DNA of 52,968 nt from a virus: positions 1 through 52,968 of IMG/VR virus record IMGVR_UViG_3300030329_000759; one strand, 5' to 3'. Shown piece by piece: positions 1 through 52,968 of this stretch. The notes under the pieces are model-generated. The model saw only the letters and a list, made by a program, of their open reading frames with translations, made no database searches and was not told where the DNA came from. Position 1 is the stretch's first letter. The number at the start of each line of letters is the position of its first letter. The translations under genes and the position numbers were made by a program.

Positions 1-98
1 CTTTTGATAAATCTAATATTGTATTAAGAGGTGTAGTTACTGGTGCTCTTGGTGGGGTAAGTACTTTGCCTGGAATATTTTTTTCTAAGGAATTAAAA
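1..98. repeat. terminal direct repeat, left copy (circular overlap)
   Basis: Bases 1-98 are identical to 52869-52966; the first difference is at base 99 (a here, g at 52967). The repeat lies inside one reading frame that continues across it, so it is most simply the overlap of a circular assembly rather than a biological terminal repeat. Unique length is then about 52,868 bases. Confidence 0.93.
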
Positions 99-2753
99 AA
101 TGCAGAAAAAACAGTAAAAGAATTTGAGAAAAAAATAAATAAAGGTAAATCTGTTACAAATAAAGATCCTGCATTAAAAGAGTTAGAAAGACAGTTAAGT
201 AAAACAGATGAGCAAATAGCTAAAGTTTATAATGCAGACCCTAATGCTGGAAGACTTGTAATTGATAAATTATCTACAGAAAAAAACAAGTTACTTCAAT
301 CACAAGTACACAATAAATTATTTCCTGTAGCTGTTAGAATTGCAGGACATATAATAAAATCTGATCCTACAACTTATGTTCCTAAAATAGATAGATCAGG
401 AAAAGCAAAAATACTTGTAGGTGGTAAGCTAAAAAATATATCTACTGCTGTAAATGAAGTTATAGGAAATTTAGGAAAACTAGATGCTTTAACAATAGAA
501 CAAGCTGCTGTAAGAGCAGGTGTTGATCCTGATACTTACACAAAAAGTGTACAAAATAATTTGTTAGATGTTTTAAAAAAGTATGACATAACACCAGAAG
601 AATTTTCTAAAGCAATGAACACTTCAGTTTCTGATAGTGCAAAAATATTTCAGCCATATTCTTATGTGTCAAATTTAACTAGGGCTATGGCAGGTACAGA
701 TAAAAAAGCTAGAGAGTTTATGGAAACTGTTTATACTGAACAATTTAATGCTTCACCAGTTTCTACAATTTTTAATGCTTTTCATACTCTAGAAAGAACT
801 TCTAAAATTTGGGTAACTTCTGCATTGTCTACTACTAGTTTAAATGTTATGGGTGGTCTAGGTGCATTAACAATGAAAACAGCAGCTAATGTTTTTGAAT
901 CTATATTTCAAAGAGCAATTAGAGGAGTTGCTGTTTCTATGGGAGCAGATCCTACAGTTTTAAAAATACAAGAACCAAAATCTATAGGGGATATATTTGC
1001 TACATGGGGCAAACTTGCTAACTACGGAATGACATCTTTAGAAGCTGATGCAATATTAAAGTTTAACCCTACTATTAAAAATAGATTAATAAACACTCTT
1101 GCTATTGGTGAAGGAGAGGATAAACTAAATGCAGTAAATAGATTTTTAGCATCTTTAAATTTAGCTCAAGATGCTCTTTTTAGAAAGTCTGCTTTTGTAG
1201 CATCAGTAGAATCAGAATTAAAATATTTAGGAAAAGATTTATATAAAGATTATTTAAAAAATGATATTCCTATTCCAAAAGAGGTATTAGAAAAAGCAAC
1301 TGAAGATGCTATGAGAGCTACTTTTTCATTTCAATTTGGTGCAAATAAAAGTGCTAAAATAGATGACACAATAATTGAAGCTAGAGGTAATAATATTGCA
1401 AGGGGCTTTATTAATTTTTTTGAAAACACACCATTTGTTTCTTTAGCTATCGCCTTCCCTAGATTTATGGCCAATGCTATTAACTATCAATATAGATTTA
1501 GTCCTATAGGTGGAGCATCAGGTATGTATGACACCTTATCAGGGTTATTGGGAAAAAGATACTTTGGTGTTGGAGGAAAATTAACAGATGATCAAAGAGC
1601 AGCCTTAATAAAAAAAGGAACAGAGGCTACTGCTAGAGGTGCTGTAGGTAGTACTGCACTTTACATGGCATATCAATATAGGATGCAACCTGAAAACAGA
1701 AGCAGAGATTGGTGGGATCTAAAAATAGGAGATGCTACATTTGATGCTAGAGCTTTTTTTCCTGTAGCACCTTACTTTGCAATGGCAGAATTACTTATTC
1801 GTATGTTTGACTTGGCAAAAGATTCGGATGTAAAAACTTTAGATACTAGTGTAGAAGCAGTTTTAGAATCTGTAGCTGGTTTAAAAGCAAAAGATTTAGA
1901 TTTATTTCCAGATTCTTTATTAAGGGCTTTTCAAGACCTAAAAGATGGTACTTTTTTTGAAATGGGATTAACAAGATTTGCAGAAACATTTTTTAATTTT
2001 GGTGGTAGATTTTTACAACCTATAAAACCTATAAGAGAGTACCTTGATGGATTAAGTTATGAAGGTTTAATGGCTAGAGATCCTAAAGATATAGATGTAG
2101 ATATTTATACAGGAGAAAAAGATGGAAATGTTTTAATAGAATCTCTTAGCAATCAAGTTAAAAATAAATTACCTGATGTGGTTGATAATTATGGAAAAGA
2201 TAGTTTAGAAAAAGCAGTATCATACTTTAGACAAGGAGCACCATCAGGGGCAGGTAGATTTTATAGTAATTTTATGGGTATTAAAATGACTCCAGATCAA
2301 AATAAAATTGAAAAAGAAATTACAAGATTAGGTATAGTACCTTGGAGAATGGAGGTATATAAACCCATAGGTATAAAAGCATTTGATAATGTTGTGATCT
2401 CTAATGGATTATATTTTATGGAAAATGAAGTTCTTAATTTAATGAAAACAGAAACTTATAAAAAATCTACTGACAATACTAAAAAAAGATTATTAAAAAA
2501 AGAGATTAGTAAAGCTTTTACTAGTGCAAAAGATAGATTAAAAATAGATGGTGTAGATAAAAGAGATGGATCTGTAATATCAGAAGACTTAATAAAACTT
2601 AACAATTATATAGATTATAAACAACTAAGCAAAGCATTAAGAAAAGAAATAGAAGAAAAGTATCAACAAATGCATCCTGAAAATAAAGAATTAAGTGAAA
2701 CAAAAGAGTTTGGAAAAGCCTTAATGATAAAAGATAGTTTAATTAATCTTTAA
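1..2753 (+). CDS. internal virion protein with lytic transglycosylase domain, C-terminal part (continues from 51587)
   Basis: This is the 3' two thirds of a gene that begins at 51587 and crosses the circle junction; base 66 of this part is in frame with base 52934. The TTG at 66 that could look like a start is an internal leucine codon. The joined protein is about 1,344 residues. This part has no catalytic motif I recognise. It is a long, mostly helical, Lys/Ala-rich chain with some hydrophobic stretches (for example FVSLAIAFPRFMANAINY), as expected of large inner-core or ejected proteins of podoviruses such as T7 gp16. It is the last gene of the rightward virion operon and overlaps the final leftward gene by 4 bases. 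The join is firm; the ejection role is inferred. Confidence 0.88.
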   Translation, partial: FDKSNIVLRGVVTGALGGVSTLPGIFFSKELKNAEKTVKEFEKKINKGKSVTNKDPALKELERQLSKTDEQIAKVYNADPNAGRLVIDKLSTEKNKLLQSQVHNKLFPVAVRIAGHIIKSDPTTYVPKIDRSGKAKILVGGKLKNISTAVNEVIGNLGKLDALTIEQAAVRAGVDPDTYTKSVQNNLLDVLKKYDITPEEFSKAMNTSVSDSAKIFQPYSYVSNLTRAMAGTDKKAREFMETVYTEQFNASPVSTIFNAFHTLERTSKIWVTSALSTTSLNVMGGLGALTMKTAANVFESIFQRAIRGVAVSMGADPTVLKIQEPKSIGDIFATWGKLANYGMTSLEADAILKFNPTIKNRLINTLAIGEGEDKLNAVNRFLASLNLAQDALFRKSAFVASVESELKYLGKDLYKDYLKNDIPIPKEVLEKATEDAMRATFSFQFGANKSAKIDDTIIEARGNNIARGFINFFENTPFVSLAIAFPRFMANAINYQYRFSPIGGASGMYDTLSGLLGKRYFGVGGKLTDDQRAALIKKGTEATARGAVGSTALYMAYQYRMQPENRSRDWWDLKIGDATFDARAFFPVAPYFAMAELLIRMFDLAKDSDVKTLDTSVEAVLESVAGLKAKDLDLFPDSLLRAFQDLKDGTFFEMGLTRFAETFFNFGGRFLQPIKPIREYLDGLSYEGLMARDPKDIDVDIYTGEKDGNVLIESLSNQVKNKLPDVVDNYGKDSLEKAVSYFRQGAPSGAGRFYSNFMGIKMTPDQNKIEKEITRLGIVPWRMEVYKPIGIKAFDNVVISNGLYFMENEVLNLMKTETYKKSTDNTKKRLLKKEISKAFTSAKDRLKIDGVDKRDGSVISEDLIKLNNYIDYKQLSKALRKEIEEKYQQMHPENKELSETKEFGKALMIKDSLINL

Positions 2754-2848
2754 CCTGTAGACATATAATAAACATACAGCCCTGCAAACATTGTAGGGTT
2801 TATAGCAGCAATATAAAATGCCATACACCAAAGTATAAATTTAATCAT
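2750..2848 (-). CDS. 32-residue predicted membrane peptide
   Basis: A small frame begins MIKFILWCMAFYIAAINP and is hydrophobic for nearly its whole length, so one membrane span is likely. Its ATG overlaps the TAA of the upstream 69-residue gene (TAATG), which suggests translational coupling. Its own TAA (2752-2750) overlaps the stop of the converging virion gene. The pattern ILWC...NP...LY recurs in another tiny gene at 18819-18905. The function is unknown; a lysis, exclusion or envelope role would be a guess. Support comes from the overlap, the composition and the resemblance. Confidence 0.55.
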   Translation of the reverse strand: MIKFILWCMAFYIAAINPTMFAGLYVYYMSTG

Positions 2849-3057
2849 TAGAAGTGTTTATTTAAAACGTCTAATCTATCTTCATATGTAGCAATACTAT
2901 CTAACTCCTTTTCTATAGTTTCCATAACATCAGGATGCTCTGCAACACCCTGTGCATTTTCCATTAATACAATTACATTTATTTTATGTTTAGCTATTTG
3001 TCCTTTAGCATGAAAAATTAAAGCTGTTCTTATTTTATCTTTTAAATTAGGCTGCAA
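2848..3057 (-). CDS. conserved hypothetical protein, 69 aa
   Basis: A short soluble protein starting MQPNLKDKIRTALIFHAKGQ and containing EHPDVMETIEKELD. From memory, similar small proteins (KDKIRTAL.HAKG...EHPDV) occur beside nucleotide-metabolism genes in marine T4-like and T7-like phages; no function is known to me. The start is a TTG that overlaps the end of nrdB by 11 bases, so the two are probably translated from one message. Confidence 0.7.
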   Translation of the reverse strand: MQPNLKDKIRTALIFHAKGQIAKHKINVIVLMENAQGVAEHPDVMETIEKELDSIATYEDRLDVLNKHF

Positions 3058-4033
3058 TTTTTTGTTCCTTCTCCTTAGTATCTTTCCATCCCCAATCCCC
3101 TGTCATTCCAGAGGCATTATAATCAGTCACAACACCCTCGAAAAAGTTTTTAAGGGTATCACCCCCTACTATCCAATCTAACCATTCAAGAGGGTTTTCT
3201 TTAACTTTAAAGTTACCTTTTAAACCCAACTGAATTAGTCTTCTATCTGCTATGTATCTAATATAATGCTTGACTTGTTCAGCACTAAGCCCTTTAACTG
3301 CCCCCATCTCAAAGGCTGTATCTACTACAGCATCTTCTAATTTTACCCCATCCCTAAACATTTGATATATATCTTTCTTAAAATCATCTGTAACTATTCT
3401 AGGATGCTCCTTACAAAACTCTCTAAATAATTTAACCATACCCTCACAATGCATGGTTTCATCTCTAACAGACCACTCTACTATCTCACACATACCTTTC
3501 ATCTTGCCATATCTTTGATAGTTAAGAAGCATAGCAAAAGCTGAGAACAAAGACATACCCTCATTCATAACTGACCTAGCTATAGCCTTACCTAATCCTG
3601 ATATAGAATGCACATCTATATCGGACATAAAATCTATCTTGTCTTTCATCTGTTTATAATTTAAAAAAGCTGAATACTCTTCTTCAGGTAAACCTAAAGT
3701 ATCATTTAGTAGTGCATAACTTCTTTGATGTACAAACTCTCTGTTAGTAAAGCTAGTCAGCATGGCTCTAATCTCATTGTTTTTGAATTTCTGTATATAG
3801 TATTCAAGATAATTCGTACCCACAGCTACGTCACTTTGCGTAAACAATCTAAGTATTTGAGTGATATGATTTTTCTCTGCTTCGGTTAACTTACCTGACT
3901 GCCATTGTGACACATCATCTTGCAGTTTGGCTTCCCATTCACCCCAATGGGCTTTCTCAGACTGCACGGCAAACTCTACAGCCCAAGGATATTTAAAAGG
4001 TTTATACACAATTGAGGGATTTGTAAGACTCAT
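3047..4033 (-). CDS. nrdB: ribonucleoside-diphosphate reductase small subunit (class Ia R2)
   Basis: The protein (328 aa) forms the diiron/tyrosyl-radical subunit that works with NrdA to make dNTPs for phage replication. The iron-ligand pattern is visible: Asp68 (QSDVAVG), Glu99 and His102 (REFVHQRSY), Glu158 (MNEGM), Glu192 and His195 (DETMHCEGM). The radical tyrosine is Tyr106, seven residues after Glu99 as in E. coli R2. The lysine-rich C-terminal tail is where R2 normally docks to R1. It has a strong ribosome site (AAGGAG) and starts at ATG 4033. A hairpin with terminator features lies just upstream, separating it from the nrdA cluster, so its expression may be reduced relative to, or separate from, nrdA. 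Confidence 0.96.
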   Translation of the reverse strand: MSLTNPSIVYKPFKYPWAVEFAVQSEKAHWGEWEAKLQDDVSQWQSGKLTEAEKNHITQILRLFTQSDVAVGTNYLEYYIQKFKNNEIRAMLTSFTNREFVHQRSYALLNDTLGLPEEEYSAFLNYKQMKDKIDFMSDIDVHSISGLGKAIARSVMNEGMSLFSAFAMLLNYQRYGKMKGMCEIVEWSVRDETMHCEGMVKLFREFCKEHPRIVTDDFKKDIYQMFRDGVKLEDAVVDTAFEMGAVKGLSAEQVKHYIRYIADRRLIQLGLKGNFKVKENPLEWLDWIVGGDTLKNFFEGVVTDYNASGMTGDWGWKDTKEKEQKIAA

Positions 4034-4047
4034 ACGTTACTCCTTGG

Positions 4048-4071
4048 AAAAATAAAGGCTCGAATGAGCCT
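4048..4071 (-). terminator. putative intrinsic terminator or attenuator before nrdB
   Basis: A perfect 6-bp stem AGGCTC / GAGCCT with loop GAAT (4056-4071) is followed, read on the minus strand, by TTATTTTT. It lies between the 85-residue gene and the nrdB ribosome site. The stem is short, so partial termination is more likely than a full stop. Confidence 0.55.
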
Positions 4072-4121
4072 ATTGATTTTACTAGTTTTATACAAAATTA
4101 AGACTAAAGCAATAAGTATAT

Positions 4122-4379
4122 TTATGTATTTGTATAAATCTCCTCATCTTTTGTAATGTTATTTATGGTTACTTTTTTACTAGATTCTGTCATGTCTTTA
4201 TAATTAAATGTATCACCTAAATTAATTTCATTTAAAATAATTACAATAGATTGCTTTAATTTATATAATTTTTTAGTTCGATTAGAACCCACATATTGTT
4301 TTTCTACCTCATCTAATAATTCTTTTAGTGCTTCTTTAATAAAAAAATTTCTTAAATCCTCATCAATTTCTATTTTCAT
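4122..4379 (-). CDS. hypothetical protein, 85 aa
   Basis: Small, acidic and lysine-rich, starting MKIEIDEDLRNFFIKEALKE, probably helical in its first half and with no motif I recognise. Its start overlaps the end of the upstream 107-residue gene by 17 bases, so the pair is likely co-translated. It is the last gene before the hairpin preceding nrdB. Confidence 0.6.
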   Translation of the reverse strand: MKIEIDEDLRNFFIKEALKELLDEVEKQYVGSNRTKKLYKLKQSIVIILNEINLGDTFNYKDMTESSKKVTINNITKDEEIYTNT

Positions 4380-4686
4380 TTTCTTCCTTTGTTTCTATAA
4401 AAGGGTATAAAGGGCTATTGTCTTTTTCTAATTCTTCTATATTAATTTTCTTTCTACTTTTTATCCAACACTTTGGTATATGCATTCTTGAATTAGTATC
4501 ATCACCTGCATAAGTAGATGCAACACAAACTGCTTTTTTATCTTCAGCTACAATGAAACCAACAGTAACTACATTAGCTAATTCTGCTGTCCTATCATCA
4601 CTCCAACCATCATCGGACTGTGCATCCATCCATCTAATAACCTCTATGTAATCAGTATTAATTTTTTTATTATCTTTTTTACTCAC
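4363..4686 (-). CDS. hypothetical protein, 107 aa
   Basis: Contains NTDYIEVIRWMDAQSDDGWSD near the N terminus and a beta-rich middle (VTVGFIVAEDKKAVCVAS). It looks like a small globular soluble protein of unknown function. The start overlaps the end of the upstream nuclease-like gene by 8 bases and the end overlaps the next gene, so it sits in a tight string of small genes between nrdA and nrdB. Confidence 0.65.
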   Translation of the reverse strand: MSKKDNKKINTDYIEVIRWMDAQSDDGWSDDRTAELANVVTVGFIVAEDKKAVCVASTYAGDDTNSRMHIPKCWIKSRKKINIEELEKDNSPLYPFIETKEENENRN

Positions 4687-5140
4687 TAGGTATCTCCAAT
4701 GGTATTAAATTTTTAGCAGGTACTTGATAAAACTTTTCACCTTTATATACATACTTATTAGGCACTTCAACAATAGGAGTCTTAGCCAACGTTTCACCTT
4801 CGATAAGGTATCCATAAGTTTGATCGGAATTAAAAACGAAAAAACAGATCGGCAAACTGTATTTAGATTTGTCCAAAAACTTACCTTTCCGTTGGGGTAT
4901 TTGGAGTTTTTCATATTGAAACTTTCTTCCTTTCCAGGGTCTTTTAATTTCTACTTCACAATAAAATTTATTAGTGTTCCCATCTACTCCTAAAGATTTA
5001 GAAGTTACTATTAAGTCTGGCCCATATCTATCTTTATTATCTTCAACATAATAATCTTTAGAAGTCCAATATCTTTTACCTGCATCCCTTGCAAGTTTAT
5101 CAAATTTTAAAAATAATTCTCTGTCGAATTTTTTAAACAT
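4679..5140 (-). CDS. putative PD-(D/E)XK-type nuclease, 153 aa
   Basis: With the start MFKKFDRELF the protein contains RYGPDLIV (Asp42) followed by CEVEIKRPW (Glu64-x-Lys66), the spacing expected of a PD-(D/E)XK restriction-endonuclease-like core. The rest is beta-rich and ends with a conserved-looking pattern, VPAKNLIPLE. I chose ATG 5140 over an upstream ATG at 5176 because AAGGA stands about 7 bases before it and the longer form would run into the end of nrdA. The substrate is unknown; a role in host DNA breakdown or DNA processing is an inference from the motif alone. Confidence 0.6.
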   Translation of the reverse strand: MFKKFDRELFLKFDKLARDAGKRYWTSKDYYVEDNKDRYGPDLIVTSKSLGVDGNTNKFYCEVEIKRPWKGRKFQYEKLQIPQRKGKFLDKSKYSLPICFFVFNSDQTYGYLIEGETLAKTPIVEVPNKYVYKGEKFYQVPAKNLIPLEIPSE

Positions 5141-5144
5141 AAAC

Positions 5145-6896
5145 CTATCCTTGGCAAGATATACATTCGTCAGCATCTTTTAAAGCATCTCTAACAATTT
5201 GAGTGCCTACTTTATCAGCCTGATTAGTTGCACTTGTTCTTAGATAATACAAACCTTTTAAACCTGATCTCCAAGCTCTAAGATGCACACTATTTACATA
5301 TCCTTTATCACTACCTGATGGGAAAAATAAATTAACTGATTGACCTTGACATATAAAAGTTTGTCTATCTGCTGCATGTTCAATTACCCATTCTTGATTT
5401 AATTCAAATGCAGTTTTAAAAACAGACTTTTCATAATCAGTTAAAAAAACACAATGCTGAACCGATCCCTCGTTGCTAATAATAGATTTCCAAACTTCAT
5501 CTGTGTTCTTTTGATACTTCAATAAAACTTTTTCTAAGTATCTATTCTTAATTAAATGTGAACCCACTCTTGTTCTATGCACATAGGCATTAGATTTTAT
5601 AGGTTCTATGCTAGGAGTACAACCACATATGATAGAGCTATTAGCATTAGGTGCTACAGCTAGTAAGTGAGCATTGCGTTTTCCTGATCCAATCATGTCA
5701 GGTGCTTCACCTCTTTGTTCAGCTAATAATCTAGTTTCTTCGAGGGCTTGCATTTTAATATTTCTAAACATACGTTTGTTTATACCTTTTGTAGATACTC
5801 CCTCAAAAGAAATATTATTTTTTTGTAAGTAACCATGAAACCCCATTGCCCCAAGTCCTAATGATCGTTCAGCAATGGCACTTCTTTTAGCCTTAACTAA
5901 ATCATCAGGAGCATTGTCTATAAACTTTTGTAAAACATTATCCAAAAAACGAATCAAATCTTTTACCATGTTAGTGTCTTTCCAATCATCATAAAACTCT
6001 AAATTGACACTAGACAAACAACATACAGCAGTACGTTTTTCATTGGTAGCTAAATGTATTTCATTGCAAAGATTACTACCATGAATTTTAAGACCTAATT
6101 TTTTTTGCTCTTCAGGCAAATGTTTATTAGCTGTGTCTATAAAATTTATGTAGGGAGAACCTGTTCTAAATCGTGCCTCAAGTATACGTTGCCACAACTC
6201 TCTAGCTGACATGGTATCTCTAACAGCTTTTGTATCAGGGTCTTTAAACTGCCACACTTCATTGTTTTCTACAGCTTTAATAAAATCATCTGTTACGTTT
6301 ACTGCATTAAACAGATTAAAGCATTTACGATTAGAATCACCCCCAGTAGGCAGCTTAAAATTAATAAACTCGCACACACTGGGATGACTAACATCCATAT
6401 ATGCTGCATAAGAACCTTTCCTAGTTTTACCTTGTTTATAGGCAGTCATCTGACTGTCAACAACTTTAAGGAATGGGATAGGTCCGGGAGATTTATCACC
6501 GACTGCCCTCACATCAGACCAATGACCACCTACCCCACCACCTTTTACAGACAACCATGCTACTTCAGAATTGTGAGAGATTAAATCTTTTAATGTATCT
6601 CCTACATAAGTTAAAAAGCAACTAATAGGTAAAGATTTCCATTTACCATTAGGAACAGGAGCATTACTAAGTACAGGACTAGCAAACATAAACCACCTGT
6701 TCGACGCATAATTATATATTCTCTGTGCAAAATCAAGGTCATCATTACAATAAGCAAGAGAGGCTCTAGCAAAAGATTCTTGAGGAGATGTTTCTCCTGG
6801 AATCATATAATAGTCTTGCAACAGTTGTAATCCCTGATCTGTTAAATCTTTATCTTTATTTAAGTCTATAGTTATACCATTATAATTCACAACCAA
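5145..6896 (-). CDS. nrdA: ribonucleoside-diphosphate reductase large subunit (class I R1)
   Basis: The catalytic R1 subunit (583 aa), which reduces ribonucleotides together with NrdB. The active-site run NLCNE is present (Asn275, Cys277, Glu279), with the redox cysteine Cys93 (PISCF) and partner Cys292/293 (AVCCLSSVNL). The radical-transfer tyrosines occur in GLYYLRTS, and the C-terminal redox pair is ECISCQG. NANSSIICGCTPSIEP is typical of class I enzymes. The protein lacks the N-terminal ATP-cone that senses dATP in cellular enzymes, so overall allosteric shut-off is probably missing, as in many phage versions. Two starts are possible: TTG 6896, or GTG 6890, which overlaps the upstream stop as GTGA. 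The gene is separated from nrdB by three small genes. Confidence 0.96.
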   Translation of the reverse strand: MVVNYNGITIDLNKDKDLTDQGLQLLQDYYMIPGETSPQESFARASLAYCNDDLDFAQRIYNYASNRWFMFASPVLSNAPVPNGKWKSLPISCFLTYVGDTLKDLISHNSEVAWLSVKGGGVGGHWSDVRAVGDKSPGPIPFLKVVDSQMTAYKQGKTRKGSYAAYMDVSHPSVCEFINFKLPTGGDSNRKCFNLFNAVNVTDDFIKAVENNEVWQFKDPDTKAVRDTMSARELWQRILEARFRTGSPYINFIDTANKHLPEEQKKLGLKIHGSNLCNEIHLATNEKRTAVCCLSSVNLEFYDDWKDTNMVKDLIRFLDNVLQKFIDNAPDDLVKAKRSAIAERSLGLGAMGFHGYLQKNNISFEGVSTKGINKRMFRNIKMQALEETRLLAEQRGEAPDMIGSGKRNAHLLAVAPNANSSIICGCTPSIEPIKSNAYVHRTRVGSHLIKNRYLEKVLLKYQKNTDEVWKSIISNEGSVQHCVFLTDYEKSVFKTAFELNQEWVIEHAADRQTFICQGQSVNLFFPSGSDKGYVNSVHLRAWRSGLKGLYYLRTSATNQADKVGTQIVRDALKDADECISCQG

Positions 6897-7150
6897 TTAT
6901 CTCCTTTTGTTTTTTTTAGTAAATCAATCATCTTATTTAAATACCATAGACATTTTTCAGCATTTTCTAGAGGACTTCCTTTATGCCACATCCTTAACAA
7001 GTATTTAATACAATTTCCTTGACAGTAAGATATTGATTCGTAATTACCAAGAGTGTCAACGATTACATCTATAGTTTCATATTTACCCTTGTTGTAATGA
7101 GGGGGATGATTAACTAAATCTACTTCTTTTTCTTGTTCTCTTAGTTTCAT
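6887..7150 (-). CDS. DUF3310 family protein, 87 aa
   Basis: The sequence VNHPPHYNKGKYETIDVI, then CIKYLLRMWHKGSP, ENAEKCLWYLNKMI, is the hallmark of the DUF3310 family found in many phages, often called a nucleotide kinase-like protein without biochemical proof. It lies directly upstream of nrdA and overlaps its start, fitting a nucleotide-metabolism context. Length is normal for the stand-alone form. Confidence 0.85.
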   Translation of the reverse strand: MKLREQEKEVDLVNHPPHYNKGKYETIDVIVDTLGNYESISYCQGNCIKYLLRMWHKGSPLENAEKCLWYLNKMIDLLKKTKGDNWL

Positions 7151-7485
7151 GCATTGCCTTTAGTCTTAGTCCAAGAAGATAAATGTACAACATTATTACC
7201 ATTGATAGGTTCGTATTCTTCAAACCCTTCCTCTTTTGCTATATCATCCATTTTTTCTGAAACTCTAGCAGCAAAATCTGTGTCTGTATTTAAAAGATGA
7301 AAACATGTAATCAAAGCATATACAACATCTCTTAACTGATCTGCTTCATCTTCATTCAATTTACTTGATGGCATGAATACAGCACTAACATCGACTGTGC
7401 TATCCCAATTATTTTTCTTAGTAAACTTAGGTCTAAATACTAAAGCTACATCATCATTTGTTAAATTTTTATCCATTTTGCTCAT
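7147..7485 (-). CDS. hypothetical protein, 112 aa
   Basis: Starts MSKMDKNLTNDDVALVF; a central segment includes MPSSKLNEDEADQLRDVVYALITCFHLL, with no catalytic motif known to me. I prefer ATG 7485 because AGGAG stands about 9 bases upstream; the frame is open to a further ATG at 7521. It overlaps the end of the endonuclease I gene by 17 bases and ends inside the start of the DUF3310 gene, so it belongs to the replication/nucleotide operon. Confidence 0.65.
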   Translation of the reverse strand: MSKMDKNLTNDDVALVFRPKFTKKNNWDSTVDVSAVFMPSSKLNEDEADQLRDVVYALITCFHLLNTDTDFAARVSEKMDDIAKEEGFEEYEPINGNNVVHLSSWTKTKGNA

Positions 7486-7930
7486 TACATTTTTCTCCTG
7501 TGTACTTAATAAAATTACCATGTGTTCCTACTGATGCCTCATCAATCCATTCCTGCGGAATTAATTTTAAACTAAAAGTAAATCCATGCTTATCACACCA
7601 ATCTGCATAAGTGGTTCTACTTTTTTTATTTAATTTTCTTTTAGCCGATTCAAATACAAAACGTATATCTAAATTAGGATGTTGTCGTTTAATTAATAAA
7701 TGCTTACGTCTATCTTGTGCTGTGAATAAACCTTTCGTTTCTATTAGTATTCCATTAGGTAATAAAAAATCAGGTGTGTATTTTCTATAAGCTAAATCCT
7801 CCCACTCTATTTTTAAAGGTTCATACTTTGCATCTATACCTTTATCTTGTAAATCTTTTTGTACCTTAAACTCTAATCCACTTCTGTAACCTTTTATCCT
7901 AGAAGTTATATAAGATTTAGCATTAAACAT
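7469..7930 (-). CDS. T7-type endonuclease I (Holliday junction resolvase)
   Basis: The protein (153 aa) closely resembles T7 gp3 in length and sequence: YRSGLEFKV, YTPDFLLPNGILIETKGL, DRRKHLLIKRQHPNLDIRFVF, and KLIPQEWI near the end. The catalytic residues are in place: Glu20, Asp54, Glu64 and Lys66 (T7 Glu20, Asp55, Glu65, Lys67). It should cut four-way junctions and branched DNA during replication and packaging and help break down host DNA. It sits beside the Cas4-like nuclease and polymerase genes. Confidence is high from the motif match over nearly the full length. Confidence 0.95.
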   Translation of the reverse strand: MFNAKSYITSRIKGYRSGLEFKVQKDLQDKGIDAKYEPLKIEWEDLAYRKYTPDFLLPNGILIETKGLFTAQDRRKHLLIKRQHPNLDIRFVFESAKRKLNKKSRTTYADWCDKHGFTFSLKLIPQEWIDEASVGTHGNFIKYTGEKCNEQNG

Positions 7931-8774
7931 TTTTAATCTCTGTATAACATATCATTGGTTTTTCTTCTGCTCTTGAAACTAAAGAAGGTCTTTCTTGTAG
8001 AGTAGGCCAACATGCATATCTATAGCTACACCAAGAACACTCTATACCTAGCTTTCTATTGCCAGATGGTCTTTTACGATAGGTTTCTTCAACATCTGAA
8101 TAACATCTGCGAAATCTATTTTGCTCTAGCTCTTCAGTTAAGGCTTCAGTTTTTTTGATACATTTATTTGTATCTATGTTGGAGGCATCAACATATTTAA
8201 AACTGCCATTGCCTTTATTGACAACCCACCAACCACCTGGCTTTGTCTTAGTTGCTTTAGCATACCCTGCTAACTGAGATACATATCCAAATGAATCGTG
8301 TTCAGCAAGGGTGTTATAATCTTTAAATTTATTTTCATAAGACCAAGGACTAGCTGATTTAATATCATCAACAGCATCATTGACTATAAGATCTGGTGTT
8401 CCGTCTATTGTCTTGCCATTGTCTAAACTCAGAGTTACTTTCTCTCCGTTTTTATAATCAACACCTGACTGTTTTAATATACCTTTAAATACTGCTTCCA
8501 CAATATCCCCCAACATCATGTTAATAACAAAGCTAGATGATGGGGGTATTGCAACTTCAGGTTTATTTTTGTCAAACCAAAGTTGACAATAACTCCTACC
8601 GATATTTGACATTCGTAATGTAAAATCTCTTTTGTTGTTGTCAACAAATTGTTTTGTCAAAGCAACACGAACATCATTAGTGATCTGATCAATCACCTCA
8701 GGTGACATAGTTGAATCACCTGCCTTCAGACCACTAAGATATTTGTGTATTTTTATTTCAGCAGGATGATTCAC
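7923..8774 (-). CDS. Cas4/RecB-like PD-(D/E)XK exonuclease with iron-sulphur cysteines
   Basis: A 283-residue protein with a RecB-type nuclease core: GTPDLIV (Asp128), VDDIKS (Asp137, Lys139) and SQLAGYA (Gln167...Tyr171, the QxxxY motif). Four cysteines, Cys63 and then Cys246, Cys249 and Cys255 (ECSWCSYRYAC), match the 4Fe-4S arrangement of Cas4 and AddB. It probably digests DNA ends in recombination or host DNA degradation, in the place of the T7 gp6 exonuclease. The start is GTG 8774, overlapping the stop of the upstream gene. No CRISPR array is present, so an adaptation role is not suggested. Confidence 0.88.
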   Translation of the reverse strand: MNHPAEIKIHKYLSGLKAGDSTMSPEVIDQITNDVRVALTKQFVDNNKRDFTLRMSNIGRSYCQLWFDKNKPEVAIPPSSSFVINMMLGDIVEAVFKGILKQSGVDYKNGEKVTLSLDNGKTIDGTPDLIVNDAVDDIKSASPWSYENKFKDYNTLAEHDSFGYVSQLAGYAKATKTKPGGWWVVNKGNGSFKYVDASNIDTNKCIKKTEALTEELEQNRFRRCYSDVEETYRKRPSGNRKLGIECSWCSYRYACWPTLQERPSLVSRAEEKPMICYTEIKNV

Positions 8775-9685
8775 TAAGCTGCTTTATCCTCTTCTACATC
8801 AACAAACTCTGTTACAACTTTATCGGATTCAGCATTACCTTTTTCTTTCAATGCCTTTGTGTGTTCATCACGAACATAATCATTATAATTTTTTATCCAA
8901 TCGTTAAAATTAACTAAAGTCTTTTCATCTTTTTCATTTAGTTTAATTTCTTTTGGATTTAATTTAACAGTTGGCAAATAATACTTAGCACCTGTTGGTA
9001 TAGTCCTCTCTTCAGTTTCTAAATCTATATCGTGTTGAGGAAGTATATGATTCTGTTTAGACATTTGTGTTATAGGAGAACCGAGTATTTTAAAAGCATC
9101 ACGATTATCAACTTCCCAAATAAAAGGTATTGCAGAAAAATCCTCTTTTGCTTTATCTATCTCATTCCCTGATTCATCTACAGGATTATGTAAAGTTACT
9201 TCACCAAACAAAACTCTTACACGTTTAATAGACTTCAATAAATCTTTTGTTTCTTGAGGTAAAGAATTGTAATCTTCTATCCAACCACTAGGCTTACCAC
9301 AATTAACACCACCTGTATTATCAATTAGATCTGATTTCAAATCATTAGCCATGATTGTTTTAACAAACATTCCTTTATCATCATCCAACTTGACATATTT
9401 TTTATGCATAAATTTTTGTTGAAACAACCTAATAGAGGCAGTAGTAGAAAATATTTTTCTATCGTCATGGGGTAGTTGCAACATGTATGATCCTGCATCT
9501 ACGACTTCTACACGTTTTACTTTACCTTTAACGTTTGTTTCTCCCATAATTCCTGCGTGAGAAATTTTTAATCTAGCAAGAGTAGAACCACTCTTCTTTT
9601 TTTCCATGTCTTGCCCCATGCCCATTGCTTCAGCAAGTTGATTAAAGTTATTTGCGTGATCTTTTAAATTTACTAAGTCTGACAT
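8774..9685 (-). CDS. replication-module protein, possibly ssDNA-binding, 303 aa
   Basis: It lies between the polymerase and the Cas4-like nuclease, where single-stranded DNA-binding proteins often occur. Visible features are a beta-rich centre (VEVVDAGSYMLQLPHDDRKIF, then RVRVLFGEVTLHNPVDESG) and an acidic C-terminal tail (FVDVEEDKAA), which in SSBs recruits partner proteins. I see no clear OB-fold signature, so the SSB call rests on position, size and the acidic tail. It could also be a polymerase accessory or annealing factor. Confidence 0.5.
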   Translation of the reverse strand: MSDLVNLKDHANNFNQLAEAMGMGQDMEKKKSGSTLARLKISHAGIMGETNVKGKVKRVEVVDAGSYMLQLPHDDRKIFSTTASIRLFQQKFMHKKYVKLDDDKGMFVKTIMANDLKSDLIDNTGGVNCGKPSGWIEDYNSLPQETKDLLKSIKRVRVLFGEVTLHNPVDESGNEIDKAKEDFSAIPFIWEVDNRDAFKILGSPITQMSKQNHILPQHDIDLETEERTIPTGAKYYLPTVKLNPKEIKLNEKDEKTLVNFNDWIKNYNDYVRDEHTKALKEKGNAESDKVVTEFVDVEEDKAA

Positions 9686-9698
9686 AATATTTTTTCCT

Positions 9699-11750
9699 TT
9701 ATATATCTATTTGTTCTAACCAATTGTTTCCTATTTTTGCTTCTAATAATAATGGCACATTAAACTCTATGCCATATTTAGTTTCTAACAACTTAACTAA
9801 ATTCTTTTGCACTTCTTTAATAACATTTTGTATCTCATTAATTTCATCAGGATGTATATCAATTACTATTGAATCGTGTACTGAGTTTACCACAACACTC
9901 TTTAAATGTTTAATACTATTGTATATTTCCACTAAAACCAGGGGTACAATGTCTGCTGTGGCAAATGATTGTACAGGATAATTCTTTATTTGTGTAAAAT
10001 TTGTTACCGATCCGTCCCTTCTCCTCTTAGTATCAGGAAAAGAAAACTCTCTTCCACTAGGTATTTTTATGTATCCATAATTAACTGCTTGATTGGCTAA
10101 TTTTTTATGCCATTTACCTATACCTTTATACTTCTCTAAAAAATGTTCATAATAAGTTGCCTCTGCTCTAGTCCTACCATAGCCTGATGCTCCATATAAA
10201 GGTGCAAATGTATGTGCTTTAGCTACTTGTCTAGTAGTAGGTTGTCCTGCATCACTTATTACTTTAGCAGTATAGGCGTGTACATCAAACCCCTCAGTCA
10301 CTTCCTTGATTGCTGTAGAATCTTGACTGAGAAAAGCTGCAACTCTAAATTCTAATTGTGCAAAGTCAGCCTCCATAATTTTGCCCCCATCAAATCTAGA
10401 TACAAATACTTTTTTGACAGGGAACGTTGAACCTCTAGGCATGTTTTGCATATTAGGATTAGAGCCTGAGAATCTACCTGTAGATGTTACATGTTGATTT
10501 AATTTTACATGTAGAAAATCATCCTCTTTTAAAAAGTTTTCGATGCCATCTACAAAGTTAGACAGATAACTAGTAATAGCAGACAATCTTCTCAATTGTC
10601 CTAAAAAAGTTTTAGCCTCGTCCATACCTTTAGTAGAGGCAACTCTTTCAAGCACCTCTAAATTACTTTTAGAAGTAGAAAAACCATTAGCTGATGCCCA
10701 CTTTACAGAAGGGGGGCTAAACTTTAGTCCTGCTATGTCTTTCGTTTGTTTATATATAAACCCTGTGCCATTACAAACAGAACACTTAGTGGGTTTTTTA
10801 TAAAGACCTCCTGTTTTTTTCTTTTTAAAATAAGAACCTTTACCTTTACATGAATTACATTGCTCTGCTCTAGTTTTATACAAAGTTTTAAAATTAAACT
10901 TTATTAAATTTTTAAATGCAGGTGTCGGCAGGTTTGGTTGTATAGAAGATGCCCATCTTTTTTTATCTATTGGTTGTCTACTAAATAAAACCCAAGACAA
11001 TTGTTCAGGGCTGCCTAGATTAATTGGGGTATCTCCCATTAAATATCTTGTGTAAGAGTTAAGTTTCTTTTCTAAATCTAACTTCTCTTCTTCAAACTCT
11101 TTTCTTACTTGAGATAATTTATTTCTGTCTATCTTGAATCCTGATTGATACATTCTAGACAGCACTACTGCCACTTCATTAGTAATGTCTATTGTTTTTT
11201 TAAGCCCTTGATTCTCAACATCCGACAATCTGTTTTGTATCTTCTCGTATACCTCCTTGGTCGCACCGAGATCATGTCGGAGGTAGGTTTCAAGTTCGAG
11301 TCTTGGAATTTCTCTTGTGCTATATCCTCTTTTAAAATATTCTTTGAGTGTATCTTCTTTTTTTGTTTCACATTCATATCTTTCTGCTACTGCTTTTAAT
11401 CCTAGTGGATTAGTTACACCCCTTTGTAAAACATACTCTGCCAACATAGTATCAAATACTTTACCCTCGTATTTAAACCCACTCTCCCACAACCATAACA
11501 GATCATGGGAAATATTATGTCCAATTAACAGAGTAGCTTGATCTAAATAGCCCTGAACAGCATAGTAATTAGATATTGGATCGTCTTCTCTAGTAACACC
11601 CACATGGTCGAAAATATAAGTGGATGAATCCTCAGAACCCAATGGGTAAATACCAACCATAACCAAAGCATTTGTCCTCTCGAATGGATCAAGATGTAAC
11701 TTATTGTTTTTAGTGGTTGTTGTGTTTTCAACATCTATTATTAATTCCAT
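9699..11750 (-). CDS. DNA polymerase, family A (3'-5' exonuclease and polymerase) with zinc-type insertion
   Basis: A 683-residue replicative polymerase. Exonuclease motifs: IIDVENT (Asp6, Glu8), IGHNISHD (Asp83) and YLRHD (Tyr156, Asp160). Polymerase motifs: A, MEADFAQLEFR (Asp462); B, RQVAKAHTFAPLYG (Arg507, Lys511, Phe515); C, VNSVHDS (His625, Asp626). Phe515 is the residue equivalent to E. coli position 762. Between the exonuclease domain and motif A lies an unusual insert with CNSCKGKG (Cys298, Cys301) and CSVCNGTG (Cys323, Cys326), like half of a DnaJ zinc domain. The start overlaps the end of the methyltransferase gene by 23 bases. It acts with the primase and helicase encoded upstream. 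Confidence 0.95.
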   Translation of the reverse strand: MELIIDVENTTTTKNNKLHLDPFERTNALVMVGIYPLGSEDSSTYIFDHVGVTREDDPISNYYAVQGYLDQATLLIGHNISHDLLWLWESGFKYEGKVFDTMLAEYVLQRGVTNPLGLKAVAERYECETKKEDTLKEYFKRGYSTREIPRLELETYLRHDLGATKEVYEKIQNRLSDVENQGLKKTIDITNEVAVVLSRMYQSGFKIDRNKLSQVRKEFEEEKLDLEKKLNSYTRYLMGDTPINLGSPEQLSWVLFSRQPIDKKRWASSIQPNLPTPAFKNLIKFNFKTLYKTRAEQCNSCKGKGSYFKKKKTGGLYKKPTKCSVCNGTGFIYKQTKDIAGLKFSPPSVKWASANGFSTSKSNLEVLERVASTKGMDEAKTFLGQLRRLSAITSYLSNFVDGIENFLKEDDFLHVKLNQHVTSTGRFSGSNPNMQNMPRGSTFPVKKVFVSRFDGGKIMEADFAQLEFRVAAFLSQDSTAIKEVTEGFDVHAYTAKVISDAGQPTTRQVAKAHTFAPLYGASGYGRTRAEATYYEHFLEKYKGIGKWHKKLANQAVNYGYIKIPSGREFSFPDTKRRRDGSVTNFTQIKNYPVQSFATADIVPLVLVEIYNSIKHLKSVVVNSVHDSIVIDIHPDEINEIQNVIKEVQKNLVKLLETKYGIEFNVPLLLEAKIGNNWLEQIDI

Positions 11751-12993
11751 TTACTCTCTCTCCTATCCATTTAACAACAGGCACAGCCATGCTATTACCT
11801 AATGCTTTATACCTATGTCCATCAGGTGTGTGAGGTCTATTGTCATAAGGTATCTCAGTATATCCACATGGAAACCCTTGTAGTCTTTCACATTCTACAG
11901 GAGTTAAACGTCTAATTACTGACTTTTGATGGACATAATTTGTTTGTCTTGCCCCAGAATCTGCCGACAAAGATCCAGATATACTTCCATCTTCTCCTAT
12001 ATAACGAACTTCATCACGTTGATTCTGTTGAAAAATCTTTGGTTCTTGAGCCTCATATACAATAGGAGTGTCTGTCATATTTTCCCACCTTGCTTTCATG
12101 GTAGGGGATGTTTGCTCAGTATCTCTGTATCGTGCATCTTTAGCACGAGCTTCATATACAACAGCATGAACATCTGTTTTAGTTAAGGTGTACATGGTAT
12201 TGTCCTCAGATGCACCTACTCCATTTGGTCCAGCTTTCTCACTTCTGCCAATTAGATTACCTTGAATAGAAACAGGTACAAATCTAGGACAATCCGAGTT
12301 AATATGTTGATCTTCTAAACCCATCTTATCTCCATACCTAGCATCAAGTGTGTTACTTATTCTCGCAGGCCACCTGTTGTCTGTAGTAGAGCTTCCTCTA
12401 GTTTCTTTGGTAGTGTCTTTCCCCTTTTGTCTGCTCTCCTCAGTATCCCTCGACAGGCTTTCGGACTCAAAGAGTATCTCTGCTGCACTTCTCCAGTCCC
12501 CTGAAGAACATCCAACAACAAAGACTCTTTTACGTCTTTGGGGTACTCCGAAATATTGAGCATCCAAAGTTCTGTAGGCGAACCCATACCTGATTTCTTG
12601 AATCGCCCTGATGAAGGAGCTAAAGTCTTTTCCTTTGTTAGAGGACAAAACTCCAGGGACATTTTCCCAGATGAAATATTTGGGTTTAAAGTGGTCAAGT
12701 AATCCAATATAGGTGAGGGCAAGGTTTCCTCTTGGGTCTTCAAGTCCTTTCCTAAGTCCTGAGATACTGAACGATTGGCATGGTGTTCCTCCAATGATAA
12801 GGTCAACTGGTTCATTTATATTCCACTCCTTGTAGTTAGTCATGTCACCTAGATTAGGTACGTTTGGGTAATGATGCTTCAGAACAGCAGACGGAAACTT
12901 ATCTACCTCAGAAAAACCTAAAGGATTCCAACCTAGATTTTTCCAAGCTACAGTAGCTGCCTCTATTCCTGAACAAACTGATATGTAGTTCAT
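11728..12993 (-). CDS. DNA (cytosine-5) methyltransferase
   Basis: A 421-residue C5 methyltransferase. Motif I is SVCSGIEAATVAW (AdoMet binding); motif IV, GGTPCQSFSISG, carries the catalytic cysteine; motif VI is WENVPGVL; motif VIII is PQRRKRVFVV; and motifs IX-X are RRLTPVECERLQGFP and KALGNSMAVPVVKWIG. The long target-recognition region between VIII and IX is Asp/Thr-rich. It probably marks phage DNA so that host restriction enzymes cannot cut it. Its start overlaps the helicase stop (ATGA). There is no cognate restriction enzyme beside it, so it is an orphan enzyme. Confidence 0.95.
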   Translation of the reverse strand: MNYISVCSGIEAATVAWKNLGWNPLGFSEVDKFPSAVLKHHYPNVPNLGDMTNYKEWNINEPVDLIIGGTPCQSFSISGLRKGLEDPRGNLALTYIGLLDHFKPKYFIWENVPGVLSSNKGKDFSSFIRAIQEIRYGFAYRTLDAQYFGVPQRRKRVFVVGCSSGDWRSAAEILFESESLSRDTEESRQKGKDTTKETRGSSTTDNRWPARISNTLDARYGDKMGLEDQHINSDCPRFVPVSIQGNLIGRSEKAGPNGVGASEDNTMYTLTKTDVHAVVYEARAKDARYRDTEQTSPTMKARWENMTDTPIVYEAQEPKIFQQNQRDEVRYIGEDGSISGSLSADSGARQTNYVHQKSVIRRLTPVECERLQGFPCGYTEIPYDNRPHTPDGHRYKALGNSMAVPVVKWIGERVNGINNRC

Positions 12994-14210
12994 GCTGAAT
13001 ATACTCCTGTATGAAAGTCAAACTCACAATTAACAATCCTATGAACACCTGATATTTTATTTTTGACTATGTTTAGATACCTTAGTCCATCATCTTCAGT
13101 CTGATCGTTCATAGGGGGATTCCTAGCAATAAGAATCATAAGATCCGACTCCCCTGCTAGACCTGTTTTACTACCCTCAATCATGGCTTGTGATAAAACA
13201 ATCTTACCCTCTGCCTCTGCCGATAGTTGAGTGCAATAAACAACTAAACAGCCATACATTTTGCCTATGTTTCTAGCATAAATAGCATTGGCTTTTAATA
13301 CTTCATGGTTGTTGGTGTTAGATCCCTCTTCAGAAAACTTACTACCAATGTCCATGACAACTATGTCAGGCGAGTAGCTTTTTATAACTGCCTCTGCCCA
13401 AGACATAGTTTTTCCTGTAGCATCTAGGAATTTTAATTTATCTTTTATGGGGTCATAAAGTCTATGTGCCTCTGTCTTATCTTTTACAATTTGATTCATG
13501 GTCATGCCTGTGCAAGCAGTCATGTATCTAGCTGCAATTCTCTCAGGCTTTTCCTCATTGCATAAAATAAGAATCCTAGCACCTTGTTTAGCCCAACCAT
13601 TAGGACTAGCACAAAGGGTTGCATGGAAACTAGACTTACCTACATTTGATCTAGCACCTATGACAAACAGCATTCCATTGTCTAATCCATTCACACCTTG
13701 AAACAAAGAGGGAATGTTAAACTGCCATCTAGTATTACTACTTGCACTAGCTATCAATCCCTCAATAGTGTTGTCAATAAAATCTGTTTTTATTCTAGGT
13801 ATAAAATTATCTTGATGGTTTTCTAAAATATCTTTTAGTGGCTCAAGTGTAGTGACATCCCCATTGACATATTGAAAACCGAGATTGGCTACCAACTCTC
13901 CGACATACTGTCTATTAAGACTAGAAAGTAAATCATCTGCAACGTCTACACCTATGGCAGTTGCAGTTTCTATTTGCTTAAAAAATAAATTAAATTGTTG
14001 CTTCTGAGATGTTGTTAATGTGGGATGTGATGTAAAGAATAAACCTTTGACTTCTTCTAACTCTAGGTCACGTTGATAACTATCCATAGCATCATCTATA
14101 ACCTGTTTAATTTTTTTAATATCTTTTGTGAATAAATTGTTTGAACATCTCCCTTTTAATGAATCATAAAAATCTTTACTTAGTAAACTCTTTATTAGTG
14201 AATGTTCCAT
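12990..14210 (-). CDS. replicative DNA helicase (DnaB/RecA-like ATPase)
   Basis: A 406-residue RecA-fold helicase. Walker A is GARSNVGKSS, Walker B is PDIVVMDIGSKF, and CNEEKPERIAARY matches the helicase H1a-type region. The N-terminal 150 residues are helical and probably serve for hexamer or partner contacts. In T7 the primase and helicase are one protein; here the primase is a separate gene just upstream, overlapping by 35 bases. It should unwind DNA at the fork with the family A polymerase. Confidence 0.88.
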   Translation of the reverse strand: MEHSLIKSLLSKDFYDSLKGRCSNNLFTKDIKKIKQVIDDAMDSYQRDLELEEVKGLFFTSHPTLTTSQKQQFNLFFKQIETATAIGVDVADDLLSSLNRQYVGELVANLGFQYVNGDVTTLEPLKDILENHQDNFIPRIKTDFIDNTIEGLIASASSNTRWQFNIPSLFQGVNGLDNGMLFVIGARSNVGKSSFHATLCASPNGWAKQGARILILCNEEKPERIAARYMTACTGMTMNQIVKDKTEAHRLYDPIKDKLKFLDATGKTMSWAEAVIKSYSPDIVVMDIGSKFSEEGSNTNNHEVLKANAIYARNIGKMYGCLVVYCTQLSAEAEGKIVLSQAMIEGSKTGLAGESDLMILIARNPPMNDQTEDDGLRYLNIVKNKISGVHRIVNCEFDFHTGVYSA

Positions 14211-15051
14211 TAAATGCCTCTATTGTATTTTTTATAAATGTAACGTCTGCTAATTTTCTGTACTTAATATCATCTGTTAATTTCAAAGCTAATACTTTCA
14301 CTCCATGTGATTTTAATATTTTTGTGTACTCAATTGTTTTCTTAGCTGCATCAGGATCAAGAGCAACTATAACCCTTTTAAAGTGTTTAAGTGCTTGTAT
14401 GTGATGTATGTTCATGGAAGTACCTAGTATGGCTACACCTGTAGCACCAAGAGTTTCTATAACACAGGCACTCACAACATCCTCTACAACTATACCTAGC
14501 TTGTGTTGCCCTCGAACAAAACCCTCTGCATAATTACCATACCTTTTCCATTTAGGAATGACATTATCATCTACTGCTCTGCCAACAGCATCTACTAACT
14601 TGCCGTTATCTTCTACAGGAAAAACAATCCTACTCTCTTTAACGTCATAGTGTAAATTAAGATCCTTTGCCCACAGTCCATACCTCTCACAAAATTCAGT
14701 CACAACTGCATACGGATTGTAAGTAACATTGCAATCATTAACATGTTCATAATCATAATTTAACAGGGGTCTGACATGATCAGGTAAAGAAAAAATATCA
14801 GTGTTAATTCTGTTTAGATCGTCCGACTTTTCTATTTTAAAATCTTGCATTCTTTTTCTTATTTCCTCGGCTGACATAAGTATGGTTTTAGCACCTGACA
14901 GAGAACAACTATTAGCATAGCAATTCCATATCAGCTTTCCCATATTGTTGGTTGCAGTAAAGGTGTTAGACCTATTACACTCAGGACATTTACCCCGGAA
15001 TTTCTGTCCGTCAGATAAGTCTAAGTCCTCTACATACCTAAGTACGTTCAC
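14176..15051 (-). CDS. DNA primase (zinc-binding and TOPRIM domains)
   Basis: A 291-residue primase resembling the N-terminal half of T7 gp4. The zinc-binding domain is near the N terminus, KCPEC...NCYANSC (Cys22, Cys25, Cys44, Cys49), which would read the priming site. The TOPRIM part shows GIVVEDVVSACVI (catalytic Glu) and VIVALDPDAAKK (Asp-x-Asp). It has no helicase domain, which is in the next gene. The start is GTG 15051, overlapping the integrase stop as GTGA, so integrase and primase are translated from one message. Confidence 0.92.
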   Translation of the reverse strand: MNVLRYVEDLDLSDGQKFRGKCPECNRSNTFTATNNMGKLIWNCYANSCSLSGAKTILMSAEEIRKRMQDFKIEKSDDLNRINTDIFSLPDHVRPLLNYDYEHVNDCNVTYNPYAVVTEFCERYGLWAKDLNLHYDVKESRIVFPVEDNGKLVDAVGRAVDDNVIPKWKRYGNYAEGFVRGQHKLGIVVEDVVSACVIETLGATGVAILGTSMNIHHIQALKHFKRVIVALDPDAAKKTIEYTKILKSHGVKVLALKLTDDIKYRKLADVTFIKNTIEAFNGTFTNKEFTK

Positions 15052-15968
15052 AGTATATCACCTTTGCCTGTTGCAGTACGGAGTTTAAAGGCTTCTGTGC
15101 TACTTGTCAAGGTGTTCTTCATATAAGGTTTTAAAGACTGAGCATTAGCATGGCCTGTAACTGACATGATCTGTGGTAAGGGTACACTAGCCTCAACCAT
15201 CTCGGTAGTGCCTGTTCTTCTCATATCCATAATCCACAAACTGTCAGGCAGTCCTGCCTTACTACGAATGTTTCTAGCTAAAGTGCCTAGTATAACTTTC
15301 TCATAAGGCTTCTCCTGGATTTTGCCGTATGCTATTCGAGGTGCTATGTAAGGTTGAAAACCTACGTCCTCATGTTGCTGCACTAATATCTTGTGTAATG
15401 AATCAGGTGTAGGTAACTCAACCTTTGCTCTACGTTTAGACTGTTCTAGTTTTAACACTTGATCGTCAAAAGAATAATTCTCCCATTTTAAATTAGTCAT
15501 ATCACCCAATCTCTGACACCATGTGTATGCCATGTGTACTATCAGTCCAACTGATCGCCACTCAAATTTAGAATATGCAGTATCCAGGAATTGTTTAATC
15601 TGCTCTTGTGTCCATACCTCTTGTCTAACTCTATGAGGCAGCTTCTCAATGTGTGTGAATGGATTATGCATACACAAACCTACTTTAATTCCATAGTTAA
15701 ATACCCTAGACATAACAGATCTAGTGTGATTAGCTGTAGGTACACCACGATTTTTAGCCCATTCGTTGTAGGCTTTTTGCACTATGGGTGTAGTTAAAGT
15801 TTTTACTTTGTGATCATATAAATCTGTGCCATGTGGATTAGCATCACAACAAATAGATATAAAGTAGTTGTAATCTCTTCGAGTATTGTCCGACAATTTT
15901 TCATAAGATAAGGATGCAATGTACTCTTCAACTAGCACCCTTACTGTAGATAGTTTTTTCCTTGCCAT
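15048..15968 (-). CDS. int: tyrosine recombinase (phage integrase)
   Basis: A 306-residue integrase with an N-terminal SAM-like core-binding region (VRVLVEEYIASLSYEKLSDNTRRDYNYF shows the usual helical layout) and a C-terminal catalytic domain. The first catalytic Arg is in CQRLGDMTNLKW, the beta-turn Lys in QSKRRAKVELP, the second Arg in MDMRRTGTTEM, the H/W-position His in GHANAQSLKPY, and the Tyr nucleophile in that last motif. The usual His of HxxR is Met here. It implies the phage can form lysogens or once could. It lies within the replication operon, overlapping genes on both sides; att sites were not identified with certainty. Confidence 0.93.
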   Translation of the reverse strand: MARKKLSTVRVLVEEYIASLSYEKLSDNTRRDYNYFISICCDANPHGTDLYDHKVKTLTTPIVQKAYNEWAKNRGVPTANHTRSVMSRVFNYGIKVGLCMHNPFTHIEKLPHRVRQEVWTQEQIKQFLDTAYSKFEWRSVGLIVHMAYTWCQRLGDMTNLKWENYSFDDQVLKLEQSKRRAKVELPTPDSLHKILVQQHEDVGFQPYIAPRIAYGKIQEKPYEKVILGTLARNIRSKAGLPDSLWIMDMRRTGTTEMVEASVPLPQIMSVTGHANAQSLKPYMKNTLTSSTEAFKLRTATGKGDIL

Positions 15969-16162
15969 TAGTCTGTCCCTTTACATAAATGATAATTAAC
16001 CATTCGATCTGCATATCTTTTTCCGTATGCTATTCTCGGTACACAACTGTCAGGCTCTGTTGTATTACCTGTGTAAAAATAAATCTTATAAGTGTTATTC
16101 TTATCTTGATGTATCTCGCATCTTCTTGATTGATCTCTGTTGTATTTAAATTTAACAATCAT
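15968..16162 (-). CDS. hypothetical protein, 64 aa
   Basis: A small basic protein starting MIVKFKYNRDQSRRCEIHQD. I prefer the start at 16162 because it overlaps the stop of the preceding 50-residue gene (ATGA); the frame also opens at ATG 16177 with five extra residues. The end overlaps the integrase start. It shares the segment PRIAYGK with the integrase, and a 13-base DNA identity underlies this. Its position just before int would suit a directionality factor, but no sequence feature proves that. Confidence 0.6.
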   Translation of the reverse strand: MIVKFKYNRDQSRRCEIHQDKNNTYKIYFYTGNTTEPDSCVPRIAYGKRYADRMVNYHLCKGTD

Positions 16163-16311
16163 TCTGTTGTTTCCCATAAAGAATCTAAAAAAAATCTAAG
16201 TATCTGATTATGATCCATCGACATAATTGTTATCCAATTAGCATACTTCCAATCTTGATAATAGTTTTCATAGTAATGCTCAAAAAGCTCTTGATTAGCT
16301 CTATGACTCAT
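16159..16311 (-). CDS. small hypothetical protein, 50 aa
   Basis: A tyrosine- and tryptophan-rich frame, starting MSHRANQELFEHYYENYYQD. Its ATG (16311-16309) overlaps the upstream TGA as ATGA, a GGGGGT ribosome-site-like run stands about 6 bases before it, and its stop overlaps the next gene. These links make it very likely to be translated. Function unknown; it is acidic and soluble in appearance. Confidence 0.65.
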   Translation of the reverse strand: MSHRANQELFEHYYENYYQDWKYANWITIMSMDHNQILRFFLDSLWETTE

Positions 16312-16616
16312 TGTTTACCCCCCTTTAACATGTTATGTATGATGTTTTTAATAAGTTTGTAGTCATACTTAGTGTCTTGACCCTCTACCTCTTTGTGTAT
16401 TGCAAGTATTAAACTTTTAGGTATAGCTGCATTTAAGTAATTTAAAAACTCTTGATCGTTAGGAATTAATTTATCTAATGCAGGTAAGTCTTTTCGTAAC
16501 TCTTCCATTACCAATTTTCTATTAGGTGTAAATGACAGAGCCTCTGTCCAATCTTTAGCATTTGCTCGAACAAACATATATGCTAACAAATCAAACCCCC
16601 TTAATACTTTACTCAT
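16308..16616 (-). CDS. hypothetical protein, 102 aa
   Basis: Starts MSKVLRGFDLLAYMFVRANA and is largely helical, ending in a lysine-rich helix and GGKQ. A GGAG ribosome site precedes ATG 16616. No family is recognised. It lies in the string of small genes between the winged-helix regulator and the integrase. Confidence 0.65.
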   Translation of the reverse strand: MSKVLRGFDLLAYMFVRANAKDWTEALSFTPNRKLVMEELRKDLPALDKLIPNDQEFLNYLNAAIPKSLILAIHKEVEGQDTKYDYKLIKNIIHNMLKGGKQ

Positions 16617-16626
16617 AATTAATCTC

Positions 16627-16692
16627 CTATAAAAGAAAAGGTAGTATTAATGTTGCAAAGTAAAACAACAAACTCCACATAAAAAATCTCAT
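16627..16692 (-). CDS. possible 21-residue membrane peptide
   Basis: A very short frame beginning MRFFMWSLLFYFATL, hydrophobic throughout. Its ATG overlaps the TGA of the upstream gene (ATGA) and GGAGGAAGAAGAG precedes it. The overlap and ribosome site argue for translation, but at this length chance cannot be excluded. It is one of at least four tiny hydrophobic frames placed this way in the genome. Confidence 0.4.
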   Translation of the reverse strand: MRFFMWSLLFYFATLILPFLL

Positions 16693-16898
16693 CTCTTCTT
16701 CCTCCCTAATCGTATTTGTCTTTTATAATAATCCTCTGCTTCTTTTTGCTCAAGAAAATGTCTAGTTGCAACTAACTCTTGTCGCATATAAGGGCAATAG
16801 GTTTTGTAAACTACACAGTAATTATTACTTTGTTTGTCTTCTTTCTTCTTGAGGTCTACTAGATAAGGTAGTGTTTCATAAAAGTATTCATCAATCAT
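16689..16898 (-). CDS. hypothetical protein, 69 aa
   Basis: Starts MIDEYFYETLPYLVDLKKKE and ends in a basic run RLGRKKR. Contains CVVYKTYCPYMRQELVATRHF. Its ATG overlaps the stop of the winged-helix gene (TAATG), so it is co-translated with the regulator. No family is recognised. Confidence 0.65.
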   Translation of the reverse strand: MIDEYFYETLPYLVDLKKKEDKQSNNYCVVYKTYCPYMRQELVATRHFLEQKEAEDYYKRQIRLGRKKR

Positions 16899-17233
16899 TA
16901 TCCTCTACCTCCACAATGTGATGTTCTCTTAACATCTGCAAAAATATTATGTACGTCCACCTCATCTTTCAACCCCCAATTTTTGGGTTGTTTTTTTTCA
17001 TAATGTTTTCGGATGTAATAAATAGTTTTTGACTTTCTTTGTCCCCTGTTCGGTACTGTAATATCTACTAACACTCCCTCATCCGAAAGAATTTGTAAGA
17101 CATAACGAGTGGCATTAGGTGAAACATTCAACTTTTTCGACAGACTTATAGCAGTCCAACCCTCTTTATTATCCAAATTATTTTTAACAAAATCTCTGAC
17201 GAGTTTAGTAGCTGTTGATGGTGGTCTTGACAT
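16898..17233 (-). CDS. winged-helix DNA-binding regulator, 111 aa
   Basis: From MSRPPSTATKLVRDFVKNNL the protein shows a helix-turn-helix of the winged type: GWTAISLSKKLNVSPNATRYVLQILSDEGVLVD, followed by a basic wing (VPNRGQRKSKTIYYI). I chose ATG 17233 because AGGGGAGAG lies just upstream; the frame extends to 17290 without a better start. It is the first gene after a 416-base non-coding gap with a promoter and a large inverted repeat, the usual place for a phage repressor or early regulator. Its targets are inferred, not shown. Confidence 0.75.
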   Translation of the reverse strand: MSRPPSTATKLVRDFVKNNLDNKEGWTAISLSKKLNVSPNATRYVLQILSDEGVLVDITVPNRGQRKSKTIYYIRKHYEKKQPKNWGLKDEVDVHNIFADVKRTSHCGGRG

Positions 17234-17423
17234 CTTCTCTCCCCTCTTTCTCTTTAATTTTTTGTAGTATGTTTTTAAATTTATCTCCATGTATCTTACG
17301 AGATCGATTGGGATTTTTTATTTGATCCCTAACAATAGGATTTCTTATGGTCATGTTTAGACTCCACACAATTATAAAAAAAAAAAATTAGTATGATCAC
17401 TTGTACTCTAGACACTAAAAAGA

Positions 17424-17451
17424 ATTATCTTAATGCCCCCTAGCCTTTCAA
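17424..17451 (-). promoter_or_regulatory. sigma70-like promoter, leftward
   Basis: Read on the minus strand: TTGAAA (17451-17446), 16-base spacer, GATAAT (17429-17424). Each box has 5 of 6 consensus bases. It would drive the regulator, integrase, primase, helicase and downstream genes. Confidence 0.6.
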
Positions 17452-17497
17452 ATGTTTTCGTGCATCTCTCGTACCCTAAGTATTGTCAGTACAAGCA

Positions 17498-17557
17498 ATC
17501 AAAATTTTAATACCAAAGTACACTTTTACAAATGTACTTCAGAATTAATACTTTGAT
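17498..17557. repeat. long imperfect inverted repeat in control gap
   Basis: Left arm 17498-17522 and right arm 17533-17557 pair at about 20 of 25 positions around a 10-base loop. The innermost 7 bp (AAGTACA / TGTACTT) and outer end (ATCAAA / TTTGAT) are perfect. It could be an operator, an integrase core site or a structured RNA upstream of the leftward promoter. Confidence 0.7.
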
Positions 17558-17649
17558 ACTACTTATAGTCTTAGTTTCCTAAAACAAAATCTGTGCCGTT
17601 GCTAACCTACCTTTCTATTATTTAACTGTTACAAGTTTAGTACACAAAT

Positions 17650-17802
17650 TTAAGACCTGTCAACTTTTTTTTTCTTAGTCGATGGTTTTAACCTACGTCT
17701 TCTCGAAGATCCTTTGCCCTCCTGGATTCCAGGTGAATCAAAAGTTTTAATTTGTTCAACGTGTTGTTTAAAAATATCAAAAAATATTTGTTTTAAATCC
17801 AT
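17650..17802 (-). CDS. small basic hypothetical protein, 50 aa
   Basis: Starts MDLKQIFFDIFKQHVEQIKTF, with a strongly basic C terminus (SSRRRRLKPSTKKKKVDRS) that could bind nucleic acid. I chose ATG 17802 because AGAGGAAG precedes it and it begins right after the upstream gene's stop; a longer frame to 17865 would run inside that gene. It is the last gene before the control gap. Confidence 0.6.
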   Translation of the reverse strand: MDLKQIFFDIFKQHVEQIKTFDSPGIQEGKGSSRRRRLKPSTKKKKVDRS

Positions 17803-17803
17803 T

Positions 17804-18019
17804 TTACTTCCTCTCATATTCAGGGGTTGCATAAAAGAACATACACTTAGCTTCCAACTGCTCATGTGTCAATTCATATTGTGATCTAGCTAATGTTTCT
17901 CCATCATCTCTGCCTACTTGGTAGGCATGTTGCCATACATTTTTTATTTCTTTGGTATTTATATCTATGAAAAAGAAAATTAATAGGCCACCTAAAATAA
18001 AAGATAATACGTTTGTCAT
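17804..18019 (-). CDS. hypothetical protein with N-terminal membrane segment, 71 aa
   Basis: The first residues, MTNVLSFILGGLLIFFFID, form one membrane span, followed by a charged soluble tail with QVGRDDGETLARSQYEL. A GGAG ribosome site stands 6 bases before ATG 18019. Probably anchored in the inner membrane with a soluble tail; function unknown. Confidence 0.65.
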   Translation of the reverse strand: MTNVLSFILGGLLIFFFIDINTKEIKNVWQHAYQVGRDDGETLARSQYELTHEQLEAKCMFFYATPEYERK

Positions 18020-18022
18020 TTG

Positions 18023-18211
18023 TTACTCCAATTTAGATATTTCAATTACCAATGTTCCATCACTTGAGTGCATTTGATTTGAGATACCATAGTAATTAAG
18101 AACCTCTTCAAGACACCATGCTATATCCTCTTTAGGATAGGTGGGTTTAATAAGTTGTACCCTCATAAATGTTGGGTCTTTGTGATTCTTGTTTGCGTTT
18201 TGCAATTTCAC
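18023..18211 (-). CDS. hypothetical protein, 62 aa
   Basis: Starts at GTG 18211, immediately after the upstream stop and preceded by AGGAG. Contains QLIKPTYPKEDIAWCLEEVL and ends GTLVIEISKLE, an alpha/beta layout. No family is recognised. Confidence 0.6.
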   Translation of the reverse strand: MKLQNANKNHKDPTFMRVQLIKPTYPKEDIAWCLEEVLNYYGISNQMHSSDGTLVIEISKLE

Positions 18212-18505
18212 TTAGTTATTCTCCTCAAGTTTTCTCCACAACTCTGCATTCTCGATTTCTTGTATGTCTATCTTAATATCCCTGATAGCAATATCCAATG
18301 CTTTCAAAACAAATGTGTCAACTAAGTTCGACATCAACTCATATTGATCATCATTAAAATGTGTGGGTACAGACTTCAATGCGAGTAACTCATTTATCTT
18401 ATCTAAAATTATATGAGGTGAATTTTGAGAATAATATTTTAGTAAGTCTTCTCGACTGTTTCTGCTGATAGTAAAGTCATCTACTTCTTTTTTAGGTGTT
18501 GGCAT
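18212..18505 (-). CDS. hypothetical protein, 97 aa
   Basis: Starts MPTPKKEVDDFTISRNSRED; the rest is predicted helical (VDTFVLKALDIAIRDIKIDI) and acidic, ending ELWRKLEENN. It overlaps the end of the upstream 65-residue gene by 14 bases. No family is recognised. Confidence 0.65.
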   Translation of the reverse strand: MPTPKKEVDDFTISRNSREDLLKYYSQNSPHIILDKINELLALKSVPTHFNDDQYELMSNLVDTFVLKALDIAIRDIKIDIQEIENAELWRKLEENN

Positions 18506-18689
18506 TTCTATCTCCTAATGTATATGGTTTGTCTAAAAACTCTAAGACCTCTGCTGCTTTCTTGAATACTACAACTTCATTGGTAGCATTACTCGATTTA
18601 ATTTTGTAGTGATTGTCTTGATAAAATACTGTGTATACCACACCATTTACAGTAGTTTTTATCATGCCTTCATCAACTCTCTCTGTCAT
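18492..18689 (-). CDS. hypothetical protein, 65 aa
   Basis: Begins MTERVDEGMIKTTVNGVVYT and looks like a small beta-rich domain followed by a helix (VVVFKKAAEVLEFLD). The start lies inside the end of the small zinc-ribbon gene (17-base overlap). No family is recognised. Confidence 0.6.
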   Translation of the reverse strand: MTERVDEGMIKTTVNGVVYTVFYQDNHYKIKSSNATNEVVVFKKAAEVLEFLDKPYTLGDRNANT

Positions 18690-18822
18690 TTTGTTGCCTC
18701 ACTTTCTCTTGTAGTTTTTTATAACAAGACTTACATACCCAACCTGTACTAGTCCTACCACCACCATACTTCAGTTGTTTAAATTCATTACAGGTTTTGC
18801 AGTAAAGTCTAGGTTGATTCAT
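18673..18822 (-). CDS. small zinc-ribbon protein, 49 aa
   Basis: Starts MNQPRLYCKTCNEFKQL and carries two CxxC pairs, CKTC and CKSC, separated by about 21 residues including GGGRTSTGWV: a compact zinc ribbon. Its ATG overlaps the stop of the preceding 28-residue membrane frame (ATGA). Similar free-standing zinc ribbons in phages may bind nucleic acid or polymerase, but nothing here shows the target. Confidence 0.7.
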   Translation of the reverse strand: MNQPRLYCKTCNEFKQLKYGGGRTSTGWVCKSCYKKLQEKVRQQNDRES

Positions 18823-18905
18823 AGAAGTCCATTCAAATATAGTGTCACTCCAATTGTAAAGGGATTAAATATTAAAGCAATCAAACACCATAAAATATTA
18901 TTCAT
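18819..18905 (-). CDS. 28-residue predicted membrane peptide
   Basis: Begins MNNILWCLIALIFNPF and is hydrophobic to the end. GGGAG stands 8 bases before ATG 18905, and its TGA overlaps the next ATG (ATGA). It shares the pattern ILWC...NP...LY with the 32-residue peptide at 2750-2848, suggesting the two are related. Function unknown. Confidence 0.55.
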   Translation of the reverse strand: MNNILWCLIALIFNPFTIGVTLYLNGLL

Positions 18906-18906
18906 T

Positions 18907-19551
18907 TCAATTCTCCCAACTTAAAGTCTTACCTGTTTCGTAGTTTTTTATAACTCCATACTTTATTTCTACCTCGCAGTCAGGATAACGTGTGTCATCA
19001 GGTATAAGTAAACCTGATTCAACCAATGATTTTGCCTCTGCCTCTGACTTAGCAGTCAGTCCTAAGTAACTGTCAGTCCTCACAATCTTTGACGTAACGT
19101 GTGCATCAAAAATGTAAGTAGGTTCAGGCTTGGGTTTAGGTTTAGGTTGGGGTTTCTTATTGTGAAAGTATGCCCTTAACAATTTACTCTTTTCTATGGG
19201 GTAACTGTACCGACAATCAAGATCAGTAGATTTAAAACCATCCATCAACTTCTGTCCTCTGACTTTGAAAGTGTAGTCCTCTTTGTTTAAATACTTCTTA
19301 ACTTTTCTAATAAAATCCCAACCATCATAATCATTGGGTATATTTTTTAAGGCATATAGTTGTTTCATCTTTTCTTTTTCAAGTAAGATCACGTTTAAAT
19401 GTGTCTGACAACCCTCTTCATGTTTAACAACTTGTAGATGTGAGTAGCTTTCAGAGTTTACATGATGCGAAAACTTTATCATAAACCAATCAACTTGTTT
19501 CGTGTCTGCAATAATAGGCATATTAATTAATATTGGTTGTGGTATGTTCAT
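18907..19551 (-). CDS. hypothetical two-part protein with PKPKPKPEP linker, 214 aa
   Basis: The N-terminal about 130 residues form a soluble domain (DWFMIKFSHHVNSESYSHLQ, DLDCRYSYPIEKSKLLRAY). A proline/lysine linker (KKPQPKPKPKPEP) joins it to a smaller C-terminal domain (TAKSEAEAKSLVESGLLIPD...DCEVEIKYGVI). The linker is unusual for the small genes around it and suggests two independently folded units. The start overlaps the upstream membrane gene as ATGA. Function unknown. Confidence 0.7.
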   Translation of the reverse strand: MNIPQPILINMPIIADTKQVDWFMIKFSHHVNSESYSHLQVVKHEEGCQTHLNVILLEKEKMKQLYALKNIPNDYDGWDFIRKVKKYLNKEDYTFKVRGQKLMDGFKSTDLDCRYSYPIEKSKLLRAYFHNKKPQPKPKPKPEPTYIFDAHVTSKIVRTDSYLGLTAKSEAEAKSLVESGLLIPDDTRYPDCEVEIKYGVIKNYETGKTLSWEN

Positions 19552-19784
19552 TCTGATTCTCCTTTGCTTTTATATGTGATTGTAAATTGATATATCAATA
19601 CCCCAATACCCAATGTCAGTATTACTCCGACTAAAACTGAAGTAAAGACAGTACCTAGCAAGGCTAAGTCTATGTCCCAATAAGTAAAGTAAGGCATCAA
19701 TAGTATGTGTAAACCTGTCAGTCCCATTGCCATTAACATAGGGCTGAGTAAAAATGTTATATAAAGTTTATGTGTAGTTTTCAA
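19548..19784 (-). CDS. membrane protein with two or more spans, 78 aa
   Basis: Two or three hydrophobic stretches are visible: LYITFLLSPMLMAMGLTGL, then ALLGTVFTSVLVGVILTLG running into IGVLIYQF, with a charged tail YKSKGESE. It overlaps its neighbours by 4 bases on each side. It could be a small inner-membrane protein acting early in infection. The late lysis genes lie elsewhere, so a holin role is not favoured. Confidence 0.65.
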   Translation of the reverse strand: MKTTHKLYITFLLSPMLMAMGLTGLHILLMPYFTYWDIDLALLGTVFTSVLVGVILTLGIGVLIYQFTITYKSKGESE

Positions 19785-20086
19785 ATCGTTCTCCTTTTTT
19801 GTAACTTAATTAAATGTAATTTATCTTTGGTAGTTAACTCTACCTTGCCCTTGTAAGTATCCCACTCAGATCTCAGTAGTTTAGTGTAGGTAGGTTTACT
19901 ACATTTATTTCTCCAATAAACCCATTTGAAACCTATTGATTTAATTTCCACATAAGTACTTCCAACTAAACTTTTAGGATAATTTCTGCGTAAGTTAAAA
20001 ACTTTTTTATCAGAATCGTAAGGATATATTTCATAATATCCATCAGTACTCACAAATTTACTGCACTTTACTTTAATAGCTTTCAT
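19781..20086 (-). CDS. hypothetical protein, 101 aa
   Basis: I chose the start MKAIKVKCSKFVSTDGYYEI at 20086, preceded by GAGAGG; the open frame extends to 20167 with weaker starts. The protein is basic and beta-rich (KVFNLRRNYPKSLVGSTYVEI), ending LIKLQKRRTI. No family is recognised. It is followed directly by the membrane-protein gene. Confidence 0.6.
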   Translation of the reverse strand: MKAIKVKCSKFVSTDGYYEIYPYDSDKKVFNLRRNYPKSLVGSTYVEIKSIGFKWVYWRNKCSKPTYTKLLRSEWDTYKGKVELTTKDKLHLIKLQKRRTI

Positions 20087-20105
20087 ATAAACGCCTCTCT
20101 CTTTT

Positions 20106-20291
20106 CTAATGTTTTTCAATGTCGATAACTTCCGAATCCAAATAAGAATTTTCTGTAAGGCATACACTACTACTCAATGTCCCCTCTCTATCAATCATTA
20201 CAGCTTCAACAGCTTCATCCTCGTCAGAAACATTCGACACTTCAAAAACTTTCTCTCTATATTCTCTAACTGTGACAATAAAACTAGCCAT
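20106..20291 (-). CDS. small acidic hypothetical protein, 61 aa
   Basis: MASFIVTVREYREKVFEVSN, followed by an acidic stretch DEDEAVEAVMIDREG. The small alpha/beta shape and acidity would fit a DNA-mimic or inhibitor, but that is speculation. No family is recognised. Confidence 0.6.
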   Translation of the reverse strand: MASFIVTVREYREKVFEVSNVSDEDEAVEAVMIDREGTLSSSVCLTENSYLDSEVIDIEKH

Positions 20292-20312
20292 ATTAATTAC
20301 CCTCTCTTTTTT

Positions 20313-20705
20313 TTATAGGTCACACCATGAAAACTTAACATTGTCTTTTGTGTTTTTTTTGTAAAGGTCAGCAAGTTCAATTGCCATTCTAGTTAACTCG
20401 CCAATTAAATCGGCGTGTCTGTAACAGAAACTGTCCAAAGTGTCCTCAGTTGTTTCATTGTTTGAGTCAACTAATCTAGTCCCTGATTTTTTATCGAGAA
20501 CGATTGCCATATATTCCAACGGCGTTGCGTTCAAACCTTCAGTGCCTGTGATTTTACAAACGTCTTTCTTATCCCAATCGTATTCAATTCCATTGGTAAG
20601 AATTCTTTTTGGCTTGTCGTAACTATAAATTACAATTTCAAAGTCATCATAGTTAGTGACAGAAACAACTTTCTTGTCGTTTGTTTTCAATGTCATTCTC
20701 CTCAA
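20313..20705 (-). CDS. hypothetical protein, 130 aa
   Basis: The reading frame starts at TTG 20705, overlapping the upstream TGA as TTGA, or at ATG 20696, where GAGGAG is almost adjacent to the ATG. The beta-rich N-terminal half (DFEIVIYSYDKPKRIL) is followed by a helical C-terminal half (ADLIGELTRMAIELADLYKK). No family is recognised. It is next to the methyltransferase-like gene and probably co-expressed with it. Confidence 0.6.
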   Translation of the reverse strand: MRRMTLKTNDKKVVSVTNYDDFEIVIYSYDKPKRILTNGIEYDWDKKDVCKITGTEGLNATPLEYMAIVLDKKSGTRLVDSNNETTEDTLDSFCYRHADLIGELTRMAIELADLYKKNTKDNVKFSWCDL

Positions 20706-21361
20706 GTTAAAATAAGTCTAGTCCATTGGTCTGCCATAGCATTGGCAATACCTTTAAATGTTTTACTTCTTTGTTCTGCCCTCTCTTTTGGTGTGAGTTT
20801 CCACAACTCTGAGTACCACTTCGGCATCTTGCTACCATTACCCATAGTCACAAACTCCCCTTTGTCTACTACCTTTGTAGGCTTTAGTAAGGGTAAGTTT
20901 TTTAACCATAAACATGTAGTCTTTTGTGCCTTGTGTCCAAACTGCCAAGGCTGTATTATCTGATCAGGCTTTCTTATCTGACTTGAGATAACTGACATAG
21001 GATTCTCTATTGCTATTCTGTGAATGGGTGCATTCATCAAGAGTCTAACAAAGTCTAAGGCTTTCCCTCTCTTATTCCATCTATCTATATTCTTTGTCTT
21101 GTCCTTGTTATATAACCATCTGTTACCACTTAGAGCAAGGTATGTACAAGGGGGAAAAGCAATCATCATATCCCAATGTTGATCTAATATTTTTGTGATA
21201 TCCCCTTGTATGTGATTCTTATGTGGGTTAGGTTTGATGTCACAAGAGTAGGTGTTCATATATCCTAGTCTTATGAATGCATCTCTGAGTGTTCCTGATT
21301 CCTCACAAGCAACAAGGATTCTAATGTCTTTGGGTAGTATATTAAATGGGATAATTTTCAT
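20702..21361 (-). CDS. C5-methyltransferase-like phage protein, 219 aa
   Basis: An AdoMet-binding type start, RILVACEESGTLRDAFIRLG with YSCDIKPN and IQGDITKIL, is followed by FPPCTYLALSGNRW, which resembles the PC motif of cytosine methyltransferases, and RIAIENPMSVIS, like their ENV/ENP motif. It lacks the large target-recognition domain of the full enzyme at 11728-12993. Proteins of this kind are common in phages and are usually called DNA methyltransferase-like. Methylation of DNA or of a nucleotide is possible; activity is unproven. Confidence 0.7.
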   Translation of the reverse strand: MKIIPFNILPKDIRILVACEESGTLRDAFIRLGYMNTYSCDIKPNPHKNHIQGDITKILDQHWDMMIAFPPCTYLALSGNRWLYNKDKTKNIDRWNKRGKALDFVRLLMNAPIHRIAIENPMSVISSQIRKPDQIIQPWQFGHKAQKTTCLWLKNLPLLKPTKVVDKGEFVTMGNGSKMPKWYSELWKLTPKERAEQRSKTFKGIANAMADQWTRLILT

Positions 21362-21594
21362 TTTGAATTGTCCTTATTTGCATCTGTAAATATACCTGTG
21401 TTGTCAAGTCTAGCAACTATGTTTATTAGATGTTGTATATCTGTGTCTGCTAGTTTTGTAGCTTGTCCTGTGGACTCAGAAACTCTAACCATATTTAACT
21501 GTCTCTCTCTGTTTATCATTTGCTTGACTAACCTACCTTTGTCTGTTGTCAAGTGTGCATTTTTATCAAATTTTAACAATGCTCTAAGTTTCAT
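21358..21594 (-). CDS. hypothetical protein, 78 aa
   Basis: Starts MKLRALLKFDKNAHLTTDKG, helical and basic in the middle (LVKQMINRERQLNMVRVSES), and ends with a polar tail. Its end overlaps the start of the methyltransferase-like gene by 4 bases. AGGAG precedes ATG 21594. Function unknown. Confidence 0.6.
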   Translation of the reverse strand: MKLRALLKFDKNAHLTTDKGRLVKQMINRERQLNMVRVSESTGQATKLADTDIQHLINIVARLDNTGIFTDANKDNSK

Positions 21595-21672
21595 TTATAA
21601 ATCTCCTATAGTTAAAAAAAAATCTGTGGGCTATTTGTTTTACCAAGACAATTGATATGTTGCTAATGTCTT

Positions 21673-21700
21673 ACTAGGTCTAGTAGTTACCCTTCTACTA
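21673..21700. promoter_or_regulatory. paired dyad symmetries in the 21595-21778 gap
   Basis: ACTAG-GT-CTAGT (21673-21684) overlaps a second inverted repeat, TAGTAG (21681-21686) with CTACTA (21695-21700). They lie in a 184-base gap upstream of the 78-residue gene and could be operator sites or a small leader hairpin. I see no strong promoter boxes beside them. Confidence 0.35.
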
Positions 21701-21778
21701 ATTGTTAATTACTTTATATACTTAGTGTAGTGTAAGTACATTTAATACACAATATTTTTTTATTTCTTTGTATCTTTT

Positions 21779-22060
21779 TTACAACCCCTCCCTACATTTT
21801 CTTTCAAATTCTAGATCTAATTTTTCTTTTTCCAATAATGATAAGTCAAACATATCCCAAGCTTCATCCACACCACAAGATAAATTATTTAAAAAATTAA
21901 GCCACTCATTTTTATTTTTTAAAGTTATTTTTTCAACAAAGTATTCTTTACCACTCTCACTATATAAATTTTCTAAATACTTTTTGTGAGCAAGAGCATC
22001 TTTTTTATTTGTAAAAAATTCAAAGTGTCCTCGTATTGCAGTTGTCATATATAAAATCAT
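21779..22060 (-). CDS. hypothetical protein, 93 aa
   Basis: Starts MILYMTTAIRGHFEFFTNKK, with GGGAG about 8 bases upstream of ATG 22060. The layout FEFFTNKKDALAHKKYLENLY followed by WLNFLNNL and an acidic helical end suggests a small alpha/beta domain. No family is recognised. Confidence 0.6.
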   Translation of the reverse strand: MILYMTTAIRGHFEFFTNKKDALAHKKYLENLYSESGKEYFVEKITLKNKNEWLNFLNNLSCGVDEAWDMFDLSLLEKEKLDLEFERKCREGL

Positions 22061-22117
22061 TTTTAAATCTCCCTATATTAAAATTAATTAGTAACACTAC
22101 AAACAGCACTAGGTATA

Positions 22118-22882
22118 TTAAATTGCTTGTGTATATACAAAGTTACTTCTGTCAATATTTTTAATAGCCTCATTCCCTTTTAGACGTAAACCTACAACAA
22201 TATTTTTATCATCTTCGATTCTATTATCGTCAATATCTCCATCAATAACTTTTCTTCCTCGATGTATTGTGGGCAAGGGTTCTCCCTTTTTCACAAAAAA
22301 CACAGTTGCAACATTACCTCCACGTTTCAAAGCATAATCAATCTGTTTTTGGGCTTTGGGTTCTCGACTATCTGACATTGTGAGATGATAGTTACTAGGT
22401 AGTTTCTTACCGAATCTACTAGCAATCTTAGTGTAATCATAGAAATTTAATTCAGGATATGCCATAAAGATATTTTTGTAGGTTATACCATCCCTTACAC
22501 AAAGTATTGACAGATAATCAATGTCTGAAATTGTATTAAGTCTAATTCTTACTTTCTTTTTTAACTTGATAACCCTGTTTTTAACAATCTTTAAGCATTC
22601 ATTACTCAACATTTTCATGAATGTAGCTTGGTCGTTTACAAACAATTCTAATTTTTTAGTTCTCGCATCTCTAACATTGGAGAAAATGCCTCTTCCTGAT
22701 TCTCTCAGACAATCTTCACGACAACCGAATAAATTAGCATTTGGACAAGGATCGAAAGTTGAACCATCTTTTTTTGTAATAATTCTAGAGGTTAAGGTTA
22801 AGTTGTAAAACTCATAAATAGCTTGAGTTAATTTATTAGTCTTTTTAATTTTTGCGTTTGAATCTTTTGTTAATAATTGCAT
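22118..22882 (-). CDS. phage Gp88-like protein, 254 aa
   Basis: The segment DPCPNANLFGCREDCLRESGRG, with four clustered cysteines nearby, followed by RLNTISDIDY, PELNFYDYTKI and NYHLTMSDSREP, resembles the family named after mycobacteriophage gene product 88, seen in many phages and some plasmids. Its biochemical function is unknown to me. The Cys cluster may bind metal. It lies between the ArdC-type gene and small unknown genes near the start of the leftward early operon. The family call is from memory of the pattern and is moderate. Confidence 0.6.
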   Translation of the reverse strand: MQLLTKDSNAKIKKTNKLTQAIYEFYNLTLTSRIITKKDGSTFDPCPNANLFGCREDCLRESGRGIFSNVRDARTKKLELFVNDQATFMKMLSNECLKIVKNRVIKLKKKVRIRLNTISDIDYLSILCVRDGITYKNIFMAYPELNFYDYTKIASRFGKKLPSNYHLTMSDSREPKAQKQIDYALKRGGNVATVFFVKKGEPLPTIHRGRKVIDGDIDDNRIEDDKNIVVGLRLKGNEAIKNIDRSNFVYTQAI

Positions 22883-22915
22883 TTTGTACCCCTTAGTTTT
22901 TAAATTATAATTTGA

Positions 22916-23923
22916 TTATGCTACCTTTAATTTATTTTTTTCTAATACGTTGTCAGTAGCAACTCGTATATATTCAAATGCTTTTTCAGCATCAGAACAT
23001 GCTTTAAATAGTTTTGTTGGATTCTTTTTTAAACTTTCATACCAACTTTTTAAATAACATACATGATTTTTAGACACTAACTTGCATTTGTTGCCATAGT
23101 AAGCATCTAATAAGCTACTAGTAAACTCAGCTACTAATTCCTCATAAGCATATGAATTTGTACTAAAAGAGTTATTTAATTTTCTATTTAATCTAGACTC
23201 ATGCCCTGTTGCATGTCCAATTTCATGACCTAGTGTAGATAAAAAATGTTCTTCACTATCAAATGATTCCTTAATCGGCATATCAATAGAATCGAAATTG
23301 GGGTAATAACATGCCCTATCTCTTTGCACCAAATGCATACCATTTTTTAAATTAATACCTTTTATCATGGCATTCTCTAACTCTGACAATGGGATGGTTT
23401 TTTCTACTTTTTTTGGTTTATATTTATCTTCAAGGTCATTAATAATTTTATCTACATCCTTAACTTTTCCTACCAATTGCGATAGATTCATGACATTGTA
23501 ATATTTATATTTAGGTATCAATCCAAATGTGGGATTTCCATCCTTATCTAAAATTGGTTTATTGTCTTTTTTCTTTTCGTATTGTTTCATAGAGAAATGG
23601 AAAATGTTTGAATACTTGTTTCCCTTTATAACTTTGTATGCATTTTCACCAAACAAAGTAATCATATTGTTTTCGGTTAGCCACAAGTTAGACTTATAAT
23701 TATTTTTAGCCTGAACATATGAAAGTAATAATGCATTTGAACCCTTGTAGACATTTTTGGTATGTGGGTTTAACTGAGATAACAAATTAAAATCTTTAGG
23801 ATTCCAACATTTTTTATAATCTGATGATTTATTGTCAGGGTTAAAAATATCCTCAATCAAAGATTGTAAAATTTTATTTTGTGAAACTTGTTGTGTTGTT
23901 AATGTTTGTTTGTATGTTTTCAT
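22916..23923 (-). CDS. ArdC-type antirestriction protein (ssDNA-binding and metallopeptidase domains)
   Basis: The N-terminal half (to about residue 160) has the layout of the ArdC ssDNA-binding domain. The C-terminal half carries a zincin motif, HEIGHATGH (His233, Glu234, His237, His241), preceded by CYYPNFDSIDMP and followed by YEELVAEF, as in the metallopeptidase domain paired with ArdC. ArdC proteins protect incoming DNA from host restriction. As the second gene from the leftward promoter it is placed to be made very early in infection. Length (335 aa) is normal for the family. Confidence 0.88.
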   Translation of the reverse strand: MKTYKQTLTTQQVSQNKILQSLIEDIFNPDNKSSDYKKCWNPKDFNLLSQLNPHTKNVYKGSNALLLSYVQAKNNYKSNLWLTENNMITLFGENAYKVIKGNKYSNIFHFSMKQYEKKKDNKPILDKDGNPTFGLIPKYKYYNVMNLSQLVGKVKDVDKIINDLEDKYKPKKVEKTIPLSELENAMIKGINLKNGMHLVQRDRACYYPNFDSIDMPIKESFDSEEHFLSTLGHEIGHATGHESRLNRKLNNSFSTNSYAYEELVAEFTSSLLDAYYGNKCKLVSKNHVCYLKSWYESLKKNPTKLFKACSDAEKAFEYIRVATDNVLEKNKLKVA

Positions 23924-23940
23924 TTTAATTATTCCTTTTG

Positions 23941-24219
23941 TTAAAAATTAATTGTTTTGTAGGTGTTACCTTTTCCATCTTTAAGTTTTAAATCAACTGA
24001 AAAACCAAATATTAAATTATTTGTTAGTTTTTTAAATTCGGTTTCAGTTAAACATTTAACATTATTTCTAAACAAACTAATAAATTGTTTAGCCTCATAA
24101 TTATCAGGAAAATATCTAATGTTCCCATATTGGTTTTTAACAATAAAAACTAATTTTTTTTCTGATAATTTTAAAATGTTTATTACTTGTTCTTTTGTGT
24201 AAGTTTTTTCATTTTCCAT
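23941..24219 (-). CDS. hypothetical protein, first gene of leftward operon, 92 aa
   Basis: Starts MENEKTYTKEQVINILKLSE and is lysine-rich. It has no recognised family. A ribosome site (AAAGGGAA) precedes ATG 24219, and its leader closely repeats the leader of the ArdC-type gene. Being nearest the divergent control region, it is probably the first protein made from the leftward promoter; an early host-takeover role is a guess from position. Confidence 0.6.
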   Translation of the reverse strand: MENEKTYTKEQVINILKLSEKKLVFIVKNQYGNIRYFPDNYEAKQFISLFRNNVKCLTETEFKKLTNNLIFGFSVDLKLKDGKGNTYKTINF

Positions 24220-24266
24220 TTTATTATTCCCTTTGTTAAAAATTAAATTTTGTTTCGATGCTTTCT

Positions 24267-24296
24267 ATATTAATAAATTTACTTTTATATTGTCAA
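24267..24296 (-). promoter_or_regulatory. sigma70-like promoter, leftward early operon
   Basis: Read on the minus strand: TTGACA (24296-24291, perfect), 18-base spacer, TAATAT (24272-24267, 4 of 6). It lies about 48 bases upstream of the first leftward gene. Confidence 0.6.
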
Positions 24297-24314
24297 TAAA
24301 TATTTATATATGGT

Positions 24315-24323
24315 TGTGCATAA
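24315..24323 (-). promoter_or_regulatory. DnaA-box match TTATGCACA
   Basis: On the minus strand the 9-mer fits the relaxed DnaA consensus TTWTNCACA. It is one of three matches within about 410 bases of the divergent region. Confidence 0.45.
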
Positions 24324-24477
24324 ATACAACATCTAGAAAATAATTAATAAATATGTTGACATTTAATTAAATGTATGCGTACCAGGTTTTATATGCAGTA
24401 TATAAAAGTAACTAGTATGAATTAGTAACTAGGGGATAGGGTTGTGGTGAATTTTATTTTTATGCATCGTCTATAAG

Positions 24478-24486
24478 TTTTTCACA
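24478..24486 (+). promoter_or_regulatory. DnaA-box match TTTTTCACA
   Basis: Fits the relaxed consensus TTWTNCACA. It is the weakest of the three matches and is meaningful mainly because of the others nearby. Confidence 0.35.
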
Positions 24487-24636
24487 TTAACGTGAATTCC
24501 ATGCAATGTTTAACACTTTGATGTGTATTACTGTTAGTGAGTCAGTAAATATATAGGTACTTTTGGGCTATATACTAGCTATAACAGGTTAATTTAATAC
24601 AAATTTTGTACTTGACAGTTGACCTGGACTCGCCGA

Positions 24637-24666
24637 GGGTGGTGGGTGGGCGTGAGCCACGGGGGG
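24637..24666 (+). other. G-quadruplex-capable, GC-rich island
   Basis: Four runs of three or more G (24637-24639, 24644-24646, 24648-24650, 24661-24666) are separated by loops of 4, 1 and 10 bases. The surrounding stretch 24621-24674 is mostly G and C, in sharp contrast to its AT-rich flanks. The long third loop makes quadruplex folding possible but not certain. Confidence 0.55.
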
Positions 24667-24717
24667 TGCTCTAGATATATATACACACACTCTTACACAG
24701 ATCAGGTATTTTCAAAG

Positions 24718-24726
24718 TTATCCACA
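24718..24726 (+). promoter_or_regulatory. perfect consensus DnaA box TTATCCACA
   Basis: An exact match to the strongest E. coli-type DnaA box, between the GC-rich island and the rightward promoter. It suggests that host DnaA may act at this region. Confidence 0.6.
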
Positions 24727-24822
24727 GGGGCGGTATTTCACCTAAAGTGTGACACTATTAAGTGTAAACTTATATGTACTGTGTTAGTGATTTATTTAAT
24801 TAGAATTATTTTTTTATAGTAT

Positions 24823-24850
24823 TTGACAGATTTAACTTTGTGAATATAAT
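24823..24850 (+). promoter_or_regulatory. consensus sigma70 promoter, rightward virion operon
   Basis: Perfect TTGACA (24823-24828) and perfect TATAAT (24845-24850) with a 16-base spacer. Transcription would begin near 24857 and run into the first rightward gene at 24990. Half-sites TAAGTGT lie on both sides, implying repression. Confidence 0.85.
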
Positions 24851-24878
24851 AGAGTCTAACAGACGGCAAAGGTGACAT

Positions 24879-24945
24879 CACTTATAAGTGTATCACTTAT
24901 AAATATATATCACTTAAAATAAAAAAACACTTATAGTGAGTGTTT
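24879..24945. repeat. CACTTA repeat cluster with 12-base perfect palindrome (operator candidate)
   Basis: The palindrome CACTTATAAGTG (24879-24890) is followed by TATCACTTATAA (24891-24902) and TATCACTTA (24908-24916), and then by a hairpin AAACACT / AGTGTTT (24925-24945) that again contains CACTTATA. All lie just downstream of the rightward promoter's start site. Related TAAGTGT and AAGTGT copies lie upstream at 24745-24765. Confidence 0.65.
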
Positions 24946-24989
24946 CTAAATCACCTAATAAATATCTGTACTAAAGAAAGTCTGTTAGC

Positions 24990-25199
24990 TTGACTAAAAA
25001 AAGAAAAACTGTATACCTAAATGACAAATCTGTACTAGAAGATTTTTATCTAGCTATCAGAGAAAACAGATTAGATTCTCTTCATATACCACATAGTGAT
25101 GTATTCTTTGTACGAGTTGCATTGAGAAAGAGGACAGGTATTACTTTTGCTTTAAGGGACATTGAGTCGGCTATGAGAAAAGAGGGTTGGGATAAATAA
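24990..25199 (+). CDS. small hypothetical protein, 69 aa
   Basis: Basic N terminus MTKKRKTVYLNDKSVLEDFY, then a probable helical segment ending FALRDIESAMRKEGWDK. It starts at TTG 24990 without a strong ribosome site, so the start is the weak point. It is the first gene of the rightward operon, directly after the operator-like repeats. A small DNA-binding regulator is possible but no motif proves it. Confidence 0.55.
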   Translation: MTKKRKTVYLNDKSVLEDFYLAIRENRLDSLHIPHSDVFFVRVALRKRTGITFALRDIESAMRKEGWDK

Positions 25200-25203
25200 T
25201 AAT

Positions 25204-25524
25204 ATGGCTATACCTGACAGATATAAGAAGATGGGTTTTACAAAGTTAAATGTTTGTAAAAGATCTTCTAGACCTGGTAAGAAGATGATGGTGTTAATCA
25301 AAGATGGTGAGAAGTATCGTGTGATACACTTTGGTGATGCATCTATGGGGCATAACTATAGCCCTGAAGCTAGGAAGAGTTTTAAAGCAAGACATGGAAA
25401 GAACATAGCAAAAGGTAAAACTAGTGCTGCGTATTGGGCTAACAAGTGTTTATGGGCTGGCCCTAAAGGAAGTAAGAAGTCACCCCCTAAATCTCAAAAA
25501 CATGTAAAAGGAAGGAAATCTTAA
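25204..25524 (+). CDS. conserved marine-phage protein, FGD...SFKARH...AAYW type, 106 aa
   Basis: The pattern VIHFGDASMGHNYSPEARKSFKARHG, then KTSAAYWANKCLW, matches a small domain I recall from many marine phage virion-region proteins (FGD..M....P.RRKSFRARH...A.YW...W). The C terminus is strongly basic (KKSPPKSQKHVKGRKS). Function unknown; it may associate with DNA or the capsid. It is well spaced with its neighbours in the rightward operon. Confidence 0.7.
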   Translation: MAIPDRYKKMGFTKLNVCKRSSRPGKKMMVLIKDGEKYRVIHFGDASMGHNYSPEARKSFKARHGKNIAKGKTSAAYWANKCLWAGPKGSKKSPPKSQKHVKGRKS

Positions 25525-25525
25525 A

Positions 25526-26737
25526 ATGGCTATCCCACAATTAGCAGCAATAGGTGTTCGAGAAGTAGCAAAATTTACAATTAAATACGGAATTCCAGCA
25601 GCTAAAGAAGCATATAAGGCTTACCTTAAAAAAAATCCTGCCGTAAGAAAAAAAATAAAAGGAAGTCTTGAAAATATTACTAAAGATTTTTTTAGTAAAA
25701 AAAGCATTACAAATGCAGGTAGTAAATTTAAAGAAGCAGCAAGTAAAACAAAGACTAGTGCTAGAAAGACTAACACACCCAGACCACCAAAAAAAGATCC
25801 AAAAAAAGATACCACTAAAGATACATCTAAAACAGAAAAACCTGATGTAAAAAAATCAAGAGCACAAAAAGCTTTTGATAGGGGTGCTAAGATGACCCAA
25901 GCTGAGAGAAATGCTCTTGTAAGAAAAAGAGCAGGACAGGCTATTGGTATTACAGGTGTAGGTGTAGGTGTAAGTGAAGCTGTTAAAAGTATTCAATCTA
26001 GCAAAGCTAAAGCAGAAGATAAAGCTAGAGCTAAAGCAGAAGCAGATGCTAAACGAAAAAAAGAATTAAAACAAAAGCAAAAGGATAGAGCAAATCAAAG
26101 AATGAATCAAGCCAATCCTAATGTACAAACATCTGTTAGAAGTGGTGGTTTTGAAGCTAAACGTGATAAGCCTGTATTGGGAAGCTCTAAAAATATTAGA
26201 TATGGTAGTGGAAGAGGTACTACTACATTTGAAGATAAAGATAAAAATGTAGTAAGAGATCGTTTTGGTAAAGCAGTTAAGAGTAAATCAGGTAAAGTTA
26301 GAACAAGAGATATTTTTAAAAGTAGTGTTTTTATGAAAGGCGGTATGACAATGAAAAAAAAGATGATGGCAGGAGGTGGCACTATGAAAAAGAAAGGGTA
26401 TGCTGCTGGTGGGGTAATGAAAAAGAAGATGATGGCAGCAGGTGGAAACATGAAGAAAAAAATGATGGCAGCTGGTGGTAATATGAAAAAGAAAATGATG
26501 CAAGTAGGTGGAGCATTAAAATCACCAACAGCCGATCAAACAGGTTTAAAAAAACTACCAAAATCTGTTCGTAATACAATGGGTTACTTGAAAAAAGGTG
26601 GTGCAGTTAAAAAGAAAATGATGGGTGGTGGAATGTCTAAGAAAAAAGGATATGCTGCTGGTGGTATGGGAATGAAAAAAGGCTATGCTGCTGGAGGTCG
26701 TGCTACAATGAAGAGGTCAACAACACGAGGAAAATAA
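25526..26737 (+). CDS. lysine-rich protein with MKKKMMAAGG repeats, 403 aa
   Basis: Three parts are visible. The N terminus is helical and basic (KFTIKYGIPAAKEAYKAYLK). The middle is a long low-complexity Lys/Ala/Asp/Thr linker. The C-terminal part (about residues 270-400) is made of repeats of the form GG-x-MKKKMMAAGG and KKKGYAAGG, with at least seven units. The protein is extremely basic and methionine-rich, so DNA binding in the capsid or membrane contact is plausible. Similar repeats occur in marine phage proteins of unknown role. It lies upstream of terminase among other small basic proteins. Confidence 0.75.
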   Translation: MAIPQLAAIGVREVAKFTIKYGIPAAKEAYKAYLKKNPAVRKKIKGSLENITKDFFSKKSITNAGSKFKEAASKTKTSARKTNTPRPPKKDPKKDTTKDTSKTEKPDVKKSRAQKAFDRGAKMTQAERNALVRKRAGQAIGITGVGVGVSEAVKSIQSSKAKAEDKARAKAEADAKRKKELKQKQKDRANQRMNQANPNVQTSVRSGGFEAKRDKPVLGSSKNIRYGSGRGTTTFEDKDKNVVRDRFGKAVKSKSGKVRTRDIFKSSVFMKGGMTMKKKMMAGGGTMKKKGYAAGGVMKKKMMAAGGNMKKKMMAAGGNMKKKMMQVGGALKSPTADQTGLKKLPKSVRNTMGYLKKGGAVKKKMMGGGMSKKKGYAAGGMGMKKGYAAGGRATMKRSTTRGK

Positions 26738-26740
26738 ATT

Positions 26741-27430
26741 TTGGCCTATCTGATAAGTGATTTAAGTGATTACAACATTCCACTATTTAAATGTTGGGTA
26801 AGAAAAGAGTTTACAAACGGACATAATAACTATCATGGGGAATTTATCCATGCAATAGTTATGGCAGTAAATACAATGCCTGATAGAAGTTTAAGTTTCC
26901 AGGTAATGTTTACAGGTTGTGAAGCTGACGATGGTAGTCAGGAAAATGTACATGGGGGTGCTATGTGGGCTAGAATGCCCATTAGTGCTTTGGTTGGAGA
27001 TATAGAATTAGATGAGTGGCCTGAAAGGATGCCTACTCATTTAGTTCAACCTTGGGATTGCCCATCACATTATCACAGCATAGTTAGGTTTGCTAGAGCT
27101 AATCCTAGCCCTTGGCTTTGTAAGATAGATGGAGATTTTTATAAATCTAGGTATTTGTTTACAGTAGATTTTACAGAGAGCCAAGTGAGTGATGACCCTG
27201 CTCAACACAAGCAATCACATGTGATGATACTGACTGAAGGGCAATGGAAAGGTAACGTAGTAGCTTTACCTAATAACAGAGTTAGAGTAACAAGCCCTGC
27301 ATATTGGGTTACTGGTGAGGGTGCTCCTGATTTTAGACCTAGCCAATATATACATTGTGCAGAACAAGATGATAGTTATACAGATCCAGAAATAACATTT
27401 AATAATTTATATAGTGAAAATGACACCTAA
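26741..27430 (+). CDS. conserved hypothetical virion-region protein, 229 aa
   Basis: A soluble protein starting MAYLISDLSDYNIPLFKCWV and containing EFIHAIVMAVNTMPDRSLSF, GAMWARMPISAL and LVQPWDCPSHYHSIV. It is rich in Trp, His and Cys. The start is TTG 26741, preceded by AGGAAA. I recognise no enzyme motif. The position before terminase and the composition suggest a phage-conserved protein, possibly structural. Confidence 0.65.
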   Translation: MAYLISDLSDYNIPLFKCWVRKEFTNGHNNYHGEFIHAIVMAVNTMPDRSLSFQVMFTGCEADDGSQENVHGGAMWARMPISALVGDIELDEWPERMPTHLVQPWDCPSHYHSIVRFARANPSPWLCKIDGDFYKSRYLFTVDFTESQVSDDPAQHKQSHVMILTEGQWKGNVVALPNNRVRVTSPAYWVTGEGAPDFRPSQYIHCAEQDDSYTDPEITFNNLYSENDT

Positions 27431-27539
27431 AACTAAAAAAACAATGAAAGGTACTGTTGTACCTACTATGATGCCATCATTAACAATTATTGTTGGTGTA
27501 AGTAGAAAAAGTAAAAAAGATAAAAAAAAGAAAACTTAA
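27420..27539 (+). CDS. small basic hypothetical protein, 39 aa
   Basis: Starts MTPKTKKTMKGTVVPTMMPS and ends in a lysine run (SRKSKKDKKKKT). It overlaps the end of the previous gene by 11 bases and is followed directly by the next ATG, which supports its being a gene. Its basic ends match the other small proteins in this block. Confidence 0.55.
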   Translation: MTPKTKKTMKGTVVPTMMPSLTIIVGVSRKSKKDKKKKT

Positions 27540-27917
27540 ATGCCAATAGCAAATAATAGTAGTAAAAAATTTGTAACTGAAACTGTAAATGTAACTTCTA
27601 CGGATGGAACAGCTAATGCAACCTCCCTTTATACTTGTCCTACTAATTTTACTTCATTGGTTAAATTACTTTTGGTTAGTTCAGGAAGTGGGGGGAGTAA
27701 GCAAGTATCCGTTCAGTTATTCGATAACTCAGCTTCAGCATATAACACATTAGTAACTGGACTAAGAATGGAGTCTAGTTCAATTACTAATATACTAGAT
27801 GGTGATCAATTAGCATTACATAGTGGGGATCAGTTAGTAGCTTTTGCAGGTGCAGGTGCTACTAGTAATTTTACATTAACATTGTCAGCAGAAGAGTTTT
27901 TTGATCCTTTGAGGTAA
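27540..27917 (+). CDS. putative virion structural protein, 125 aa
   Basis: A Ser/Thr-rich, beta-strand-rich protein (NVTSTDGTANATSLYTCPTN, FTLTLSAEEFFDPLR) of the kind found as small structural components in marine phages. No catalytic motif. It begins immediately after the 39-residue gene's stop. Confidence 0.6.
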   Translation: MPIANNSSKKFVTETVNVTSTDGTANATSLYTCPTNFTSLVKLLLVSSGSGGSKQVSVQLFDNSASAYNTLVTGLRMESSSITNILDGDQLALHSGDQLVAFAGAGATSNFTLTLSAEEFFDPLR

Positions 27918-27921
27918 GTAT

Positions 27922-28014
27922 ATGGGTTTAATATTATTTTTAATTATTGTTGTACCTCCAATAGTGGGTGCTATTATACTAGATTTTAAATTAGGACAAT
28001 TTCATGGCAACTAA
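27922..28014 (+). CDS. 30-residue predicted membrane peptide
   Basis: Begins MGLILFLIIVVPPIVGAIIL, one membrane span, then a short polar tail FKLGQFHGN. GAGG stands about 7 bases before the ATG, and it overlaps the next gene by 11 bases. Tiny and of unknown function, but translation looks likely. Confidence 0.5.
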   Translation: MGLILFLIIVVPPIVGAIILDFKLGQFHGN

Positions 28015-28189
28015 AAAGAAGAGTACAGTAAATGTGGCTGGAAACTATACGAAACCTGCATTACGCAAAAGAATATTTAATCAAGTTAAGGCAGGTGGCA
28101 AAGGTGGAGCACCTGGACAATGGTCGGCAAGAAAAGCCCAAATGCTCGCACAAAAATATAAAAAAGCAGGGGGTGGGTACAAAAGTTGA
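28004..28189 (+). CDS. conserved small basic marine-phage protein, 61 aa
   Basis: The pattern VNVAGNYTKPALRKRIFNQV followed by GGAPGQWSARKAQMLAQKYK and GGGYKS is a small basic module I recall as recurrent in marine phages. Function unknown. Its stop overlaps the start of the next small basic protein. Confidence 0.7.
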   Translation: MATKKKSTVNVAGNYTKPALRKRIFNQVKAGGKGGAPGQWSARKAQMLAQKYKKAGGGYKS

Positions 28190-28488
28190 CATCCAAGCCT
28201 AGAATAGCTAGAAAGAAAGGACAGCCTAGAAAGTCTAAGAAACATTCTGATTTGTACACAGATGAAGATCCTAAAGGTACGATCAAAGGTTTAAAGTTTG
28301 CTACAGAGGCGGATGCTAAAAGAAGTGTTGCAATTATTAGAAAAAGTGGTAGAACACATGCACATAAGATACAAGCAGCAATAGCTATGGAACAAAGGGC
28401 AAAAGCAGCAGGAAAATTAAAAGCTGCTGCTGTATATAGAAAGTTTATCAATGCTATGAAACTAAAAACTAAAGAAAGAAAAAAATAA
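28186..28488 (+). CDS. conserved small basic marine-phage protein, 100 aa
   Basis: Contains KKHSDLYTDEDPKGTIKGL, then HAHKIQAAIAMEQRAKAAGK and AAVYRKFINAMKLKTKE, a pattern I recall from many marine phages, sometimes fused to other domains. The HAHK...AAIAMEQRA helix is the most distinctive part. Function unknown; the block of three such proteins precedes terminase. The start is TTG 28186, just inside the end of the previous gene. Confidence 0.7.
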   Translation: MTSKPRIARKKGQPRKSKKHSDLYTDEDPKGTIKGLKFATEADAKRSVAIIRKSGRTHAHKIQAAIAMEQRAKAAGKLKAAAVYRKFINAMKLKTKERKK

Positions 28489-28489
28489 T

Positions 28490-28750
28490 ATGGCATTAGC
28501 TAAATCACAACGAAGTTTAAAATCATGGACTAAACAAAAATGGAGGACGAAAAGTGGAAAACCTAGTACACAAGGCCCAAGAGCTACAGGAGAAAGGTAT
28601 CTCCCAAGTAAAGCAATTGCTGGATTATCAGCACAGGAGTATGCTGCAACTAGTAGAGCAAAACGAAAAGGCACTAGAAAAGGCAAACAATTTGTGGCTC
28701 AACCTAGTAAAATTGCCAAAAAAACAAGGGGCTACAGAAAAGTAACATGA
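28490..28750 (+). CDS. conserved small basic marine-phage protein, 86 aa
   Basis: MALAKSQRSLKSWTKQKWRT, then GERYLPSKAIAGLSAQEYAA and RAKRKGTRKGKQFVAQP: a highly basic small protein found, as I recall, in many marine phages. Third in a run of basic proteins; DNA binding or virion association is an inference from charge. It overlaps the terminase small subunit start by 4 bases. Confidence 0.7.
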   Translation: MALAKSQRSLKSWTKQKWRTKSGKPSTQGPRATGERYLPSKAIAGLSAQEYAATSRAKRKGTRKGKQFVAQPSKIAKKTRGYRKVT

Positions 28751-29121
28751 AGACCTTAACTGAAAAACAACAAAAGTTTCTTGATGTTTTATTTGATGAA
28801 GCAGGTGGAGATGTTGTTAGAGCAAAAGAATTAGCAGGATACTCTCCTAATAATTCAACCACAACAATCATTAAAGCAATTAAAGAAGAGATTGTTGAGG
28901 CTACTCAATTGTACATGGCAAGAAATGCTCCTAGAGCAGCCATGTCAATTGTTAGTGGTATGGTTGAACCTACGGAGCTTGGAATAAAAGACAAGTTAAC
29001 TGCTGCTAAAGATTTGTTAGACAGAGTAGGACTTGTTAAAACAGAAAAGCTACAGGTAGAAGCTAACAATGGTTTGATGATCTTGCCACCTAAAGATAGT
29101 GATGAGAGAGAAACTTCCTGA
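28747..29121 (+). CDS. terS: terminase small subunit
   Basis: Begins MKTLTEKQQKFLDVLFDEAG, followed by a helix-turn-helix type segment (GDVVRAKELAGYS) and central helices with KDKLTAAKDLLDRVGL. This layout (DNA-binding N terminus, oligomerisation helices) and 124-residue length fit small terminase subunits, which recognise phage DNA for packaging. It sits two genes before the large subunit. Sequence similarity in this family is low, so the call rests mainly on layout and place. Confidence 0.75.
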   Translation: MKTLTEKQQKFLDVLFDEAGGDVVRAKELAGYSPNNSTTTIIKAIKEEIVEATQLYMARNAPRAAMSIVSGMVEPTELGIKDKLTAAKDLLDRVGLVKTEKLQVEANNGLMILPPKDSDERETS

Positions 29122-29533
29122 TATAGGCACTTGGGTTTTACCACAACCTAAAGAAGCATTTGATAATGAATCTTTTGTGCCAATCCCCTATTTAAAAAAA
29201 TCTAAATTTATTCCTTTTGGATATAAAGTATCTGAGGATGATCCTGATATTCTAGAACCTATACCACAAGAGTTAAAAGCTCTTGAAAAAGCAAAGGAAT
29301 ATGTTAAGAGATACTCATCAAGGCATGTAGCAGTATGGTTAAAAAAGGTTACAGGCAGATCTATATCACATACAGGACTTTTAAAAAGAATAAAAGATGA
29401 AGGAAGAAACAAAAGGAAATCTCAGGCACTTAGACAATGGGCCAGAAGGCTTGAAAAAGCCATCTCGATTGCAGAAAAGTACGAAAAAACCAAAGGTTAT
29501 AAAGAAACGAGTACAGAAGAAACAAAAGCCTAA
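29099..29533 (+). CDS. helix-turn-helix protein between terminase subunits, 144 aa
   Basis: The middle YSSRHVAVWLKKVTGRSISHTGLLKRI reads as a resolvase-like helix-turn-helix, followed by basic helices (KRKSQALRQWARRLEKAI). The N-terminal part is acidic (SEDDPDILEPIPQEL). It overlaps the small terminase subunit by 23 bases and the large subunit by 137 bases in another frame. The position suggests help in DNA recognition during packaging. Function not established. Confidence 0.7.
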   Translation: MMREKLPDIGTWVLPQPKEAFDNESFVPIPYLKKSKFIPFGYKVSEDDPDILEPIPQELKALEKAKEYVKRYSSRHVAVWLKKVTGRSISHTGLLKRIKDEGRNKRKSQALRQWARRLEKAISIAEKYEKTKGYKETSTEETKA

Positions 29534-30980
29534 GTTAAACGTACAAGAACAACCTGAGAATATAGAAGAATTAGATTTATCTGAGCAAAATGTAATATTT
29601 AAACCTAATGCTGGGCCTCAAACTAGGTTTTTAGCAGCAGGTGAAAGAGAAGTTTTGTATGGTGGAGCAGCAGGAGGTGGTAAATCCTATGCTATGTTAG
29701 CTGATCCACTACGTTATATGGCTCACCCACAGTTTAGTGGGTTGTTATTGAGGCATACAACGGAAGAATTAAGGGAATTGATTTGGAAAAGTCAAGAAAT
29801 GTACCCTAAGATATACCCAGGCATTAAGTGGTCAGAAAGAAAAATGCAATGGGTAGCTCCAAGTGGAGCAAGATTATGGTTTTCGTACCTTGATAGAGAT
29901 GAAGATGTACTTAGATATCAAGGTTTAGCATTTAGTTGGGTAGGATTTGACGAGTTAACTCAATGGCCTACACCTTTTCCTTGGGATTATATGAGGTCAA
30001 GGCTTAGAAGTACAGCAAAAGACTTACCTGTATATGCTAGAGCCACTACTAATCCTGGTGGGCCTGGACATGCATGGGTAAAAAAGATGTTTATTGATCC
30101 TGCAAAGCCTAATGATTCTTTTTGGGCTACAGATATAGAAACAGGGAATGTTTTAACTTACCCAAAAGGACATAGTAAAGAGGGAGAACCTTTATTTAAA
30201 AGAAAATTTATACCTGCATCATTAATGGATAATCCATTCTTAGCAGAGCAAGGTGATTATGAAACAATGTTGCTTTCATTACCTGAAAATCAAAGAAAAC
30301 AATTGTTAGATGGTAATTGGGATGTATCTGAGGGTGCAGCATTTACAGAATTTAATAGAGATATACATGTAATTGAAGATGAAACTATACCTAGCAGTTG
30401 GACAAGATTTAGATCATGTGATTATGGGTATGGTAGTTATTCAGCAGTATTATGGTTTGCTGTAGCACCTGATGAACAGGTAATAGTTTATAGAGAATTG
30501 TATGTTAGTAAAGTATTAGCTAAAGATTTAGCCAATATGATACTAGATATAGAGCAACAAGATGGAAAAATTAGATATGGGGTTTTAGATTCATCTTGTT
30601 GGCATAGAAGAGGAGATACAGGCCCATCTATTGCAGAAACCATGATAATGGAAGGGTGTAGATGGAGGCCATCAGATAGAAGTGGGGGTAGTAGAGTAGC
30701 AGGTAAAAATGAAATACATAGAAGATTACAAATAGATGAGTTTACAGAAGAGCCAAGATTGGTTATAACTAGCAATTGTAGAAATTTAATTGCACAATTA
30801 CCTGTGTTACCTTTGGATAAAAATAATCCAGAGGATATAAACACTAAATCAGAGGATCATTTGTATGATGCTTTAAGATATGGATTAATGAGTAGACCTA
30901 GATCTAGTTTGTGGGATTATGATCCTAATACTGCAAAGACTTCTAGCTTTACACCATCAGATCCTGTTATGGGATATTAA
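29397..30980 (+). CDS. terL: terminase large subunit
   Basis: The packaging motor ATPase and nuclease (527 aa). Walker A is GGAAGGGKS (89-97) and Walker B is GFDEL (Asp185, Glu186). The nuclease domain shows SCDYGYGSYSAV, VLDSSCW and DHLYDALRYG, the acidic residues of an RNase H-like fold. The first about 60 residues are a basic, low-complexity extension that overlaps the previous gene by 137 bases, so the true start could lie further in; ATG 29397 has only a weak ribosome site. It works with the portal encoded next. Confidence 0.95.
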   Translation: MKEETKGNLRHLDNGPEGLKKPSRLQKSTKKPKVIKKRVQKKQKPKLNVQEQPENIEELDLSEQNVIFKPNAGPQTRFLAAGEREVLYGGAAGGGKSYAMLADPLRYMAHPQFSGLLLRHTTEELRELIWKSQEMYPKIYPGIKWSERKMQWVAPSGARLWFSYLDRDEDVLRYQGLAFSWVGFDELTQWPTPFPWDYMRSRLRSTAKDLPVYARATTNPGGPGHAWVKKMFIDPAKPNDSFWATDIETGNVLTYPKGHSKEGEPLFKRKFIPASLMDNPFLAEQGDYETMLLSLPENQRKQLLDGNWDVSEGAAFTEFNRDIHVIEDETIPSSWTRFRSCDYGYGSYSAVLWFAVAPDEQVIVYRELYVSKVLAKDLANMILDIEQQDGKIRYGVLDSSCWHRRGDTGPSIAETMIMEGCRWRPSDRSGGSRVAGKNEIHRRLQIDEFTEEPRLVITSNCRNLIAQLPVLPLDKNNPEDINTKSEDHLYDALRYGLMSRPRSSLWDYDPNTAKTSSFTPSDPVMGY

Positions 30981-30990
30981 GGAAATTTAA

Positions 30991-33126
30991 ATGGAAGAAG
31001 AATACACAGAAGATAGACAATTTGCATTAGATGATAAAGAAGAAAATGTTGTTACTGAAGACACTATTGTAAATGCAATGGTGTCGCATGTAATGGAGAA
31101 GTATGTAAAAGCAGAAGATTCAAGAAGAATAGATGAAGAGAGATGGCTTAGAGCATACAGAAACTATCGTGGTATATATGGCCCTGATGTACAGTTTACT
31201 GAAGCAGAAAAAAGTAGAGTATTTATCAAGGTAACTAAAACTAAAGTTTTAGCAGCATATAATCAAATTACAGATGTTTTATTTTCTAATAATACTTTCC
31301 CATTAAGTGTTGAGCCTAGCATATTACCTGAAGGTGCAGCAGATGCAGTTCATTTTGATCCTAAAGCACCTGAAGAACAAGAAAGACCTAAAGTAGCTCC
31401 TATGGTTAAATCAATGGAAAGTTTATATGGTTATTCAGGTGGGGATAGATTACCACCAGGTGCAACCATATATTCTTTAATGGATAGATTAGGGCCATTA
31501 AAAGATAAATTAGAAAATATAAAAAATTTAAAAGAGGGTGCAGGTGTTACACCTACTGCTACCACCTTTTATCCATCAATGGTTGCTGCTAAAAAGATGG
31601 AGAAAAAAATTAAAGATCAGTTAGATGCAAGCAATGCTTCTAAACAATTAAGATCATCTGCATTTGAAATGGCATTGTTTGGCACAGGAGTTATGAAAGG
31701 TCCATTTGCAGTAGATAAAGAATATCCTAATTGGAATGAAGATGGTGAATACGATCCTAGAATTAAAACTGTACCATCTACATCACATGTTAGTGTTTGG
31801 AATTTTTATGTAGATCCTGATGCAGATAATATGGACAATGCTGAATATGTTGTTGAAAGACATAAGATGAGTCGTTCTCAAATGAGAGGTTTAAAGAAAA
31901 GACCTTTCTTTAGAACAAACGTAATTGATGAAGTAATTGAGTTAGGAGAATCTTATTACAAAAAATATTGGGAAGATGATCTTAATGACTATCAAGTAGA
32001 TAAAGGCATAGATAGATTCGAGGTATTAGAATATTGGGGTGTAGTTGATAAAAAATTATTAGAAGATAACGAGGTAGATATACCTGAAGACTTAGGAAAT
32101 GTAGATCAACTACAAGCTAATGTATGGTTGTGTAACAACAAAATAATAAGACTTGTTCTTAACCCTTTTAAACCAGCTAAGATTCCGTATTATGCAGTTC
32201 CGTACGAACTAAACCCTTACTCTTTATTCGGAATAGGTATCGCAGAAAACATGGATGATACTCAAACTTTGATGAATGGTTTCATGCGTATGGCAGTTGA
32301 TAATGCAGTCTTATCTGGTAACCTTATATTTGAAGTAGATGAAACTAACATGGTTCCTGGTCAAGATTTATCTGTATTTCCTGGTAAAGTATTTAGAAGA
32401 CAAGGAGGTGCTCCAGGTCAGGGAATATTCGGCACTAAATTCCCTAACGTATCTAATGAAAACATGCAATTGTTTGACAAGGCAAGAGTGTTAGCAGATG
32501 AGTCAACAGGATTCCCATCATTTGCACATGGTCAAACAGGTGTGTCAGGTGTCGGAAGAACAGCAAGTGGTATTAGTATGCTAATGAACGCAGCATCAGG
32601 TTCAATTAAAACAGTTATTAAAAATGTTGATGATTATTTATTACGACCTATCGGTGAAGCATTCTTTAGTTTTAATATGCAATTTGATTATGACCAAGAA
32701 ATTAAAGGTGATTTAGAAGTTAAGGCTAGAGGCACAGAAAGTTTAATGGCTAATGAGGTTCGTAGTCAAAGATTAATGCAATTTTTACAAGTATCTAGCA
32801 ATCCTGCACTAGCACCCTTTGCTAAATTTTCTTACATAATTAGAGAGATAGCTAAGTCAATGGATTTAGATCCAGATAAAGTAACTAATAATATGGAAGA
32901 AGCAGCAAGACAAGCAGAGATAATGAAACAACAACAACCCCCTCAACCACCAATGCAACAGCCACAAGCTGGAGCACCTGGTGTACCTAACGTAGCAGAT
33001 CCTACAGGGTCAGGTGGAGGAAACATAGGTGTAGGACAAGTACCTATACCTGGAGAACAAGGATTCACAGGCAATGAGCAACCACAGCAACAACAACAAG
33101 CAGCAGCACAACCTCCTCAAGCTTAA
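30991..33126 (+). CDS. portal protein
   Basis: A 711-residue portal with RRIDEERWLRAYRNYRGIYG, SRVFIKVTKTKVLAAYNQI, KMEKKIKDQLDASNASKQL, and later DDTQTLMNGFMRMAVDNAVL, the layout of podovirus head-tail connectors. The C-terminal 60 residues are Pro/Gln-rich low complexity (PQPPMQQPQAGAPG). It forms the dodecameric ring through which the terminase pumps DNA. It follows terL directly and overlaps the next small gene. Confidence 0.92.
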   Translation: MEEEYTEDRQFALDDKEENVVTEDTIVNAMVSHVMEKYVKAEDSRRIDEERWLRAYRNYRGIYGPDVQFTEAEKSRVFIKVTKTKVLAAYNQITDVLFSNNTFPLSVEPSILPEGAADAVHFDPKAPEEQERPKVAPMVKSMESLYGYSGGDRLPPGATIYSLMDRLGPLKDKLENIKNLKEGAGVTPTATTFYPSMVAAKKMEKKIKDQLDASNASKQLRSSAFEMALFGTGVMKGPFAVDKEYPNWNEDGEYDPRIKTVPSTSHVSVWNFYVDPDADNMDNAEYVVERHKMSRSQMRGLKKRPFFRTNVIDEVIELGESYYKKYWEDDLNDYQVDKGIDRFEVLEYWGVVDKKLLEDNEVDIPEDLGNVDQLQANVWLCNNKIIRLVLNPFKPAKIPYYAVPYELNPYSLFGIGIAENMDDTQTLMNGFMRMAVDNAVLSGNLIFEVDETNMVPGQDLSVFPGKVFRRQGGAPGQGIFGTKFPNVSNENMQLFDKARVLADESTGFPSFAHGQTGVSGVGRTASGISMLMNAASGSIKTVIKNVDDYLLRPIGEAFFSFNMQFDYDQEIKGDLEVKARGTESLMANEVRSQRLMQFLQVSSNPALAPFAKFSYIIREIAKSMDLDPDKVTNNMEEAARQAEIMKQQQPPQPPMQQPQAGAPGVPNVADPTGSGGGNIGVGQVPIPGEQGFTGNEQPQQQQQAAAQPPQA

Positions 33127-33322
33127 AACATTTGTAAACAATACAAATCAATGGAAAGCATTTAATGAGTTGTTAAATTTTTTAACAGACATAGAACATA
33201 AAACAATGGAACAAGCAACTGATCCAATTGATATTTATAGAGCACAAGGCTCTATGAAAACTATTAATTATTTAAAGCATTTAAGAGATTATGTAAATGC
33301 TGAACAGGAGAATAATAAATAA
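33074..33322 (+). CDS. small hypothetical protein after portal, 82 aa
   Basis: The useful part is WKAFNELLNFLTDIEHKTME followed by PIDIYRAQGSMKTINYLKHL, a helical segment typical of small proteins next to portal genes. The first about 17 residues overlap the portal's Gln-rich tail in another frame and may be untranslated if a later start is used. The stop overlaps the next ATG (TAATG). Confidence 0.65.
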   Translation: MSNHSNNNKQQHNLLKLKTFVNNTNQWKAFNELLNFLTDIEHKTMEQATDPIDIYRAQGSMKTINYLKHLRDYVNAEQENNK

Positions 33323-35421
33323 TGGTAGCACCTTTAGCAGGACTTTTAGCACCTATAGCAGGAGCAGCAGCTAGAGTTGCAGGACAGGCTCTTACTAGAA
33401 GAGGTGCTATGGCTAGAGCTACTGCTGAAATGTTAACAGAAGAAGAAAAGCAACTTGAAAAAACAAAAGAACCTACATTTAAAACAACACCTAAAGATCC
33501 TAGATTTAGAATAAATCCAAAAGATCCTAATGATCTTAGAACATATGAAGAGGGTGGATCTGTAGAAGAACAAACTAAAAAAATGTTTGATACTGCTAAA
33601 CAGTTATCTAAACAAACAGGGGTAAAGCATGAAGTAGATCATGTAAATCCTAAATCAAATGGTGGGTCAGATGATCCTAGTAATTTACAAGTAGTAACAA
33701 AAGAAGAAAACTTAGTAAAAAATTCTGTACAAAGAGGGACGTATAAACCTATGATTGAAAAAATGTACGATCCTAAAAAATATCCAACATATCAAGAGGG
33801 TGGTGCTGTGGAAGATCAAACTAAAAAATTATTACAAGAGGGTGGACTTAATGAGGAAGGTGGCACAGTAGATCCTGTAAGTGGTAATGATGTGCCAGTA
33901 GGTTCTACACAAGAAGAAGTTAGAGATGATATACCTGCACAGCTAAGTGAGGGTGAGTTTGTATTTCCTGCTGATGTAGTTAGGTTCATAGGATTAAATA
34001 ATCTTATGAAACTAAGGCAGGAGGCTAAAGAAGGTCTAGATAAAATGGATCGTATGGGGCAAATGGGAAATGCAGATGAAGCTGTAGAGGATGATAGAGG
34101 AGAGTTTGATACTGAAATAGATAGTATTATTAATGAGGTAGAAAAAGAAATATCAGCAAAAGAAATGCAACCTGAAGAAAATGCAGATAATTTAAAAAAA
34201 AAGATTGAAGAGGGTGTAACAGGATTTAACGTAGGGGGTAGTGTTGAAAATGAAGATGATACAAAAAGAAATTATAGATCACCTTTTGCTATGAAAAGAT
34301 TAGATCCAAGTAAAGGTATGCCTGATACTGAATCAAGTCAGATAGGTAGATCTTTATTAGATAAGAAAGGATTTACATCAGCTAGAGATATAGTCAGTAG
34401 AAAATTTCCTGATATAGTAGATCCAATTAAAGATCCTAATACATCCACTAGAGTTAGAGATAGAAATAAAACTAAACAAGATAATGTAGCAAAAGATTTT
34501 AGTACATTTATATCAGGCCCAAAAGATTATAAAACTTTAACTGATGCTGATGCTAAATCTAATATAATGAATCAATTACAACATCAGAACGAATATTTAA
34601 AACGGCAAGGGCAAGTTTATCCTAATCCAAAAGATCAAGCATTCATAAATCAATATATGGCAACTATTTTAGCACAAGGAGGTATTAAAGATCTAAGGCA
34701 ATTAGGATATAAAGATGTAGAGCAACCTAAAGTACTAGCAGAATTAATTAAAAAAGGTGATAAATATTATCTTAAATCTGAAGAGGTTAGTAGTCATTTA
34801 GACAAATCTAGAAAAAAATCTAAACTTATTGAAGTTTTACCTGAAAATGTAAAAGTAACAAGCAAAAGTTTAGGTATGGGTAGGAAAGAAACTAAGATTG
34901 TTGGTTTAATTCCACAAGCTCCAAAAAGAATTTTAATTAATAAAGATACAGGTGAACAAGTAGTACAAGGTAAGTATGGAGGAGAGTTAGGATACGAACA
35001 AGATATCACTAGATCACTAGGTTATGGCATGAGATCAAAGGGTAAAGCACGAACAAATATAGAAGCAATTAATGTAGCAAATGATCCAAGAAAAGGATTA
35101 AGATGGGGTAATACTACGCAAACTGAAGGCATGACTAACTTTATGATTAGGTTTGATGAGAATGATAATGCTTTAATATATCCTGAATATTCTGATACTT
35201 CAACAGAAAATTTAAATATGTTTGGTGCTAGTGTATTAGCAGGTGCAGCAGCTACATATGGTCCAGGATTAATGTCTAAGGTAGGTACTAAAATAAGTGG
35301 TATAGTTGGAGAATCAACTGTGAAAACAATAGGAAAAGATGTGCTTAAAAAAGTGGGAAAAAATGTACTCAAAAAAGCAGTTACAAATGTGTTAACACCA
35401 CAGGAGAACAAACAAGCATGA
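33322..35421 (+). CDS. virion-region protein with HNH-type motif, 699 aa
   Basis: A large protein between portal and scaffold. Residues 100-135 read VKHEVDHVNPKSNGGSDD, then NLQVVTKEENLVK: an HNH-like beta-beta-alpha metal motif (His103, Asp106, His107, Asn121, Asn130). GG-rich repeats EEGGSVEEQTKK / QEGGAVEDQTKK flank it. A second conserved segment, DDIPAQLSEGEFVFPADVVR (residue 200 on), is one I recall in marine phage virion proteins. The rest is charged, with a hydrophobic, helical C terminus (SVKTIGKDVLKKVGKNVLK-like). It may be a structural or ejected protein with nuclease activity. The motif is visible; the role is inferred. Confidence 0.65.
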   Translation: MVAPLAGLLAPIAGAAARVAGQALTRRGAMARATAEMLTEEEKQLEKTKEPTFKTTPKDPRFRINPKDPNDLRTYEEGGSVEEQTKKMFDTAKQLSKQTGVKHEVDHVNPKSNGGSDDPSNLQVVTKEENLVKNSVQRGTYKPMIEKMYDPKKYPTYQEGGAVEDQTKKLLQEGGLNEEGGTVDPVSGNDVPVGSTQEEVRDDIPAQLSEGEFVFPADVVRFIGLNNLMKLRQEAKEGLDKMDRMGQMGNADEAVEDDRGEFDTEIDSIINEVEKEISAKEMQPEENADNLKKKIEEGVTGFNVGGSVENEDDTKRNYRSPFAMKRLDPSKGMPDTESSQIGRSLLDKKGFTSARDIVSRKFPDIVDPIKDPNTSTRVRDRNKTKQDNVAKDFSTFISGPKDYKTLTDADAKSNIMNQLQHQNEYLKRQGQVYPNPKDQAFINQYMATILAQGGIKDLRQLGYKDVEQPKVLAELIKKGDKYYLKSEEVSSHLDKSRKKSKLIEVLPENVKVTSKSLGMGRKETKIVGLIPQAPKRILINKDTGEQVVQGKYGGELGYEQDITRSLGYGMRSKGKARTNIEAINVANDPRKGLRWGNTTQTEGMTNFMIRFDENDNALIYPEYSDTSTENLNMFGASVLAGAAATYGPGLMSKVGTKISGIVGESTVKTIGKDVLKKVGKNVLKKAVTNVLTPQENKQA

Positions 35422-35456
35422 GTTAATGATTCCTCATGTAAAATAAAGAATCTATA

Positions 35457-35503
35457 ATTGGCTACCTTATCCCCCCTTACAGGCTACGGATAGCCCCAAT
35501 AAA
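35457..35503 (+). promoter_or_regulatory. scaffold-gene leader with two competing hairpins
   Basis: GGCTA-CGGA-TAGCC (35482-35495) is a perfect 5-bp hairpin. The same TAGCC can instead pair with an upstream GGCTA (35460-35464), extended by ATTGG/CCAAT to a stem from 35457 to 35500. The two folds are mutually exclusive. Pyrimidine runs with CCTTA lie between them and could pair with the AAGGAAG ribosome site just downstream. Confidence 0.5.
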
Positions 35504-35514
35504 AAGGAAGTAAA

Positions 35515-36402
35515 ATGGCTGAAGCAGCAGAAGTGATGGAACAAACAGAAGTACAACCACAAAAAAAAGTGGTAGGTTTTGCTAAAAGATCTGTAAACAA
35601 AGAACGGATTGAAAAAGAAGAAAAAGAAATAGAAGAATTAAAAAAACAAAATCTTGAACAGGTAGATGTAACACCTGAAGAAAAAGAAGAACCTGAACCT
35701 ACTACAGCAGAAGAAAGAAGTTTTAAAAAAAGATATGGTGATTTAAGAAGACACTCACAAAAGAAAGAGCATGATCTTCAAAAGCAAATAGATGAGTTAA
35801 GAAATCAATTAGATGCTTCTACAAAAAAACAAATTAAGTTACCTAAATCAGAAGAAGAGTTAGATGAGTGGACTAAAGAGTACCCTGATGTAGCTCAGAT
35901 TGTTGAAACTATAGCTATTAAAAAGGCTAAAGAACAATCCAAAGACATAGAGGACAAACTTAAAAAAATAAATGCAATGCAAGAAGATGCTTTAAGAGAA
36001 AAGGCAGAAGTGCTTTTATTAAAGAAACATCCTGATTTTGTAGAGATTAGAGAGCAAGATGAGTTTCATAATTGGGTAGAAGAACAACCTGAGTGGGTTC
36101 AAAAAGCTCTATATGAAAATGAACATGATGCCAACTCTGCTGCTAGAGCAATAGATTTATACAAAGCTGATATGGGAATTAGCACTAAAAAGATAACTAC
36201 TAAGGACAAAGAATTAAGTGCTGCTAAATCTGTAGGTAAAACACAGAAGAAAAACCCTGATAGTTCATCAGAAGTTGGTATGATTAAAGAGTCTGATGTA
36301 GAAAAAATGACACCTAAACAATACGAAGCTAATGCTGAAGCTATACAAAAAGCAATGCAAAGTGGTAAATTTATATATGATTTAACAGGTTCAGCACGTT
36401 AG
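35515..36402 (+). CDS. capsid scaffolding protein
   Basis: A 295-residue, highly charged, coiled-coil protein: KERIEKEEKEIEELKKQN, FKKRYGDLRRHSQKKEHDLQ and KQIDELRNQLDAS, with a C-terminal basic/helical end (TPKQYEANAEAIQKAM). It lies directly before the major capsid gene, the classic scaffold position. It should direct procapsid assembly and leave before maturation. AAGGAAG precedes ATG 35515, downstream of a structured leader. Confidence 0.9.
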   Translation: MAEAAEVMEQTEVQPQKKVVGFAKRSVNKERIEKEEKEIEELKKQNLEQVDVTPEEKEEPEPTTAEERSFKKRYGDLRRHSQKKEHDLQKQIDELRNQLDASTKKQIKLPKSEEELDEWTKEYPDVAQIVETIAIKKAKEQSKDIEDKLKKINAMQEDALREKAEVLLLKKHPDFVEIREQDEFHNWVEEQPEWVQKALYENEHDANSAARAIDLYKADMGISTKKITTKDKELSAAKSVGKTQKKNPDSSSEVGMIKESDVEKMTPKQYEANAEAIQKAMQSGKFIYDLTGSAR

Positions 36403-36405
36403 CAC

Positions 36406-36433
36406 TTGACATTTAACAATTTGTATTTATAAC
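36406..36433 (+). promoter_or_regulatory. sigma70-like promoter before the capsid gene
   Basis: Perfect TTGACA (36406-36411), 16-base spacer, TATAAC (36428-36433, 5 of 6). It lies right after the scaffold stop and would give extra capsid transcripts with a leader of about 210 bases. Confidence 0.7.
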
Positions 36434-36450
36434 AATAGTTCAACAATTAA

Positions 36451-36495
36451 TGTAAATGTAGTTTGCCCCTATATGGACACCAAGTTACATTTACA
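36451..36495 (+). promoter_or_regulatory. capsid leader hairpin 1
   Basis: TGTAAATGTA (36451-36460) pairs perfectly over 10 bp with TACATTTACA (36486-36495); after a 2-base mismatch, TTG/CAA adds 3 bp inside. There is no T run after it, so it is not an intrinsic terminator. It may stabilise the transcript or act as a processing site. Confidence 0.65.
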
Positions 36496-36546
36496 AATTT
36501 TATAACGCAACAAAGCAATTTTCAGATTACCTGAAACTTGATTGCC

Positions 36547-36570
36547 CATATTACCTAGCTAAGTAATATG
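36547..36570 (+). promoter_or_regulatory. capsid leader hairpin 2
   Basis: CATATTAC (36547-36554) pairs perfectly over 8 bp with GTAATATG (36563-36570) around an 8-base loop. It is followed by CACCAATAAA, which resembles the CCCCAATAAA after the scaffold leader hairpin. No T run follows. Confidence 0.6.
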
Positions 36571-36651
36571 CACCAATAAAGACAGCCTCTAGAATGATTG
36601 TGTAAGTTATGCGTGTTGGATACTTATACTTATTTTTTGAGGAGATTTATC

Positions 36652-37719
36652 ATGGCTTTTCCTAGAGCAACGGGCCATAACAATTTACCTAATGGTAATT
36701 TTAGCCCAGTAATTTATTCCAAGCAGGTACAACTTGCTTTCCGTAAATCATCTATTGTTGAAGATATTACTAATAGTGATTATTTTGGTGAAATCGCAAA
36801 TATGGGTGATTCAGTTAAAATCATCAAAGAACCTGAAATTTCTGTTCAGACTTATAATCGTGGTACACAAATTACCGCAGAAGATATTGATGATGAAGAT
36901 TTCACATTAGTTGTTGACCAAGCCAATTATTATGCATTTAAAATGGATGATATTGAAGAGGCTCATAGTCATATAAACTTTTTATCACTAGCATCTGATC
37001 GTGCAGCTTATCGTTTAAGAGATCAGTATGATCAAGATGTTCTTGGTTATCTTTGTGGCTTTCAACAATCAGCAAAACATGGTAATGCTGATACAGCTAG
37101 AACAACCTCTCCTGGTACTAATGCTGTTTCAACAGCAGGTGATGATGAGTTATTATCTTCAATGAAGTTAAAGAAGAGTGACTTTGCTAACATTAGTGGA
37201 GGAGGCGATCATTCTATTCCTTTAGCTCCAAGACTTCCAGGACAAACTTCAGTATCTAGTGATACTGCCACATGCTTACAAGTTATTAATAGAATGGGCA
37301 GACTTTTAGATCAGCAATTTGTTGATACAGCAGATCGTTGGTTAGTTGTTGATCCTGTATTTCTTGAAATACTTAAAGATGAAGATAGTAGATTACTTAA
37401 TTCAGACTTTGGTGGATCTGGACTACAAAATGGTTTAGTTGTAAATAATTTACATGGATTTAAAGTTTATGTATCTAACAATCTGCCACAAGTAGGTACA
37501 GGTTCAGCCACTACTGGTAAAAGTAATCAAAATGATAATTTTGGTGTTATAGTAGCTGGACATGCTTCTGCTGTAGCTACTGCTCAACAGATTACAAAAA
37601 CAGAAAGCTATCGTGATCCTGACAGCTTTGCTGACATCGTGCGTGGTATGCACCTCTATGGTCGTAAGATTTTAAGACCTGAGGCAATTGTCACGGCTAA
37701 ATATAATACTGCGTCTTAA
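36652..37719 (+). CDS. major capsid protein
   Basis: A 355-residue protein starting MAFPRATGHNNLPNGNFSPV. It contains YSKQVQLAFRKSSIVEDITN, DSVKIIKEPEISVQTYNRGT and ADRWLVVDPVFLEILKD, the layout of HK97-fold coats of marine podoviruses. I set the start at ATG 36652 because GAGGAG stands just upstream; a longer frame from 36598 lacks a ribosome site and adds an unlikely Cys/Tyr-rich lead. It has its own promoter and a structured leader, consistent with high expression, and follows the scaffold gene. Confidence 0.93.
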   Translation: MAFPRATGHNNLPNGNFSPVIYSKQVQLAFRKSSIVEDITNSDYFGEIANMGDSVKIIKEPEISVQTYNRGTQITAEDIDDEDFTLVVDQANYYAFKMDDIEEAHSHINFLSLASDRAAYRLRDQYDQDVLGYLCGFQQSAKHGNADTARTTSPGTNAVSTAGDDELLSSMKLKKSDFANISGGGDHSIPLAPRLPGQTSVSSDTATCLQVINRMGRLLDQQFVDTADRWLVVDPVFLEILKDEDSRLLNSDFGGSGLQNGLVVNNLHGFKVYVSNNLPQVGTGSATTGKSNQNDNFGVIVAGHASAVATAQQITKTESYRDPDSFADIVRGMHLYGRKILRPEAIVTAKYNTAS

Positions 37720-37733
37720 TAAGGAGATAGACA

Positions 37734-38225
37734 ATGGCAACAGTAGATCAATCAAGTGGTATAAATGGAGGAACACATCCTTCAAGAGCTATCCGTAAGA
37801 TGCCTTATAAAATCGAAACGGATGTTAATTTAGCAACTGTTACAACAACTAAAGGTTCGGCTCTTGCTACAGCAGATGTAATTCAAGTCTTGGATATTCC
37901 AGCTAAGTCTTTGTTGTATGCAGCAGGACTTGAAATGGTACAAGTAGGTGATGGTGGTTACACTATAGATATGGGTGTTTCAACTGTAGATGCTGATAAC
38001 AATGTAGATGGAGTTACATGGGGATCATCAATTGCTACAGGTACAATTACTCAACAAGCAGCAGCTTATCAACCTGTAGTTGTAGGATCAGATTTAACTT
38101 TAGATCTAACACTTGCAACAGTAAGTGCAGTACCTACAACTGGTGTATTTCGTGCTTGGGCTGTTTTACAAGACATTTCTAATGATCTTGGGCCTGATGA
38201 AGTAGATCGTGATCAATTAGCTTAA
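37734..38225 (+). CDS. putative minor capsid or decoration protein, 163 aa
   Basis: MATVDQSSGINGGTHPSRAI, then beta-rich segments (YTIDMGVSTVDADNNVDGVT, SDLTLDLTLATVSAVPTTGV). It follows the major capsid gene after 14 bases, has a clear AAGGAG ribosome site, and is the last gene before an intrinsic terminator, so it should be made in amounts similar to the coat. No family name is certain. Decoration of the capsid surface is the likeliest role by position. Confidence 0.7.
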   Translation: MATVDQSSGINGGTHPSRAIRKMPYKIETDVNLATVTTTKGSALATADVIQVLDIPAKSLLYAAGLEMVQVGDGGYTIDMGVSTVDADNNVDGVTWGSSIATGTITQQAAAYQPVVVGSDLTLDLTLATVSAVPTTGVFRAWAVLQDISNDLGPDEVDRDQLA

Positions 38226-38242
38226 TGCTATATTGTTTATAC

Positions 38243-38281
38243 ATGGGTAGCTCTTGCTAAAAGGGTTACCCATTTTTTTTT
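38243..38281 (+). terminator. intrinsic terminator after capsid genes
   Basis: ATGGGTA (38243-38249) pairs with TACCCAT (38267-38273), extended inward by four further pairs including G-U pairs, and is followed by nine T. It is the clearest terminator in the genome and closes the scaffold/capsid unit. Confidence 0.9.
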
Positions 38282-38293
38282 GAAAGTAAAGTA

Positions 38294-38737
38294 ATGGCTA
38301 TAACACAGGCTTTATGTACGTCATTTAAAAAAGAATTGCTTGAAGGTAAGCATGATTTTTCTGTATCTGGAGGGCATACATTCAAGATTGCTTTATATAG
38401 TGCAGGTGCAGCATTAAGTGCAGGTACTACAAGTTTTACAACTACTGGAGAAGTTGTAGGTGCAGGATATACAAGTGGTGGAATAGATTTAACTAATAAA
38501 ACTGCTACCTCATCAGGTACAGTAGGTTTTACTAGCTTTGATGATGCTACATTTTCCAATGCATCTTTATCAGTGAGAGGTGCTTTAATATATAATTCCA
38601 CTACAGATGGTGGCTCTGGTACGACTAATGCTATTTGTGTATTAGATTTTAGTGCTGATAAAACAACAACAGCTAATGATTTTATAGTTGGTTTTCCTAC
38701 TGCCGATAGTAGTACAGCAATAATAAGGTTTGATTAA
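38294..38737 (+). CDS. putative virion structural protein, 147 aa
   Basis: Starts MAITQALCTSFKKELLEGKH, then DFSVSGGHTFKIALYSAGA: the opening of a small protein seen after capsid genes in many phages. It is Gly/Ser/Thr-rich and beta-stranded throughout. Its stop overlaps the next ATG. A neck or tail component is likely by position; no specific function is known. Confidence 0.7.
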   Translation: MAITQALCTSFKKELLEGKHDFSVSGGHTFKIALYSAGAALSAGTTSFTTTGEVVGAGYTSGGIDLTNKTATSSGTVGFTSFDDATFSNASLSVRGALIYNSTTDGGSGTTNAICVLDFSADKTTTANDFIVGFPTADSSTAIIRFD

Positions 38738-38991
38738 TGGCAACTAGAACTATATCAAGCACTACTGGTGAATTATATGGCGTTGCTGTATATGGAACAT
38801 CAAGATATTCAATAAGTGGACAAATAACAGTTATACCTGATGGAGTGGAGGCAACAGGAAGTTTAGGAAGTGTAAACATTACAGCAACTCAATTTGATTA
38901 CACAACAGTGGCTAATAATTTTGAAAGACGTAGAACAGTTTTTGTACATAGAAGAACAACAGCTTCAGATAGAACAGTAAAGGTAGCTTAA
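38737..38991 (+). CDS. small putative structural protein, 84 aa
   Basis: A beta-rich small protein (RTISSTTGELYGVAVYGTSR, TVFVHRRTTASDRTVKVA) overlapping the previous gene's stop. It resembles small phage neck-region proteins in size and composition. No family is recognised. Confidence 0.6.
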   Translation: MATRTISSTTGELYGVAVYGTSRYSISGQITVIPDGVEATGSLGSVNITATQFDYTTVANNFERRRTVFVHRRTTASDRTVKVA

Positions 38992-38992
38992 T

Positions 38993-39316
38993 ATGACATT
39001 TAAATGGCCTAGTAAAGACCCTGATGAAACAGTAGATTTTAGTATGGACTGGTCGAGATATTTAAATGATCAGGCAACAATAGATAATGTTATTTGGTTT
39101 GTTGATAATGCTTCAGGAGTAAAAACAGAATTAGCTAATGCTAATGATATAGTAAATGGAATACAGTTTGTAGGTAAATCAAATACTAATACTGTAGCTA
39201 CAATAAATGTAGCATTAGGGACAAATAATTTAAAATATAAATTTAGTTGTCAAATAAGAGATACAAGTGGAACAATTGCTGAGAGAACAGTAATACTTCC
39301 TATTAAGGAATCATAA
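38993..39316 (+). CDS. putative phage fiber-tail adaptor protein, 107 aa
   Basis: The opening FKWPSKDPDETVDFSMDWSR followed by a beta-sandwich-like sequence fits a small family annotated in phages as fiber-tail adaptor, in which PKDPDE..D...DW is typical. It sits just before the adaptor and nozzle genes. The stop overlaps the next ATG. Confidence 0.65.
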   Translation: MTFKWPSKDPDETVDFSMDWSRYLNDQATIDNVIWFVDNASGVKTELANANDIVNGIQFVGKSNTNTVATINVALGTNNLKYKFSCQIRDTSGTIAERTVILPIKES

Positions 39317-40041
39317 TGGCATACAATTATTTAGGACTTGTTAACGAAGTCAATAGAAGGCTTAATGAGGTAGAACTTACATCTAGTAATTTTGCTAGTG
39401 CTTCAGGATTTTATGCACAAGTAAAAGATAGTGTTAATGCTTCTATTCAAGAAATAGATCAAGAATATCCTGAATGGCCTTATAACTTTGTTGAGCAAGA
39501 AGATGTATTAACTGCTGGAGTTACTAGATATAGCTTTCCAGCTAATTCAACAACTATTGATTTTGAAAGTTTTAGAATAAAAGAAGATACTACATTAAAT
39601 AACAGAACACAAAAATTACAAGTATTAACTTATGAAGAATATTTAGATAGATTTGTTGAGCAAGAATATACTACAGATACAAGTTTAAGAAGTGTTCCTG
39701 TATTTGTAGCTAAAGGGCATGGATTAGAATATATACTTTCTCCTGCACCTAATAAAGCATATACAGCAGTTTATGAATATTATTTAACTAGTACAGATTT
39801 AGTAGATTCTACAGATGTGCCTAAAATACCAGAAATATATAGAAACGTAATTATAGATGGCTCTATGTATTATGCATATATGTTTAGAGGTAATACACAA
39901 GATGCAATGGTAGCTGAGAAAAAATTTAAAGATGGTCTAAAAAACATGAGAATGGTTCTAATTAATAAGAACACTTATGTTAGATCAACTATGTTAGCTA
40001 GAACACAACGTAGTACTTATGTTTATAGATTGGCTTCATAA
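39316..40041 (+). CDS. tail tubular/adaptor protein (T7 gp11-like position), 241 aa
   Basis: Starts MAYNYLGLVNEVNRRLNEVE, followed by a helical segment with VNASIQEIDQEYPEWPYNFV, a beta region, and IPEIYRNVIIDGSMYYAYMF with a C-terminal helix. This helix bundle plus beta layout and size match podovirus adaptor (tail tube A) proteins that sit on the portal. The next gene is the nozzle-like protein, the usual order. Confidence 0.8.
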   Translation: MAYNYLGLVNEVNRRLNEVELTSSNFASASGFYAQVKDSVNASIQEIDQEYPEWPYNFVEQEDVLTAGVTRYSFPANSTTIDFESFRIKEDTTLNNRTQKLQVLTYEEYLDRFVEQEYTTDTSLRSVPVFVAKGHGLEYILSPAPNKAYTAVYEYYLTSTDLVDSTDVPKIPEIYRNVIIDGSMYYAYMFRGNTQDAMVAEKKFKDGLKNMRMVLINKNTYVRSTMLARTQRSTYVYRLAS

Positions 40042-42029
40042 TGCCTGATAATTTACAAACTTATGCTTTTGAATTTAAAGGTGGACTAATAAGTAATTTA
40101 GCACCTATACAGCAAGGAGTGCAACAACCTGGCACAGCTAGGATATTAAGAAATTTTGAACCATCTATTGAAGGTGGTTATAAAAAAGTAAAAGGTTATA
40201 CTAAATTTGATAGTGCTATAGTACCAGGGTTTAATACCCCTAAAGTGCATGGAGCTAGTCAATCAGGTACAACTTTAATAATAGGTAATGTACATTTTAC
40301 TCCTGTTGCAGGAGATACATTAACAATAACAGGGGTGTCTGGAACATATACAGTAGCATCAGGAGGTGTTAGTCATAGTACTACTACTAAAAGAACCACA
40401 CTTACATTAACTACAAGTTTAGATAGTAGCCCTGCTGATCAAGCTAACGTAACATTTACTACAGATTCTACAAAGACTATAAATGGTTTAGCTGCATGGC
40501 AATCATCAGTAATAGCTGTAAGAAATAATAGTGTATTTAGATCTACAGGATCAGGATTTACACAAATAAATGTAAGTCAATATGGAACACCATTAGTAAA
40601 TGGTGGAAGTCAAAGTGGTGGTACTTTAAATATTGATGGTTTAACATCAGCACCACAAGCAGGGGATACATTTACTATTGCAGGAGTAACTTTAATTTAT
40701 ACTGTAACTTCACAACCTACAGTTAATAGTGCAGGAGAAGCAGCAGTATCAATATCTCCTAATTTAGCTAGTAGCCCTAGTGACAATGCAGCAATAACTT
40801 TTTTAGTAGCATCAAAAACTAATACTGCTGTAAATAGATTTGCTAAATACAGAATAGGTACAACAGAAAAAATAGCAGGTGTAGATGGAGCTAACTATCC
40901 ATTTGTATATGATGCAACAACTTATACACCTTTAACAGGAGCACCTGATGATGTAGAAGGTGCATCACATATAGCATCTTATAAGAATCAATTATTTTTT
41001 GCTAAAGGAGATGTATTAACTTTTACTGCACCATATACAGACAATGATTTTGATACAGGAAACGGAGCAGGAAATATAAGTGTAGGTTCTGATATAACTG
41101 GTTTAATTGCTTTTAGAGATCAACTAATTATATTTAGTGAAAATAAAATAGATAAATTAGTAGGTAATACAATAGCTGACTTTATCTTACAACCTGTAAC
41201 TAGAAACATAGGTTGTATAGATTCAGATACTATTCGAGAGGTTGCAGGAGATGTAGTATTTCTTGGCCCTGATGGTATTAGATCTTTAAGTGGATCAGAT
41301 AAAGTAGGAGATTTTGATTTAGCAGTTATATCAAAACCTATACAAAAAGAAGTAACAGATGTTATTTCAGGTAACACCTCATTTTCTAGTGTCACTATAA
41401 AAAGTAAATCTCAATATAGACTGTTAGGTTTTAATAATAATATTAGTGAGGATGCAGCTACAGGTATTTTAGGAACACAACTAGCAGGGCCACAAGGAAC
41501 TATGTTTGGTTGGTCTGAGATAAGAGGGTTTAAAGCATTTGTTGCAGATAGTGATTTTAAATCTAAAACAGAAACTGTAGTATTTGCTAATACTAATGGT
41601 TATGTGTATAACATGGATTCAGGTAACTCTTTTGATAGCTCTAATATTAAAGCTACATTTGCTACACCTTTTATCCCTTTAAATGATGCAGAGTTAAGAA
41701 AAACTATATATAAGTTACATTTATATACAGAGCCAACAGGTAGTTTTGAAACTAATGCAAGTTTAAAGTTTGATTTAAATGAACAAGGTAGTGTTCAACC
41801 AGAGGCAATAGCTTTATCAAATACTGCAGCAGGGCTTTCAGGTGTATACGGAAAGATAACTTCAACGTATGGTACAGCAGTATTTGGGGGTAGATTAAAA
41901 AAGAAATTTACAGCACAGACAATAGGTTCAGGATTTAATACATCAGTACAATTTTTTTCTGATGATTCAAATCCTTCATTTTCACTAGATGCTGCAACAT
42001 TAGAATATGGTACTTTTGACAGACGATAA
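40041..42029 (+). CDS. tail nozzle protein (T7 gp12-like) with duplicated insert, 662 aa
   Basis: N terminus FEFKGGLISNLAPIQQGVQQ with RILRNFEPSIEGGYKKVKGY is typical of podovirus tail-tube B/nozzle proteins, as is the beta-propeller-like body (FRDQLIIFSENKIDKLVG, VFLGPDGIRSLSG). Two similar inserts, GASQSGTTLIIGNVHFTPVA and GGSQSGGTLNIDGLTSAPQA, each followed by AGDT..T..GV..YTV, look like a duplicated beta domain on the outside of the tube. It seals the channel until infection. The start overlaps the adaptor stop. Confidence 0.82.
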   Translation: MPDNLQTYAFEFKGGLISNLAPIQQGVQQPGTARILRNFEPSIEGGYKKVKGYTKFDSAIVPGFNTPKVHGASQSGTTLIIGNVHFTPVAGDTLTITGVSGTYTVASGGVSHSTTTKRTTLTLTTSLDSSPADQANVTFTTDSTKTINGLAAWQSSVIAVRNNSVFRSTGSGFTQINVSQYGTPLVNGGSQSGGTLNIDGLTSAPQAGDTFTIAGVTLIYTVTSQPTVNSAGEAAVSISPNLASSPSDNAAITFLVASKTNTAVNRFAKYRIGTTEKIAGVDGANYPFVYDATTYTPLTGAPDDVEGASHIASYKNQLFFAKGDVLTFTAPYTDNDFDTGNGAGNISVGSDITGLIAFRDQLIIFSENKIDKLVGNTIADFILQPVTRNIGCIDSDTIREVAGDVVFLGPDGIRSLSGSDKVGDFDLAVISKPIQKEVTDVISGNTSFSSVTIKSKSQYRLLGFNNNISEDAATGILGTQLAGPQGTMFGWSEIRGFKAFVADSDFKSKTETVVFANTNGYVYNMDSGNSFDSSNIKATFATPFIPLNDAELRKTIYKLHLYTEPTGSFETNASLKFDLNEQGSVQPEAIALSNTAAGLSGVYGKITSTYGTAVFGGRLKKKFTAQTIGSGFNTSVQFFSDDSNPSFSLDAATLEYGTFDRR

Positions 42030-42046
42030 CAACGAGGTAATTTAAA

Positions 42047-43813
42047 ATGGGTACAGGCTACACAAGAAATGATTCAAGTAATAACATTGCTGATGGTAAT
42101 GTAATTAATGCATCAGATTTAGATGGTGAGTTTGATGCAATAGTTACTGCTTTTTCTACATCAGGACATACACATGATGGTACATCTGCTGAAGGTGGCC
42201 CAATTACTAAAGTTGGCCCTGCCCAAAATGTAGAAATTAGTGCTGCTGGCATATCTCCTTCATTAACTAATACCGTTGATCTAGGTAGTACAGCTAAACA
42301 ATTTAAAGACTTATATATAGATGGTACTGCTAACTTAGATACTGTATCAGCAGACACAGCAAATGTTGCTGGTGCAGTAACATTAGGTTCTACTCTAGGG
42401 GTAGCTGGAAATACTTCAGTTGCAGGTACTTTATCTGTAGCAGGAGAATTTACTTTTGCTACAGCTAATGTTTCTGGAACACTAGGAGTTGTAGGTGCAG
42501 CTTCCGTAGGTGGTACATTTAATGCAATTGGAAACACTTCTGTAGGTGGAACATTTAGAGTTACAGGTAATGCTACAGGTTCAGCAGATTTAGATATTAA
42601 AGGTGCAGTTTCTGTTGGAGGTGTAGGTACATTTAGTAATGCAATAGATGTTGCAGGTGGTATTTCAGGTTCTAGCACTTTAGATATACAAGAAGCAGCA
42701 TCTATAGGTACAACATTAGCAGTAACAACTAATACTGATATAGGTGGAACATTAGATGTTCAAGGTGCAGTTTCTGTTGGAGGTGTCTTAACTTTATCAA
42801 ATGAATTAAATAGTATAGAAAAAATATCAACAACTGAAAATATGTCTGTTGGTGGAACACTAACAGTTAATAATGATTATGTAGGTATTGATAGGTTTGA
42901 CAATATAGGTAATGCATCTATTGGTGGAACATTATTAGTTAATCAAGCTACAACATTAAATAATGATTTAGATGTAGCAGGTGGCATATCAGGAACAACT
43001 ACATTAGATATTAGACAAGATGCTTCTGTAGGTGGAACATTAACAGTTACTAACAATCAAGCTAATGCAGGTACTTTAAGTGTTATTGGTGCTGCTTCTG
43101 TTGGGGGAACATTAGGTATAACTAGTAATGCTTCGGTATTAGGAACACTAGTAGCTTCTGCTATAGATGTTACTTCTACTTTAGAAGTAGTGGGTGCAGC
43201 TTCAGTAGGAGGAACTTTTGGTATAACAAACAATGTTTCTGTGTTAGGCACATTAGTAGCTTCTGCTATAGATGTTACATCAACTTTAGAAGTTGTAGGA
43301 GCAGCATCTGTAGGAGCTACACTAGGTGTAACAGGTAATGCTTCTGTAACAGGTACATTAGCTATAGGTGAAGATTTATCTGTAGTTAGAGGATTTACAT
43401 TTGCATCTGCTGCTGGAACAGGTAGATTAGATGTAGTAGGACTTGCTTCAGTTGGTGGTACACTATTAAGTACAGGTGGAGTATCTGATGCTGATGGTAA
43501 TTTAAGAGATATTCCTAAGTCGAGAACATTTGCAGATACAACAGTTTCTGCTGCTCAAACGGATGCAGGTAACTTTATATTTTTAACCTCTTCTGATCAG
43601 ACAGTTGTAATTCCAACAGCATCTGGAACGTTTGATACTGGAGATATATTTAGTGTGGTTTGTGCAGGAGCATCAGCAACAATCTCATCAAATATTAGTC
43701 TTATGTTTAAAGTAGGAGAAGCATCAGCCACAGCAACAATCACTTTAGGGGCAAATAAAATAGCATCAGTTTTATTTGTTTCATCGCAACACGCATATAT
43801 CACAGGAACATAA
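42047..43813 (+). CDS. repetitive tail fibre protein, 588 aa
   Basis: N terminus MGTGYTRNDSSNNIADGNVI, GEFDAIVTAFSTSGHTHDGT is typical of fibres that plug into the tail. The body is made of short repeats such as AASVGGTLGV / NASVLGTL, suggesting a beta-helical or trimeric shaft. Three 105-base units (43094, 43199 and 43304 onward) give nearly identical 35-residue repeats. The C terminus (SSDQTVVIPTASGTFDTGDI) looks like a capping domain. It probably contacts the host surface together with the glycine-rich protein encoded next. Confidence 0.85.
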   Translation: MGTGYTRNDSSNNIADGNVINASDLDGEFDAIVTAFSTSGHTHDGTSAEGGPITKVGPAQNVEISAAGISPSLTNTVDLGSTAKQFKDLYIDGTANLDTVSADTANVAGAVTLGSTLGVAGNTSVAGTLSVAGEFTFATANVSGTLGVVGAASVGGTFNAIGNTSVGGTFRVTGNATGSADLDIKGAVSVGGVGTFSNAIDVAGGISGSSTLDIQEAASIGTTLAVTTNTDIGGTLDVQGAVSVGGVLTLSNELNSIEKISTTENMSVGGTLTVNNDYVGIDRFDNIGNASIGGTLLVNQATTLNNDLDVAGGISGTTTLDIRQDASVGGTLTVTNNQANAGTLSVIGAASVGGTLGITSNASVLGTLVASAIDVTSTLEVVGAASVGGTFGITNNVSVLGTLVASAIDVTSTLEVVGAASVGATLGVTGNASVTGTLAIGEDLSVVRGFTFASAAGTGRLDVVGLASVGGTLLSTGGVSDADGNLRDIPKSRTFADTTVSAAQTDAGNFIFLTSSDQTVVIPTASGTFDTGDIFSVVCAGASATISSNISLMFKVGEASATATITLGANKIASVLFVSSQHAYITGT

Positions 43814-43816
43814 GTT

Positions 43817-44770
43817 ATGACAGGTGTACATCAATTATTAATGACAAATTTTGCAGCAGGTGGTATTGCTACTGGAGAAGGTCAACTAAATGCTTCTGGT
43901 GGTAATGAAACACAAACGATAGGCATATATAAGTATCATGTCTTTACCTCATCAGGCGACTTTACTGTAACAGGTGGTGGTAATGCCAGAGTCTTAGCCA
44001 TAGGAGGAGGAGGTGGTGGTGGACACAACGCCTCGGGTGGCGGGGCTGCAGGGGAGGTTGATGACTTTCAAGAGCTTTTAGTTTTTGATAACTCAACAAC
44101 CTATAAAGTCAGCATTGGTACAGGTACTACAAATAACGGTTCACAAACCACTATTTCGGCAGGTGGCACAAATTTAGTAGTTTCTCTAGGAGGTGGTAGA
44201 GGCGGAAATTTTAGTACGGCAGGTAATAATGGTGGGTCTGGCGGAGGCGGAGGGGCAGGTCCAAGTGCCCATACTTCAGGTTCTTCAGGGGGATCAGCTT
44301 CTGGAGATAACACAAATGCAGGTGGAACAGGAGGTCCAAATGACAGCCCTTTTGCAGGTGGAGGCGGTGGTGGTGCGACACAAGTAGGACAAAACTTTGC
44401 CAATGGAGCAAGTCATACTGCAGATAGTGAACAAATTGGAGGTGCAGGTGGCGAGGGTATTGCATTAACAGCAATTGATACTAATTTAGCTTTTGCTAAT
44501 TTTTCTTCTTTTACCGAAGCAAACTCAGGAATTGTAGCATCAGGAGGAGGAGCAGGATCAAACAGACACGGAGGTTATGATGACACTTCGGCAAGTTCTT
44601 GTGCTCAAGGTGGTACTGGAGGTGGGCGAGGTGGAAAAGCAGAAGGTGCTACTACTGATACTCACCCAACATCTGCGACATCTTTTGGTAGTGGTGGAGG
44701 TGGTGCAGGATTTACTAGCACTAATGGCTCTGGGGCTGATGGTCTCGTTATAATAAGGTATGCGGCATGA
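43817..44770 (+). CDS. glycine-rich tail tip or adhesin protein, 317 aa
   Basis: The opening GIYKYHVFTSSGDFTVTGGG, runs such as AIGGGGGGGHN, SGGGGGAGP and FAGGGGGGATQ, and the ending SGADGLVIIRYAA are typical of phage glycine-rich tip proteins in which polyglycine helices carry variable host-binding loops. The gene is visibly richer in G and C than its neighbours because of glycine codons. By position after the fibre it is the likely receptor-binding element. The stop overlaps the next ATG. Confidence 0.8.
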   Translation: MTGVHQLLMTNFAAGGIATGEGQLNASGGNETQTIGIYKYHVFTSSGDFTVTGGGNARVLAIGGGGGGGHNASGGGAAGEVDDFQELLVFDNSTTYKVSIGTGTTNNGSQTTISAGGTNLVVSLGGGRGGNFSTAGNNGGSGGGGGAGPSAHTSGSSGGSASGDNTNAGGTGGPNDSPFAGGGGGGATQVGQNFANGASHTADSEQIGGAGGEGIALTAIDTNLAFANFSSFTEANSGIVASGGGAGSNRHGGYDDTSASSCAQGGTGGGRGGKAEGATTDTHPTSATSFGSGGGGAGFTSTNGSGADGLVIIRYAA

Positions 44771-45111
44771 CTAAACGAATGGCATTGATTGATACATCAA
44801 ATAATAAAGTACTTCAAATAATTGTTACTGAAGATGATTGGACAGGTGGTAATTGGTATGAAACTACCTCTGATAACTATGCTGTAATTGGTGGTACATA
44901 TTCTATAGAAAGTGGTAAATTTATAGATATACAGCCGTATGCCAGTTGGACATTAAATTCTGATAAAAAATGGCAAGCCCCTATAACAGAACCAACTCTT
45001 ACAAGTGAAGAACAAGCAGCAGGAAAATATTATGTCTGGAATGAGTCTTTATATCAGTCAGATAATACTAAAGGGTGGGTGCTTGGAACACATGAAGAGC
45101 ATCACAGTTGA
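44767..45111 (+). CDS. tail fibre-associated or assembly protein, 114 aa
   Basis: MALIDTSNNKVLQIIVTEDD, then YASWTLNSDKKWQAPITEPT and KYYVWNESLYQSDNTKGWVL match the W/P-rich layout of small phage fibre-assembly or fibre-associated proteins. It overlaps the glycine-rich gene by 4 bases and the oxygenase gene by 4 bases, so the three are co-translated. Confidence 0.7.
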   Translation: MTKRMALIDTSNNKVLQIIVTEDDWTGGNWYETTSDNYAVIGGTYSIESGKFIDIQPYASWTLNSDKKWQAPITEPTLTSEEQAAGKYYVWNESLYQSDNTKGWVLGTHEEHHS

Positions 45112-45578
45112 AAGTAATTAAAAATTTTTTAGAAGAGGAAGAATTTATAAAGTTACAAGGTATTTTTATGTCAGCACTTTGCCCATATTATTTTCAAACT
45201 TGTGTGGCTGATTATGGAGATAAAGACTATATGTTTACTCACACTTTATTTGATAATTACAATCCAAATTCAGAGTTATACAAATACACAGAAACATTAA
45301 TTAAAAAATTAAATGTATTTGCTTTAAAACGAATGAGAGTTATGTGTTACCCAAGAACAGAAAAATTGATAAAACATAAAACTCATGTTGACTATAAAGA
45401 AAGCCATAAAGGTGCTGTATTTTTTTTAAACACCTGTAATGGTGGATTGTATATTGGAGATAAATTTATTAAATCAGAAGAAAATACAGTAGTGAAGTTT
45501 GATTCTTCCATACCTCATGCAAGCACAAATTGTACAGATGAAAAAGCAAGATTTATTTTAAATACAAATTATATGTAA
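45108..45578 (+). CDS. 2-oxoglutarate/Fe(II)-dependent oxygenase, 156 aa
   Basis: The iron-binding triad is visible: His93-x-Asp95 (KTHVDYKES) and His137 (IPHASTNC), with Arg148 (KARFILNTNYM) placed to bind 2-oxoglutarate. The double-stranded beta-helix context FFLNTCNGGLYIGDKF fits prolyl-hydroxylase-like enzymes common in marine phages. Start TTG 45108 overlaps the previous stop. The substrate is unknown; closeness to fibre genes raises the chance that it modifies a virion or host surface protein, but that is inference. Confidence 0.82.
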   Translation: MKVIKNFLEEEEFIKLQGIFMSALCPYYFQTCVADYGDKDYMFTHTLFDNYNPNSELYKYTETLIKKLNVFALKRMRVMCYPRTEKLIKHKTHVDYKESHKGAVFFLNTCNGGLYIGDKFIKSEENTVVKFDSSIPHASTNCTDEKARFILNTNYM

Positions 45579-45580
45579 AT

Positions 45581-45649
45581 ATGAACACACAAACTTCTAA
45601 TAAAATAACAAAGGCTTTTATAGACTTACTTAACAAATACAGGAGATAG
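45581..45649 (+). CDS. possible 22-residue peptide
   Basis: Frame MNTQTSNKITKAFIDLLNKY reads as an amphipathic helix and ends in a stop within the ribosome site (AGGAG) of the next gene. Too short to be certain; supported only by spacing and composition. Confidence 0.3.
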   Translation: MNTQTSNKITKAFIDLLNKYRR

Positions 45650-45651
45650 CC

Positions 45652-46155
45652 ATGCTAGATCCTTTTACTTGTTTAGCTGCTGCAAATACAGCTTTTACTT
45701 TAGTTAAAAAAGTAGTTAAGACAGGTAAAGAAGCTGAAGAAGTTTATAAAGCTTTATCAAAGTGGGCAGGACATGTTAGTGATTTACAAGAATGGATGGG
45801 GGCTGAACAAAAAAAGCCTAGTATATTTAAAAAGATAACTTATAAGAAGTCAGCAACAGCAGAAGCATTTGATATGTTGATTGCTAAAAAAAGATTAGAG
45901 GAGCAAGAAAAAGAAATAAAGTCTATGTTTTATGTAGGTGCATTATGTCATTTAGGTATAGATGGTTATAGAGAGTTTATTAGACAACGAAGAGAAATAA
46001 AGGCTAAACGTGAGAAAGAAGTATATGAACAGTTTCGTAGACGTAAAGCATTTTTTCATAACACTATAATGGGTGGAGCTATAACTATATTAGTTACAAT
46101 ACTTATTAGTATGATGTGGTTTTTAATAGACATGATTACAGAGGCTAGTAAATGA
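45652..46155 (+). CDS. hypothetical membrane-anchored protein, 167 aa
   Basis: N terminus MLDPFTCLAAANTAFTLVKK is followed by a helical middle with a charged cluster (LIAKKRLEEQEKEIKSMFYV, RQRREIKAKREKEVYEQF) and a C-terminal membrane span (MGGAITILVTILISMMWFLI). The basic coiled-coil segment faces one side of the membrane. It lies at the head of the lysis cassette. A helper role in lysis or virion ejection is possible; no family function is known to me. Confidence 0.68.
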   Translation: MLDPFTCLAAANTAFTLVKKVVKTGKEAEEVYKALSKWAGHVSDLQEWMGAEQKKPSIFKKITYKKSATAEAFDMLIAKKRLEEQEKEIKSMFYVGALCHLGIDGYREFIRQRREIKAKREKEVYEQFRRRKAFFHNTIMGGAITILVTILISMMWFLIDMITEASK

Positions 46156-46346
46156 TTAGCATATTATTTACTACATTAGTTACATTAACAAACTCTCAGG
46201 TAGAAGAATATATTTGTAGATTAAGTTGGTACGAAAATGGTAAGTGTGTTTATCAATGTCAAAATGGATATGATGCTTTTACTTGGGTTATACGAGAAAC
46301 AAAAGATAATAGTTGTACATTAATGAAAAAGTTTTATAAAGCATAG
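46152..46346 (+). CDS. small predicted secreted cysteine-rich protein, 64 aa
   Basis: The N terminus ISILFTTLVTLTNSQ resembles a short signal peptide or membrane anchor. The rest has four cysteines (EYICRLSWY, GKCVYQCQNG, NSCTL) that could form disulphides in the periplasm. It overlaps the previous gene by 4 bases and precedes the holin. A periplasmic role during lysis is likely by place but unproven. Confidence 0.62.
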   Translation: MISILFTTLVTLTNSQVEEYICRLSWYENGKCVYQCQNGYDAFTWVIRETKDNSCTLMKKFYKA

Positions 46347-46355
46347 GAGTAAAAT

Positions 46356-46811
46356 ATGTTGCAGTTACTTACAGGACTATTACCAATAGGTGAAAAATTA
46401 GTTGAAAGATTAATACCTGATCCTACTGCTAGAGCTAAAGCTATGAAAGAGCTTAGAGCAATGGAACAAAAAGGTGAGCTTGCAAAACTAGAAGCTGAGT
46501 ATGCTGACAGAGATTCTGCAAGAGCTAGAGAAACTGCAATTGCAACTAGTGAAAATGCTAGTTGGTTAAACAAATGCGTAACTCCAATACTAGCATTAGG
46601 CACAGTAACAATGTCTTTTGCTTTATTCCTAGTTATTATATTTGCAGATGTAGATGTAAACTCAGGAGCTAAAGATATTTTAGTATATGTATTGGGTGCT
46701 TTAAATTCAGCTACTACAATGGTATTAGCATATTATTTTGGATCATCTGTAGGTAGTAAACAAAAGTCAAATGAAATAAATGATATTTTAGATAAAAAGG
46801 AGTCAAAATGA
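46356..46811 (+). CDS. holin (3TM-type, GTA-holin-like)
   Basis: A cytoplasmic charged N-terminal helix (PDPTARAKAMKELRAMEQKG, EYADRDSARARETAIATSEN) is followed by at least two membrane spans (VTPILALGTVTMSFALFLVI and VLGALNSATTMVLAYYFGSS). This matches the three-TM holin family described in gene transfer agents and marine phages. It should form the membrane lesion that triggers lysis with the M15 peptidase encoded downstream. ATG 46356 has a clear ribosome site. Confidence 0.82.
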   Translation: MLQLLTGLLPIGEKLVERLIPDPTARAKAMKELRAMEQKGELAKLEAEYADRDSARARETAIATSENASWLNKCVTPILALGTVTMSFALFLVIIFADVDVNSGAKDILVYVLGALNSATTMVLAYYFGSSVGSKQKSNEINDILDKKESK

Positions 46812-46930
46812 GTGATTTAACAGACGCACAAAAACGTAAGCTTGTTCGTGAATTAGAAAAAGCATCAAAGCTACATCAAAATCAAGCTAATTTAATTAAA
46901 CGTAATCTTCAAAAGAAAAAGAAAAAATAA
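46808..46930 (+). CDS. small basic helical protein between holin and endolysin, 40 aa
   Basis: MSDLTDAQKRKLVRELEKAS, then a helix ending in a lysine run (LQKKKKK). Its ATG overlaps the holin stop (ATGA) and its stop overlaps the endolysin ATG (TAATG), so it is almost certainly translated. Function unknown; an antiholin or chaperone role would be speculation. Confidence 0.65.
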   Translation: MSDLTDAQKRKLVRELEKASKLHQNQANLIKRNLQKKKKK

Positions 46931-47316
46931 TGAGTGTTGATTGGAGTAAATCTAAATATTTTAAACCTGATGAGTTTGTGTGTTCACATACAGGTAAATG
47001 TGATATGGATGTTATATTTATTGCTAAGTTAAATCAACTTAGAGAAATGTATGGAAAGCCTCTTACTATAAGCTCTGGGTATAGAGATGCAACACATCCT
47101 GTAGAAGCTGTAAAAAAATCTCCTGGAGCACATGCAACAGGACAAGCATGTGATATTTTAATAAATAGAGAGAGTGCATATAACTTACTGAAGATGGCTT
47201 TTAATGTAGGGTTTACAGGAATAGGAGTAAATCAAAAAGGAGGGGTAAGGTTTTTACATTTAGATACAATTAATAATTCACATAATAGACCAAGACCTAC
47301 TATATGGAGTTACTAG
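46930..47316 (+). CDS. peptidase M15-type endolysin, 128 aa
   Basis: The zinc motif of the M15/VanY group is clear: SSGYRDATHP, then GAHATGQACDIL (His68, Asp75) and FLHLDT (His110). A glycine-rich piece GFTGIGVNQKGG lies between. Such enzymes cut peptide cross-links in peptidoglycan and serve as endolysins in many marine phages. It follows the holin and a small basic protein in one overlapping run. Confidence 0.9.
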   Translation: MSVDWSKSKYFKPDEFVCSHTGKCDMDVIFIAKLNQLREMYGKPLTISSGYRDATHPVEAVKKSPGAHATGQACDILINRESAYNLLKMAFNVGFTGIGVNQKGGVRFLHLDTINNSHNRPRPTIWSY

Positions 47317-47319
47317 ATT

Positions 47320-47508
47320 ATGGAAACAGAAAACATAAAACAAGTAGTTGATGGTTTGTCTATGGCTACTGTAGTGGGAACACTTGTTGATGTATTACCT
47401 GCTATTGCAGCAGGGTTTACTATTGTATGGACTCTTATAAGAATATATGAAACTAAAACAGTACAAAAGATTTTAGATGAATATCGTAACGAAGATAAAG
47501 AAGAATAA
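47320..47508 (+). CDS. small membrane protein, second holin-like candidate, 62 aa
   Basis: METENIKQVVDGLSMATVVG, then hydrophobic stretch TLVDVLPAIAAGFTIVWTLI and a charged tail RIYETKTVQKILDEYRNEDK. One or two membrane spans and a charged C-terminal tail, a size and layout like class II holins of T7-like phages. It starts just after the endolysin stop. It could be a second holin or a pinholin partner. Confidence 0.7.
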   Translation: METENIKQVVDGLSMATVVGTLVDVLPAIAAGFTIVWTLIRIYETKTVQKILDEYRNEDKEE

Positions 47509-47510
47509 CT

Positions 47511-49616
47511 ATGACTATGCAAAATTCAAAACCAAGTGTAAGTGCTCCTTTAATGTATGAGAGAGATACATTTGTTAGAGAAGCACCTGTTACTTCAGTA
47601 ATTAGAGAAAAGATAGCTAGAAAAATAGGATATGACGGCCCTATGTCAGGGTATGACGAATTTTTAGCATCTTCATTATCTGCTCAAAGACTACATGCAC
47701 AAATGACACAAGGTGTTACATCTAAATTAGCAAGTGCAAAAGGTGGTATTGTTAAAAGAATGGCTCAAGGTGGATTAAGTATTGATGACTTGTATCAAGG
47801 TGTATTAGGTAGAGGTGCAGATGCATCAGGCAGAGATTTTTATACAAAGAAATTTGGTGACACTATTGATGCAAGTGAGGTAGATCAATTTGTACAAGCT
47901 GCAAAAGCATCACCTGAAGGTCAAGAAAAAGGAATATCTACAGAGTTTGTAGATGATTTAAAGGACAGGACTAAATTAAATAGACCTGATGTAGCACCTG
48001 TAGAAGCTGCACAAATAACAACAGATCCAAGGCAAGAAGTTAAATTTGATCCTATAAAACAAGAGGACATTAAAACTGTAGATCCTGCAAAAGCTGCTAC
48101 CTCAGAAACAATAAAAGCAGTTGATCCTAGAGATGCAGCAAAAGTAGATGTAGATAAAACTACTCCTAAAGTTACAGAGGAAGTTGAAAAATTAAAACCT
48201 GTTGTAGGAGATGTTAGACAAGAAGCTCAAGTACAAGCACAAACAGCAGATGTTAAAGCTACTGTATTAAAAAATGTTCAAGCTGCTGAAATAGATAAAG
48301 CAATACAAATTGACAATGTTCCAAAAAGAAAGTTACAAGCAGAAGAATTAATAAGTGGGCCATCTGTTAAATCAGCATTAGTAGAACAAAGTTTAGATAA
48401 GTTTCAAGCTGCACAAGCAGAGTTAGATCCTATGTCTACAGTACAAGGTCAGTTAGAAAATTTAACTAAAGACTTTGATGCTAAAAATCCTCCTGCTTGG
48501 GCAGCAGGTAGTTTAAGAAAAGCAACAGCAGTATTAAATCAAAGAGGTTTAGGTGCTTCTAGTTTAGCAGGGCAAGCTGTTATACAAGCAATATTTGAAC
48601 AAGCATTACCTATTGCACAATCTGATGCACAAACAGTTGCTAATTTAAATATACAAAATTTAAGTAATAGACAACAACGTGCTGTTATTGCAGGACAACA
48701 AAGAGCACAATTTTTAGGACAAGAGTTTGATCAAGCATTTCAAACTAGAGTAACTAATGCTGCAAGAATATCTGATATAGCAAATCAAAATTTTAATTCT
48801 GAAGTACAAGTGACATTAGAAAATGCAAGGTTAGCACAATCTGTTGATTTAGCTAATTTAAACAATAGACAGGCTGTTACTATGGCAACAGCAGCACAAA
48901 TGGCTAACTTAGAAACAACTAATTTAAATAATAGGCAACAAGCAGCAGTACAAAATGCACAATCTTTTTTACAAGTAGATATGAAAAATTTAGATTTTGC
49001 ACAGCAAACTAATTTATTTAAAACACAATCAGTTGTGCAATCTATATTAACTGATACTGCTGCCGAAAATGCTGCTAAACAATTTAATGCTACTAGTGAG
49101 AATCAAGTTAATCAATTTTATGATTCTATGAATGCACAAATAAGTCAGTTTAATGTTTCACAGAATAATGCATTAGAACAATTTAATGTTTCACAAACTA
49201 ACTCCATTAGACAATTTAATGCACAACAAAAAAATGCAGTAGCACAATTTAATGCTAGTAATGGTTTAGTTGTTAGTCAAGCTAATGCACAATGGAGGCA
49301 GCAGATTGCCACAGTAGATACTGCCACACAAAACCAAGTAAATCAATTTAATGCAGCTAATGCTTTAAATGTAACTATGCAAGAATATGAAAATGTTTGG
49401 CAAGAATACAGAGATCAAATGTCTTATGCTTGGGAAACATCAAATAATGAAGCTGACAGAATGAATAATTTAGCTTTGCAAATAATGACTAATGATGCAG
49501 CTATAGAAAAAGCTAAATACCAAATAAAAAAAGGTAATCAAGATGCAGCAGGTGTTTTCGTAGGCGAAGTAGCTAAGATTGCTATACCTAAAATAATTGA
49601 TAAATTACCCTTTTAG
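47511..49616 (+). CDS. internal virion protein with DUF4214-like domain and N/Q-rich repeats, 701 aa
   Basis: Residues about 90-135 (DDLYQGVLGRGADASGRDFY, FGDTIDASEVDQFVQAAKA) resemble the DUF4214 repeat. The middle is Lys/Pro/Asp-rich low complexity. The C-terminal half has many short repeats (LNNRQQAAVQNAQ, QFNVSQNNALEQFNVSQ) predicted as long helices. Size, place and composition fit an inner core protein that is ejected with DNA. A clear ribosome site is not obvious; ATG 47511 follows the previous stop at 3 bases. Confidence 0.75.
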   Translation: MTMQNSKPSVSAPLMYERDTFVREAPVTSVIREKIARKIGYDGPMSGYDEFLASSLSAQRLHAQMTQGVTSKLASAKGGIVKRMAQGGLSIDDLYQGVLGRGADASGRDFYTKKFGDTIDASEVDQFVQAAKASPEGQEKGISTEFVDDLKDRTKLNRPDVAPVEAAQITTDPRQEVKFDPIKQEDIKTVDPAKAATSETIKAVDPRDAAKVDVDKTTPKVTEEVEKLKPVVGDVRQEAQVQAQTADVKATVLKNVQAAEIDKAIQIDNVPKRKLQAEELISGPSVKSALVEQSLDKFQAAQAELDPMSTVQGQLENLTKDFDAKNPPAWAAGSLRKATAVLNQRGLGASSLAGQAVIQAIFEQALPIAQSDAQTVANLNIQNLSNRQQRAVIAGQQRAQFLGQEFDQAFQTRVTNAARISDIANQNFNSEVQVTLENARLAQSVDLANLNNRQAVTMATAAQMANLETTNLNNRQQAAVQNAQSFLQVDMKNLDFAQQTNLFKTQSVVQSILTDTAAENAAKQFNATSENQVNQFYDSMNAQISQFNVSQNNALEQFNVSQTNSIRQFNAQQKNAVAQFNASNGLVVSQANAQWRQQIATVDTATQNQVNQFNAANALNVTMQEYENVWQEYRDQMSYAWETSNNEADRMNNLALQIMTNDAAIEKAKYQIKKGNQDAAGVFVGEVAKIAIPKIIDKLPF

Positions 49617-49631
49617 TAAGGACAAAATAAA

Positions 49632-49883
49632 ATGTTAAACATAGATAGCTATATTAAAAAAATAGAGGTAGAAGTTTTAGCTATATTAAGTGACGTTAAA
49701 AAAGAAAAGAAACCTAAAAAAGAAAAAAAAGAGTTAAAAGGTTTTATGTCACCAAAAAACAGTAAAGAAGATTCTAATGCTGAAGATAAAGAAACTGATA
49801 TAGCTAAGACTATGGCAAAGTATGTTGCTAAAATTCGTAAGAAAAGAATGGAATTAAAAAATGACGATACAACTAAGTCCTGA
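49632..49883 (+). CDS. small charged hypothetical protein, 83 aa
   Basis: N-terminal helix MLNIDSYIKKIEVEVLAILS, then a lysine-rich linker (DVKKEKKPKKEKKELKG) and a helical acidic/basic end. It overlaps the next gene by 23 bases. Possibly a small internal virion component; function unknown. Confidence 0.6.
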   Translation: MLNIDSYIKKIEVEVLAILSDVKKEKKPKKEKKELKGFMSPKNSKEDSNAEDKETDIAKTMAKYVAKIRKKRMELKNDDTTKS

Positions 49884-50427
49884 TTTATTACAAGGCCCAA
49901 TACCTGGAATGTCTTTGACTAAAGAACCAGGTGAATATCCTTGGGAAAGACCTACTCAACTAACAACAGTTGAAGAAGCTGTTGAATATTATACCGATAG
50001 GGTTTTAAATTTTGAAACAGAAGATTCACTTTTAAAAGCTCTTGATAGTGGCATATCCATAGAAAGACTTTCTGAAATGTTGGCTGTTTCTTCTACTATG
50101 AATGGCATACATAATCTTGATGTTGGCATTTTAATTAATCCATACATAAGAGAGTTAATGAGATATGTTGCAGAAGATGCAGACGTAACATACATAGATT
50201 CTTACAAAGAAGAAGAACAAAAAAATAAAGTGCCTTATAGATTTATAAGAAAATATTTAGAAGAGTCACTAGAAGAAGAGCAACAACAATTACCTGAAGA
50301 TGCAAGCATGATGATGCAGGAAGAAACACCTGTCCAAAAAGGGTTAATGGCAAGACAACCAACACCTATGATGGAAGAGGAAGTAGAAGAGTTACCACAA
50401 GAAATGTCTGAAGAAGGAGTGCAATAA
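49861..50427 (+). CDS. conserved virion-region protein, 188 aa
   Basis: The opening LLQGPIPGMSLTKEPGEYPW, with ERPTQLTTVEEAVEYYTDRV and ALDSGISIERLSEML, is a pattern I recall in proteins of marine T4- and T7-like phages with no assigned function. The C-terminal third is Glu/Gln/Met-rich low complexity. Its stop overlaps the next ATG (TAATG). Likely structural, in the internal-protein block. Confidence 0.72.
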   Translation: MTIQLSPDLLQGPIPGMSLTKEPGEYPWERPTQLTTVEEAVEYYTDRVLNFETEDSLLKALDSGISIERLSEMLAVSSTMNGIHNLDVGILINPYIRELMRYVAEDADVTYIDSYKEEEQKNKVPYRFIRKYLEESLEEEQQQLPEDASMMMQEETPVQKGLMARQPTPMMEEEVEELPQEMSEEGVQ

Positions 50428-51590
50428 TGAGTATATCTTCATTTCAAGCAGGGCTTATAAGATCTCTTGGAGAGGGCTTAAAAGAAGATAGACTTAGAGC
50501 AGAAGCAACTGCTGAGAAAAGAGCAGAGCAACATGCTTTAGAAGTAAGGGCAGCTAAATCAACAGAAAAAAAAATAAGAGTAGACTTAAAACGTAAAGTT
50601 GCAGAAATCAAAAGTATTGCAAAAAGTGCAAAAGTTAATTTAAGTCCTACAGTAGTATCTGCAATTATGGAAAATCCTAAGTTATTTGAAGAATATAAAA
50701 CTATTGCTAAAGATAGACCATCTAAATTACAAGACTTTGTAAAAGCAGATGGTGATGAAATTGTAGACGTTAAACAAAGAATAGAGTTAAATGCACAACA
50801 AGCATATAAAGATATTACAGGGTTTGTTGAACCAGCAGGTAGAACATTTATTCCAGGTTTAGATGTAGATACTTCTAGAATTACTGAACAGTATGCTGCT
50901 GAAGTAGGCATGACACCTGAAGAATTTAGAACAGTACAAGCAAAACAAACTATAGATCCCTTAGATATTCAAGTTGATAAATCTTTATTAAGTAAAGAAA
51001 CTCCTACTACTTTATTAGATAGAAGTGCTGTAACATTATTTAATGAAGTCACTAAACCAGATGGTGGAGATCCTGAAGTAATAAAAACAATACAAAAGGA
51101 AAGAGCACTTCTTAATAGTATGGGTGGAACTAAGAAACCTACTACTGCTGAAATAAGAGCAAGACTGAATCAAGCAATAGGAACATTTACTCAACTGACT
51201 GCTGGGAAAACAGGAAGTAGTGTTAAATTCATTGATGATGGGGCTGGTGGTAGACAATTAATTTTAGAGTTTACTGATCCAAAAGATGTAAATAAGCATT
51301 TAGGAGCTTTAGAATTAGCTGTAAGACCTATTTTAAATAGTACTTTAGGAATAACAGATAAAAGTGAAGAAGGCCCAATACTAGAAGATTTAAGAAGAGC
51401 AGCTAAAATAGATGGTGCATATAATTCCTATGTGGTTAATTTTATAGGATCAAATTATTTAAAACCTGGCCCATCAAAGGCTGAAAAATTAACTGATGGT
51501 GACAAAGGAAAGAGTAAAGATTATCAAGGTAATCTACTAAAATTAAAGAGTGGCAAAAATGTTAGCATTATGGATTTTAAAGAACAATGA
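50427..51590 (+). CDS. internal virion protein, hypothetical, 387 aa
   Basis: A helical N terminus (RSLGEGLKEDRLRAEATAEK) is followed by charged, mostly alpha segments and a C-terminal domain with GGRQLILEFTDPKDVNKHLG. It lies between the conserved 188-residue protein and the transglycosylase giant, where T7-like phages encode core proteins gp14-gp16. Its stop overlaps the next gene as ATGA. No enzyme motif is visible. Confidence 0.7.
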   Translation: MSISSFQAGLIRSLGEGLKEDRLRAEATAEKRAEQHALEVRAAKSTEKKIRVDLKRKVAEIKSIAKSAKVNLSPTVVSAIMENPKLFEEYKTIAKDRPSKLQDFVKADGDEIVDVKQRIELNAQQAYKDITGFVEPAGRTFIPGLDVDTSRITEQYAAEVGMTPEEFRTVQAKQTIDPLDIQVDKSLLSKETPTTLLDRSAVTLFNEVTKPDGGDPEVIKTIQKERALLNSMGGTKKPTTAEIRARLNQAIGTFTQLTAGKTGSSVKFIDDGAGGRQLILEFTDPKDVNKHLGALELAVRPILNSTLGITDKSEEGPILEDLRRAAKIDGAYNSYVVNFIGSNYLKPGPSKAEKLTDGDKGKSKDYQGNLLKLKSGKNVSIMDFKEQ

Positions 51591-52968
51591 AATATACTTA
51601 TAATTTAAATGGTTTAAAGTTTGCTTCTGAAGAAGAATTAAATGAAGATGAACAACAAGAAGTTTTTGATACTTTTCAAAGACAACAATTAGAAACACAA
51701 CAACAACAAAATATTGTAAAAGAACCTGAATCTAAACTTGAAGATGTAGATGAAATTATTTTAAAAGAAACAAAGTATGATTCTATATTTAAAGAGGTAG
51801 GTAAAGAATACAATATAAATCCTCAACTGTTAAAATCTATAGCAAAACAAGAATCTAATTTTGATCCTAGTGCTGAAGGTGAAGATGGTGAAATAGGTAT
51901 GATGCAACTCATGCCTGTTATTAGTAACAAATACATACCCAATCAAAATCCAAATGATCCTAGAAATAATGTTATAGGTGCAGCTAAGTTTCTTCAGCAT
52001 TTAAAAAAGAAATATAACAATGATCCTAATAAAGTTCTTCAAGCATACAATGGTGGAGAAACTCTTTTAGATAAAAATCCTATGGGTGTAAAACAAACAC
52101 AGGATTACAGGGATAGTGTACTAAAAAATATTTCGGCTGCTCAACCATTTAAGCAACAAAAACAAGCACAGCCTATAGTAGGTTCTGCCACACCTGTAGA
52201 ACAACAAGAACCTGTAACTAATACATTTAAAATTAAGTACAATGATTTATATAAAAATCAAGATTACTTTGATCGAGTAGAAGATTATATGGTTTTTAGA
52301 TTTGGAAAAGATTATGAGTATGATAAAAAAGAAGAATCAAAAAAAGAATATGTAAGAAAATTTGCTACACATATAAGGGAAGTTTATTATAACAATATTG
52401 ATTTAACTCAGGAAGTGCTTTGGACAAGTAAAGCAAACAAAGCACAAAGAACAGCAGCAGGATATGCATTTACTTTATGGGAAGCTATACCAATTATAGA
52501 TGGAGGTTACAATAAATTTGAAGCATTTGCTGATATTGCTAATGCTTTAGCTTTTGATCCAATGACATACTTTGGGGCTATTGCAGGAAAAGCAGTAAGT
52601 GTAGCAGGTAGTAAAACTGCATTATCACTAGCAAGAAAACAACTTAATCAAAAAACACTTCTTAAAAATTTAAAACCAGGATTAAAAAATAAAGCAAAAA
52701 GAACAGAAATTAAAAATAAAATAAAAGAAGTTGACAAACAACTTAAATCACATGTAAGACAAAATAGAATTGCACAGTTTAGTACTGGTTTTGGAGTAGA
52801 AGGTTTATTCGGAAGTTATGCAGGAGGACTTGATGAAGCACTTGCTGTTCAACAATATAGAAAAGAAACTTTTGATAAATCTAATATTGTATTAAGAGGT
52901 GTAGTTACTGGTGCTCTTGGTGGGGTAAGTACTTTGCCTGGAATATTTTTTTCTAAGGAATTAAAAGA
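51587..52968 (+). CDS. internal virion protein with lytic transglycosylase domain, N-terminal part (continues at base 1)
   Basis: Starts MKYTYNLNGLKFASEEELNE at 51587, overlapping the previous stop (ATGA). Residues about 65-170 form a soluble lytic transglycosylase (SLT) domain: KQESNFDPSAEG with the catalytic Glu89, GEIGMMQLMP (101-110) and LQAYNGGE (151-158). The enzyme would open a local hole in peptidoglycan during DNA entry, as T7 gp16 does. After a Gln/Pro linker the chain continues as a long helical protein over the circle junction to 2753, about 1,344 residues in all. The open frame has no stop before the window end, and the last two bases differ from the left copy. Confidence 0.92.
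   Translation, partial: MKYTYNLNGLKFASEEELNEDEQQEVFDTFQRQQLETQQQQNIVKEPESKLEDVDEIILKETKYDSIFKEVGKEYNINPQLLKSIAKQESNFDPSAEGEDGEIGMMQLMPVISNKYIPNQNPNDPRNNVIGAAKFLQHLKKKYNNDPNKVLQAYNGGETLLDKNPMGVKQTQDYRDSVLKNISAAQPFKQQKQAQPIVGSATPVEQQEPVTNTFKIKYNDLYKNQDYFDRVEDYMVFRFGKDYEYDKKEESKKEYVRKFATHIREVYYNNIDLTQEVLWTSKANKAQRTAAGYAFTLWEAIPIIDGGYNKFEAFADIANALAFDPMTYFGAIAGKAVSVAGSKTALSLARKQLNQKTLLKNLKPGLKNKAKRTEIKNKIKEVDKQLKSHVRQNRIAQFSTGFGVEGLFGSYAGGLDEALAVQQYRKETFDKSNIVLRGVVTGALGGVSTLPGIFFSKELK
52869..52966. repeat. terminal direct repeat, right copy (circular overlap)
   Basis: Identical to bases 1-98. Removing one copy gives the closed circle and restores one continuous reading frame from 51587 to 2753. 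Confidence 0.93.

What the first reader, a model, noticed from the sequence alone, without database searches (positions are those of the whole stretch)
10761..10859. DnaJ-like zinc insertion inside the DNA polymerase
Family A phage polymerases do not normally carry CxxCxGxG repeats. Here Cys298/Cys301 and Cys323/Cys326 form two such motifs about 25 residues apart, in an insert between the exonuclease domain and motif A. T7 polymerase uses an insert in this general region to bind thioredoxin; a zinc module could be a different clamp or primase contact.
Basis: partly seen in the sequence, partly recalled or inferred. Interest (0 to 1): 0.65.

Follow-up and report, generated by a model that had tools for sequence, protein, structure and literature searches.

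The report
Known zinc module in phage polymerase
This ocean phage's DNA-copying enzyme carries a small, very probably zinc-holding finger at the tip of its DNA-gripping "thumb"; the feature is already published as a hallmark of this abundant phage group, but what it does has not been tested and it may help the enzyme hold on to DNA.

Summary
The 683-aa family A DNA polymerase (9699-11750, minus strand) carries CNSCKGKG (298-305) and CSVCNGTG (323-330) between its exonuclease and polymerase domains. It is not new: the window is an HMO-2011-type marine phage, and this "partial DnaJ central domain" with two CXXCXGXG motifs is in the HMO-2011 GenBank record and is used in the literature to define the group. 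No test of its function was found.

Added here: all four cysteines are kept in 229 of 229 homologues fetched by homology. On the tree the module changes state once; the other phage polymerases fetched have a shorter loop there without the four cysteines. A model predicts strand-knuckle-strand-strand-knuckle-strand, matching DnaJA2, UvrA and anti-TRAP zinc folds, the first two at about 2 Å; it resembles DnaJ motifs 2+3, so one zinc site. It replaces the thumb-tip loop (Klenow about 594-606), one loop after T7's thioredoxin-binding insert, and carries a conserved basic hairpin.

Best explanation: a zinc-stiffened thumb-tip hairpin that grips DNA, a built-in processivity aid. The anatomy is well supported; the function is inferred (about 0.5).

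The parts
9699..11750 (-). Family A DNA polymerase, 683 aa, with 3'-5' exonuclease domain
11226..11627 (-). 3'-5' exonuclease domain match (residues 42-175, PF01612)
10683..10982 (-). Enlarged thumb-tip (H1-H2) loop, residues about 257-356, replacing Klenow about 594-606
   Evidence: alignment with Klenow, T7 and phage relatives
10734..10880 (-). Predicted zinc module proper, residues 291-339: strand, knuckle 1, hairpin, knuckle 2, strand
10836..10859 (-). Motif 1 CNSCKGKG, residues 298-305
   Evidence: C298, C301 and G303 in 229/229
10785..10835 (-). Basic beta-hairpin between the knuckles, residues 306-322, net charge +7; positions 309, 311, 312 and 322 basic in 94-100% of homologues
10761..10784 (-). 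Motif 2 CSVCNGTG, residues 323-330
   Evidence: C323, C326 and G330 in 229/229
9714..10709 (-). Polymerase domain match (residues 348-679, PF00476)
12990..14210 (-). DnaB-like helicase of the same replication module
14176..15051 (-). Toprim primase of the same replication module
   Evidence: sub-threshold or borderline Toprim matches; position as in HMO-2011

Best explanation
This is the HMO-2011-type family A DNA polymerase. Its thumb-tip loop, between thumb helices H1 and H2, has been enlarged into a compact module. Four cysteines in two CxxCxGxG knuckles bind one zinc ion, as in the zinc site formed by motifs 2+3 of DnaJ. The zinc stiffens a lysine-rich beta-hairpin at the thumb tip, which in family A polymerases faces the newly made duplex. 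The most likely work of the module is to grip duplex DNA and raise the polymerase's DNA affinity and processivity: a built-in aid where T7 uses a thioredoxin-bound insert. Shown by computation: position, conservation, predicted fold, one change of state on the tree. Inferred: zinc occupancy, DNA contact and processivity.
For: Four cysteines plus G303 and G330 invariant in 229/229 homologues; kept even where 12 residues are added between the motifs (CRP-738). Loops outside the group have 0-2 cysteines, none has three. Insert-only model, pLDDT about 91 in the module, with four strands and the cysteine pairs at the two strand junctions; top Foldseek hits are DnaJA2 and UvrA zinc modules at about 2 angstrom, anti-TRAP lower. 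Profile best PDB match is E. coli DnaJ motifs 2-3, then antiterminator Q. Thumb-tip location from alignment. Conserved basic hairpin; module net charge +2 to +13, mean +7.3. T7's thumb insert is reported to act as a clamp by basic contacts to the DNA backbone (PMC5984650); lysine-rich thumb insertions of plant organellar polymerases are proposed to contact duplex DNA (PMC7699545). No thioredoxin gene in this record.
Against: No metal, DNA-binding or processivity measurement exists. Fold-search E-values for the small module are weak (best 0.16). Polymerases outside the group have a loop here without the four cysteines, so zinc is not needed for a thumb-tip hairpin in general. Basic charge varies (+2 to +13), and about 11% of equal-length windows of the same proteins are as basic.
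Confidence: 0.55

Rival explanations
1. The zinc module is mainly a protein-docking site on the thumb: it binds the phage single-strand-binding protein, helicase-primase or a host factor, rather than DNA.
For: T7's thumb insert binds thioredoxin and is the contact for the T7 single-strand-binding protein's tail (PMC7699545). The polymerase sits next to helicase, primase and an unassigned neighbour, so partners are at hand.
Against: The conserved surface seen here is basic and hairpin-like, which fits DNA at least as well. It is not at T7's insert position. No partner was identified.
Confidence: 0.25
2. The zinc only stabilises an elongated thumb loop (a structural staple); deleting it would hardly change synthesis.
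For: Polymerases outside the group manage with a shorter loop without the four cysteines.
Against: Strict conservation of the cysteines and several basic positions over highly diverged members, down to about 36% identity in the insert.
Confidence: 0.13
3. The module is a true fragment of DnaJ that recruits the host DnaK chaperone to the replication fork, as the literature's comparison with lambda replication hints.
For: Pfam names the stretch DnaJ_CXXCXGXG and the closest solved sequence is E. coli DnaJ. PMC9038755 recalls DnaJ's role in lambda replication.
Against: No J-domain in the protein, the part that stimulates DnaK. Only two of four motifs and a score under the curated cut-off. The resemblance to phage Q proteins is comparable, and UvrA and anti-TRAP, not chaperones, follow DnaJA2 in the fold search, so descent from DnaJ is not shown.
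Confidence: 0.03

Closest known systems
DNA polymerase of Puniceispirillum phage HMO-2011 and other HMO-2011-type phages (CRP-1/2/3, CRP-235, CRP-738, HTVC033P)
   Same: Same protein, same insert, same two motifs and same gene neighbourhood; 37-60% identity over the polymerase.
   Different: Only sequence divergence; the window has a C5 methyltransferase gene between helicase and polymerase, absent at that place in HMO-2011.
Polymerases of Methylophilales phage MEP401, Icepovirus, Alcaligenes phage QDWS535 and related phages
   Same: The same thumb loop is enlarged (mostly 45-64 aa over the aligned stretch) with a recurrent Y-K-x-G...G...K stretch.
   Different: Lack the four cysteines; on the other side of a branch with 99% support. 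Several are split into two genes.
T7 gp5 thioredoxin-binding domain
   Same: An insert in the thumb of a phage family A polymerase; reported to act as a DNA clamp.
   Different: Lies before helix H1 (T7 258-333, literature numbering), not after it; no zinc knuckles aligned; no thioredoxin gene in this record.
DnaJ cysteine-rich domain (PF00684), zinc site of motifs 2+3
   Same: Two CxxCxGxG knuckles around a hairpin; fold match 2.3 angstrom over 40 columns to DnaJA2; profile match to motifs 2-3 of E. coli DnaJ.
   Different: Two motifs instead of four, no J-domain, under the Pfam cut-off.
Zinc modules of UvrA, anti-TRAP and antiterminator Q
   Same: Same small CxxC...CxxC hairpin type; UvrA and anti-TRAP by fold, Q by sequence profile; UvrA and Q are DNA-binding proteins.
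   Different: Different host proteins; weak statistics because the module is small.

Membership tests
HMO-2011-type DNA polymerase | Two CXXCXGXG motifs in a partial DnaJ domain between exonuclease and polymerase domains (PMC9038755 criterion) | tested here: met
HMO-2011-type DNA polymerase | Full-length homology with HMO-2011 polymerase and its gene order (integrase, primase, helicase, polymerase, endonuclease I, RNR) | tested here: met
   60% identity over the full length; gene order, with one extra methyltransferase gene
Family A DNA polymerase (PF00476) | Score over the curated cut-off and PolA fold | tested here: met
   190.4 against 34.3 bits; Foldseek Bst, Klenow, apPol
DnaJ central domain (PF00684) | Four CxxCxGxG motifs forming two zinc sites | tested here: not met
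   Two motifs only; matched to profile 13-55 of 65
DnaJ central domain (PF00684) | Score over the curated cut-off | tested here: not met
   24.7 bits (30.7 for the insert alone) against 32.7
DnaJ / Hsp40 | J-domain in the same protein | tested here: not met
   No J-domain match in the polymerase
Zinc knuckle pair (DnaJ/UvrA/anti-TRAP-like fold) | Four metal-ligand cysteines conserved together | tested here: met
   229/229; loops outside the group have 0-2 cysteines
Zinc knuckle pair (DnaJ/UvrA/anti-TRAP-like fold) | Cysteines brought together in the fold | tested here: inconclusive
   Strand order and fold matches agree; distances not measured
Zinc knuckle pair (DnaJ/UvrA/anti-TRAP-like fold) | Bound zinc | not testable with these tools
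   Needs metal analysis of the protein
T7-type thioredoxin-binding domain | Insert between thumb helices H and H1 | tested here: not met
   Insert lies after the H1 helix
T7-type thioredoxin-binding domain | Binds thioredoxin and gains processivity | not testable with these tools
   No thioredoxin gene in the record; host thioredoxin not excluded

The most novel reading that the evidence does not exclude
HMO-2011-type phages use a zinc-stiffened thumb tip as a built-in processivity clamp: a solution at a different thumb loop from T7's thioredoxin-bound insert, reached once by adding zinc knuckles to a hairpin that related phage polymerases carry without the four cysteines.
Probability: 0.4. 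Interest if true: 0.6.

Novelty: already known. Interest (0 to 1): 0.33.

Why it matters
HMO-2011-type phages are described as dominant and broadly distributed in the ocean (PMC9038755), and every polymerase of the group seen here has this module, yet its job is unknown. Fixing its place at the thumb tip turns a vague "partial DnaJ domain" into a testable idea about how a phage polymerase stays on DNA without a separate clamp. It could also be useful for engineering polymerases.

Tried and rejected
Chance motif: rejected by shuffling and conservation. True DnaJ fragment recruiting DnaK: no J-domain, two of four motifs, under the cut-off, and comparable resemblance to Q. Homology with T7's thioredoxin-binding insert: a different loop; MAFFT misplaced T7's insert at first, and a pairwise alignment of T7 from residue 330 with Klenow settled it. 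Spread outside the group: a search with the thumb region alone found only the 12 HMO-2011-type records among 50,697 phage records, although 4,122 records have a family A polymerase match; a quite different zinc insert would be missed. The scan of genome contigs gave 12 loci; seven full or near-full relatives (55-57% identity) lie in marine metagenome-assembled bins, probably binned phage contigs, and all seven keep the four cysteines. A query with the Alcaligenes phage N-half found no viral relative. A literature search for Klenow thumb-tip deletions found nothing in the library, so that precedent rests on my own knowledge. Direct Cys-Cys distances could not be measured because model coordinates are not exported.

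Full report
OBSERVATION. The ORF at 9699-11750 on the minus strand encodes 683 aa. It contains exactly two CxxCxGxG motifs, residues 298-305 and 323-330, at the coordinates given, and only one other cysteine, Cys127. None of 200,000 shuffles of the protein held two motifs. Pfam finds the exonuclease at 42-175, a sub-threshold DnaJ_CXXCXGXG match at 293-334 and DNA_pol_A at 348-679.

WHAT THE WINDOW IS. The record is a 52,968-base virus contig whose two ends overlap by about 98 bases with one mismatch. The closest named phage is Puniceispirillum phage HMO-2011: 60% identity over the whole polymerase, with the same order integrase, primase, helicase, polymerase, endonuclease I, ribonucleotide reductase. 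It is therefore an HMO-2011-type phage.

ALREADY KNOWN. The GenBank note on the HMO-2011 polymerase itself lists PF00684 between the exonuclease and polymerase domains. [quoted passage not shown] PMC9038755 uses the two motifs as an entry criterion for the group, and PMC8528129 does likewise. In those passages the function is not tested; PMC9038755 only recalls DnaJ's role in lambda replication.

CONSERVATION, TESTED WITHOUT THE MOTIF CRITERION. Homologues were gathered by sequence homology, not by the motif. In 229 polymerases from the window and viral contigs all four cysteines, G303 and G330 are invariant; G305 is 228/229 and G328 161/229. In 67 diverse copies of the insert the four cysteines are among 13 invariant columns. 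CRP-738 has 12 extra residues between the motifs, yet the cysteines are kept. Among 64 polymerases outside the group the aligned loop has no cysteine in 50, one in 13 and two in one. No partial form with three was seen, as expected for a metal site.

ORIGIN. In a tree of 75 polymerase N-terminal parts, with the loop columns left out, the zinc-type rows form one side of a single branch (SH-aLRT 99; one change of state). The tree cannot by itself tell gain from loss, and very long rows (T7, E. coli) are placed unreliably. The other phages have a shorter loop at the same place with a recurrent Y-K-x-G...G...K stretch. A likely history is that zinc knuckles were added to such a hairpin (inference).

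STRUCTURE. AF2 of the full protein gives pLDDT 87.4 and a PolA fold. AF2 of the insert from 67 sequences gives strands at 291-297, 306-310, 316-322 and 331-339, with the cysteine pairs at the junctions between strands 1/2 and 3/4, and pLDDT about 91 over most of that stretch. Antiparallel pairing of these strands would bring the four cysteines together (inference). Foldseek's top hits are the zinc modules of DnaJA2 (probability 1.00, 2.3 angstrom) and UvrA (0.96, 1.8 angstrom), with anti-TRAP lower (0.84, 3.2 angstrom); E-values are weak because the module is small. A profile of the insert finds E. coli DnaJ first (E=0.0097), aligned to motifs 2 and 3, then antiterminator Q. This points to one zinc site.

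PLACE IN THE THUMB. The insert follows the conserved N-L-x-S-P-E-Q-L helix (Klenow 579-592, H1) and precedes the helix matching Klenow from about 607 (H2), so it replaces the thumb-tip loop. In T7 gp5 the FNPSS at 333-337 aligns with Klenow FNLSS at 578-582, and T7's thioredoxin-binding insert lies before it. Both inserts are in the thumb, in neighbouring loops. That the thumb tip faces the duplex, and that its deletion in Klenow lowers DNA affinity and processivity, is my own knowledge; no paper in the library was found for it.

LIKELY WORKING. The hairpin between the knuckles carries net charge +7 here, and positions 309, 311, 312 and 322 are basic in 94-100% of homologues. T7's insert presents basic residues to the DNA backbone and acts as a clamp in simulations (PMC5984650), and plant organellar polymerases carry lysine-rich thumb insertions proposed to contact duplex DNA (PMC7699545). 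No thioredoxin gene was found in this record. The best explanation is therefore a zinc-stiffened thumb tip that grips duplex DNA. I hold the structural part at about 0.9 and the DNA-grip part at about 0.5. Rivals: protein docking (0.25), a purely structural staple (0.13), DnaK recruitment (0.03).

VERDICT. A correct observation of a feature that is already described and is a hallmark of its group. The added value here is its exact place, its predicted single-zinc fold, its strict conservation and single change on the tree, and a sharper testable mechanism.

Noticed in passing
11728-12993: A C5 cytosine methyltransferase gene (PF00145) sits between helicase and polymerase, overlapping the polymerase start. 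HMO-2011 has none there, and of 177 related loci with enough upstream sequence only L002 (84% identical polymerase) has one, by a motif search.
   Followed up: partly
3047-4033 and 5145-6896: A ribonucleotide reductase small chain (PF00268) and large chain are both present, which suggests a class I enzyme, whereas HMO-2011 is annotated with an adenosylcobalamin-dependent (class II) enzyme.
   Followed up: no
L087:992-3102, L088:905-2998, L089:950-2865, L090:989-3113: Relatives of the polymerase in MEP401, Vibrio phage Rostov-5342, Alcaligenes phage QDWS535 and ctOsX528 are split into two genes near motif A, in MEP401 and ctOsX528 with another annotated gene between the halves; many viral contigs show the same short N-half ORF.
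   Followed up: partly
1-98 and 52871-52968: The two ends of the record overlap by about 98 bases with one mismatch, within one open reading frame, so the record is probably a complete genome cut at an arbitrary point.
   Followed up: partly
26350-26694: Tandem 33-base repeats inside the ORF at 25526-26737 encode Lys/Met/Gly-rich repeats (MKKKMMAAGGN).
   Followed up: no
43088-43348: A 105-base tandem repeat in the ORF at 42047-43813 encodes Ala/Ser/Val/Gly-rich repeats (ASVGGTL), perhaps a tail-associated protein.
   Followed up: no
20702-21361 and 22916-23923: A second DNA methyltransferase-like protein (phrog_757) and an anti-restriction-like protein (phrog_7245), possible counter-defence genes.
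   Followed up: no
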